A program made the translations under genes and the position numbers. A DNA stretch of 37,244 nucleotides from Candidatus Gastranaerophilales bacterium (GTDB lineage: Bacteria; Cyanobacteriota; Vampirovibrionia; Gastranaerophilales; Gastranaerophilaceae): the NCBI GenBank assembly GCA_944323365.1, contig CALUSG010000024.1, positions 1-37,244 of the forward strand. The letters are read 5' to 3'. The stretch's first letter is position 1. The number at the start of each line of letters is the position of its first letter. The notes under the pieces were generated by a model. The model was not told where the DNA came from. It searched no databases and was given only the letters and a program-made list of their open reading frames with translations. Below, piece after piece: positions 1 through 37,244 of this stretch.

Positions 1-510
1 AAACATTCCATTTTGAATCTTTTTGTCTTTAAGAAACTCTGTTAAAAGCTCTTTGCTAAATTTATACTTATAAAACCCTGTTTCTTCATCAATAACATCT
101 AATTGTCTTAAAAGCATATTATCTCTATATAATTTAGCCTTAACCGCATGTGCTTTAAAACAATTAATTGTACGAATTAACATTTCATAAGGTTCAGACT
201 CAACCGCAAAATAGTCTTTTACTCCTTCATCATATGCTGAAAGAATAAAATCTTTATCCGGATTGTTCACTAAAAGTATTAAATCATAATCCGGAGATTT
301 GATATTTTTTATTAGATCAAAAGTAATTTTTTTATCTTTATGTTCATGAATTATAACAATCGAAACTCCGGAATTTTTTAATATATTTCTAGACATTTCA
401 TAATTACAAACAGCGATACTGTCGCTTTCTCTTAATAAAACTAATTTAGATAAAATACTTTCAGCAACCTCATCATCATCTGTAATTAATAAAATGTTAT
501 CTTCAATCAT
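1..510 (-). CDS. Degenerate response-regulator receiver with start of a GGDEF domain (3' end cut by window)
   Basis: This 170-codon reading frame begins with ATG at 510-508 and runs off the left edge of the window, so the C-terminus is missing. The N-terminus reads MIEDNILLITDDDEV, which matches the first beta strand and acidic pocket (D11-D13) of a CheY-like receiver. The phospho-acceptor position, at the end of the strand VSIVII, is His55 (HEHKD follows) instead of Asp. The usual conserved Lys near 'DYF' is also replaced (DYFAVESEP). After the receiver comes DVIDEETGFYKYKFSKELL, which resembles the start of a GGDEF diguanylate-cyclase domain (D-x-LTGLYNRR). The gene starts 3 bp after ftsX and is almost certainly in the same operon. 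It is probably a phosphorylation-independent pseudo-receiver protein. Whether the cyclase half is active cannot be seen here. Confidence 0.7.
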   Translation of the reverse strand, partial: MIEDNILLITDDDEVAESILSKLVLLRESDSIAVCNYEMSRNILKNSGVSIVIIHEHKDKKITFDLIKNIKSPDYDLILLVNNPDKDFILSAYDEGVKDYFAVESEPYEMLIRTINCFKAHAVKAKLYRDNMLLRQLDVIDEETGFYKYKFSKELLTEFLKDKKIQNGMF

Positions 511-513
511 TGT

Positions 514-1422
514 TTAAACCTGTAAATGTCGTTTTATACTCAAAAAACTTCCGCCCGCACCAAATAATATTCCCATAGCAAACATAGTTATTACAACGAT
601 GTTTTGTGCATATAACGGCGACGGAACCATGAAAAATTGATGCATATTATTTAAACCGTTTTGAACAACATTCAATGGGAATAAAGCAATTATTGCACCC
701 ATAAATCCGTAAAATGCACCCTGTATAATTAATGGAAATCGAATATACCAGTTACTTACACCCATAAGTCGCATTATTTCTATTTCGTCTTTACGTGACT
801 GTATAACAAGCTGTATAGTATTATTTATAATTGTAATTGTCAAAATTGCCATAATAATTATTACAATTACTGTAATAGAATTAACAACTTTATTTAATGT
901 TTCTATCTTTTGCACTAAATCTTGTGCATAACTCATATCTTCAACAATAGATAGACTTTTTACATTATTAAACACATTATCTATGTTTTCAGGCTTATCG
1001 ACTTTAACATGCAAAGTATCAGGTAATGGATTATCAATGTCAGGTAATCCCATTTCACGCTTTAAATTAATCCATGATACTTCTTTAGATATAACACGAA
1101 CTCCTTCTACATGATCAAATTCTTTAATACGTTTTTTAGCTGCATTTGTATCGGTACCGGATTTTAAATAAACAGAAATTTCTAACACATTACCCAGTTC
1201 ATGTGCAAAAGTCGATACTGAAAGTGCTGTTCTGAAAAAAGATGCGAATATCATTAATATAGCTGCCATGGTTGTAATTATTACCAAATTAACTATACCG
1301 GTACGTTTAATATCATTAAACGTTTCCATAGAAATTCTATATAAAATTCTTAATTCGCATAACCAATCTTTTGGTATATGTTTTTTGACTTTTTTCTTTA
1401 TTTTCAACTTTTGACTATTCAT
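514..1422 (-). CDS. ftsX: Cell division protein FtsX
   Basis: A 302-residue membrane subunit of the FtsEX ABC-type complex, which couples FtsZ-ring constriction to peptidoglycan hydrolase activation outside the membrane. The topology fits FtsX: a basic cytoplasmic N-terminus, TM1 at about 43-67, an extracytoplasmic domain at about 68-179, and three clustered TM segments at about 180-204, 230-252 and 274-296. The conserved cytoplasmic stretch RKDEIEIMRLMGVSNWYIRFP lies after TM2 and is typical of the FtsX/MacB family. The ATG overlaps the end of ftsE by 8 bp, so translation is probably coupled. Length is normal for Gram-negative and cyanobacterial-type FtsX. Confidence 0.95.
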   Translation of the reverse strand: MNSQKLKIKKKVKKHIPKDWLCELRILYRISMETFNDIKRTGIVNLVIITTMAAILMIFASFFRTALSVSTFAHELGNVLEISVYLKSGTDTNAAKKRIKEFDHVEGVRVISKEVSWINLKREMGLPDIDNPLPDTLHVKVDKPENIDNVFNNVKSLSIVEDMSYAQDLVQKIETLNKVVNSITVIVIIIMAILTITIINNTIQLVIQSRKDEIEIMRLMGVSNWYIRFPLIIQGAFYGFMGAIIALFPLNVVQNGLNNMHQFFMVPSPLYAQNIVVITMFAMGILFGAGGSFLSIKRHLQV

Positions 1423-2092
1423 AAGTACCTGCCTGAATATCTCTTACAACTTCACCATTGTCAAGCGTTATTACACGTTTTCTAAAATAATCTACCATCG
1501 CATTATCATGAGTAGAAACTATTACAGTAATACCCCTTTGATTAATTTGATCCAAAATTTGCATAATTTCCATCGAATTTTTGGGGTCTAAATTTCCGGT
1601 AGGTTCATCCGCAATTAATAACGGCGGGCCATTGACAATAGCTCTGGCTATTCCTACTCTCTGCTGCTCACCGCCTGAAAGCTCAGAAGGTTTGGCATGC
1701 TTTTTATCGTATAATCCAACAATTTTTAGAGCACCTGAAACTCGAGCGTTTATTTCTCTAGAGCTGATACCTAATGTTCGGATTACATATGCAACATTAT
1801 CATATACCGTATGATTTTGCAAAAGTTTATAATCTTGAAATACTATTCCCATACACCTTCTCAAATTAGGTATTCTATCGTTTGACAGATTGGCGACATT
1901 TATACCGCCAATTGTAACTGTACCGCTAGAAGGTTTTTCTTCACTATATAATAATTTCATTAATGTAGATTTACCGGCTCCTGATGCTCCGACAATAAAA
2001 ACAAATTCGCCGGACAAAATATCCAAATTAACATTTTTCAATGCATAATGGTCATTGTCATATTTTTTTGTAACACTACGAAATTGTATCAT
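1415..2092 (-). CDS. ftsE: Cell division ATP-binding protein FtsE
   Basis: A 225-residue ABC ATPase that partners FtsX. All nucleotide-binding motifs are present: Walker A GASGAGKST (35-43), Q-loop Q86 in VFQD, signature LSGGEQ (138-143), Walker B LLIADEP (158-164) and H-loop H195 in STHD. Size and the DEPTGNLDP stretch are typical of FtsE rather than LolD, and the overlapping ftsX confirms the assignment. It lies 5 bp downstream of the transketolase half and overlaps ftsX by 8 bp, so the four minus-strand genes look like one transcript. Confidence 0.95.
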   Translation of the reverse strand: MIQFRSVTKKYDNDHYALKNVNLDILSGEFVFIVGASGAGKSTLMKLLYSEEKPSSGTVTIGGINVANLSNDRIPNLRRCMGIVFQDYKLLQNHTVYDNVAYVIRTLGISSREINARVSGALKIVGLYDKKHAKPSELSGGEQQRVGIARAIVNGPPLLIADEPTGNLDPKNSMEIMQILDQINQRGITVIVSTHDNAMVDYFRKRVITLDNGEVVRDIQAGTYE

Positions 2093-2097
2093 TATTC

Positions 2098-3045
2098 TTA
2101 ATCCTTTAATTTTGATTTAATTCTTTTAGCAATAGTTTTAGCTGTTAATCCGTAATAATCAAGCAATTCTTGAGCTTCTCCGCTTTGCCCAAACTCGTCA
2201 TTTATACCTACTCTGTAAACTTTAGCAGGATATTTAGAGCAAAGTACTTCACATATGGCAGATCCTAACCCGCCAATAATTGAATGATTTTCAACAGTAA
2301 CAGCATAATTCGTTTTCTTAACACTTTCAACTATTACATCTTCACAAATAGGCTTAATAACCGGAACATGAATAACTTCTGCAAAAATATTGTCCTGTTT
2401 TAACAACTCTGCAGCTTCAAGAACTTCTGCTAAAGTTTCCCCATTTGTAAATATAGAAACATCTTTTCCTTCTTCTACAACAATTGCTTTATGAATATTA
2501 AAATGATAATCGTCGTTAAATACATCAACGACATTACTTCTAGAAATTCTTATATACATAGGGCCGTCATGCATCGCCGCATATTTTATAACTTCATCGC
2601 ACTCCTTGGAATCAGCAGGGACTACAACTGTCATATTCGGGATGTTACGCATCAGTGCTAAATCTTCAAGAGCCTGATGACTGGCACCGTCCTCGCCAAC
2701 AGTAATTCCTCCGTGTGTACCTACGATTTTAACATTAAAATTCGGATAACAAACTGAGTTTCTAATTTGATCATAAGTTCTACCGGTCACAAACATTGCA
2801 AAACTGGACACAAAAGGAATTTTTCCCTGTGAAGCCATGCCGGCAGCTGTTGCTATCATATCTTGTTCTGCAATACCAAAGTCAAAAAAACGATTTGGAA
2901 ATTTTTCAGCAAACATTTGAGTTTGAGTAGAACATGATAAATCTGCGTCCATAACCACAACTTTTGGATTTAATTCACCAACTTCAACTAATGCTTTGCC
3001 GAACGCAGAACGTATAGATTTTTTACTATTTTTGTCTAATATCAT
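2098..3045 (-). CDS. Transketolase, C-terminal subunit (split type)
   Basis: A 315-residue protein covering the pyrimidine-binding and C-terminal domains of transketolase. In split enzymes of this kind it pairs with a separate N-terminal, thiamine-diphosphate-phosphate-binding subunit. The catalytic glutamate that activates the thiazolium ring is E60 in FGIAEQDM. Further family marks are HGGITVGEDGASHQ (111-124), PADSKE and GQSGEAQELLDYYGL near the end. It works in the non-oxidative pentose-phosphate pathway. A paralogous 1-deoxyxylulose-5-phosphate synthase half cannot be wholly excluded. The N-terminal half is normally the neighbouring gene but is not here: upstream is a promoter region and a divergent gene. 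Downstream genes are ftsE and ftsX. Confidence 0.88.
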   Translation of the reverse strand: MILDKNSKKSIRSAFGKALVEVGELNPKVVVMDADLSCSTQTQMFAEKFPNRFFDFGIAEQDMIATAAGMASQGKIPFVSSFAMFVTGRTYDQIRNSVCYPNFNVKIVGTHGGITVGEDGASHQALEDLALMRNIPNMTVVVPADSKECDEVIKYAAMHDGPMYIRISRSNVVDVFNDDYHFNIHKAIVVEEGKDVSIFTNGETLAEVLEAAELLKQDNIFAEVIHVPVIKPICEDVIVESVKKTNYAVTVENHSIIGGLGSAICEVLCSKYPAKVYRVGINDEFGQSGEAQELLDYYGLTAKTIAKRIKSKLKD

Positions 3046-3069
3046 CCAATCCCCACTCTTTTATTTAAT

Positions 3070-3099
3070 ATTATATCATAAACAAAATGGTAATTGTAA
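3070..3099 (-). promoter_or_regulatory. Sigma-70 type promoter of the tkt-ftsE-ftsX operon
   Basis: On the minus strand, a perfect -10 box TATAAT (3075-3070) follows TTACAA (3099-3094) with an 18-bp spacer. It lies about 25 bp before the ATG of the transketolase half, with a GGGG ribosome-binding stretch between. It is the only good promoter seen for the four-gene operon. Confidence 0.5.
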
Positions 3100-3276
3100 T
3101 AAGTTAAATGATTATTTACAATAACGATATTTTAAAAAGCCTATAAAAAGATAGTTTTAAACCTTTTTTGTTAAGTTTTATTAAAAATCATAGAAAAAAA
3201 GGCAATTAAATTTCTTGAGGAGCATTTAAACGGTAGAATAGAAATATAAAATATTATTTATTGAAAGGAAGATCAC

Positions 3277-4452
3277 ATGTTACAAGTTCCAAATTTACCC
3301 AATTATCAATTACAACAGCCAAACTATAACGCTGTAAAAATTGATATTCACAACCCACAAGTAGGAGGAGCGACCTGTCCGGTACAACAACCACAATATA
3401 ATCCTCAGTATGCACCGGTAACAAATCCATACTATACTTATCCGCAAACTCAATTATATGACTATCCGCAAGCAGTAAATGCTCAGCCATATTATGTTCC
3501 AGTTCAAACAGCTCAACCATATTACCAACCGGTGGTAATGCAGCAGCCTAATTCAGTAGCAAATGCTTCAGCTAATGCAAGTGCTAGTGCGGTTTCAAAT
3601 CCGATAGGACAGCAACCATTATACTGTCCTCCATGCCCTCCATGTCAACAAACAGCACCAGCTCAACCAGTTGCTCCGGCACCTTCAGTTGTAACACCTG
3701 TTACAGAAGCCAGTGCAGCAGCTAATGCAGCAGTACAACAAGGGCCTCAACAAGTAAATATTTATCAATCACCTCAACCTGCACCGGTTGTAACTGAAGT
3801 TCCAAAAGAACAACCTAAAGTTGAAGTTGAACAACCTGTTGATATGCAGCCACAAGTTGACTTAAATGGATTTATTGCTAAATTATCTAACCCTGATTTC
3901 GAAGTCCAAGCTAATGCAATGGAAGAAATAGCTAATATGGTAAAAGATGAACCGCAAAAAGCAACTGAGTTATTAGATTCAAAAATTATTGATTCATTAA
4001 ATAATATTATAAAAGCTGATTCAAGCAAATTAGCAGGACCTACACAAGAACAAATTAATTTAAGACAAAAAATGATGTCAGATCAAAAACTCTCAGATCA
4101 AGAAAAAGCTATTGCGACTACAATAACCCCTATGGAACAAGCAGAAAGAAATAAAAGCTATGCAATGTTCACAGCTGCAATTCTTGAAAAACTCTACGGA
4201 GAAGAAGTAACTAAATTAACAGGAAATAAAGTTCCACTTCCTGAATTACCGGGAGCAATAACAATTGTTGATCAATTAAAAGATAACCCTAACCCGATGG
4301 TTAGAACTTCAGCAATCGAAGCATTGAGTTACTTACAAACTCCTGAATACAAAAAAGACTTAACTACATTGTTCTCAATTGCTAAGAATGACCAAGACAA
4401 GGGCGTACAAGAAGCAGCAGCAGCCGCTCTTGAAAAACTAAACCAGGTGTAA
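3277..4452 (+). CDS. Pro/Gln-rich protein with C-terminal HEAT-like helical domain
   Basis: A 391-residue protein of unknown function. Residues 15-29 hold the motif PNY-x2-V-x-I-x-I-x-NP-x-V, which recurs in the protein encoded at 27592. A disordered Pro/Gln/Tyr/Ala-rich stretch follows to about residue 190, with two short Ala/Ser/Asn runs and a Cys-Pro cluster (CPPCPPC). The C-terminal part (about 195-391) is alpha-helical with HEAT-like pairs, for example NPMVRTSAIEALSYL and DKGVQEAAAAALEKL. It has no signal peptide or membrane segment. The ATG follows AAAGGAAG by a good distance. It is transcribed alone, with a strong terminator at its end. It is probably a cytoplasmic scaffold or adaptor, but that is inference from architecture only. 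Confidence 0.8.
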   Translation: MLQVPNLPNYQLQQPNYNAVKIDIHNPQVGGATCPVQQPQYNPQYAPVTNPYYTYPQTQLYDYPQAVNAQPYYVPVQTAQPYYQPVVMQQPNSVANASANASASAVSNPIGQQPLYCPPCPPCQQTAPAQPVAPAPSVVTPVTEASAAANAAVQQGPQQVNIYQSPQPAPVVTEVPKEQPKVEVEQPVDMQPQVDLNGFIAKLSNPDFEVQANAMEEIANMVKDEPQKATELLDSKIIDSLNNIIKADSSKLAGPTQEQINLRQKMMSDQKLSDQEKAIATTITPMEQAERNKSYAMFTAAILEKLYGEEVTKLTGNKVPLPELPGAITIVDQLKDNPNPMVRTSAIEALSYLQTPEYKKDLTTLFSIAKNDQDKGVQEAAAAALEKLNQV

Positions 4453-4480
4453 AAACCGATAAAATTCCTTTCTTTAAATA

Positions 4481-4510
4481 AAAAGCCTTCTTGAAAAAGA
4501 AGGCTTTTTT
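4481..4510. terminator. Bidirectional intrinsic terminator
   Basis: A 10-bp perfect stem, AAAAGCCTTC (4481-4490) with GAAGGCTTTT (4499-4508), closes an 8-nt loop. T's follow on the plus strand, and A's before the stem serve as a U-tract for the minus strand. It sits between the convergent HEAT-like gene and the acyltransferase, whose stop codon overlaps its edge. Confidence 0.85.
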
Positions 4511-5204
4511 ATTGTGCTAAAACTTTATCATTATTATTTGGGACAGGTGCACAATTTTCATATCCAGCATGCTCAGATATGTATTTACACCATTCATAAA
4601 TAATTTCATCTTCTGATAGCTTATAAGATATAGGCTTTCCTATATAAATTCTAAACTTACGTCTGGTAAACGGCTTTAATTTCGGATATCCGTTAAATTC
4701 TGCAATAGCAACAGGAACTATATCCGCTTTTGCATTTTTAGCAATAACAGCAAACCCTTTTTTAATTCCTTCAAGTTTTCCATAAGGTCTTGTACCGCCT
4801 TGAGGAAATACACCCAGGGACCATTTGGTAGTAAAAATATCACGTACGGTTTTAAATGTTGCTATTTCCGGTTTTGTTCTGTTCACAGCGAAAGCTCCCA
4901 GGCGTTTCACAAGCCATTGAAGCTTTTCACCGGGTTCAAATAATTCTTCTTTTGCCATAAATGCAATTGTTTTTCTTGTTGCAAAAGGAATTATAGGAGG
5001 ATCAAAAATTGATACATGGTTTGCTGCATAAATATATTTTCCATTATCTTTTGGAACATTTTCACGCCCGTATACTTTATAATCATAGAAAATTCGCAAA
5101 AAATTATCGACAACTACAACCAAAAAGGTTAAATAAAATAATGTACGCAGCCATCCATATTCTTTTGCATATCTTCTGTTGTAGTTTCTTTCATTCTTTT
5201 TCAT
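4509..5204 (-). CDS. plsC: PlsC-type 1-acyl-glycerol-3-phosphate acyltransferase (second of tandem pair)
   Basis: A 231-residue acyltransferase that would transfer a fatty acyl group to lysophosphatidic acid at the membrane in phospholipid synthesis. The catalytic H-x4-D motif is NHVSIFD (H63, D68). The substrate-binding motif, usually FPEGTR, reads FPQGGTR (133-139): Gln replaces Glu and one extra Gly is inserted. VPVAI (motif IV) follows. A hydrophobic stretch at about 21-38 suggests membrane attachment. It lies 11 bp downstream of a clear paralogue, so the pair is co-transcribed. The altered motif raises the chance of a changed acceptor preference. Confidence 0.85.
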   Translation of the reverse strand: MKKNERNYNRRYAKEYGWLRTLFYLTFLVVVVDNFLRIFYDYKVYGRENVPKDNGKYIYAANHVSIFDPPIIPFATRKTIAFMAKEELFEPGEKLQWLVKRLGAFAVNRTKPEIATFKTVRDIFTTKWSLGVFPQGGTRPYGKLEGIKKGFAVIAKNAKADIVPVAIAEFNGYPKLKPFTRRKFRIYIGKPISYKLSEDEIIYEWCKYISEHAGYENCAPVPNNNDKVLAQ

Positions 5205-5215
5205 ACACTAAACCC

Positions 5216-5869
5216 TTAAACATACTTAAAACCCGTCAATTCTTGAATAGATTTAATCCATTCTTCTACCATAAAATCCAAATCATCATTATAAGGTATA
5301 ACTTTACCGATTCGTACGACAATATGTCCTGAGAACGGCAGACGTTTAACCTCATTTGTACCTGTAATTCCAACAGGCAAAATACCGCATTTAGTAACTT
5401 TTGCAAGACTTGCAAAACCTTTTGTTATATCTTTTATTTCACCCGGTTCACATCTAGTTCCCTGCGGAAATAATCCTAAAACCCAATCGGTTTGTTTAAT
5501 AGATTTAGCAGTTTTAATAGTTGAGGCTCCTAGATGTTCTCTATTTACAGCAAAAGCACCGAGCCAATCAAGCCACCAGCGTAAAAATTTTATATCAAAC
5601 AGCTCTTGTTTTGCCATAAAACATACTGGTCTTGGCATAACAGCAGCAACCAGCGGCGGATCAAGCGTTGATAAATGATTTGCTGTAACAATATAATTAT
5701 TATCTTTAGGAATATTTTCTTTACCATAGACTTTTAAATTATAAACAAGCTTAAACCTAATCATATAGCCAACTTTTGTAACCAAATACAAAAATATTTT
5801 TCTGAAAATATTATATTCAGAGGCTTCTCGTTTACTATAACTACGTCTTTTTAATGTTGCATTTTTCAA
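5216..5869 (-). CDS. plsC: PlsC-type 1-acyl-glycerol-3-phosphate acyltransferase (first of tandem pair)
   Basis: A 217-residue paralogue of the next gene. The catalytic motif is NHLSTLD (H65, D70), and motif III reads FPQGTR (134-139), with Gln in place of the usual Glu but no extra Gly. LPVGI follows. The start is a TTG at 5869-5867, about 11 bp after AGAGGAGAG. No in-frame ATG occurs until residue 36, which would lose conserved sequence. The ATG just inside the start is out of frame and stops after three codons. A promoter lies immediately upstream. Confidence 0.85.
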   Translation of the reverse strand: MKNATLKRRSYSKREASEYNIFRKIFLYLVTKVGYMIRFKLVYNLKVYGKENIPKDNNYIVTANHLSTLDPPLVAAVMPRPVCFMAKQELFDIKFLRWWLDWLGAFAVNREHLGASTIKTAKSIKQTDWVLGLFPQGTRCEPGEIKDITKGFASLAKVTKCGILPVGITGTNEVKRLPFSGHIVVRIGKVIPYNDDLDFMVEEWIKSIQELTGFKYV

Positions 5870-5891
5870 AATTAATAACTCTCCTCTTAAA

Positions 5892-5919
5892 ATTATACAC
5901 TAAATAGTATTTTTAGCAA
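5892..5919 (-). promoter_or_regulatory. Promoter of the tandem plsC operon
   Basis: On the minus strand, TTGCTA (5919-5914), a 16-bp spacer and a perfect TATAAT (5897-5892) lie just upstream of the AGAGGAGAG ribosome-binding site. Its -35 box is back to back with that of the divergent phosphohexomutase promoter. Confidence 0.55.
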
Positions 5920-5920
5920 A

Positions 5921-5949
5921 TAGACAATACGTTATCTTTTTTATATAAT
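5921..5949 (+). promoter_or_regulatory. Promoter of the phosphohexomutase gene
   Basis: TAGACA (5921-5926), a 17-bp spacer and a perfect TATAAT (5944-5949) stand 22 bp before the ATG. The ribosome-binding site AAAGGAGG is strong. It is among the closest matches to the sigma-70 consensus in the window. Confidence 0.7.
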
Positions 5950-5971
5950 TTAAAAAAATAAAGGAGGCAAT

Positions 5972-8215
5972 ATGGTAAATGAATTGGAAAACGAGTTATT
6001 TAAAAGTGTTTATGAAAAGACACCCGATCATATAAAGAATTTAAAACTAATGGACTTTAATAACAAAGGGGAGTTCTCATTTAAATTAAAACGTGAGCAT
6101 CTTCTGCCATATGATGAGAACTCAAATCCTGAAGGTCTGAACCTGGAGGAATGGTTTAAAAATTATGAAAAAGAAGCAAAAGTTTCAACCGCCGGAATCA
6201 GAGGGCCGCAAAATATTTTATATCCGCAAGATACCCGTTTTCCAATCAACTTAGTAGGCATAGTACTTGCAACATTAGCAAAAGCACTTGTAGCAAAAGA
6301 AAAGTATCCTGATAAAGAAATTTTAAAAATAGCAGGGCGGGAAGTTCGTTATAATTCAAAACTATTTTTGGAGGCAATAGCTAGAGTTCAAGCTGCACAG
6401 GGAATAAAAACTCTTATTTCAAAAGACGAACAAACAATTCCTATATGGCTTGCCTCATTTTTAGCATTCAAATTAGATTTGCTCGGGGGAGAATATATTA
6501 CATCCAGTCACGGAATTTCTGTTAAAAACGCTACCAAAGACTTAAATTGTCAAGGCAGCCAGTATCTACCCGAAGAGTCTATGGAGTTTGTAAACAAAAT
6601 AAAAGAAATTTTTGAACAAACTCGTAAAAATGGCCACTATGAAATTAAAATTGCAGCAGAAAACAATCCTTTAATTGATGAAAAAATAATGACTAAACTT
6701 GATGACGGGGTTGATTTATATGTAGAATATCTTAAATCGGGTGTTGCCAAAAATACAAATCTTATAAAGGATTTTAATAATAAAATAATAATTGAAAATG
6801 TAGGAGGCTCTGCTTACAGGACTTTAAACAGGGTTTTAAAAAAGCTTGAGATATCAGATAAATTTATTTGGTTTAATACACAAGAAGATCCATTTTTCCA
6901 TTCGATAGGGAAATATGATGAAACACCAAAAGGTGAAAAAGCTTTTTATGATTATTCAGTTGATGCAACAGTAATTGCACACAAACCTGACGGGACAAAA
7001 TTTTTCCCTGTAATAAACACAATGCACTATGAGGAAAAACTAAAAAACATGCCTGTAGGTACAGCTGTTTTAATTACGGATCCCGATCATGATCGGCTTA
7101 CTATAACTCAAACAGAGGACATATCAAGAATTGAGAAACTTAAGGAAGCAGGAATAGATTATATTAAGCTAACGGACAAAACCATATTAACAGTTTTTAC
7201 AGCAAATCAAGCATTTTTAATGTTAATGGATTTTTGGGCAAAGCAATTAAAAACACAGGATTTATGGAACAATCATCCACGGTTCATAATAAAAACAACA
7301 GCCTCTGCATTATCCTGGGATGAATGGGCAAAAAATAACAATGTAAAAGTAATTAATGTTCCTGTTGGTTTTAAAGAAATAGCCAATATAATGAAAAAAG
7401 TTGAATTACAGATTAAACAGAATCCAAATAAAAATGTAATTATAGATGATGTTTTTGGACATTCAATAGATTTAGGAGTAAGTCCTAGATTGCTATTTGG
7501 CGGAGAAGAGTCCGGCGGAATGATAATGGGTACTGAAGAGCTAATCAAATCAATGCATGGACGATTTGCTATTGCAATGAGAGAAAAAAGTGCGACCGAG
7601 GCAATTATTGTAGCTTCTTCTTTGATAGCTGAATTAAAAGACATTCCTCTTTCTGAATACTTGATGAATGTTTTTGAAAAAAACAATATAAAGGGCCGCT
7701 ATGATACAAGAGTTGATATTGCGTATTATAACGAATCCGAACCCGATATTGAAAAACTTAAGCTTGCCAAAATTGCAGGTGAAGAATTAAGAACAAAAAA
7801 TGACTTATATTATCTTTCTTTGGCTATGGGTATAAAAGAAAACTTGTTAACACTGGATAATGTAAAAGACATTTTAGGAAAAACATTTAAAAACTTAGAT
7901 TTTACAAATCTTATTTCTATCAAATTTGTCGGTGACGGTACATATATGGAATTTACAGATAAATATATAGAGATAAGGCCATCAGGCACCGATGCTAAAA
8001 CAAAAGCTTATGGCGGAGGTCTAAATAAAGATAATATTGAAAAATTTGCAACAATACTTGGAAATTATTCGGGTGAAAGAATAGAAATACATAAAAAATA
8101 CATATCCGATGATTTTTATACTAATACTAAAGAAAAAGCAAACGATTATTATCTAGCTTTTGTTGCAAAAGACGCTAATAATGAAAAATTTGAAATTCCG
8201 ATATATAATTTTTAA
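5972..8215 (+). CDS. Phosphoglucomutase/phosphomannomutase family protein
   Basis: A 747-residue alpha-D-phosphohexomutase, which would interconvert glucose-1-phosphate and glucose-6-phosphate (or the mannose equivalents) and so feed glycogen and envelope sugar synthesis. The family marks occur in order: GIRG near residue 75; the phosphoserine loop TSSHG (active Ser about 179, normally TASHNP); the metal loop DPDHDR (about 371-376, normally DGDxDR); the sugar loop GGEESGG (about 509); and the phosphate-binding loop RPSGTDAKTKAYGG (about 668-682). It is some 150-200 residues longer than common members, with extra sequence between the domains and at the C-terminus. Substrate cannot be fixed from sequence. 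It is a single-gene transcript with its own promoter and terminator. Confidence 0.85.
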   Translation: MVNELENELFKSVYEKTPDHIKNLKLMDFNNKGEFSFKLKREHLLPYDENSNPEGLNLEEWFKNYEKEAKVSTAGIRGPQNILYPQDTRFPINLVGIVLATLAKALVAKEKYPDKEILKIAGREVRYNSKLFLEAIARVQAAQGIKTLISKDEQTIPIWLASFLAFKLDLLGGEYITSSHGISVKNATKDLNCQGSQYLPEESMEFVNKIKEIFEQTRKNGHYEIKIAAENNPLIDEKIMTKLDDGVDLYVEYLKSGVAKNTNLIKDFNNKIIIENVGGSAYRTLNRVLKKLEISDKFIWFNTQEDPFFHSIGKYDETPKGEKAFYDYSVDATVIAHKPDGTKFFPVINTMHYEEKLKNMPVGTAVLITDPDHDRLTITQTEDISRIEKLKEAGIDYIKLTDKTILTVFTANQAFLMLMDFWAKQLKTQDLWNNHPRFIIKTTASALSWDEWAKNNNVKVINVPVGFKEIANIMKKVELQIKQNPNKNVIIDDVFGHSIDLGVSPRLLFGGEESGGMIMGTEELIKSMHGRFAIAMREKSATEAIIVASSLIAELKDIPLSEYLMNVFEKNNIKGRYDTRVDIAYYNESEPDIEKLKLAKIAGEELRTKNDLYYLSLAMGIKENLLTLDNVKDILGKTFKNLDFTNLISIKFVGDGTYMEFTDKYIEIRPSGTDAKTKAYGGGLNKDNIEKFATILGNYSGERIEIHKKYISDDFYTNTKEKANDYYLAFVAKDANNEKFEIPIYNF

Positions 8216-8236
8216 GCCGCCTAAGCGGCTTTTTTA
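8214..8236 (+). terminator. Intrinsic terminator of the phosphohexomutase gene
   Basis: The stem AAGCCGC (8214-8220) pairs with GCGGCTT (8225-8231) around a CTAA loop and runs into a T-tract. It begins within the stop codon and overlaps the stop codon of the convergent prepilin-like gene. On the minus strand no U-tract follows, so it acts on plus-strand transcripts. Confidence 0.8.
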
Positions 8237-9169
8237 AAACCATGGATAATCGTCTTTTATATCCCATCCGTCAAGATATATCAAATATCCGCAAAATTGT
8301 GCTCCATCGTCTGTAGCACACAATGATTTATAATCATCTCTTGTTCTATTTGAACTGCCATGATTAAACCCTATTTGCTTACTATTTAAATCAAAATGCA
8401 TTATAAATACATCTTTGCCAGTCGTATTTGGTTTATTAAAACCATTTATATCAACTAAAAATGTAATATTTCTATACGCTCTACCTATACAATTTCCATC
8501 ATCATCCCTGTCTACACAAACATCTCCTATTCCGTTTTTTATTAATACATTATTTGATAGTAAAATTATATAACCAAAAGAACCGTAACCTCCCTCTAAA
8601 TTACCATTTGCAGGATAGTAATAGCCATCATACCCAATATAGCGAAAAGCATTATACCCATAATCTTTTGATACTTTTATATATGGCATTAAATATTTTG
8701 TTGCAAACTTTTTTATTGTTTCAGTAAAATTAAAATTAGGATCATCTGTCGGTGTTCCATATATTCCTGCTACTTCCCACGTTGACGGATCACCTTCTTT
8801 TACCTGTGCCATTGTCAATGCCTGCGACAAGATTGAATACGTCTGTTTCAACTTTGTTACTGTCTGACGCTTATTATAATTATTTATCAGTGTTGGAATA
8901 GTTAATGCCGCTACTACCCCTATTATTCCTAACGTTATTAGTACTTCCGCTAATGTAAATGCTCTTTTTCTCTTATTATAATTCTTCATACTAGAATTAT
9001 AGTTTATCTTGTATTTACAGTCAACTCCACTTAAGCTCAAATTTATTGCAGTATTTAATCTCTGCACACCTCTGAAACCCCTCTCTATTAAGCCCTGAAG
9101 GGTCGCCCCCCCCCGACGTCGCTTGCCGTTAAAACGCTTACTATATCTGTTTTTCCAACCATTTTTCAC
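8234..9169 (-). CDS. Prepilin-like protein 1 with G9-containing leader
   Basis: A type IV pilin/pseudopilin-like protein. The class III signal is KRKRAFTLAEVLITLG, with processing expected between Ala70 and Phe71 and Glu at mature position +5, followed by a hydrophobic helix. The C-terminal part has DINGFNKPNTTGKDV and ends DGWDIKDDYPWF; prepilin-like gene 2 shares both features. The frame is open from a GTG at 9169, but that GTG is only one base from AGGAG. An internal ATG at 8989 would give an ideal 10-residue prepilin leader but has no ribosome-binding site. The better-placed ATG at 9162 is in another frame and would reach this one only after a one-base shift at nine G's (9114-9106). The true start is therefore unsettled. 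It is probably exported and processed by a prepilin peptidase. No pilus assembly genes lie nearby. Confidence 0.8.
   Translation of the reverse strand: MKNGWKNRYSKRFNGKRRRGGATLQGLIERGFRGVQRLNTAINLSLSGVDCKYKINYNSSMKNYNKRKRAFTLAEVLITLGIIGVVAALTIPTLINNYNKRQTVTKLKQTYSILSQALTMAQVKEGDPSTWEVAGIYGTPTDDPNFNFTETIKKFATKYLMPYIKVSKDYGYNAFRYIGYDGYYYPANGNLEGGYGSFGYIILLSNNVLIKNGIGDVCVDRDDDGNCIGRAYRNITFLVDINGFNKPNTTGKDVFIMHFDLNSKQIGFNHGSSNRTRDDYKSLCATDDGAQFCGYLIYLDGWDIKDDYPWF
9088..9162 (-). CDS. Candidate 24-codon upstream ORF in the prepilin 1 leader
   Basis: This ATG is the best-placed start on the transcript: AGGAG lies 8 bases before it. The frame reads MVGKTDIVSVLTASDV, then three Gly from the G run, then RPFRA and TAA. 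The equivalent ORF in copy 2 has the same length, the same stop position and the pattern MVGK-x-DI...LT-x-SDVGGGR. One extra G in the run (or two fewer) would join this start to the prepilin frame. It may be a translated leader, or the 'off' reading frame of a switch. Confidence 0.45.
   Translation of the reverse strand: MVGKTDIVSVLTASDVGGGRPFRA
9106..9114 (-). repeat. Nine-G homopolymer in the prepilin 1 leader
   Basis: There are nine consecutive C on the plus strand, which is G9 in the coding direction. G/C runs longer than six occur nowhere else in the window apart from its twin at 32294-32302. It sits between the best-placed start codon and the prepilin signal, in the classic place for a slipped-strand switch. 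Confidence 0.9.
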
Positions 9170-9183
9170 TCTCCTTTTATTTT

Positions 9184-9212
9184 ATTATAAATAAAAATTC
9201 ATCATTGGTCAA
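9184..9212 (-). promoter_or_regulatory. Promoter of prepilin-like gene 1
   Basis: On the minus strand, TTGACC (9212-9207), a 17-bp spacer and a perfect TATAAT (9189-9184). The predicted transcript starts near 9177, right at the ribosome-binding site. The -35 box lies in the last codons of the upstream methyltransferase gene. Confidence 0.75.
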
Positions 9213-9948
9213 TAAATAATTTATAAAGAGCTACAGCACAAGAAACGCTTAAGTTCAGAGATTCAACGTCATTAACCATTTCAATTTTGACAGAATCTTG
9301 AGCAAAATCAATAAGTTTTTTACTTAAGCCTTCTGCTTCAGAGCCAAACATAACAAGACAAGGGTATTTAACCTTATAATTTATTAACTTACTTTTTGCA
9401 AGCGGCAGTGTTGCAATAGTATGAAATTTTTCAAACGAATTTTTTATTTCATCAAAATTATCTATTTGAAAAACTGGAATTTTCCACAAATTTCCGACAG
9501 AAGAACGAACACATTTTGGGTTATACAAGTCAACACTTTCACCGTATAATACAACCGCATCAACACCAAAGGCGGCTGACGTCCTTAAAATTGTACCCAG
9601 GTTGCCTGCGTCTTTTATATTTTCCAATAAAACGACTTTTTGTGCATTTTTTAATATAGATAGGTCATATATCTTTTTATAAGCGACAGCAACAACTTCA
9701 GGAGCTGAATCCGTTGTTGATATTTTTTTTAAAACAGGCTCATTTGTCAGTATTAACTTATCTTTAATAAAATTATAATTCTCGGCTTTTTCTTCCAAAA
9801 CAAATACATAATCAATATTTAAACCGGCATCAAAAGCTTCTTTTACAGACTTAAAACCTTCTAACAAAAACTTTTCAATACGATATTTTTTCTGCTGAAG
9901 TTTAGCTGTTTCTTTAACTAAGTCATTATTAGTACTTGTAATTTTCAT
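9202..9948 (-). CDS. TrmH/SpoU-family RNA 2'-O-methyltransferase
   Basis: A 248-residue SPOUT-class methyltransferase that would methylate a ribose 2'-OH in rRNA or tRNA using S-adenosylmethionine. It has an N-terminal substrate-binding part (about 1-95) and a trefoil-knot catalytic domain. Motif 1 is NLGTILRTSAAFG, motif 2 is LVMFGSEAEGLS, and motif 3 is VESLNLSVSCAVALYKLF. The exact target nucleotide cannot be told from sequence. It lies 2 bp after the M24 peptidase gene, as the last gene of the parvulin operon. Confidence 0.88.
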   Translation of the reverse strand: MKITSTNNDLVKETAKLQQKKYRIEKFLLEGFKSVKEAFDAGLNIDYVFVLEEKAENYNFIKDKLILTNEPVLKKISTTDSAPEVVAVAYKKIYDLSILKNAQKVVLLENIKDAGNLGTILRTSAAFGVDAVVLYGESVDLYNPKCVRSSVGNLWKIPVFQIDNFDEIKNSFEKFHTIATLPLAKSKLINYKVKYPCLVMFGSEAEGLSKKLIDFAQDSVKIEMVNDVESLNLSVSCAVALYKLFIDQ

Positions 9949-9950
9949 AT

Positions 9951-11510
9951 TTATATAACCCCGAATTCTTCAAGCCACTCTTTTTCTATATTGGTCATTA
10001 AAGAAAAATCAATTAATTTCTGTTCATAAGGCATATGGACAAATGAACAAATTTTTCCATCATTTAAAAAACAGGAATTTTCCAACCTTACTCCAAAATA
10101 TTTTTCATTATATAAACCAGGCTCAATTGTAAAACACATATTATTTTTCAAAGCTGTCTTAGCTATTTCATTTTTTCCTAAATTCGGAGGAGCTTCATGA
10201 ACATTAATACCAATACCATGTCCGAGGCCATGATTAAATACAAAACCGTCAATCTTATTTTCCTCAAAAAATATCCTGGCTGCCGAGTCAATATCAAACC
10301 CGGTTGTTTCAGGTTTAATTTCAGTATTATAAGCATGCAAAAATGCTCTTAAAACAGTTGTATAAACTTTTTTTTGTAAATCATTCGGCTGACCTTTTAC
10401 AAAAACTCTAGTTATATCAGTAGCCAAACCGCCTTCAAAATAGGCTCCGCAATCAATTAATACTAAACTGCCATCTTTAATAACTTCTTCCGGCGAGGAT
10501 TTAGAATAATGTGCTAGTGCAGAATTTTTATCTTTAGCAATTATTGAGTTAAAACTCAGACATTTTGCTCCGTTTAATAAAAATTCTTCTTCCAATTTCC
10601 TTGCTATATCAAATTCGGAAATATTTTCAACATTTTCAATATACTCTCTAACGCTTTTGACGGCCTTATCGGTTTTTGCAAAAGCATCTTTGTAATGAGC
10701 GATTTCAGCATCAGTTTTAATTGATTTCATTAACTTCACAGGACTTACATCAAGGTTGAAGGCTCTATCTTTTAATAAAGCATAATCGTAAGCATTAATA
10801 GAAGACTTATCAACATAAAACTTTTTGTCCAAAGTCTTAATACAATTTTCAAAATCATCCAGCTTGTCCTGCTCAAACAACATAGCTCCATCATACATAA
10901 CTATCGCCTTTGCCTTAATTTTCGAAGAAAACGGCAAAGAATAATCCCGTAAATTGAACAAATATGAAACCTCTTCCAAATTTGTAATTACATAGGCTTC
11001 ATCTTCTTTTATATGGAGATTTTGAATTTTTTGAGAACTTGACAGCCCCGTTAAACTTACATCAAGACATATCGGGCGAAAAGACGATAATGACGTATAA
11101 ACATCCATTGGATCCGAATTTAAAAGTTTTGTTTTTACATGCTTTTGAATTAAATCAACAGCAGCCCGGGAATTTTTTTTGGAAAACAGCCCTAATGTAG
11201 CATCTTTTGGAATTTTTTTAAACATTTCATCAAAAAAATTTTGGCCTGTTTGTAATTTCACAACAGTTATAATATTTTTATCTACTTCCTGATCAGCTTG
11301 AATATGATATCTTCCGTCAACAAACAAAAACACATCCGTCATAGATACTAAAGCATCGCCCGTAGAGCCTGTAAAACCGGTTAAATGATATCTAGAGTTT
11401 TCCGCCAAAGTATTATATTCTACTAAAAACTGATTAGTAGAATTAACAAGTAAATAGTCGATTTTTTCTTCGACCATAAATTGTCGTAATATATTTAAAA
11501 TTTCACTCAT
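9951..11510 (-). CDS. Xaa-Pro aminopeptidase-like M24 metallopeptidase
   Basis: A 519-residue dinuclear-metal peptidase of the creatinase/PepP family that releases N-terminal residues preceding proline. All five metal ligands are seen: D353 (LIDCG), D365 (LATDITR), H431 (HGLGHGIG), E463 (TIEPGLY) and E477 (VRLEN). An N-terminal creatinase-like domain precedes the pita-bread fold. No signal peptide is present, so it should be cytoplasmic. The start ATG overlaps the stop of the parvulin gene (TAATG), so translation is coupled. Confidence 0.9.
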   Translation of the reverse strand: MSEILNILRQFMVEEKIDYLLVNSTNQFLVEYNTLAENSRYHLTGFTGSTGDALVSMTDVFLFVDGRYHIQADQEVDKNIITVVKLQTGQNFFDEMFKKIPKDATLGLFSKKNSRAAVDLIQKHVKTKLLNSDPMDVYTSLSSFRPICLDVSLTGLSSSQKIQNLHIKEDEAYVITNLEEVSYLFNLRDYSLPFSSKIKAKAIVMYDGAMLFEQDKLDDFENCIKTLDKKFYVDKSSINAYDYALLKDRAFNLDVSPVKLMKSIKTDAEIAHYKDAFAKTDKAVKSVREYIENVENISEFDIARKLEEEFLLNGAKCLSFNSIIAKDKNSALAHYSKSSPEEVIKDGSLVLIDCGAYFEGGLATDITRVFVKGQPNDLQKKVYTTVLRAFLHAYNTEIKPETTGFDIDSAARIFFEENKIDGFVFNHGLGHGIGINVHEAPPNLGKNEIAKTALKNNMCFTIEPGLYNEKYFGVRLENSCFLNDGKICSFVHMPYEQKLIDFSLMTNIEKEWLEEFGVI

Positions 11511-11791
11511 TATTTTTTATCTGTTAATAGAATTAAATGCCAACCGAATTGTGTTTGAACAGGTTTTGATATTTCACCAACCTCCAAATCGAAAGCAGCA
11601 TCCTCAAAAGGTTTAACCATCATACCACGGCCAAAATATCCTAAATCACCACCATTATAACCGGACGGACACAAAGAATATTCTTTTGCTGCTTGAGCAA
11701 AAGAAAGACCTGACTTAATTTCGTCATATATCTTATTTGCATCTTCTTCTGTCTGAACCAATATATGGCTTGCTTTAATCTCATTAGTCAT
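11510..11791 (-). CDS. Parvulin-type peptidyl-prolyl isomerase
   Basis: A 93-residue single-domain parvulin that would catalyse cis-trans isomerisation of peptidyl-prolyl bonds. Family marks are ASHILV at the N-terminus, CPSGYNGGDLGYFGRGMMVKP in the middle and QTQFGWHLILL at the end. It has no signal peptide or SurA-like chaperone region, so it is a small cytoplasmic form like E. coli PpiC. It is the first gene of a three-gene operon and has a clear promoter and an AAGGAGAG ribosome-binding site. Confidence 0.93.
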   Translation of the reverse strand: MTNEIKASHILVQTEEDANKIYDEIKSGLSFAQAAKEYSLCPSGYNGGDLGYFGRGMMVKPFEDAAFDLEVGEISKPVQTQFGWHLILLTDKK

Positions 11792-11812
11792 AACACTCTC
11801 CTTTTAAAAAGG

Positions 11813-11841
11813 ATTATAAACTAAAACAAAACGCCATGCAA
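11813..11841 (-). promoter_or_regulatory. Promoter of the parvulin operon
   Basis: On the minus strand, TTGCAT (11841-11836), a 17-bp spacer and a perfect TATAAT (11818-11813). The predicted start falls just before the AAGGAGAG ribosome-binding site, giving a very short leader. The structured element at 11862-11947 lies upstream of this promoter and so is not part of the operon mRNA leader. Confidence 0.65.
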
Positions 11842-11861
11842 TAACCCCTATAAATAAAGAA

Positions 11862-11947
11862 GTAAGCTCTCATATTTTAGACCAAACCGCTAAAGAATAA
11901 AATCTTGTCGCAACCCCGAAAAAAGTGTTTGGATATATAGAGCTTAC
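11862..11947. other. Strongly foldable 86-nt element, possible non-coding RNA
   Basis: GTAAGCTCT (11862-11870) and AGAGCTTAC (11939-11947) are perfect 9-bp complements. Going inward, CATAT can pair with ATATA (with a bulge), and CCAAAC (11882-11887) with GTTTGG (11927-11932). This gives about 20 bp of rod-like helix around a loop region that may hold a further small hairpin. It lies between the parvulin promoter and the tRNA-Gly gene in a gene-free gap of 301 bp (11792-12092). It does not match tmRNA, SRP RNA, RNase P or a riboswitch that I know. The strand is undetermined. The rest of the gap shows only a small inverted repeat (TACGT...ACGTA, about 11945-11963) and AT-rich sequence. Confidence 0.4.
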
Positions 11948-12054
11948 GTATTCATGATAACGTATATTAACAGCTTTTACACCATACCAAAGAATAAATT
12001 TTTAAGCCAAAAAATAGATTTTAATAACTAATTCTTTAGAATTAATTAAAACTA

Positions 12055-12083
12055 TTGCAAAATATTTTTTTTTATCATAATAT
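12055..12083 (+). promoter_or_regulatory. Possible tRNA-Gly promoter
   Basis: TTGCAA (12055-12060), a 17-bp spacer and TAATAT (12078-12083) precede the tRNA by nine bases. The match is moderate and the region is very AT-rich, so the exact boxes are uncertain. Confidence 0.35.
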
Positions 12084-12092
12084 AAAAACGTT

Positions 12093-12167
12093 GCGGAAGT
12101 AACTCAATGGTAGAGTCCCTGCCTTCCAAGCAGGTTGTTGCGAGTTCGAGTCTCGTCTTCCGCTCCA
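12093..12167 (+). tRNA. tRNA-Gly (anticodon TCC)
   Basis: A complete cloverleaf: acceptor GCGGAAG/CTTCCGC, D-stem ACTC/GAGT, anticodon stem CCTGC/GCAGG with loop CTTCCAA, five-base variable loop, T-stem GCGAG/CTCGT with loop TTCGAGT, discriminator T and an encoded CCA end. The anticodon TCC reads GGA and other GGN glycine codons. A strong terminator follows directly. Confidence 0.97.
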
Positions 12168-12169
12168 TA

Positions 12170-12195
12170 AAAACTCCAACTCATGTTGGAGTTTT
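12170..12195 (+). terminator. Terminator of tRNA-Gly
   Basis: A perfect 11-bp stem, AAAACTCCAAC (12170-12180) with GTTGGAGTTTT (12185-12195), around a TCAT loop, ending in T's. It begins two bases after the CCA end. Confidence 0.88.
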
Positions 12196-12234
12196 TATAT
12201 TATTACTGTAAAATAATTAGCAAAAAAATTTCTT

Positions 12235-12262
12235 TTGGGATTTTATATGTGTGTAGGATACT
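12235..12262 (+). promoter_or_regulatory. Possible pgi promoter
   Basis: TTGGGA (12235-12240), a 16-bp spacer and GATACT (12257-12262) lie before a strong TAGGAGG ribosome-binding site. Both boxes match only four of six consensus bases. Confidence 0.35.
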
Positions 12263-12276
12263 TATAGGAGGAAAAA

Positions 12277-13614
12277 ATGGTAAGTATTAAAGCAATTAAT
12301 ACAGGATTAGGAATAGCAACGAGTTATTTCCGCACAGATTTATCTAAGGCAGAAAAAGTCATGCCTCAAGTTCTTGATGAATTTTCAAAAAGAGCAAATA
12401 AGCCCGGTCAATTTTTAAATTGGGTAGATTTACCCGAACAACAATTAAAAAGAGTAGACGAAATTTATGATATGGTCGCTCAATTAAAAAATCAATCGAA
12501 CGCAAAATTTTTGAGCGTTTTTGGTATTGGAGGTTCAAAGCATACTGTTGAACACATGTTAGGGATAAATGGTCTTAATATAAAGAAAAATAAAATTTTA
12601 TTTTTCTCAGACGTAGATTCCGTTAGTTTTAACAGATATTACAATAGAATTGACGGAAATTTTACTAATTCTAATTTCTTAATTGCCTCAAAATCCGGTT
12701 CAACATTTGAGACAAAAGATGGATTTTTAAAAGTAAAACAAATGCTTGAAGAGGCTTATATTAATAAAGGTTTTTCAAAGGAACGTGCAGAAAAAGAAAC
12801 CGCAAAACACTTTATAGCAGTTACAGACAAAAGCCCTGCCGGTAGTGAATTAAGAAGAACATCCGATTCTGAAAACTGGTTAGGGAAACTATATATTCAT
12901 GATGATGTAGGCGGAAGGTTCTCAGCACTTGATGACCATGCATTATTTACATTAGCTTATGCAGGGATGAAAAAAGAAGACATGATTAAAATGCTAAAAG
13001 GTGCTCAAAGCATGTCAAAAATTGCCCAAACAAATGATATAAAACTAAATGATCCATTTGCTCAAGCAGCTTTTTGGGTCTCTGCAAAATTAAACGGTAT
13101 TAAAACATCTGTTCACCAGTATTTAGGTTCAATGTTTGAAGATACTGTCAACTGGCATTCTCAAATGCAAAATGAATCTGTTAAAAACACATTAAAACAA
13201 ATTGCAAAAGTACCGGATGCAATGCACCATAGTTCAGAAGCACACTTCAACCCTGCCAATAAATACGCATTTGCATTAACATCACCTGTTGATAAGGGGA
13301 TTGCAAGAGAAAACAGCATGGGATACATTGAGGCTTTAAACAAATCATATTCAAACGCAGGACCATTTTTTAATGAATCAGTTGAAACTTCTGTTTTAGG
13401 GCTAAAACCTGGAACTGCAGGAGCTCTAACTCAATCAAGAGCTTTTTCAACTGTATATCAAGAAATGATAGAAAAAGAGATAAATAAAGAACCTCTTCCA
13501 AATGTTTTAGATAGCGTACTGCAACCGCATGTTGAAGTATATAAAAAGAACCTAAAACCACAACCGGGAGAACCTGATGTTGTTGTTGCAGGAAGATTTT
13601 CTAAATTAGCATAA
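12277..13614 (+). CDS. pgi: Glucose-6-phosphate isomerase
   Basis: A 445-residue sugar isomerase (SIS fold) that interconverts glucose-6-phosphate and fructose-6-phosphate in glycolysis and gluconeogenesis. The phosphate-binding loops are visible: FGIGGSKHT near residues 87-95 and SKSGSTFETK near 138-147. GGRFSALDDHALF follows near 208-220, and MHHSSEAHFN lies near 322-331. Length fits the shorter bacterial/archaeal-type Pgi rather than the 550-residue form. The ATG has a strong TAGGAGG site. It is transcribed alone and ends in a perfect terminator hairpin. Confidence 0.9.
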   Translation: MVSIKAINTGLGIATSYFRTDLSKAEKVMPQVLDEFSKRANKPGQFLNWVDLPEQQLKRVDEIYDMVAQLKNQSNAKFLSVFGIGGSKHTVEHMLGINGLNIKKNKILFFSDVDSVSFNRYYNRIDGNFTNSNFLIASKSGSTFETKDGFLKVKQMLEEAYINKGFSKERAEKETAKHFIAVTDKSPAGSELRRTSDSENWLGKLYIHDDVGGRFSALDDHALFTLAYAGMKKEDMIKMLKGAQSMSKIAQTNDIKLNDPFAQAAFWVSAKLNGIKTSVHQYLGSMFEDTVNWHSQMQNESVKNTLKQIAKVPDAMHHSSEAHFNPANKYAFALTSPVDKGIARENSMGYIEALNKSYSNAGPFFNESVETSVLGLKPGTAGALTQSRAFSTVYQEMIEKEINKEPLPNVLDSVLQPHVEVYKKNLKPQPGEPDVVVAGRFSKLA

Positions 13615-13645
13615 ATAAATCGGGCTCTAGCCCGATTTATTTTTA
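13613..13645 (+). terminator. Terminator of pgi
   Basis: A long inverted repeat, AAATAAATCGGGCT (13613-13626) and AGCCCGATTTATTT (13629-13642), followed by T's. It starts within the stop codon of pgi. Confidence 0.85.
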
Positions 13646-13674
13646 TTGATTTTTTCTAAATATAAATGTATAAT
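13646..13674 (+). promoter_or_regulatory. Promoter of the MscS gene, predicted leaderless
   Basis: TTGATT (13646-13651), a 17-bp spacer and a perfect TATAAT (13669-13674). The ATG at 13681 is exactly six bases after the -10 box, so transcription should begin at or next to the start codon. The earlier in-frame ATG (13666) lies between the two boxes and cannot be on the mRNA. Confidence 0.65.
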
Positions 13675-13680
13675 AAATTT

Positions 13681-14532
13681 ATGCTGGAAAATATTTTAAC
13701 AAATTTTGAACAAGTAAATAAAAGTATTGATACATTACATTTAAAGGTAGTAATAAGTTTAATAATAAATTTAATAATTGTTATTGCACTCTTCAAAGCT
13801 GCGGATGCACTTGACAGGCATTTAAAAAACAAATTTAAACATACAGACTCACAATCTCCTCTTCTACAATTTTTACCCTTTTTAAATAAAATAATAAAAG
13901 GTTTGGTATTATTTTTTATCGTAGCCTCATTTTTACAGAGTAACGGCTATTCAATAACCTCATTAATAGCAGGTTTTGGTATAACAGGTTTAGCTGTTGG
14001 TTTTGCGGCTCAACAGACTATTGCCGATTTTTTCGGCACATTAACAATAATTGCTGATAAAATGTACAAACCCGGTGATTACATAAGAATTGGAGAAATT
14101 GAAGGGACTGTTGAAAAAATCAATTTATTTTCATCAAAAATCCGGACATTAGATGATTTTCTTGTTTCTATCCCAAATAACAACATTTCAAGTGCCAATA
14201 TAATAAATATTTCAAATGCAAATAAACGACGGATAAATGAAGTTTTTGGAGTAACTTACGACACAAGTGATGAAAAACTGCAACAGGCTATAAATATTAT
14301 CAAAGAAGTTTGTGATAACGATAAAGATATAACAAATGAAACTGTTGTTTTTGTTGAAACACTTGATTCAAGTTCTATAAATATCAGACTGCTCGCATAT
14401 GTAAAAACAAGCAGCTACAACTCTCTTGTATTAAAACGTTCTGAAATTATACTGGAAATAGTTAAAAGATTTCGTGCTGAATCAATCGACTTTGCTTTTC
14501 CATCACAGTCTATTTATATTGAAAAAAAATGA
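13681..14532 (+). CDS. MscS-family mechanosensitive ion channel
   Basis: A 283-residue small-conductance channel that opens under membrane tension to release solutes during osmotic downshock. Three hydrophobic segments are visible (about 23-42, 65-85 and 88-112). The third is the Gly/Ala-rich pore helix LIAGFGITGLAVGFAAQQ, followed by the beta domain KPGDYIRIGEIEGTVEKI and VSIPNNNISSANIIN, which are MscS hallmarks. I chose the ATG at 13681 because the upstream ATG at 13666 falls inside the promoter. No ribosome-binding site is present, which fits a leaderless mRNA. Its end overlaps rlmH by 4 bp. Confidence 0.92.
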   Translation: MLENILTNFEQVNKSIDTLHLKVVISLIINLIIVIALFKAADALDRHLKNKFKHTDSQSPLLQFLPFLNKIIKGLVLFFIVASFLQSNGYSITSLIAGFGITGLAVGFAAQQTIADFFGTLTIIADKMYKPGDYIRIGEIEGTVEKINLFSSKIRTLDDFLVSIPNNNISSANIINISNANKRRINEVFGVTYDTSDEKLQQAINIIKEVCDNDKDITNETVVFVETLDSSSINIRLLAYVKTSSYNSLVLKRSEIILEIVKRFRAESIDFAFPSQSIYIEKK

Positions 14533-14999
14533 AAATAAAAATAGTTGCATTAGGAAAAATTAAAGAAAAATTTTTAAAAGAAGGTATTGATGAATTTTTA
14601 AAGCGGCTTAAATCATATACTAACTTAGAAATCATTGAAATACCAGCAATAGAAATAAAAGATGAAAATTTAACAGAAAAAGTTTTAGAAAAAGAAGGCG
14701 AAAAAATTCTTACATATATAAAGCCCCAAGCATATGTAATAACTTTAGAAATTAACGGACAGCAACTATCCAGCGAAGAGTTCGCAATTAAATTAGAACA
14801 ACTTTCAAATGAAGGTTATGGAGAGATAATTTTTATAATAGGTTCTTCATGCGGTTTAGCTAAAACTGTATCCAAAAGAGCTAATTTAAAGTTAAGCTTT
14901 TCTAAAATGACATTTCTTCATCAATTTGCAAGACTGATTCTTATTGAACAGATTTATCGTGCATATAAAATAATGAAGAATGAAACATATCATAAGTAA
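14529..14999 (+). CDS. rlmH: 23S rRNA pseudouridine-1915 N3-methyltransferase RlmH
   Basis: A 156-residue SPOUT methyltransferase that methylates a pseudouridine in helix 69 of 23S rRNA at the ribosomal subunit interface. It matches RlmH from MKIKIVALGKIKEKF to the end. The SAM-binding loop reads FIIGSSCGL (usually FIIGGxxGL), then LSFSKMTFLHQ (usually TFPHQ) and the C-terminal signature YRAYKIMKNETYHK. Pro to Leu in TFPHQ and the Ser in the Gly loop are small departures. The ATG overlaps the MscS stop (ATGA), so it is translated from the same transcript. Confidence 0.93.
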   Translation: MKIKIVALGKIKEKFLKEGIDEFLKRLKSYTNLEIIEIPAIEIKDENLTEKVLEKEGEKILTYIKPQAYVITLEINGQQLSSEEFAIKLEQLSNEGYGEIIFIIGSSCGLAKTVSKRANLKLSFSKMTFLHQFARLILIEQIYRAYKIMKNETYHK

Positions 15000-15018
15000 T
15001 GCCCAACATGAAAAAATA

Positions 15019-15027
15019 TGTTATAAT
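15019..15027 (+). promoter_or_regulatory. Extended -10 promoter of the zinc peptidase gene
   Basis: TG-T-TATAAT (15019-15027) is a perfect extended -10 element. It lies 22 bp before the ATG at 15050, with AAAGGAG between. It shows that the true start is 15050 and not the in-frame ATG at 14999, which lies upstream of the promoter. Confidence 0.55.
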
Positions 15028-15049
15028 TTTTCAAAAGGAGAAAAAAGGC

Positions 15050-16774
15050 ATGAAAAAATTCAAATTTAATTTAACAGAAGAAGAGTTAAAAAAACGAACA
15101 AGTAAAACATATTTAGTCACAAAAAAATTTTTAACGCCTGAATCTCCGGAATACTTAACATTAAAAGATGGTGATAAAAAAGCACTTATACACCTTGTAA
15201 AAGCTGCAAATATCATAGAAAAAATTAACATGCAGCTGGATTGCCATGACAATTTAGCATTTCAAGAATTTTTAAAAGTAGAAGTAAAAAAAGGCAATAA
15301 AATAGCGAAATTAACAAAAATTTTATTTGATGCACAAAAAGGAATGAACGCAGTTGATACAATGTCAACTAAAATAAATCTAGCAAAAGGTATAAAAGAA
15401 CTTCCGGGAAAAGGAGTTTATCCTAAGGATTTATCAAAAGAAGAATTTCATAAGATTTTAAAGGAAATGGTCGAACAAAATAAAATTGATGAAGTAAAAA
15501 AAATCTTAAATCAGCGTTCCTTTGTTGAAAGAAGCGGAAACCACCTTGTAGGTATAGACTATGTTGACAAATTCAGAGAAGAATTTGCTAAAATAGCGGA
15601 AGAACTGGAATTGGCTGCCGAAACCTCAACTAATGAAGATTTTAATGAATATTTAATATTACAAGCAAAAGCTCTCCGGACAGCCGATCCGACTTTTGAT
15701 GCTTTTGCAGACAAAAAATGGGCAAGTTTACAGGATACCCCGCTGGAATTTACAATTACAAGAGAAAACTATGAAGATGAAATGACTGGAACAATAATGG
15801 AAAATCCTGAGCTGCAAAAATTATTAGAACAACACGGGATTACACCAATTCCAAAAGATTTCCTGGGTGGTCGTGTAGGGATTGTAAACAAACAGGGCAC
15901 AGAAGCTTTAATGTCTATAAAAAAATATCTTCCTGAACTTGCTAAAAATATGCCATTCAATAATGAATATGAACAAAATATTTCTACAGAAAAAGATACA
16001 AAACAAACTATGGTAGATGTTGATATGGTACAAGCCGCTGGAGATGTCGGAGCCTATCGTGGTGGAATAACATTGGCTGAAAACTTACCGAACGATGACA
16101 AACCTTCTCTACAAATAGGAGGTGGCAGACGCAATGTTTATCATAGACAGATAAGATTTATCAGTGATAGGAAAAAGTTACAAAAACGATTAGATACGAT
16201 ACTAGATAAAGAACAACATCAATATTATTTAGATGAAGCTGATCACTGGTTTACTATAGGTCACGAAAATGCACATTCTTTAGGGCCTAAAAAAGCCTGC
16301 GAAAAACTCGGCAAATATAGAAATATTATTGAAGAAAATAAAGCTGATATGGCTTCTTTGGCTTTTGTAGATTTATTAACAGAACTTGGCATGTATACAG
16401 ACGAACAAAGGAAACAAATATTAGTAACCGTTATAACCGACAACTTTTTGAAATCAAAACCAAACCTCAGCCAGGCACATAGAGTAAGAACCGTAATGCA
16501 GAATAAGTATTTGGCTGACAGAGGTGCATATGAGATAATTGACGGTAAAATCCATGTAAATATAGATAAAGTAGTTCCGGCAGCTCAAGAAATGCTGTCT
16601 GAAATAATTAGAATTCAGATAGACGAAGATTTTAATAAAGCTGATAAATATGTAAAAGATAATTTTATATGGACTGATAATATGGAAATTATAGCCAAAA
16701 AGCTGCAAAAAGTAAGCAAATCACTTAATGGCAGACTTGAAACAAAACTAGCAGATAAACTGGCTAAGAAATAA
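15050..16774 (+). CDS. Putative zinc metallopeptidase (HEXXH...EExxAD, M49/DPP III-like)
   Basis: A 574-residue protein, counted from the ATG at 15050, which has an AAAGGAG site. The motif HENAH (H405, E406, H409) is a zinc-binding HEXXH. E428-E429 in EENKAD follow 18 residues later, in the position of the third ligand of gluzincins. The pattern HExxHxxGP...EExKAD resembles the dipeptidyl-peptidase III-like (M49) branch, though true M49 enzymes have an extra residue inside the motif. An N-terminal helical region of about 300 residues has no family I recognise. No signal peptide is seen, so it is cytoplasmic. Its end overlaps the convergent folE2 by 11 bp. Confidence 0.7.
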   Translation: MKKFKFNLTEEELKKRTSKTYLVTKKFLTPESPEYLTLKDGDKKALIHLVKAANIIEKINMQLDCHDNLAFQEFLKVEVKKGNKIAKLTKILFDAQKGMNAVDTMSTKINLAKGIKELPGKGVYPKDLSKEEFHKILKEMVEQNKIDEVKKILNQRSFVERSGNHLVGIDYVDKFREEFAKIAEELELAAETSTNEDFNEYLILQAKALRTADPTFDAFADKKWASLQDTPLEFTITRENYEDEMTGTIMENPELQKLLEQHGITPIPKDFLGGRVGIVNKQGTEALMSIKKYLPELAKNMPFNNEYEQNISTEKDTKQTMVDVDMVQAAGDVGAYRGGITLAENLPNDDKPSLQIGGGRRNVYHRQIRFISDRKKLQKRLDTILDKEQHQYYLDEADHWFTIGHENAHSLGPKKACEKLGKYRNIIEENKADMASLAFVDLLTELGMYTDEQRKQILVTVITDNFLKSKPNLSQAHRVRTVMQNKYLADRGAYEIIDGKIHVNIDKVVPAAQEMLSEIIRIQIDEDFNKADKYVKDNFIWTDNMEIIAKKLQKVSKSLNGRLETKLADKLAKK

Positions 16775-17549
16775 CTTCCTCTTTTTGATATGCCCAAGCA
16801 GAATGATTGTGAATACTTTCAAAAGCCTCGCATTCAACTTCAAATTCTTTAACTACAGGATGTTTACGTAATTTTACTACAACATCTCTTAAAACATCCT
16901 CTACAAACTTGGGATTCTCCCAAGCTTTTTCCGTAACATATTTTTCATCCTTACGTTTTAATAACGGATAAACAGGACAAGAAGAACAGCTTTCAATAAG
17001 TTCAATTAAATCTTCAAGCCATATATGCTCATTTTCATCATAAGAAACTTTAACCGAAATATATGCCCTTTGATTATGTGCACCATTATCAGATATCTCT
17101 TTAGAACAAGGACAAAGTGTGGTTACGGGAACAACCGCACCTAAAATAAATTTGTAATCATCATCAATTATTTTTCCCTCAAATGAGCACTCATAACTCA
17201 TCGGAGCAACAAATCCCGTGACCGGTGAGGATTTATCAATAAAATATTTAAACTTAAATTCTAGTTCACCACTTTTTGCATGTAATTTTTTAATAATTTT
17301 TTCAAGACATCCTTTTATATCAACGCCCAATAAATTTTTTGTTTTCCATTCGCTTAAAACTTCAACAAAACGTGACATGTGCGTTCCCTTGTATTTCTGC
17401 GGTAAAGAAACACTAACCCTGGCTTTTGCACAAACTATTTGATTTGAATTATTTTTTCTCTGAATAATTAAAGGTAATTCAAGATGCTTGATTCCAACTT
17501 TTTGTATATCAACATTTCTATTATCTTCTAAATTTTGGATATCTTTCAT
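16764..17549 (-). CDS. folE2: GTP cyclohydrolase FolE2 (type IB)
   Basis: A 261-residue enzyme that makes 7,8-dihydroneopterin triphosphate from GTP, the first step of folate synthesis. It belongs to the FolE2 family, which can work without zinc. The signature VTTLCPCSKEISDNGAHNQR contains the metal-site Cys and the family's catalytic region, and SCSSCPVYPLLKRKDEK follows. The ATG at 17549 has no ribosome-binding site but stands exactly six bases after a perfect TATAAT, so a leaderless mRNA is predicted. No other folate genes are nearby. Confidence 0.92.
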   Translation of the reverse strand: MKDIQNLEDNRNVDIQKVGIKHLELPLIIQRKNNSNQIVCAKARVSVSLPQKYKGTHMSRFVEVLSEWKTKNLLGVDIKGCLEKIIKKLHAKSGELEFKFKYFIDKSSPVTGFVAPMSYECSFEGKIIDDDYKFILGAVVPVTTLCPCSKEISDNGAHNQRAYISVKVSYDENEHIWLEDLIELIESCSSCPVYPLLKRKDEKYVTEKAWENPKFVEDVLRDVVVKLRKHPVVKEFEVECEAFESIHNHSAWAYQKEEVIS

Positions 17550-17555
17550 AAACTG

Positions 17556-17583
17556 ATTATAACAAAAAAAAAATTACCGTGAA
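17556..17583 (-). promoter_or_regulatory. Promoter of folE2, predicted leaderless
   Basis: On the minus strand, TATAAT (17561-17556) is followed by six bases (CAGTTT) and the ATG. A possible -35 box, TTCACG (17583-17578), stands 16 bp upstream across a ten-T tract. Confidence 0.55.
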
Positions 17584-17612
17584 TAAAGAATATTGTTGCT
17601 GATTAATATAAG

Positions 17613-17643
17613 TAAAAAAAAAGACCTTGTGATATTCAAGGCC
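17613..17643 (-). terminator. Terminator downstream of the thioredoxin-like gene
   Basis: On the minus strand, GGCCTTG and CAAGGTC form a 7-bp stem around AATATCA, followed by nine T's. It lies about 100 bp after the thioredoxin-like stop codon. A second small hairpin (CTTTATA/TATAAAG, 17669-17686) stands between. Confidence 0.7.
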
Positions 17644-17743
17644 TATCCGTTTAAATAAGAAGAGAGAGCTTTATATTATTATAAAGTCCCAGTTCTTATA
17701 AAAATTGCTATTTTTTACTAATAATTTTTACATAAATTAACAA

Positions 17744-18214
17744 TTAATTTACAGGTACCAAATCAAGTAAGCCTCTAATACGTAAATATCTGTCTAATTC
17801 TATTCTTAACTTTTTCAAATCAGTATAAATAGCATTATTCAGCAAAACTCTATTATCATATTTAGGGTCTATTATATATAAAGTAGGAAATCCGGTTAAT
17901 GCAACATCTTCTATTAACGTTTTATTCGCCGGATCTTCAGCATTCAACATAACTACATTATACTGGTCTTTATAAATATTGCTGATAGTTTTGTATTTTG
18001 GCATAAATTTTAAACAATATCCACACCAGTCTACATAAAATAAGGCCAACATAGGTTTTCTTGATTGAATTGCCTCTTCATATGTAATTCCAATCTTATA
18101 ATCTGACGGTTTGTGTTTCTGTTCTAATGAATTGTTTGTCAAAGCATACGTTATTACAGATGTAAATCCTATCGCTAAAATTATTCCCAAAGTAATTATT
18201 ATTTTCTTTTTCAT
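17744..18214 (-). CDS. Membrane-anchored thioredoxin-like protein
   Basis: A 156-residue thioredoxin-fold protein. An N-terminal hydrophobic segment (about 4-25) should act as an uncleaved anchor or signal, placing the catalytic domain outside the cytoplasmic membrane. The redox motif is WCGYC (63-67) and the cis-proline is P110 in GFPTLYI. It probably reduces or exchanges disulfides in envelope proteins. The exact partner is unknown. It is a single gene, divergent from the sigma factor. Confidence 0.85.
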   Translation of the reverse strand: MKKKIIITLGIILAIGFTSVITYALTNNSLEQKHKPSDYKIGITYEEAIQSRKPMLALFYVDWCGYCLKFMPKYKTISNIYKDQYNVVMLNAEDPANKTLIEDVALTGFPTLYIIDPKYDNRVLLNNAIYTDLKKLRIELDRYLRIRGLLDLVPVN

Positions 18215-18322
18215 TTTCCCTTCTCCCTATAAATATATTACAACAAAAAATACTGATTTAAAATCATTTTTCAAGATTTTATTGTTATGTGAATTTACAT
18301 TTCTTAATATTCTTGTTATGAA

Positions 18323-18357
18323 AAGTATATATTGTGGTATATACTTTGTATATACTT
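18323..18357. promoter_or_regulatory. Inverted and direct AAGTATATAC repeats upstream of the sigma gene
   Basis: AAGTATATA (18323-18331) faces GTATATACTT (18337-18346), and a second direct copy lies at 18348-18357, with an 11-bp period. The cluster sits in the 196-bp gap between the thioredoxin-like gene and the sigma factor, 54-88 bp before its ATG. It is a likely regulator-binding site, although AT-rich promoter boxes overlap it. Confidence 0.45.
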
Positions 18358-18410
18358 ATTTGTTAAAAAGTTATTGTATAAGATGGTTTAAAGCAGAAAA
18401 GGAGTTTAAG

Positions 18411-19319
18411 ATGAAAAAAAATTCGCCTATTAAATTGAAGAGGACGACAAAATTTTCAAATCCGGCAAAAGATGCCGTATTGAAAGCGGAAAATGATAGT
18501 GTACTATCAAATTATTTAAGAGAAATAGCACAATATCCATCACTAAACAGTAAAGAAGAAAGAGAGATAGCAAAAAGAGCAAAAGAAGGCGATACTGAGG
18601 CCAAAAAGGAACTTATAAGAGCAAATTTAAAATTAGTAATAACCATTGCCAAAAAAGCAATACACGCTTCAAATTTACCGTTGGTAGATTTAATTCAGGA
18701 GGGTAATTTAGGATTAATGATAGCAGCGGAAAAATTTAACTATAAATTAGGGTATAAATTTGCAACATATGCAAGCTGGTGGATTAAACAATCTATGTTT
18801 AAAGCAATATCCGAACAATCACACTGCATGAAAATTCCGGTATATATTCAAGAAACATTATCAAAATTTTCAAAGATAAAATCTGAAATGGAGAAAAACA
18901 CAAATACTCAGGTTAAAACAGAAGATGTTGCAAAAAAAATGAATATATCAGCTGACAAAATTGATACATTTTTATCAGCCTATACAAAAACCATATCAAT
19001 AGAAAGCGGCCTTGAAAAGGCAGACGGAAAAGAGTTAAACGTAGCCGATATACTAGCTGATGAAAAAGGACAAGTTTCAGAAAATGCTGAATACGAAAAT
19101 CTAAAATCAGATATAGCAATGGTAATATCAACTCTAAAAGACAGAGAAAGAGAAGTAGTAACAATGCGATTTGGGCTTGGAAATACAGCAAGGAGAACAT
19201 TAGAAGAAATCGGCAATATTTATGGTGTAACAAAAGAGTGCATAAGACAAACTGAATTGAGAGCTTTAAAGAAAATGAAAATTACAGGACAAGAAATATT
19301 ATCCGGATATATTGGATAA
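18411..19319 (+). CDS. Sigma-70 family RNA polymerase sigma factor (group 2-like)
   Basis: A 302-residue sigma factor. Region 1.2 is near residues 25-55 (SNYLREIAQYPSLNSKEE). Region 2 contains ANLKLVITIAKKA and DLIQEGNLGLMIAAEKF, and YKFATYASWWIKQSMFKAI covers regions 2.3-2.4. Region 3 begins MKIPVYIQE, and region 4 is LKDREREVVTMRFGLG with the helix-turn-helix EIGNIYGVTKECIRQTE. It lacks region 1.1 and differs at places that are near-invariant in primary sigma factors (IKQSMFKAI for IRQAITRAI), so it is probably an alternative group 2 sigma. The ATG at 18411 follows AAAAGGAG. The frame is open further upstream, but that part overlaps the divergent thioredoxin-like gene and looks non-coding. 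Confidence 0.9.
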   Translation: MKKNSPIKLKRTTKFSNPAKDAVLKAENDSVLSNYLREIAQYPSLNSKEEREIAKRAKEGDTEAKKELIRANLKLVITIAKKAIHASNLPLVDLIQEGNLGLMIAAEKFNYKLGYKFATYASWWIKQSMFKAISEQSHCMKIPVYIQETLSKFSKIKSEMEKNTNTQVKTEDVAKKMNISADKIDTFLSAYTKTISIESGLEKADGKELNVADILADEKGQVSENAEYENLKSDIAMVISTLKDREREVVTMRFGLGNTARRTLEEIGNIYGVTKECIRQTELRALKKMKITGQEILSGYIG

Positions 19320-19326
19320 AACTTCT

Positions 19327-19352
19327 AAAATCGCCTTTAGGCGATTTTTTAT
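19327..19352 (+). terminator. Terminator of the sigma factor gene
   Basis: AAAATCGCC (19327-19335) pairs with GGCGATTTT (19340-19348) around TTTA and runs into T's, eight bases after the stop codon. Confidence 0.85.
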
Positions 19353-19369
19353 TTACTTCAAATGATTGG

Positions 19370-19397
19370 TTTACATATTGAGAAAAAACATTATTAT
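19370..19397 (+). promoter_or_regulatory. Promoter of the secreted 19404 gene, predicted leaderless
   Basis: TTTACA (19370-19375), a 16-bp spacer and TATTAT (19392-19397). The ATG at 19404 is exactly six bases after the -10 box, and no ribosome-binding site is present. The in-frame ATG at 19362 lies before the -35 box and cannot be used from this promoter. Confidence 0.5.
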
Positions 19398-19403
19398 AAA
19401 GAT

Positions 19404-19937
19404 ATGAAACAAATTATTGTAATAATTTTTGCACTTATATTTTTTTGCGGCACAGCTTCTTTTGCTGAAGGCGACATATGGGATTACTTTGGAGATCAAA
19501 ATGTATATGGACAAAAGGCCGTATCTGATGAAGAATTTGATAAGGCTCTTGAAAGCAAGCAAAAGAAAAAACGTAAGAATAAAAATATACCAAAAGGTGA
19601 AGAATTTCACCAAAGCAATGAAACACAATTTATTAACGAAACTGAAGAAGATTTACCGATATTATGTGTACCTGCGGGTTTAATAATTTCTGACTCAAAA
19701 ATTCTACCACCCGGACACTATCAAGTAATAGGCGAAAAAAAAGATGGTAAACCTATACTAAAATTTTATCAGGCACACTATTTGATGGGAGAGATTCCTG
19801 CAATAGAAACAAAAGATGATTTTGCCCAGCCTGATGTTCATTTTGTAAAATTATTAAATAACGGTGACAAACAAGTAAAAATAATATTTGGCTCGCTTGA
19901 TTTTAATGCATACAGAATAATTAATATCGCTGAATAA
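19404..19937 (+). CDS. Secreted protein of unknown function
   Basis: A 177-residue protein starting MKQIIVIIFALIFFCG. It has a signal peptide with likely cleavage after ASFA (about residue 21). The mature part has a lysine-rich low-complexity stretch (KQKKKRKNKN), then a region with short beta-like segments (LPILCVPAGLIISDSKILPPGHYQVIG). I do not recognise a family. The start at 19404 is preferred over the in-frame ATG at 19362 because it places the signal peptide at the N-terminus and fits the promoter. It is followed by deoB, which has its own -10 element. Confidence 0.65.
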   Translation: MKQIIVIIFALIFFCGTASFAEGDIWDYFGDQNVYGQKAVSDEEFDKALESKQKKKRKNKNIPKGEEFHQSNETQFINETEEDLPILCVPAGLIISDSKILPPGHYQVIGEKKDGKPILKFYQAHYLMGEIPAIETKDDFAQPDVHFVKLLNNGDKQVKIIFGSLDFNAYRIINIAE

Positions 19938-19942
19938 TTTTA

Positions 19943-19951
19943 TGATATAAT
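19943..19951 (+). promoter_or_regulatory. Extended -10 promoter of deoB
   Basis: TG-A-TATAAT (19943-19951) stands 15 bp before the deoB ATG, with AAAGGGG as the ribosome-binding site. Confidence 0.5.
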
Positions 19952-19966
19952 AAAAAAGGGGTAAAT

Positions 19967-21136
19967 ATGAAAAGAGCGATAATAATAGTAATTGATTCAA
20001 TGGGAATAGGAGCAATGCAGGATTGCAGTGAGTTTAACGACATTCCCGAATGTAACACATTAAAAAACGTTTGCAAATTTAATAATGGTCTAAACTTGCC
20101 AACTATGAGCAAAATGGGATTAGGGAATATCGATGACTATGAAGGTATAGAAAAGACCCAAACACCTATTGCTCAATATGGAACAATGGTAGAAAAATCA
20201 AAAGGGAAAGACACGACAACCGGGCATTGGGAAATAGCCGGTTATATTTCTGAGAAACCATTTGCAACATTTCCTGAAGGATTTCCTGATGAATTAGTTG
20301 AAAAATTTATAAAAGAAACCGGGTGTGGCGGAATTTTAGCAAATATTCCTGCAAGCGGAACAGTAATAATTGAACAACTAAACGAAGAACACCAAAAAAC
20401 AAAATTTCCAATAGTATATACCTCCGCAGATAGTGTTTTTCAAATTGCAGTTGATACAGATATAATTCCTCTAGAGACCCTTTACAAATGGTGCACTATT
20501 GCCCGCAGACTACTTGATGAGGGTAATTATAACGTATCAAGAGTTATCGCAAGACCATACAAAGTTATTAACGGTAAACCAACAAGAATATCAAAAGATA
20601 GAAGAGATTACTCAATGGCTCCGCCTCATACTTTACTTGATGATATAAAAAATAAAGGCGGTAAAGTTATCGGCATTGGTAAAATTGAAGATATTTTTGC
20701 AAAAAAAGGTATTACCCATGCTGTTCATACCGGAACAAATAAAGAAGGTCTTGAACTTACAATTAAAGCTATAAAAAATGAACTTGATTTAAATAAAATA
20801 GCCTATGAAAATAAAAACTACGGTGAACCTACCCTAATTTTTACAAATCTTGTGGATACAGATATGCTTTTTGGACACAGAAATGATGCCGTAGGATACG
20901 GAAAAGCAATTGAAGAAATAGACAATTACTTAAGTATCATTTTAGGTGAATTAAGCGATGATGATTTATTGATAATCACTGCTGATCACGGATGTGATCC
21001 AACCGTTCCCGGAACTGACCATACTAGAGAGAAAGTTCCTGTTCTTATTTATAACAAAACAATCAATGGCAAAGATCTAGGGGTTTTAGATGGATTTGAC
21101 CATGTGGCTAAATTTATAAAAGACTGGATATTTTAA
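19967..21136 (+). CDS. deoB: Phosphopentomutase
   Basis: A 389-residue alkaline-phosphatase-fold mutase that moves the phosphate between C1 and C5 of ribose or deoxyribose, linking nucleoside salvage with the pentose-phosphate pathway. The metal and catalytic motifs fit DeoB: IDSMGIGAM near the start, GKDTTTGHWE (the region of the active Thr), DTDMLFGHRND, and TADHGCDP followed by TDHTREKVPVL near the end. Length is normal. Other nucleoside catabolic genes (deoC, phosphorylases) are not in the window. Confidence 0.96.
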   Translation: MKRAIIIVIDSMGIGAMQDCSEFNDIPECNTLKNVCKFNNGLNLPTMSKMGLGNIDDYEGIEKTQTPIAQYGTMVEKSKGKDTTTGHWEIAGYISEKPFATFPEGFPDELVEKFIKETGCGGILANIPASGTVIIEQLNEEHQKTKFPIVYTSADSVFQIAVDTDIIPLETLYKWCTIARRLLDEGNYNVSRVIARPYKVINGKPTRISKDRRDYSMAPPHTLLDDIKNKGGKVIGIGKIEDIFAKKGITHAVHTGTNKEGLELTIKAIKNELDLNKIAYENKNYGEPTLIFTNLVDTDMLFGHRNDAVGYGKAIEEIDNYLSIILGELSDDDLLIITADHGCDPTVPGTDHTREKVPVLIYNKTINGKDLGVLDGFDHVAKFIKDWIF

Positions 21137-21153
21137 TTTTTTTGTTTTATAAT
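21125..21153 (+). promoter_or_regulatory. Promoter of the ferredoxin gene
   Basis: TGGATA (21125-21130), a 17-bp spacer and a perfect TATAAT (21148-21153). The -35 box lies inside the last codons of deoB. The predicted start is near 21160, at the edge of an inverted repeat. Confidence 0.6.
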
Positions 21154-21159
21154 AAATAC

Positions 21160-21183
21160 GTGAAAGAAATTTCACAAGTGAAA
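21160..21183 (+). promoter_or_regulatory. Dyad repeats in the ferredoxin leader
   Basis: GTGAAA-GAAA-TTTCAC-AA-GTGAAA contains two overlapping inverted repeats. The first can form an RNA hairpin with a GAAA tetraloop. The second (TTTCACAAGTGAAA, 21170-21183) is a 14-bp palindrome with a two-base centre. Its place at the transcription start suggests an operator or an mRNA-stabilising hairpin. Confidence 0.45.
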
Positions 21184-21204
21184 TATAAATAAGGAGAAAA
21201 CAAA

Positions 21205-21381
21205 ATGACAGTAAAAATTAATGATGGATGCATTGGATGCGGTGCTTGCGAATCAATTTGTGATGCAGTATTCAAAGTAGAAGACGTTGCAACAGTTAAT
21301 CAATCTGCAGTTGCTGATAACATGGATTGTGTAAAAGAAGCTGCTGATTCTTGCCCTGTTGGCGTTATCGAAATCGAATAG
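21205..21381 (+). CDS. [4Fe-4S] ferredoxin
   Basis: A 58-residue ferredoxin, a small electron carrier for fermentative and other redox enzymes. The cluster ligands are C9, C12 and C15 in CIGCGAC and C50 in SCPVGVIEIE. Two further cysteines, C19 and C42, lie where the single-cluster ferredoxin of Thermotoga maritima has a disulfide. Only one cluster is predicted, because the second motif is reduced to one Cys. AAGGAG precedes the ATG. It is monocistronic, with its own promoter and terminator. Confidence 0.95.
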   Translation: MTVKINDGCIGCGACESICDAVFKVEDVATVNQSAVADNMDCVKEAADSCPVGVIEIE

Positions 21382-21400
21382 TTTCAAAATAAAATAAGGG

Positions 21401-21428
21401 AAAGGCCCTTAAAAAAGGGTCTTTTTTT
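21401..21428 (+). terminator. Terminator of the ferredoxin gene
   Basis: AAAGGCCC (21401-21408) pairs with GGGTCTTT (21417-21424) around an 8-base loop and ends in seven T's. Confidence 0.82.
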
Positions 21429-21429
21429 A

Positions 21430-21918
21430 TTATAAAAATTTTATAATATTTGCTCCTGTTTCTTTTACTAAAACCCTGAAATCTTTTATGTCAAAATAAT
21501 CAGTAAATTTACCTAATCCAATTAATAATCTACGTGTACCATCCTGGAAAATTCTAAATATTTCATTATGTTTTCCACATTGAAAAACTTCTGCAAGAAA
21601 AGTATTATTACCATAGTTTTTACTAAAAGTAACAGCCCCAAAAGGTTTATTATTTTTGTAAATAAGCCTTTGTACTCCGCTATAACCGTATTTTACATAT
21701 TCATCTTCTGCAGTCTGATAATTTGCATACTTTCTAATATATTCTCCTGAAAATACGCCTTTTTTATTTATTACCGGTAAATCATCACGAGGCGAAACTT
21801 TAATAAAATTAGGTCGTTTCTGAATCAACTTTTGCTTGATTTCAGGGCTGACATCTAAATTATAGCCATATTTCGCAATTTCATATGCATCTTTTACTAA
21901 ATTTATTTCCATGTGCAT
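21430..21918 (-). CDS. Hypothetical protein
   Basis: A protein of about 162 residues that I cannot assign. It starts MHMEINLVKDAYEIAKYG; a second ATG lies two codons later, and both have only a weak GGA upstream. The frame is open 18 codons further upstream to a TTG, but that part is a hydrophobic AT-rich translation without a ribosome-binding site. The protein is mixed charged with aromatic-rich strands (YKNNKPFGAVTFSKNYG, VFQCGKHNEIFRIFQDG) and has no signal peptide or membrane helix. The C-terminus ETGANIIKFL is hydrophobic. It lies downstream of the pckA terminator and so should be expressed separately. Confidence 0.6.
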   Translation of the reverse strand: MHMEINLVKDAYEIAKYGYNLDVSPEIKQKLIQKRPNFIKVSPRDDLPVINKKGVFSGEYIRKYANYQTAEDEYVKYGYSGVQRLIYKNNKPFGAVTFSKNYGNNTFLAEVFQCGKHNEIFRIFQDGTRRLLIGLGKFTDYFDIKDFRVLVKETGANIIKFL

Positions 21919-21992
21919 TTTTCCAATGGTAATATAAAATCTGAAAACAAAAAATTTAATATAAACCAACAAAAAATTTACAAAAAGTAATA

Positions 21993-22018
21993 TAAAAGAG
22001 GCGTTTAAACGCCTCTTT
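21993..22018 (-). terminator. Terminator of pckA
   Basis: AAAGAGGCGT (21995-22004) and ACGCCTCTTT (22009-22018) form a perfect 10-bp stem with a TTAA loop. On the minus strand it is followed by TTTTATATTACTTTTT. Confidence 0.8.
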
Positions 22019-22039
22019 ATACAATAAATATATCAAATA

Positions 22040-23689
22040 TTAGTTTGTAGCTTCTTTGACAACAGCTTGTAAAGCTTCAAGAGCATCATGCGGTAATTTA
22101 TCCAAACCTGCTTTTTCAGTTTCTCTTGATTTTACGAACTCAATTCTATCATTCATACGAGCAACAAACTGAGCAGCATATTCTTTATTAGAGAAAGATG
22201 CGTCAAAACCATCAATATCCATAATTTGAATATCTGAGAAATTTTCCCATTTATGGAATTTAGCAGTACCTTCAACAATAGCTTCTATAATACCCAAAGT
22301 ATGTTTTGGCTGAACTTTAGTACCCATAAATTCACCCGTATTCAAGATATAACAATCAACACCGTCAGCAATTAATTGTTTAAATCTTGTATAATCAACT
22401 TCCAACGGATAAACTCTAAACGGGTTAGCATAAGGTTCAACAACTAATGCATTCGGGTCAACACCTGCAGCAAGTCTTTCTGCTGATGAACGTTTAGTAG
22501 CAAGAGTTGCACCCATAGCAGAACCTAATGAAGCACCTGACAATTTTAAAACAGGAGGGATTGTCGGGTCTTTCATTAACCAAAAAATAGCGTTAATCGG
22601 CTGATCAATTCTATCTACCCTGTTTGGTGACCACAATTTAGATTTAACTGCACGTCCATTACCATTTCTGATATCTTCTGTAACAGAAACTACTTTACCG
22701 TCAGCAAGCTGAATTGCCCCTGCATTCTGCTGAGTTAAAATATATTTGTTATCATCACATCCGATAGGATAGTCAGCAGTTTTATCAAAATAAGCCGGTT
22801 CTAAAGCAATTGTATATTTATCATGGACATTTATAACAAATGCATCATCATGAAGGACTGTAATATTGTACTTATTATTATGTTTTGCATGTGTAATAGT
22901 TGATTTGCCTGAACCTGATAAACCAAATACCGCAACCTGGAATGATTTACCATTGTCGAGGTTATAACGTTTCATACCGCCGTGGCAAGATGCATAACCA
23001 TTTCTTGCTGCACATCCCCAGGCAAGTGTAAGTGTACCTTTTTTATGTTCACCAAAATATCTCATACCCAAAATAGCGGCACAATTATGTTCAGGATCAA
23101 AGAATGTCAATCCATACGGGAAGTCCGGATGTGACCAATCAGGATCTGAAAATACATAAATATCGCCATCAGGTAACTCCCTTGATTTTGCATACATATC
23201 TGCATAAGTTTCATTGATATACTGGAAGTTTAACATCCAAGAATACATAATATTTTCAAAACCTTCCGGAATCATAAGGTGAGCTTTAACCATAAAGTCT
23301 TCTTCTAACCCAACGACAACTTCTGTTTTATACATAAGTTTATCACGAGTTTGATAAATAGCCTCACGAATAATAGGCAATAAGTATTTCAAGTCGCAGT
23401 TAGGTTCACCAACAATTTTTCTAGCGGCCGCACAACGTCCTACAACTGTTCCGTCATTAAATAACAACTGATTTGCACCTTGAGGCAAACCTATTTTTTC
23501 GGGTTTATAAACAGGCATGCCGGTAAGTTCAATAGTTCCCGGGCTTGATTTTGCCAATTTATAAGCTTCAGAAACAGATTTCACTTCTTCTACATTATTT
23601 CCGAAAAATGGTGCCGTAATTGTTGCACGTGCAGCTGACATCAGCTTCTTTAATTCTTCCGAATTAGTAAAAAATTCTTTTGTAGTCAT
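22040..23689 (-). CDS. pckA: Divergent ATP-type phosphoenolpyruvate carboxykinase
   Basis: A 549-residue protein that aligns over its length with ATP-dependent PEP carboxykinase, which interconverts oxaloacetate plus ATP and PEP plus CO2. The segment MRYFGEHKKGTLTLAWG matches the stretch before the kinase loop, and the P-loop is GLSGSGKST (256-264). The usual GDDEHGW reads LHDDAFVIN (D281, D282), and EGGCYAKT reads EPAYFDKT (297-304). YILNTGEF corresponds to the C-terminal YLVNTGW. The normal TGRSP arginine motif is not evident (VVGRCAAAR near 84 may replace it). The fold looks clear but chemistry should be confirmed. The ribosome-binding site is AAAGGAGA. It is monocistronic. Confidence 0.72.
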   Translation of the reverse strand: MTTKEFFTNSEELKKLMSAARATITAPFFGNNVEEVKSVSEAYKLAKSSPGTIELTGMPVYKPEKIGLPQGANQLLFNDGTVVGRCAAARKIVGEPNCDLKYLLPIIREAIYQTRDKLMYKTEVVVGLEEDFMVKAHLMIPEGFENIMYSWMLNFQYINETYADMYAKSRELPDGDIYVFSDPDWSHPDFPYGLTFFDPEHNCAAILGMRYFGEHKKGTLTLAWGCAARNGYASCHGGMKRYNLDNGKSFQVAVFGLSGSGKSTITHAKHNNKYNITVLHDDAFVINVHDKYTIALEPAYFDKTADYPIGCDDNKYILTQQNAGAIQLADGKVVSVTEDIRNGNGRAVKSKLWSPNRVDRIDQPINAIFWLMKDPTIPPVLKLSGASLGSAMGATLATKRSSAERLAAGVDPNALVVEPYANPFRVYPLEVDYTRFKQLIADGVDCYILNTGEFMGTKVQPKHTLGIIEAIVEGTAKFHKWENFSDIQIMDIDGFDASFSNKEYAAQFVARMNDRIEFVKSRETEKAGLDKLPHDALEALQAVVKEATN

Positions 23690-23716
23690 GGAAATTCTCC
23701 TTTATATTAAGTGTTA

Positions 23717-23744
23717 TTTATACAATTTTAGATACACATATCCA
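23717..23744 (-). promoter_or_regulatory. Promoter of pckA
   Basis: On the minus strand, TGGATA (23744-23739), a 16-bp spacer and TATAAA (23722-23717). The -35 hexamer is the same TGGATA seen before the ferredoxin gene. The remaining 222-bp gap to the next gene holds only AT-rich sequence and the divergent promoter. Confidence 0.45.
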
Positions 23745-23863
23745 TGATATCACAAACAAAAAAGACTACAAGTAAATAGGAAATAATCATTATTTTCAAT
23801 CTGAAACAAACTCACATTTAATAACTTTGTTATATTTTTCTGCAAACAAATCTATTCGGGTAG

Positions 23864-23892
23864 TTACCAAAAAATAAATATTGTGATAGAAT
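23864..23892 (+). promoter_or_regulatory. Promoter of the OB-like protein and GH57 genes
   Basis: TTACCA (23864-23869), a 17-bp spacer and TAGAAT (23887-23892), the latter preceded by TGA as in an extended -10 element. The ATG follows 19 bp later after AAAGGGG. Confidence 0.5.
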
Positions 23893-23911
23893 ATAAAATA
23901 AAGGGGATTTT

Positions 23912-24382
23912 ATGATAAAAAAAATATTACTAATCACTTTAACAGCATGTTTATTATTACAGGGTCAAGTTTTTGCAGAAACGGCTATAGAAAAGCCAAA
24001 AGTTCAGCAAACCACATCCATCACATATACACCGGTAAATGCACTTGATGTGGTTGCAGCTCCTGAAACTTTTTTAAACAAAAATATAACCGTAAAAGGG
24101 AAATTTGATAAATTTTCCACACTAGGTCTTGATTATCAACCTGCATATAAAAGTTCAGAAGAATACATAACTTTTCTTATTCAGCGTGATGATGTAAAAG
24201 ACCATAATATACCGCTTTCTGAAATGAAAATATTTTTAAAAAGACCTGAAGCTGAAAAACATATAGATTTAAATGCCGGAGATGAAATAGAATTTAGCGG
24301 AAAAGTCTTTTCTACAGCATTGGGAGATGTATGGATTGAAGCCGACAAATTTACGGTTCTAACCCCTAAAAAAGAAAAATAA
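23912..24382 (+). CDS. Secreted protein with a probable OB-like fold
   Basis: A 156-residue protein with a clear signal peptide (MIKKILLITLTACLLLQGQ, cleavage likely after VFA near residue 22). The mature part reads like a nucleic-acid-binding-type OB barrel: NKNITVKGKFDKFS, then FLIQRDDV and GDEIEFSGKVFSTALGDVWIEA. Secreted OB-like domains of this layout are known in many envelope proteins, but I cannot name the family. It is followed 18 bp later by the GH57 gene and probably shares its transcript. Confidence 0.65.
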   Translation: MIKKILLITLTACLLLQGQVFAETAIEKPKVQQTTSITYTPVNALDVVAAPETFLNKNITVKGKFDKFSTLGLDYQPAYKSSEEYITFLIQRDDVKDHNIPLSEMKIFLKRPEAEKHIDLNAGDEIEFSGKVFSTALGDVWIEADKFTVLTPKKEK

Positions 24383-24400
24383 AATACACTGGAGTTAAGT

Positions 24401-26890
24401 ATGACAGAAAAATTTTTAACAATACACGGGCACTTCTATCAGCCTCCAAGAGAAAATCCTTGGCTGGAAGCAATAGAACTTCAAGATAGTGCACTACCAT
24501 ATCATGATTGGAATGAGAGAATCACTAAAGAATGTTACAATCCTAATTCTGTATCCAAAATAGTAGACAACCGTAACAGAATATTAGATGTTGTGAATAA
24601 CTATGAGCATATGAGTTTTAACTTTGGGCCTACACTTTTATCCTGGATGGAACAATACGCTCCTTTAACCTATGAAAGAATTATAAAAGCAGATATAGAG
24701 AGTATTGACGAACATAATGGTCATGGTAATGCTCTTGCACAAGTCTATAACCACATAATAATGCCATTAGCAAATGAAAAAGATAAGCAAACACAGGTAA
24801 AATGGGGTATAAAAGATTTTGAATACAGATTTGGCAGAAAACCTGAAGGTATATGGCTTGCTGAAACAGCTGTTGATGATGATACATTAAGGGTTTTGGA
24901 AGAAAACGGCATTAAATTTACAATTTTATCACCTTATCAAGCTCTAAAGATGAAAAAAAGCACAGATAAGGAATGGACAGATGTCAGCTGGGGAAATATT
25001 GACCCTGCAAGATCATATAAATATAATATAAAATCAGCTCCGGGCAAATCTATTGATTTATTCTTTTATGATGGTGCTATTTCAAAATCTGTTGCATTTG
25101 ATGAGTTGCTAAAAGACGGTAATAAGTTCGTACGAAGACTTAAAGAAGGTGTTTCTGAGACAAGAGATTACCCTCAATTAATTAATATAGCAACAGATGG
25201 AGAAAGTTACGGACACCATACAAAATTCGGAGACATGGCATTAGCATATGTACTTAAAATACGTGCTGAAGACGAAGGATTTATAATAACTAATTATGCT
25301 GAATATTTAGAAAAATACAGAAGTGACTATGAAGTAGACATAAAACAAGCTTCTTCCTGGAGTTGTTTTCATGGAGTCGGAAGATGGTGCGAAGATTGCG
25401 GCTGTTCAACCGGCGGACATCCGGGCTGGAATCAAAAATGGAGAAAGCCTCTTCGTAACGCTCTTGATTATTTAAGAGATGAATTCATCAAAATATATGA
25501 AAAAGAAGGAGTAAAATATTTTAATACTGATGTTTGGGAAGTGCGTAACAATTACATCGACGTAATCTTAGACAGATCAGAGTCGAACGTCCGCAGATTC
25601 CAAAATAAATACTTTTTAGCCAACTTAAATGATGAACAAAGAGTTAAAGGCATAAAACTTTTAGAAATGCAGCGTCAAGCCTTATTAATGTACACTAGCT
25701 GCGGATGGTTTTTCTCTGAAATTTCAGGAATAGAAACTGTTCAAATAATGAAATATGCCGCACGTGCAATGCAATTAGCAAAAGTTTTTAATAAGCAAGA
25801 TTATGAAAAAAGATTTTTAGAAATACTTTCTGAAGCAAAAAGTAACATCCAAGAATATGGTACCGGCAAAGATATTTACGAAAACTTTGTAAAACCATCT
25901 GTTGTTACTCCGAAACAGATTGCAAGTTTATGGGCAATATCTTCTCTATACCAAGATTTTGAAGATGAAGAAGATGTGTATTGCTATTCAATAAACAGAT
26001 ATGATTATCAAAAGGTTCAAAAGGGAACATCCACTTTAGTAGTAGGAAATATTGAAATCAAGTCAAAAATTACCCTAGAATCCGTAAACCAAATTTTTGC
26101 TCTGATACAATTTGCAGGTGGGGATTTTCAATGTGCGATAAAAGAATTTTCTGATGAAAATGAATATACTCAAGTGAAAACTAATCTAATCAAAACATTT
26201 ATGCTAAATCCTTTAACCGAAATAATTCGTGCAATAGATGAAAGTTTTGGAAAAGAATACTTTACACTTAAAGACATATTTATTGAAGAACGCCGCAAAA
26301 TTTTAACAATTATGCTAAAAGGCAAACTTCAAAAATTTGCACAAACTTACCAAGATATGTATGATGAGGGTAAAGGGTCAATTTATCATATGCAGAATTT
26401 AGGTTTAACAATACCTAATGAATTTAAAATTGCTGCTTCATATGCTTTAAGCCATAAATTCAACGATCTTGTAATACATTCAGGCGGTTTTGTGGAACCT
26501 TCAATTTTACAGCAGGCATTTGACATAAACTATGAAGCCAAAAAGATGGATATTAAGTTAGACAAAACATCTTCTAATAAGATTTTTGCTAAAAAAATTC
26601 TGCAAAATATAAATCGTCTTGCTCAAAGTTTTGAAAGCCAACAGGCAGAAGTTATCTTAGAAATATTTGATAATATTGAAAAATTAGAGTTAGAAATAGA
26701 TATATCAGAAGCTCAAAATATCTATTTTAACCGAATTTTTGTCAAGATAAACGATATTATTGACGGATTACCTAAAAATAGTAAATCAAAAGACAAAGCA
26801 TTTGTAAACATGCTTTTAGATATCGGTACAAATTTAAATATAAATACTGAATTTTATAGAAATAAATTAGCTGATAAAGTAAAAGTATAA
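24401..26890 (+). CDS. GH57/DUF3536-type alpha-glucan-active enzyme
   Basis: An 829-residue protein whose N-terminal half is a glycoside hydrolase family 57 (alpha/beta)7 barrel. It opens FLTIHGHFYQPPRENPW. The family's nucleophile region is EGIWLAETAVDD (E155) and the acid/base region is ATDGESYGHH (D266). The C-terminal half is a long helical DUF3536-like region. Members act on starch- or glycogen-like alpha-glucans, and the phosphohexomutase and Pgi elsewhere in the window fit a role in glycogen turnover. Exact activity (amylase, branching or transferase) cannot be told. No signal peptide is present, so it is cytoplasmic. The ribosome-binding site is GGAG. Its stop lies one base from the convergent YkgJ-type gene. 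Confidence 0.82.
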   Translation: MTEKFLTIHGHFYQPPRENPWLEAIELQDSALPYHDWNERITKECYNPNSVSKIVDNRNRILDVVNNYEHMSFNFGPTLLSWMEQYAPLTYERIIKADIESIDEHNGHGNALAQVYNHIIMPLANEKDKQTQVKWGIKDFEYRFGRKPEGIWLAETAVDDDTLRVLEENGIKFTILSPYQALKMKKSTDKEWTDVSWGNIDPARSYKYNIKSAPGKSIDLFFYDGAISKSVAFDELLKDGNKFVRRLKEGVSETRDYPQLINIATDGESYGHHTKFGDMALAYVLKIRAEDEGFIITNYAEYLEKYRSDYEVDIKQASSWSCFHGVGRWCEDCGCSTGGHPGWNQKWRKPLRNALDYLRDEFIKIYEKEGVKYFNTDVWEVRNNYIDVILDRSESNVRRFQNKYFLANLNDEQRVKGIKLLEMQRQALLMYTSCGWFFSEISGIETVQIMKYAARAMQLAKVFNKQDYEKRFLEILSEAKSNIQEYGTGKDIYENFVKPSVVTPKQIASLWAISSLYQDFEDEEDVYCYSINRYDYQKVQKGTSTLVVGNIEIKSKITLESVNQIFALIQFAGGDFQCAIKEFSDENEYTQVKTNLIKTFMLNPLTEIIRAIDESFGKEYFTLKDIFIEERRKILTIMLKGKLQKFAQTYQDMYDEGKGSIYHMQNLGLTIPNEFKIAASYALSHKFNDLVIHSGGFVEPSILQQAFDINYEAKKMDIKLDKTSSNKIFAKKILQNINRLAQSFESQQAEVILEIFDNIEKLELEIDISEAQNIYFNRIFVKINDIIDGLPKNSKSKDKAFVNMLLDIGTNLNINTEFYRNKLADKVKV

Positions 26891-26891
26891 C

Positions 26892-27473
26892 TTACCAATT
26901 TTCAGATCCGTGTTTTTTATACAAATCAATTGAATGGTGCATTTTATTGATTACTGTATCAATCTTTGCTAAAAGTTCTTGAGATTTTGTTTTTTTCTTG
27001 AGTAATTCTAATTCAATTAATTCTTCTTTAATTTTACGAATTTTTTGTTTAGCTTCTTCACGTTTAATAAAAAGCCATCCTTCATAACCGCATCCAGGCG
27101 GTACTATTGCCCAAGGAGATGCAGGGAAATGTTTACATAACAGCACCCGTGTTTCATATCTGCTGCAAAGATTATCATCTTTCAAATAACGACATTTATA
27201 AAATGTCATCTCATTTTCATTATAGTTACCATCTTCTTTTAGTCCGTTTATAATATTATCAACAACAGCAGCAGAAACTTTTCTAGCATCTTCTATTGAA
27301 GGATATGGTTCAAATAATTCCAAAAAATCTTTTGCCCCTTCGTCATCCTGCTTTGCCAATTCTAAAATCTTATTATAAGGAATAGTAGTTGTTGCGACAC
27401 GACAACATAATCCACACATATGGCATAAATTTTCAGGTCTTGAGCTTAAATAATTTTTCTCATAACTGTCCAT
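26892..27473 (-). CDS. YkgJ-type Cys-cluster protein (1)
   Basis: A 193-residue protein of the YkgJ (CxxCxxCC) family, thought to bind zinc or an iron-sulfur centre. The N-terminal cluster is CHMCGLCCR (C17, C20, C23, C24). A second set is CRYLKDDNLCSRYETRVLLCKHFP, and CGYEGW follows. The function of the family is not established. The C-terminal third is a charged helix. The ATG lies exactly six bases after a perfect TATAAT and has no ribosome-binding site, so the mRNA should be leaderless. A paralogue lies at 33414. Confidence 0.82.
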   Translation of the reverse strand: MDSYEKNYLSSRPENLCHMCGLCCRVATTTIPYNKILELAKQDDEGAKDFLELFEPYPSIEDARKVSAAVVDNIINGLKEDGNYNENEMTFYKCRYLKDDNLCSRYETRVLLCKHFPASPWAIVPPGCGYEGWLFIKREEAKQKIRKIKEELIELELLKKKTKSQELLAKIDTVINKMHHSIDLYKKHGSENW

Positions 27474-27479
27474 AATGAC

Positions 27480-27485
27480 ATTATA
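27480..27485 (-). promoter_or_regulatory. -10 box of YkgJ-type gene 1, predicted leaderless
   Basis: On the minus strand TATAAT (27485-27480), then six bases (GTCATT), then the ATG. The -35 region is weak (TTTATT at the right distance). Confidence 0.5.
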
Positions 27486-27591
27486 GCCACAATAATAAAT
27501 ATAATAAAATCATGTTACATTTCTTAAAAAATAAAAAAAATAAGCAATAAATAAAATGTTTAATACTTTATTTAAATAGGTAGGTATAATT

Positions 27592-28353
27592 ATGCAAAAT
27601 AATTTAGGACAACAATATCCTTTACCGGCATCACAACAAATGCCGCAAATAACTGTACCAATGGCTGCACAACAACCGCAAACAGTTCAGGTACCAAACT
27701 ATTCGGGAGTAAATATCCAAATATTTAACCCTTCTGTAGCAACACCGGGAGCGTCATCTGTTTACAATGTTAGTGCACCGCAATACCAAACCCCGGGATG
27801 TTATCCTCAGCAATATTATACTAATCAATGGGGTAACAATGGTAACAATGGCAACAATGGCACTAACGCTAATAATAATAGTAATCAAACCAATACAACG
27901 ACAACAACTACGACAACAAATACAACACAAGAAAAGAAAAAGACTGAAAAACGTGATATAGTCCAATTAACTGATGATTATATAAGAAATCTTGAAAATT
28001 ATTTAAACAGTCAAGATAAAGAAATAAGGTTAATGGGAGCAAAAGAAGTTGCAGCAAGACTTGAAGAAGATGATTCAAGAAAAGATGATAAAGCCTTGAC
28101 AGCATTAATTAACAAAATGCTTCAAGATCCATATCAGCCGGTAAGATTTATAGCCCTGGCAGAACTTGATTCAAGAAAAGTAACAGGCGATGATTTTACA
28201 GTAAATGTTCTTCAACAAATGCAAAAATCTGATGCCGGATACGGCCAAGATGCATTATTGGCAAGTCAAATCTTATTAAAAATGTCCGGTCAAGTTGTTC
28301 AAAAAGAATTTGATGTTAAAGACAAACCAAAACAGGAAACTAAAAAACAATGA
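27592..28353 (+). CDS. Gln/Asn/Thr-rich protein with HEAT-like domain, relative of the 3277 protein
   Basis: A 253-residue protein of unknown function. Residues 35-49 contain PNY-x2-V-x-I-x-I-x-NP-x-V, the motif also found in the 3277 protein. Before and after it lie disordered Pro/Gln-rich stretches. A low-complexity Asn/Gly and Thr linker (about 80-112) is encoded by tandem repeats. The C-terminal part (about 120-240) is helical and HEAT-like: LNSQDKEIRLMGAKEVAARL and DPYQPVRFIALAELDSR. No signal or membrane segment is seen. A weak AGGTAGGT stands before the ATG. Its stop overlaps the next gene by 4 bp (ATGA), so the two are co-translated. Confidence 0.78.
   Translation: MQNNLGQQYPLPASQQMPQITVPMAAQQPQTVQVPNYSGVNIQIFNPSVATPGASSVYNVSAPQYQTPGCYPQQYYTNQWGNNGNNGNNGTNANNNSNQTNTTTTTTTTNTTQEKKKTEKRDIVQLTDDYIRNLENYLNSQDKEIRLMGAKEVAARLEEDDSRKDDKALTALINKMLQDPYQPVRFIALAELDSRKVTGDDFTVNVLQQMQKSDAGYGQDALLASQILLKMSGQVVQKEFDVKDKPKQETKKQ
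27832..27867 (+). repeat. Nine-base tandem repeat inside the HEAT-like gene
   Basis: Three near-perfect copies of GGTAACAAT (27832-27858) plus a degenerate fourth encode Gly-Asn-Asn repeats. A run of ACN threonine codons follows. Unit-number changes would keep the frame and alter linker length. Confidence 0.75.
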
Positions 28354-28838
28354 GTGTAATAACCGCTATAAAATCTAATTATGGAAAGTATATTGCAAAA
28401 GGTGTAGGGGCAGCAGCATTATATTTTATTGCACGTGATGCTCACACATACGGAAAAATCCAATCAGATATAGAAATGAAAAGTAAAGATGCAAAAGCTG
28501 CACAATATTATTTAACAAATACTTTAACATTAGATAAACCAAGTGTAACAAAAGATAAAATGCAGCAAAAAGTATTTCGTTTTGAATTAAATGAAAATTT
28601 CAGAGGTTTTTGCAATACAATAATAGGCTATGTTAAAGGATTTGGAGCAATGCTGGTTTCAGACGTGATTCCACTTGGTTTAGGATTAACGGCATTACTT
28701 GCAAAAAGAAAAGGTATAGCAAAAGCTTCCGCATTTGGTCTTGTCGGAATAGGTTTAATATCATTTTTAAAAGACGGTTTAGGAATAGGAAAATCACATG
28801 ATCTTATTAAGCCAGTAAATCCGGACGTCTCAATTTAG
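28350..28838 (+). CDS. Hypothetical membrane protein
   Basis: A 162-residue protein with two probable C-terminal membrane helices (about 95-115 and 122-140) and a possible weak one at 13-28. The middle part (about 30-80) is polar and helical. The family is unknown. It begins inside the stop of the HEAT-like gene (ATGA overlap), which points to a joint role, perhaps as its membrane partner; that is inference. The 3' end overlaps the convergent trmD by 32 bp. Confidence 0.68.
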   Translation: MSVITAIKSNYGKYIAKGVGAAALYFIARDAHTYGKIQSDIEMKSKDAKAAQYYLTNTLTLDKPSVTKDKMQQKVFRFELNENFRGFCNTIIGYVKGFGAMLVSDVIPLGLGLTALLAKRKGIAKASAFGLVGIGLISFLKDGLGIGKSHDLIKPVNPDVSI

Positions 28839-29478
28839 TTCGTTTTATCCTTTCGGACATTCGAAACTCTTCTATTTCTTTATGATTACCATTTAGAAGT
28901 ACATCCGGAACTTTCAATCCTCTAAAATCTCTCGGCTTTGTATATTGCGGATATTCCAATAATCCATCCGAAAAACTATCATTTTGTGCCGATTCAATTT
29001 TACCTAAAGTTCCTTCAAGCTTTCTGCTTACGGCATCAATAATACATAACGCCGGTAACTCGCCGCCGGTTAAGACAAAATCGCCTAAAGAAATTTCTTT
29101 TGGCTTAATTATTTCTCTAATTCTTTCGTCAAAACCTTCATAATGACCGCAAAGTAATATTATTTGATTATATTGAGCCAAATCATTAACTATTTTTTCG
29201 TTCATTGGTTCGCCTTGCGGCGAAAGCATAATAGTTATTGATTTATCCGATTTTGGAATACTTTCATAAGCATCAACATATGGTTGAGGCATTAAAACCA
29301 TTCCGGCTCCGCCGCCATATGGGGTATCATCGACTTTTTTGTGTTTATTTAATGTAAAATCTCTGGGATTAATTGTATTGAGCTCAATAATTTTAGAATT
29401 TAATGCTCTTTTCAGAATACTATATTTAAAATAATCTTCCACCATTTCCGGGAATAGAGTCAATACATCGAACTTCAT
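28807..29478 (-). CDS. trmD: tRNA (guanine-37-N1)-methyltransferase
   Basis: A 223-residue SPOUT methyltransferase that makes m1G37 in tRNAs, which prevents +1 frameshifting. Typical TrmD marks: MKFDVLTLFPEMVEDY at the start, DDTPYGGGAGMVL, LCGHYEGFDERI and SLGDFVLTGGELPAL in the knot. It overlaps rimM by 4 bp (ATGA) in the usual rimM-trmD order. The 3' end runs 32 bp into the convergent membrane-protein gene. Confidence 0.97.
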   Translation of the reverse strand: MKFDVLTLFPEMVEDYFKYSILKRALNSKIIELNTINPRDFTLNKHKKVDDTPYGGGAGMVLMPQPYVDAYESIPKSDKSITIMLSPQGEPMNEKIVNDLAQYNQIILLCGHYEGFDERIREIIKPKEISLGDFVLTGGELPALCIIDAVSRKLEGTLGKIESAQNDSFSDGLLEYPQYTKPRDFRGLKVPDVLLNGNHKEIEEFRMSERIKRTKLRRPDLLA

Positions 29479-29987
29479 TGCAAAAGTCCTTCCAAATTTT
29501 TTATAGTTACCTTTTTTGTTTTCAAATTCACATCTGTAACTATTGCTTTAACAAAAGGGACGAGCGAAATTTGTTTAGAATTAGTTTTAACCGATAAAAG
29601 GTCATTTGCTCCGTTGTTAGATACACCAATAATAAACCCTAATTTTTTATCATTTTCATCAACTACATCAAGCCCAACCAACTCGTCTATTAAAAATTCA
29701 TCGTCATCTAAATTTTCTCGAATGGTTTCTTCTTCTACAAATAATAAAGTACCTTTTAACGGCAATAAATCATTTATTGAGTCAATACCTTCAAATTTAA
29801 CAATAGCAAAATTCTTATTAATTCTTGAACGTTGAATACTTAATTCTACAAATTCATTATTTTTTTTTATTAAAACTTTATCTAAAGAGAGGAAAAAATC
29901 TTTTTGATTTTTTGAAAACCCAACTTTTGCTTCACCTTGAATGCCATGAAAATTCAAAATTTTACCAACAGAAATGTGTTTAGACAT
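29475..29987 (-). CDS. rimM: 16S rRNA processing protein RimM
   Basis: A 170-residue 30S maturation factor that binds ribosomal protein S19 near the head of the small subunit. It opens HISVGKILNFHGIQGEAKV, and the PRC-barrel half begins near DDEFLIDELVGLDVVDEN with the expected NNGANDLLSVK. It overlaps the gene before it by one base (TAATG) and trmD by four. RpsP, often the first gene of this operon, is replaced here by the zinc-ribbon protein. Confidence 0.95.
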   Translation of the reverse strand: MSKHISVGKILNFHGIQGEAKVGFSKNQKDFFLSLDKVLIKKNNEFVELSIQRSRINKNFAIVKFEGIDSINDLLPLKGTLLFVEEETIRENLDDDEFLIDELVGLDVVDENDKKLGFIIGVSNNGANDLLSVKTNSKQISLVPFVKAIVTDVNLKTKKVTIKNLEGLLQ

Positions 29988-30868
29988 TATTCAGCAACTT
30001 CTTCTTTTTTTGGTTTTCTGCCACGTTTAGGTTTTTCCTCAACAACCGGTTGTTTTTTAAATTCAGGCGGAGCGTCTTCTCTATCTTGATTCCAACGTTC
30101 TAATCCCATTTGAGAACGTATTAGACCAATTCCGACGTGTACACGCCATTCATCCATTTTTAATTGAGCTGCAATAATTTTATGACAGCCAATCGGAGGT
30201 AATGGTAATAAAGGTTCATATAAATTTTTAATTGCAAATAATTGATCCGGAGAGATAGCAAGTTTACGTTTCGGATAAGGTAATTTCGGAAGCATAAGTT
30301 TCTGTCTTATTAAATTAATTCCAAAGAATACCTTTCTTGGTTCCAAACCAATTTTTTCACCTATAACTTCATGTGCATCCGGATTTGGAAGAGGCAGCAT
30401 GGTTTTATAAAGCTTTTCAATTTGTTCTAATTGCTCCTTACTTACTAAAAGCTGTCTAGGTGTTTTTGGACGATTAGGTTTGCGGAAATTATTTTGCATA
30501 CGAGGACGTTTATTTTGCGGACGATTGTTTCTGTTAAATCTGTTATTATTATCACGTCTTTGATTATTATAACGATTATAATTATTATTTTGACGATTGT
30601 CACGACTATAAGCACGTGGTCTGTTTGTCCTTTGAGGTGTTTGTTTTACATCACCGCCGGCACTATAGCTGCTGTAAAATTTAGGTTGTTCCTCAGTACT
30701 GTAACTCGCCAATGGTTTAGTTTCCTGCGGCTGTTCATCAGAAGTCTTTTCATCTGATACAGATATTATCATTTTTTTATCAGGATACAAACAATCAGGA
30801 CATATAACTCTTTTGGGGTTTTTAGTTTCAAACTCACGACCGCACTTAATGCACTTGTTTACATACAT
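29987..30868 (-). CDS. Zinc-ribbon, RN-rich protein with two tandem helical repeats
   Basis: A 293-residue protein with an unusual layout. A zinc ribbon uses C6/C9 and C23/C26 (KCIKCGREF, VICPDCLYP). An Arg/Asn-rich disordered stretch spans about 70-138. Two tandem repeats follow (about 140-200 and 203-262) sharing the frame L-x-x-S-x-x-QL-x-x-I...LY...LPLP...H...GI-x-LIR. A basic tail contains KRGRKPKK (281-288), like an AT-hook. Being first in an operon with rimM and trmD suggests RNA or ribosome binding, which is inference. I do not recognise a family. The start has AGAGG about 10 bases upstream. Confidence 0.78.
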   Translation of the reverse strand: MYVNKCIKCGREFETKNPKRVICPDCLYPDKKMIISVSDEKTSDEQPQETKPLASYSTEEQPKFYSSYSAGGDVKQTPQRTNRPRAYSRDNRQNNNYNRYNNQRRDNNNRFNRNNRPQNKRPRMQNNFRKPNRPKTPRQLLVSKEQLEQIEKLYKTMLPLPNPDAHEVIGEKIGLEPRKVFFGINLIRQKLMLPKLPYPKRKLAISPDQLFAIKNLYEPLLPLPPIGCHKIIAAQLKMDEWRVHVGIGLIRSQMGLERWNQDREDAPPEFKKQPVVEEKPKRGRKPKKEEVAE

Positions 30869-30980
30869 AATTTAAAAGCCTCTTAATTGAATAATAATTA
30901 ACTCCTCGACAAAATCGATTTATATACAAATTTGCAATATTATTTTAACATGAAAAATAAATCTTGACAAGGGGGGACAT

Positions 30981-31418
30981 TTATTTTTCAATCCAAAACG
31001 TAACAGGACCATCGTTGATAAGGTTTACATCCATCATTGCTCTAAATTTACCTGTTTTAGTTTTAATCCCATGTTCTTTTACTTTTATAATAAAATATTC
31101 ATATAAGTCAACGGCTTTATCTAGAGGTGCAGATTTATCGAAACTTGGACGAGTACCTTTTTTACAGTCACCGCACAATGTAAACTGTGAAACTATCATC
31201 ATTTCACCATTAACATCTTTTAATGATAAATTCATTTTATTGTTTTCATCTTCAAATATTCTTAAATTAACAATTTTATCGGCAAGTTTTTCAGCATTTA
31301 TTTTTTCATCTGTTTTTTCTACACCGACAAATACAAGCAAACCTTTTCCGATTTGTGAATAAAGCTCATCTTCTATAGTTACAGATGCACTTTTTACTCT
31401 TTGAACTAATGCTTTCAT
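30981..31418 (-). CDS. dtd: D-aminoacyl-tRNA deacylase
   Basis: A 145-residue proofreading enzyme that removes D-amino acids (and glycine mischarged on tRNA-Ala) from tRNA. The two catalytic loops are present: SQFTLCGD and NDGPVTFWIE, the latter with the family's Gly-Pro pair. MKALVQRVKSASVTI is the typical start. The ATG has no ribosome-binding site and lies exactly six bases after an extended -10 TATAAT. It is 18 bp downstream of prepilin-like gene 2 but has its own promoter. Confidence 0.96.
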   Translation of the reverse strand: MKALVQRVKSASVTIEDELYSQIGKGLLVFVGVEKTDEKINAEKLADKIVNLRIFEDENNKMNLSLKDVNGEMMIVSQFTLCGDCKKGTRPSFDKSAPLDKAVDLYEYFIIKVKEHGIKTKTGKFRAMMDVNLINDGPVTFWIEK

Positions 31419-31424
31419 AAATTA

Positions 31425-31433
31425 ATTATACCA
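31425..31433 (-). promoter_or_regulatory. Extended -10 promoter of dtd, predicted leaderless
   Basis: On the minus strand TG-G-TATAAT (31433-31425), six bases (TAATTT), then the ATG. No clear -35 box is needed with the extended -10. Confidence 0.6.
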
Positions 31434-31436
31434 CAA

Positions 31437-32357
31437 TTAAAGCCACGGATAATCATCTTTTATTTTCCATCCGTCACGACGGATTTTTTCAAAACAACAA
31501 AGTCCGTCACCCGTTGCAGAACAATTTGTGTTAATTTGATCATTTGTATAATCTGAGCAGCGTGCATTTATGATACCTTTACTAAAGTCTGCACTAAAAC
31601 GATAAACATCTTTTCCATAAGTATTAGGAGGTTTAATGCCGTTCAAATCGACATAAATATTCGGATTAGCATCATATATCAAAACATATTGAGTATTCCC
31701 ATCTTCATCCGTTTCTAGAACCCATCTAAAAATAGCCATGAAATAAGATATACCGTCGGCTGTGGTAAAAAATACTCGTCCTGCAGAATAGTCTGTGTAG
31801 ACAGACACATCAGTAAGATCATTATTAATACCCTTATACACAAAGCAAGAATTAGCTACCCCTTTAAACGGGCAAACTCTATTAGGAGATATCACAGGTG
31901 ATTTAAAATATTTTAAGACATATTCATCGAAAAATTGTTTTGTTTTTTCTACACTTATTGTTCCTGATAAAGAACTAGCTCCACCATCTGCATATAACAT
32001 CTTTGTCATGTTGCTTAACGTCGCATATACCTTTTGAAGTTTTGATACTGTCTGCTTCTTTTCATAATTTGCTATTAACGTAGGAATAGTTAATGCTGCC
32101 ACTACCCCTATTATTCCTAACGTTATTAATACTTCCGCTAACGTAAATGCTCTTTTTCTCTTATTATAATTCTTTGTTCCGGAATTATAGTTTATCTTAT
32201 ATTTGCAATCAACTCCCCTTAATCCCAAATCTATTGCAGTATTTAAACTCTGTGCAGTCCCAAAAACCTTGCTAATTAAGCTTTGAAGAGTCGCCCCCCC
32301 CCGACATCGCTTATCGTTAAAATGCCTGCTATATCTACTTTTCCAACCATTTTTCAC
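31437..32357 (-). CDS. Prepilin-like protein 2 with G9-containing leader
   Basis: A paralogue of the 8234 protein with the same signal (KRKRAFTLAEVLITLG), processing expected between Ala70 and Phe71. It has YVDLNGIKPPNTYGKDV and ends DGWKIKDDYPWL. The middle region is unrelated in sequence and holds more cysteines (for example CCFEKI). The open frame starts at GTG 32357, one base after AGGAG. The residue matching the internal Met61 of copy 1 is Thr here (ACA), so no ATG is available near the signal. Expression therefore depends on reading through the leader, via the GTG or via a frame change at the nine G's. It lies between rlmN and dtd. Confidence 0.8.
   Translation of the reverse strand: MKNGWKSRYSRHFNDKRCRGGATLQSLISKVFGTAQSLNTAIDLGLRGVDCKYKINYNSGTKNYNKRKRAFTLAEVLITLGIIGVVAALTIPTLIANYEKKQTVSKLQKVYATLSNMTKMLYADGGASSLSGTISVEKTKQFFDEYVLKYFKSPVISPNRVCPFKGVANSCFVYKGINNDLTDVSVYTDYSAGRVFFTTADGISYFMAIFRWVLETDEDGNTQYVLIYDANPNIYVDLNGIKPPNTYGKDVYRFSADFSKGIINARCSDYTNDQINTNCSATGDGLCCFEKIRRDGWKIKDDYPWL
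32276..32350 (-). CDS. Candidate 24-codon upstream ORF in the prepilin 2 leader
   Basis: The ATG at 32350 stands 8 bases after AGGAG and reads MVGKVDIAGILTISDV, three Gly, RLFKA and TAA. Start, length and stop coincide with the ORF in copy 1, with conserved MVGK, DI, LT, SDVGGGR and a final Ala. It leaves the prepilin frame unread unless a one-base shift happens in the G run. Confidence 0.45.
   Translation of the reverse strand: MVGKVDIAGILTISDVGGGRLFKA
32294..32302 (-). repeat. Nine-G homopolymer in the prepilin 2 leader
   Basis: Nine consecutive C on the plus strand (G9 in the coding direction), the same length and place as at 9106-9114. Confidence 0.9.
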
Positions 32358-32373
32358 TCTCCTTTTATTTTTT

Positions 32374-32401
32374 ATTATATCAAAGTTTAATATTTTTGCA
32401 A
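32374..32401 (-). promoter_or_regulatory. Promoter of prepilin-like gene 2
   Basis: On the minus strand, TTGCAA (32401-32396), a 16-bp spacer and a perfect TATAAT (32379-32374). It overlaps the end of rlmN. The region upstream of the -10 box is not similar to that of copy 1, so the conserved cassette begins near the -10 box. Confidence 0.6.
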
Positions 32402-33414
32402 ACTTTTCCTTTTAGCTGGCCGCAGGCGGCATCAATATCAACGCCACGTTCAAGCCGCACGGTAACCTTTTTACCGGAATGTTCCAACAAACATTTAAAT
32501 TTCATAATCGAATTATTTGATGGTCTTTTATAATCATTATATTCAACAGGGTTATATGGAATAAGATTTATATTACATTTTAAATCTTTAAGATAATTTG
32601 CAAGCTGTTTTGCACATTCTACCGTATCATTTAAATCTTCAATCAAAAGATATTCAATCGTAATTCTACGGCCTGTTTTGTCAACATAATTTTTCAAAGC
32701 AATTTTTAAATCATTAAGGTTATATTTTCCTTCAATCGGCATTAATTTTTTACGTAAATCATGATTAGGGGCATGTAAAGAAAGTGCAAGGGTAGATTGC
32801 ATATTTAATTCAGCAAGTCTGTTGATTCCGGGAATAATCCCGCTTGTAGAGACAGTTAAACGTCTTTGGCCAATTTGAAAACTTTCATTAAATATTTCCA
32901 TAGCTCTTACAACGTTATCAAGATTTAAAAGCGGCTCTCCCTGCCCCATAAAAACAACATTTGTCACTTTAAGTCCGGTGTCTCTTTGTATAGTTAAAAC
33001 TTGTTCTATAATTTCTTTATAATTAAGATTTCTAATAAACCCTCTTTTAGCAGTAGCACAAAACGAACAATTAACCGCACAACCGACCTGAGAACTAACA
33101 CAAGCTGTCAAATTAGCACGATTATCAAACCTCATCAAAACAGTTTCAACGCATTCTCCATCAGGATATTCCAATAAATATTTTAAAGTCCCGTCAGAGC
33201 TTTCTTGCTTTACCTTAATTTTTACCTCAGAAACTTTAGCAACTTTCTTTAATTCTTCACGGAAATCTTTAGACAAATCAGTCATATCATCAATAGATTT
33301 AGCAGATTTTAAGTAAATCCAGTTGTGAATTTGACGTGCTCGAAATTTTGACTGATGAAGTCTATCCGTTATACTTTCAATTTCTTTAAGATTCATTCCT
33401 GTTAAAATATGCAT
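32380..33414 (-). CDS. rlmN: 23S rRNA/tRNA adenine-C2 methyltransferase RlmN
   Basis: A 344-residue radical SAM enzyme that methylates C2 of A2503 in 23S rRNA and A37 in some tRNAs. The cluster motif is CAVNCSFC, followed by GQGEPLLN and SLHAPNHDLRKKLMPI. The C-terminal region VTVRLERGVDIDAACGQL contains the Cys that takes part in the reaction. The length is normal. Its ATG overlaps the stop codon of the YkgJ-type gene, so the two are translationally coupled. Confidence 0.97.
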   Translation of the reverse strand: MHILTGMNLKEIESITDRLHQSKFRARQIHNWIYLKSAKSIDDMTDLSKDFREELKKVAKVSEVKIKVKQESSDGTLKYLLEYPDGECVETVLMRFDNRANLTACVSSQVGCAVNCSFCATAKRGFIRNLNYKEIIEQVLTIQRDTGLKVTNVVFMGQGEPLLNLDNVVRAMEIFNESFQIGQRRLTVSTSGIIPGINRLAELNMQSTLALSLHAPNHDLRKKLMPIEGKYNLNDLKIALKNYVDKTGRRITIEYLLIEDLNDTVECAKQLANYLKDLKCNINLIPYNPVEYNDYKRPSNNSIMKFKCLLEHSGKKVTVRLERGVDIDAACGQLKGKVCKNIKL

Positions 33415-34091
33415 TATAAAGTCCTTACCGGTATATGATTTTTGTAATACTCAATAATTTCAAGCATAGAATGCAGCATTAACGCAACAGGTTCTATTTC
33501 TTGTTTCCACTGTTCAAATCCGCATGATTTTGGAAGGAAAGCAAGAGGATTATCAGGGAAATCACGACATATTTGCGGTCTGTTATCATAATCTGTACAT
33601 CTATTGCAATCATTTAACTTGGGACAGTGGTAAAAATAAACTTTATCCTCTTTATTCTTTTCAAGCATTTCAATATATTCAGGATAAACTTGCTTAGCCT
33701 GTTCTTTAGATTCATACGGAATAAAAACACTCAAAAATTGGTTAGCAAAATTGTCACCATGCTCAGCTTTAATTTTTAATTCTTCGGGAGAAAACTCACT
33801 ACAAGCCAAACGACAACACGTGCCGCAACCATTGCAAGAAAATTCTTTTCTATATGCAAGAATTTCGTTCCACTTCCTAAAAATTTCACGACAAATATCT
33901 TCATCAAACATTTTTAAAACAGAATCTTGCCAAAGTCTGCCAGGAGAACCTATCGGGTATGCATCGAATATATCACCAACACCTTCAGGTTTAATATCAT
34001 TAACACGTTTTTCAAGTTCTTCCGCAGAAGTCTTAAATATCTCACGATATTTTTGCCGTAAATTTTTTATCGATACTGTTAAATCTTCCAT
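33414..34091 (-). CDS. YkgJ-type Cys-cluster protein (2)
   Basis: A 225-residue paralogue of the 26892 protein. The first cluster is CNGCGTCCRLAC. A second is HCPKLNDCNRCTDYDNRPQICRDFP, then SCGFEQW. It has an extra N-terminal helical region of about 90 residues. The family probably binds zinc or an iron-sulfur centre, with function unknown. It is immediately upstream of, and coupled to, rlmN, an iron-sulfur enzyme; a role in cluster supply is possible but unproven. No ribosome-binding site is seen at the ATG. A TAAACT box lies six bases upstream, so it may also be leaderless. Confidence 0.8.
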   Translation of the reverse strand: MEDLTVSIKNLRQKYREIFKTSAEELEKRVNDIKPEGVGDIFDAYPIGSPGRLWQDSVLKMFDEDICREIFRKWNEILAYRKEFSCNGCGTCCRLACSEFSPEELKIKAEHGDNFANQFLSVFIPYESKEQAKQVYPEYIEMLEKNKEDKVYFYHCPKLNDCNRCTDYDNRPQICRDFPDNPLAFLPKSCGFEQWKQEIEPVALMLHSMLEIIEYYKNHIPVRTL

Positions 34092-34175
34092 AACAATAGT
34101 TTAACACAAAATTATTCTTCATCATTTATAATAAACTCAATATCCAGTATATAAATAACAATAAATTAAAGAATA

Positions 34176-34808
34176 TTACATAAATAAATTTTTATATGCA
34201 TGACGTAATTTTAAAGAAAATAAATTATCGACATCTTCCTTTAATTCTCTATATGCTACAGCGTAATTCATCGGAGTAATTTTACCGTTAAGAATAAAGC
34301 CCGTAAAATTATTATTTTCATCATGTTCGCTTTTCATGTCCAAAGCATAAATATAAGCAGCCATATCCTTATTATCGATAAGATTATCGCCTGATTCTTC
34401 ACCGTGATTAGCAATTTTTTTAAACTGGATTTCTATTTTTTTATTATATTGTTCAAGTTCAATTTTATCATTAGGTATTGCAACTTTATTTGTAGCTGTT
34501 TGAGCTAAAAAGGCTTTGTATTCTTCCAAAGAAATTTTATATGTCTTGTTACCAGTTTTGGCCGCCATATAAATCATGCAAGAATCAGCAAGATCACGAA
34601 TTTCTATTTTATAATCATTATCTATCTGCTTAATTTCATCAGGAGTTTTATCGGGCTTATTGGCTAATTTACGCCAGCTAGGTGAAACAATTTCGAAATC
34701 ACCAATTTTATTAAAAGGAATTCCGTCAGCAATAACCATTTTTGATACTATTTCAAAAAAAGCTTCACCTAATTCATAATTTGCATAATCAGATAATCCT
34801 TCAGCCAT
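34176..34808 (-). CDS. Hypothetical protein, possibly with EF-hand-like loops
   Basis: A 210-residue soluble protein that I cannot assign. It is mostly helical and acidic. Two Asp/Asn-rich loops near the C-terminus (GDNLIDNKDM and EHDENNNFTG) look like calcium-binding loops but do not fit the full EF-hand pattern. The ATG has TAGGAG. It lies 8 bp downstream of the BadF-type gene and is probably co-transcribed with it. Confidence 0.65.
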   Translation of the reverse strand: MAEGLSDYANYELGEAFFEIVSKMVIADGIPFNKIGDFEIVSPSWRKLANKPDKTPDEIKQIDNDYKIEIRDLADSCMIYMAAKTGNKTYKISLEEYKAFLAQTATNKVAIPNDKIELEQYNKKIEIQFKKIANHGEESGDNLIDNKDMAAYIYALDMKSEHDENNNFTGFILNGKITPMNYAVAYRELKEDVDNLFSLKLRHAYKNLFM

Positions 34809-34816
34809 TCAAACTC

Positions 34817-35821
34817 CTATGCAATATCCCAACGACCGCAGGTGCCTCCCCAGCGTGCAATAATATTACCTTTAATATCTTTTATTTTTTCAACATGCTG
34901 AACTTCATCAACACCTTCGACAATAGTAATTACTTCACAATTATTAGAGCAACCGTTACATTCGCAGGTAATTGATGAAAAATGCATATCGCCAACTTCC
35001 CAACCTTTAAACTTAGTTGCAGCTTCAGTATATTGATGATTTTCCATAGCTAATAAAGCAGCTCCGATAGCACCCATAGTTTGATGATTTTCAGGAACCA
35101 CAACCTTATGGCCCAAGGCTTCTTCAAAAGCTTTTACCATACCGGTATTAGTAGCTACACCACCTTGAAAAGAAAATACCGGTAATAATTCCTTACCCAA
35201 TGCAAGGTTTGACAAATAATTTCTGACAAGAGCCTGACAAAGCCCATATAACAAATCTTCAACAGGATAACCTAATTGCTGTTTATGAATAAGGTCGCTT
35301 TCAGCAAAAACTCCGCAACGGCCGGCAATTCTTGCAGGATTTTCAGATTTTAATGCGGTAGGTCCGAATTGTTCTATAGGAACATTAAGCCTATTGGCCT
35401 GTTGATCTAAAAAGCTTCCAGTACCAGCAGCACAAACAGTATTCATTGCAAAATCAGTTACAATTCCATCACGTAATAAAATAATTTTACTATCCTGACC
35501 GCCGATTTCAAGAATTGTTTGAACACCCGGAACATTTGTACTGGCGGCGACTGCGTGTGCAGTAATCTCATTTTTTATAATATCTGCTCCAACGAGTGCT
35601 CCGGCAAGATTCCTTCCTGATCCGGTTGTACCTACACCCATGACATTATAGTCGGTTATTTTTTTCGAATATAATTCTTTTAAACCTTTTTGAACAGCCA
35701 TAACAGGTTTTCCGGCTGTTCTAAGCATATAACTGTCTACATATTTTCCTTTTTCGTCTACAAGTGCTAATTTTGTAGTTACCGATCCTACGTCTATCCC
35801 TAAATATACTGTTAAACTCAT
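34817..35821 (-). CDS. BadF/BcrA/HgdC-type ATPase (CoA-dehydratase activator-like)
   Basis: A 334-residue ASKHA-fold ATPase of the kind that drives electrons into 2-hydroxyacyl-CoA dehydratases or benzoyl-CoA reductases. ATP-binding motifs are GIDVGSVTTKLAL at the start, EIGGQDSKI (105-113) and QGGVATN (219-225). The two Cys that in HgdC hold a [4Fe-4S] cluster across the dimer are C130 (NTVCAAGTGSF) and C169 (GRCGVF). A Cys-rich tail (C286, C288, C291, C295, C328) is not part of the usual activator. No dehydratase subunit lies nearby. A TATAAT (35850-35845) and AAGGAAG precede the ATG. Confidence 0.85.
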   Translation of the reverse strand: MSLTVYLGIDVGSVTTKLALVDEKGKYVDSYMLRTAGKPVMAVQKGLKELYSKKITDYNVMGVGTTGSGRNLAGALVGADIIKNEITAHAVAASTNVPGVQTILEIGGQDSKIILLRDGIVTDFAMNTVCAAGTGSFLDQQANRLNVPIEQFGPTALKSENPARIAGRCGVFAESDLIHKQQLGYPVEDLLYGLCQALVRNYLSNLALGKELLPVFSFQGGVATNTGMVKAFEEALGHKVVVPENHQTMGAIGAALLAMENHQYTEAATKFKGWEVGDMHFSSITCECNGCSNNCEVITIVEGVDEVQHVEKIKDIKGNIIARWGGTCGRWDIA

Positions 35822-35844
35822 GTTATACTTCCTTTTCCTAAAAA

Positions 35845-35850
35845 ATTATA
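35845..35850 (-). promoter_or_regulatory. -10 box of the BadF-type gene
   Basis: A perfect TATAAT on the minus strand, 23 bp before the ATG, directly beyond the upstream terminator. No convincing -35 hexamer is seen. Confidence 0.4.
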
Positions 35851-35851
35851 A

Positions 35852-35881
35852 CACAAAAAAAAGAAACCATAATATGGTTTC
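35852..35881 (-). terminator. Terminator of the small 35909 gene
   Basis: GAAACCAT (35863-35870) and ATGGTTTC (35874-35881) form the stem. On the minus strand it is followed by nine T's. It separates the small gene from the BadF operon. Confidence 0.82.
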
Positions 35882-35908
35882 CCCAATTTTTGTTAACAGA
35901 CCCGTAAT

Positions 35909-36097
35909 CTAACTTCTTAAATCAAGTCTTTGCAATTCCCCATGCAGATCTACAAATCCGTCATCCGAATTATTTTTAGAAAAATATTCACGGAACATAT
36001 CATCAATATTTTCCTTTCTCGGGAACATTGACTCAAATCCAAAATGTTTAGATTTTATATCAGGTCTTGTCACATTTCCAACAGTGAACTCGCCCAT
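35909..36097 (-). CDS. Small hypothetical protein (62 residues)
   Basis: A 62-residue polar protein beginning MGEFTVGNVTRPDIKSKHFG, with no Cys, signal peptide or membrane helix. A GCGGGG stretch lies 7 bases before the ATG. A TATAAT box about 31 bp upstream of the ATG and a strong terminator after the stop define a short single-gene transcript, which supports it being real. I know of no family. An RNA function for the same transcript is an alternative. Confidence 0.55.
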   Translation of the reverse strand: MGEFTVGNVTRPDIKSKHFGFESMFPRKENIDDMFREYFSKNNSDDGFVDLHGELQRLDLRS

Positions 36098-36127
36098 AGC
36101 AAACCCCGCAGCTTGTACCCCACATTT

Positions 36128-36133
36128 ATTATA
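36128..36133 (-). promoter_or_regulatory. -10 box of the small 35909 gene
   Basis: A perfect TATAAT on the minus strand, 31 bp before the ATG. The -35 region is not convincing. Confidence 0.35.
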
Positions 36134-36228
36134 CCCAAAAATCCTAAACCGTTATCCGACTATTTCTTTTTATTAAAAACAAAGACCTTTTCTCAATTTT
36201 TAAAAATATTTTAATTATTAAAATTTAC

Positions 36229-36258
36229 AAAAAAAAAGGCGTCCCATTTGGGGACGCC
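36229..36258 (-). terminator. Terminator of the membrane pyrophosphatase gene
   Basis: GGCGTCCC (36238-36245) and GGGACGCC (36251-36258) form an 8-bp GC-rich stem with an ATTTG loop. On the minus strand nine T's follow. It lies 16 bp after the stop codon. Confidence 0.9.
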
Positions 36259-36274
36259 GCATATTATTCCCTTA

Positions 36275-37244
36275 TTACTTTTTTGTAGTTGGTATTCTCA
36301 TTCCGTAGAATGAACGAATTACGAAAATCAAAGCAATTACCAACAAAATCCAGCCCGCAATAGGTGCAATAGCTTTGAAAGATTCGCTGATAGCGATTTC
36401 CATAGCCAAAAGACCGAACAATGTTGTGAATTTGATAATAGGGTTCATTGCAACTGAAGAAGTATCTTTGAATGGGTCACCTACAGTGTCGCCGACAACT
36501 GTTGCTTCGTGAAGCGGAGTGCCTTTTTCTTTCATATCAACTTCAACAATTTTCTTTGCGTTATCCCAGCATCCGCCGGCATTTGCCATAAATACTGCCT
36601 GGAACAAGCCAAATACTGCAATTGCAATCAAGTAGCTTACAAAAAATGCTACAGGATGTGAATTTTCACCAGCTGGAGCTGATAAACATGCAAGTGCTAA
36701 CGCAAATGCAAACAATGATATGAAGATATTTACCATACCTTTTTGAGCATATTGTGTACAAATTTTTACAACTTCTTTAGAGTTTTGAACATTTGCACTT
36801 TTGCAATTTGCATCATCAAGCTTGATATTGTCTTTGATGTATTCAGTTGCACGGTAAGCACCTGTTGTAACGGCCTGCATAGAAGCACCGCTAAACCAGT
36901 AAATTACCGCACCGCCTGTCAAAAGACCAAGCAATGTGTATGGATTTAACATATTCAGAATCATTTCAGGCTGAATGCCGAGTGTGTTTTGGATTACCAA
37001 AATCAATGAGAAAATCATTGTTGTGGCACCAACTACAGCAGTACCAATCAAAACAGGTTTTGAAGTTGCTTTGAAAGTATTACCAGCACCATCGTTTTCT
37101 TCCAAATATTGTTTTGCGTTTTCAAAATCAGGTTTAAAACCATAATCACGTTCGATTTCTTCTGCAACGCCTTCTCTTTCTTCTATCAATGAAAGTTCAT
37201 AAACAGATTGAGCGTTGTCAGTTACAGGGCCATAGCTGTCAACA
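36275..37244 (-). CDS. hppA: Membrane-bound proton-pumping pyrophosphatase (5' end cut by window)
   Basis: The last 322 or so residues of a membrane pyrophosphatase, which couples pyrophosphate hydrolysis to ion pumping. The frame is open to the right edge. Motifs: DSYGPVTDNAQ at the start of the visible part, GNTFKATSKP, ANAGGCWDNAKK and GDTVGDPFKDTS, with several membrane helices between. The Lys in GNTxKA is the hallmark of potassium-independent, proton-pumping forms; potassium-dependent enzymes have Ala. The usual GPS after FKDTS is SVA here. About 16 extra residues lie between the DNA and GNT motifs (an acidic insert with DYGFKPDFENAK). Confidence 0.93.
   Translation of the reverse strand, partial: VDSYGPVTDNAQSVYELSLIEEREGVAEEIERDYGFKPDFENAKQYLEENDGAGNTFKATSKPVLIGTAVVGATTMIFSLILVIQNTLGIQPEMILNMLNPYTLLGLLTGGAVIYWFSGASMQAVTTGAYRATEYIKDNIKLDDANCKSANVQNSKEVVKICTQYAQKGMVNIFISLFAFALALACLSAPAGENSHPVAFFVSYLIAIAVFGLFQAVFMANAGGCWDNAKKIVEVDMKEKGTPLHEATVVGDTVGDPFKDTSSVAMNPIIKFTTLFGLLAMEIAISESFKAIAPIAGWILLVIALIFVIRSFYGMRIPTTKK

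Follow-up and report, generated by a model that had tools for sequence, protein, structure and literature searches.

The window (the whole stretch of DNA analysed, 37,244 nt, positions 1 to 37,244 of contig CALUSG010000024.1 from a Candidatus Gastranaerophilales bacterium) carries two genes for Type IV-like prepilins on the minus strand, each with a run of nine Gs near its 5' end. Both products score above the cut-off for Pfam N_methyl PF07963 (E 3.7e-6 for the prepilin ORF at 8234-9169), which places them among the class III, N-methylated prepilins. The second copy, at 32276-32350, repeats the layout of the first, also with G9; it had been missed in the sequence-only reading of the locus. The features are as follows.

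9184-9212, minus strand: promoter-like TTGACC-N17-TATAAT preceding the leader (agrees with the consensus at 11 of 12 positions; assigned by consensus only)
9171-9175, minus strand: Shine-Dalgarno AGGAG, 8 nt upstream of the ATG (a Shine-Dalgarno-ATG start is found throughout the family)
9167-9169, minus strand: prepilin-frame GTG, 1 nt away from the Shine-Dalgarno (unconserved in the family)
9088-9162, minus strand: leader ORF from ATG 9162, MVGKTDIVSVLTASDVGGGRPFRA followed by a stop, out of frame with the prepilin
9106-9114, minus strand: G9 tract, proposed to act as the switch (out of frame with G9, in frame with G10)
8234-9114, minus strand: prepilin ORF, -1 frame, open from the tract through to the stop
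8996-9024, minus strand: internal promoter-like TTGACT-N17-TATAAT (TTGAC-N16-19-TATAAT in 73 of 163 family copies)
8987-8989, minus strand: internal ATG, 6 nt downstream of TATAAT, a possible tract-independent leaderless start (ACA instead in the second copy)
8903-8974, minus strand: N-terminal methylation motif of a class III prepilin, ...KRKRA/FTLAEVLITLGIIGVVAALTIP (Pfam PF07963)
32276-32350, minus strand: leader ORF of the second copy, MVGKVDIAGILTISDVGGGRLFKA followed by a stop
32294-32302, minus strand: G9 tract of the second copy
31437-32302, minus strand: prepilin ORF of the second copy, -1 frame

On the minus strand, AGGAG (9175-9171) is separated by 8 nt from ATG 9162-9160, which opens an ORF of 24 codons ending at the stop 9090-9088; the start and the short ORF described in the sequence-only reading were confirmed at these positions. 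The prepilin ORF 8234-9169, as read from the GTG, is in the -1 frame relative to this ATG. The one-base frame offset of the prepilin across the G9 run was also described correctly, as was the fusion to the ATG ORF that one additional G, or the loss of two, would bring about. GTG 9169 lies only 1 nt from AGGAG, which is poor spacing. The claim that such a run is improbable by chance was borne out, since G8 matches four times in the window (the two G9 runs), whereas dinucleotide shuffles average 0.11 and 0 of 100 reached four. The 5' part of the reading frame contains a homopolymer beyond chance expectation, as is expected of a phase-variable gene. An Rfam search detected no RNA element at the locus, the single match being a tRNA elsewhere.

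The leader-prepilin 5' region recurs in the window's own genome (1.70 Mb, 87 contigs), with about 15 strong copies as well as weaker ones, and the 5' half is conserved among the copies. Runs of at least 7 Gs in this genome sit mostly between the Shine-Dalgarno-ATG and a prepilin. Most of them have a length of 9 or 10, G8 is very rare and G10 is the maximum, a distribution which does not follow the decay of random runs. The scored set includes 18 G-tract prepilin loci from this genome, 14 with G9 at -1 and four with G10 in frame. A second prepilin family of the same genome has C9 out of frame (-1) at three loci and C10 in frame at one; these C-tract loci (L025, L029 with two copies, and L061) have the leader M(E/G)KVI(I/T)KAVQQVAPP and show the same frame rule with an independent tract. 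Two further observations concern other loci. L068, L072 and L080 form a small family with a promoter-like site close before the ATG and a G9 or G10 tract, followed by an open frame of 60-75 codons. A gene for a radical-SAM-like protein (L073, C46:32459) carries an uninterrupted G10, in frame, close to its start, and its reading frame stops early, at 128 aa; switching may extend to non-pilin genes.

Frame relations in 163 related loci

In total, 193 distinct tracts of at least 7 Gs were gathered; 163 of them follow a Shine-Dalgarno start and lead into a prepilin motif whose frame has no stop between tract and motif. Exactly nine Gs are present at 133 of these 163 loci, where counts of tract length are conditional on the search patterns (at least 7 Gs or at most 3 mismatches) and all data are metagenome consensus assemblies. 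It is known that G tracts are misreported in assemblies (PMC9187656). The spacing from ATG to tract is a multiple of three in 150 of 163 loci (p 8e-56). Relative to the leader, the prepilin frame is -1 at 127 loci, in frame at 30 (mostly G10) and +1 at six, and it is set by the length of the tract, as in phase-variable genes: G9 goes with -1 at 126 loci and G10 with the in-frame state at 19, the remainder being seven in-frame G9 loci and 11 others. Loci with a spacing of 3n+1 mostly retain G9, which is in frame there, and from these G9 itself looks preferred.

The sequence on both sides of the tract is variable, and its reading frame is preserved. The 0 frame of the leader is free of stops in 161 of 163 loci; the other two are interrupted by stops in 134 and 94. 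Neither the sequence nor the length of the leaders (mostly 18-48 nt) is constant, but length changes almost only in steps of three. The stretch from tract to prepilin measures 10-193 codons (median 47) and has no stop in the prepilin frame; shuffling of bases gives an expectation of 13.5 open stretches in 163, and the other two frames yield 2 and 0. When loci were taken without selection on the outcome, 139 of the 144 with enough sequence were open from the tract to the prepilin motif. The first prepilin-frame codon after the tract is Ala (GCG in 127, GCA in 31), followed by Thr or Ser (ACT or TCT), and changes in this region are mostly silent in the prepilin frame and not in the 0 frame. The base preceding the tract is C in 151 of 163 loci, and the core C-G9-CG is very conserved. 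Interruptions are very rare, also at positions outside the slippery heptamer; among the interrupted tracts, L328 and L329 are in frame and L009 and L330 stay at -1 with six Gs (GGG GGG). In L118, L125, L132, L158 and others, the region between tract and prepilin is often repeat-like (VILNLFQDL, HSPCSQSCD and RYYDTKAVRSN are examples) and reaches about 190 codons with the frame open, as if repeats could insert harmlessly into a presumably cleaved leader region.

Start codons that could bypass the tract are scarce. Of 90 copies that require a -1 shift, an earlier subset, 79 lacked any ATG, GTG or TTG upstream of the tract in the prepilin frame, such a start preceded by a Shine-Dalgarno was present in none, and in 29 a stop was located 4 nt ahead of the tract. 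Weak use of GTG 9169, one of the alternatives raised in the sequence-only reading, is therefore unsupported across the family, and this GTG was rejected as a general start. At 25 of the 127 -1 copies there is no ATG, GTG or TTG in the prepilin frame anywhere up to the FTLAE motif. Because the -1 frame is kept open from the tract and starts in that frame are often missing, ribosomes, to judge from the reading frames, must enter the prepilin frame at the tract, at least in part of the cells or part of the time. A promoter-like site just upstream of the prepilin, mostly with an ATG, is present in about 45% of copies, the first copy of the window among them, and could permit tract-independent expression.

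Tract-length alleles and distribution of the module

Two prepilin alleles that are 99.8% identical carry G9 (L347) and G10 (L312), the difference between near-identical alleles that is looked for in phase variation. In this pair, the closest, from two sister species, about 1.2 kb is the same except for one substitution and the G9/G10 difference, with G9 out of frame and G10 in frame. The flanks are about 85-88% identical, and the pair looks like a recently exchanged allele that may later have slipped. L467 and L468 (G010:C3 and G004:C12) share one prepilin gene at about 99.8% identity within sister-species flanks of about 85-88%, which suggests recent exchange of this allele alone. Of the six closest pairs, all at 96% identity or more, two differ as G9/G10 and one as G9 against an interrupted in-frame run. 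In-frame copies have a pure G10 in 19 of 20 matches, spread over many genomes, as expected of recent slippage products.

Of the 16 genomes of the genus, 13 carry the module, many of them at about 15-40 copies each. In a scan of 84,980 species genomes it was confined to Gastranaerophilales-type assemblies, apart from one GC-rich match in Rubneribacter, attributed to chance. The exact motif was present in 0 of 40 other genera sampled within the family, and no copy of the module was found in viral contigs. Of 41 genera sampled in the family, 35 do have runs of at least 9 Gs, with lengths up to G14; other genera keep G tracts but with different flanks, and poly-G contingency loci may be a family-wide habit. 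In another genus (g23), G10 out of frame is the default and G11 is in frame; a mixed sample, mostly from this genus, gave 17 loci with G10 out of frame and five with G11 in frame. In one of its genomes (G072), four leaders are paralogous, with 79-93% identity near the tract, and their runs are G9, G10, G11 and G12; G11 alone is in frame. Prepilin-type matches are extremely numerous in the family (119 in G012, 72 in G001 and 59 in G016). In G001, of the same genus as the window, four loci (L376, L380, L384 and L392) have a different leader with an in-frame TAG directly after the G9/G10 run, and the downstream open frame is +1, not -1, reaching the prepilin motif in L376.

It had been proposed that tract lengths be counted across related genomes, a constant nine Gs being what would speak against switching. 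The count showed that lengths vary: G9 in 133 of 163 loci and in-frame G10 in 19, G9/G10 alleles 99.8% identical, and G9-G12 in paralogous leaders of a related genus.

A probable default-off switch, its alternatives and known systems

The G9 run is probably a default-off phase-variation switch in the 5' part of a prepilin gene that belongs to a large paralogous set. The anatomy of the locus, the frame rule, the constraint across the family and the G9/G10 alleles in the DNA itself are the observations to be explained. Under this reading, ribosomes would start at the Shine-Dalgarno-ATG, translate a short, dispensable leader and cross the G run. With G9 they would reach a stop a few codons past the tract; addition of one G (G10) by slipped-strand DNA replication would put the leader in frame with the class III signal peptide and the prepilin, and prepilin peptidase would then cut off the entire leader. 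Because the whole leader would be removed by the peptidase, its sequence could vary freely while its frame could not. Each cell would express a small, changing subset of its pilin-like genes. From this design we infer reversible switching within the population, surface display and a benefit to the cell.

Slipped-strand phase variation, as proposed in the sequence-only reading, is the best-supported explanation, although the gene is one of a large family of fixed design in which both the constancy of G9 and the uniformity of the default-off frame exceed what the suggested likeness to Campylobacter and Neisseria would lead one to expect. MutS1 and MutL are present and intact in the genus, so that loss of mismatch repair was rejected as a cause, and intact MutS1/MutL should slow homopolymer slippage, which counts against the switch. 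The exact G9 in 133 of 163 loci and the -1 frame in 127 are likewise narrower than free drift would give, and the apparent preference for G9 at 3n+1 loci and the internal promoter-like sites with an ATG, by which some copies could bypass the tract, also weigh against the switch. Given these narrow lengths and the dominant off frame (78%), a DNA-level model needs selection for the default-off state, whereas recoding expects both directly.

Programmed recoding at a nearly fixed G9, with the DNA unchanged and a set fraction of translation entering the prepilin frame, is possible, though rather unlikely; the recoding alternatives of the sequence-only reading (-1 ribosomal and transcriptional slippage) stand to that extent. 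The ribosome would slip -1 on GGG GGG GGG, with the slow CGA codon next, or RNA polymerase would add a G. In its broad form, which we likewise hold to be a minority possibility, dozens of prepilin genes per genome would be entered by programmed slippage on G9, and DNA slippage would add only occasional constitutive G10 alleles. The slippery G GGG GGG is in the 0 frame at the 126 G9 loci with -1, and recoding would account for the near-constant tract and codon spacing, for the 25 -1 copies without any start, for the codons right after the tract (GCG/GCA, ACT/TCT), where the -1 frame is constrained and the 0 frame is not kept, and for L009 and L330, which keep -1 with GGG GGG only, where DNA slippage should be weak. 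A hairpin-like CCAGCG..CGCTGG, a candidate stimulatory element for frameshifting, is visible in some copies only. However, the frame is not fixed at the DNA level, since 30 of 163 loci are in frame, six are in the third frame and G9/G10 alleles exist; in-frame G10 copies are frequent, and one of them is separated from a G9 allele by little more than the extra G. A slippery heptamer needs no nine pure Gs, yet interruptions are very rare, and related genera show G10 or the +1 relation. A conserved slow CGA codon as frameshift trigger is weakened as well, because CAA, CGT or CAT takes its place in many copies. Programmed recoding had been the first reading of the fixed G9 and codon spacing; with the G9/G10 alleles at 99.8% identity and the G9-G12 series of G072, which behave as slipped-strand contingency loci do, the balance moved from recoding to DNA slippage.

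It is improbable that the tract goes unused, with the prepilin made from the internal promoter-like site (TTGACT-N17-TATAAT at 9024-8996) as a leaderless mRNA starting at ATG 8989, 6 nt later, MKNYNKRKRA/FTLAEVL serving as a complete prepilin leader and the G9 ORF being a relic or a separate leader peptide. Such a start could operate at the first copy of the window and a similar site occurs in 73 of 163 copies, but the site is missing in the other 90, ACA replaces the ATG in the second window copy, 25 of the -1 copies have no in-frame ATG, GTG or TTG at all, and the frame from tract to prepilin stays open in 139 of 144 testable loci. Very unlikely is a G9 element serving mainly DNA recombination or gene conversion among prepilin copies, with a secondary effect on frame, as the G-rich element near pilE serves in Neisseria: the very conserved C-G9-CG core (C before the tract in 151 of 163), the recent exchange of a prepilin gene alone between two species and the conserved 5' half among copies in the genome would fit, but a site of that kind needs no strict codon spacing or frame rule, and the G tracts of other genera have different flanks.

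If the default-off switch is real, these uncultured, non-photosynthetic gut relatives of cyanobacteria would hold a very large pilin repertoire under a uniform, one-base-short G-tract design, with a different subset of surface filaments on each cell. Poly-G switching would become testable directly from metagenome reads, and gene callers would be likely to mis-start or split many of these prepilin genes. Among the papers searched, none joined Gastranaerophilales or Melainabacteria with phase variation of pilins, and none reported phase variation in this group.

Genes with programmed -1 frameshifting or transcriptional slippage resemble these loci in having a short 0-frame ORF, a homopolymer and a long -1 ORF without a start; here, in contrast, the length of the tract varies at the DNA level in near-identical alleles, and the homopolymer is longer and purer than a heptamer requires. 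The poly-G/C phasome of Campylobacter provides a general precedent (PMC6321876), with an AT-rich genome and tracts in the 5' part of surface-type genes at many loci per genome. It involves other gene families, whereas in Gastranaerophilales one paralogous family has the same codon-spaced leader, and the MutS/MutL genes are intact. The closest described system is the G-tract switch of sortase pili in Bifidobacterium breve. In B. breve UCC2003 (bbr_0113a/b and bbr_1889a/b), in two sortase-pilus operons a G tract lies between a short, well-translated ORF and a pilin ORF that lacks a start of its own; replication slippage fuses the two ORFs, and mixtures of tract lengths were measured at the DNA level by maximum depth sequencing (PMC9187656). 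Both are gut commensals in which a well-initiated short ORF precedes a G tract, the pilin ORF beyond it is in a different frame, and tract length decides the fusion. No homology is claimed: B. breve has G11/G12 tracts in one or two sortase-pilus operons per genome, with a Sec signal in the upstream ORF, whereas Gastranaerophilales have G9/G10 tracts at about 15-40 type IV-like prepilin genes, almost uniformly one base short of the frame.
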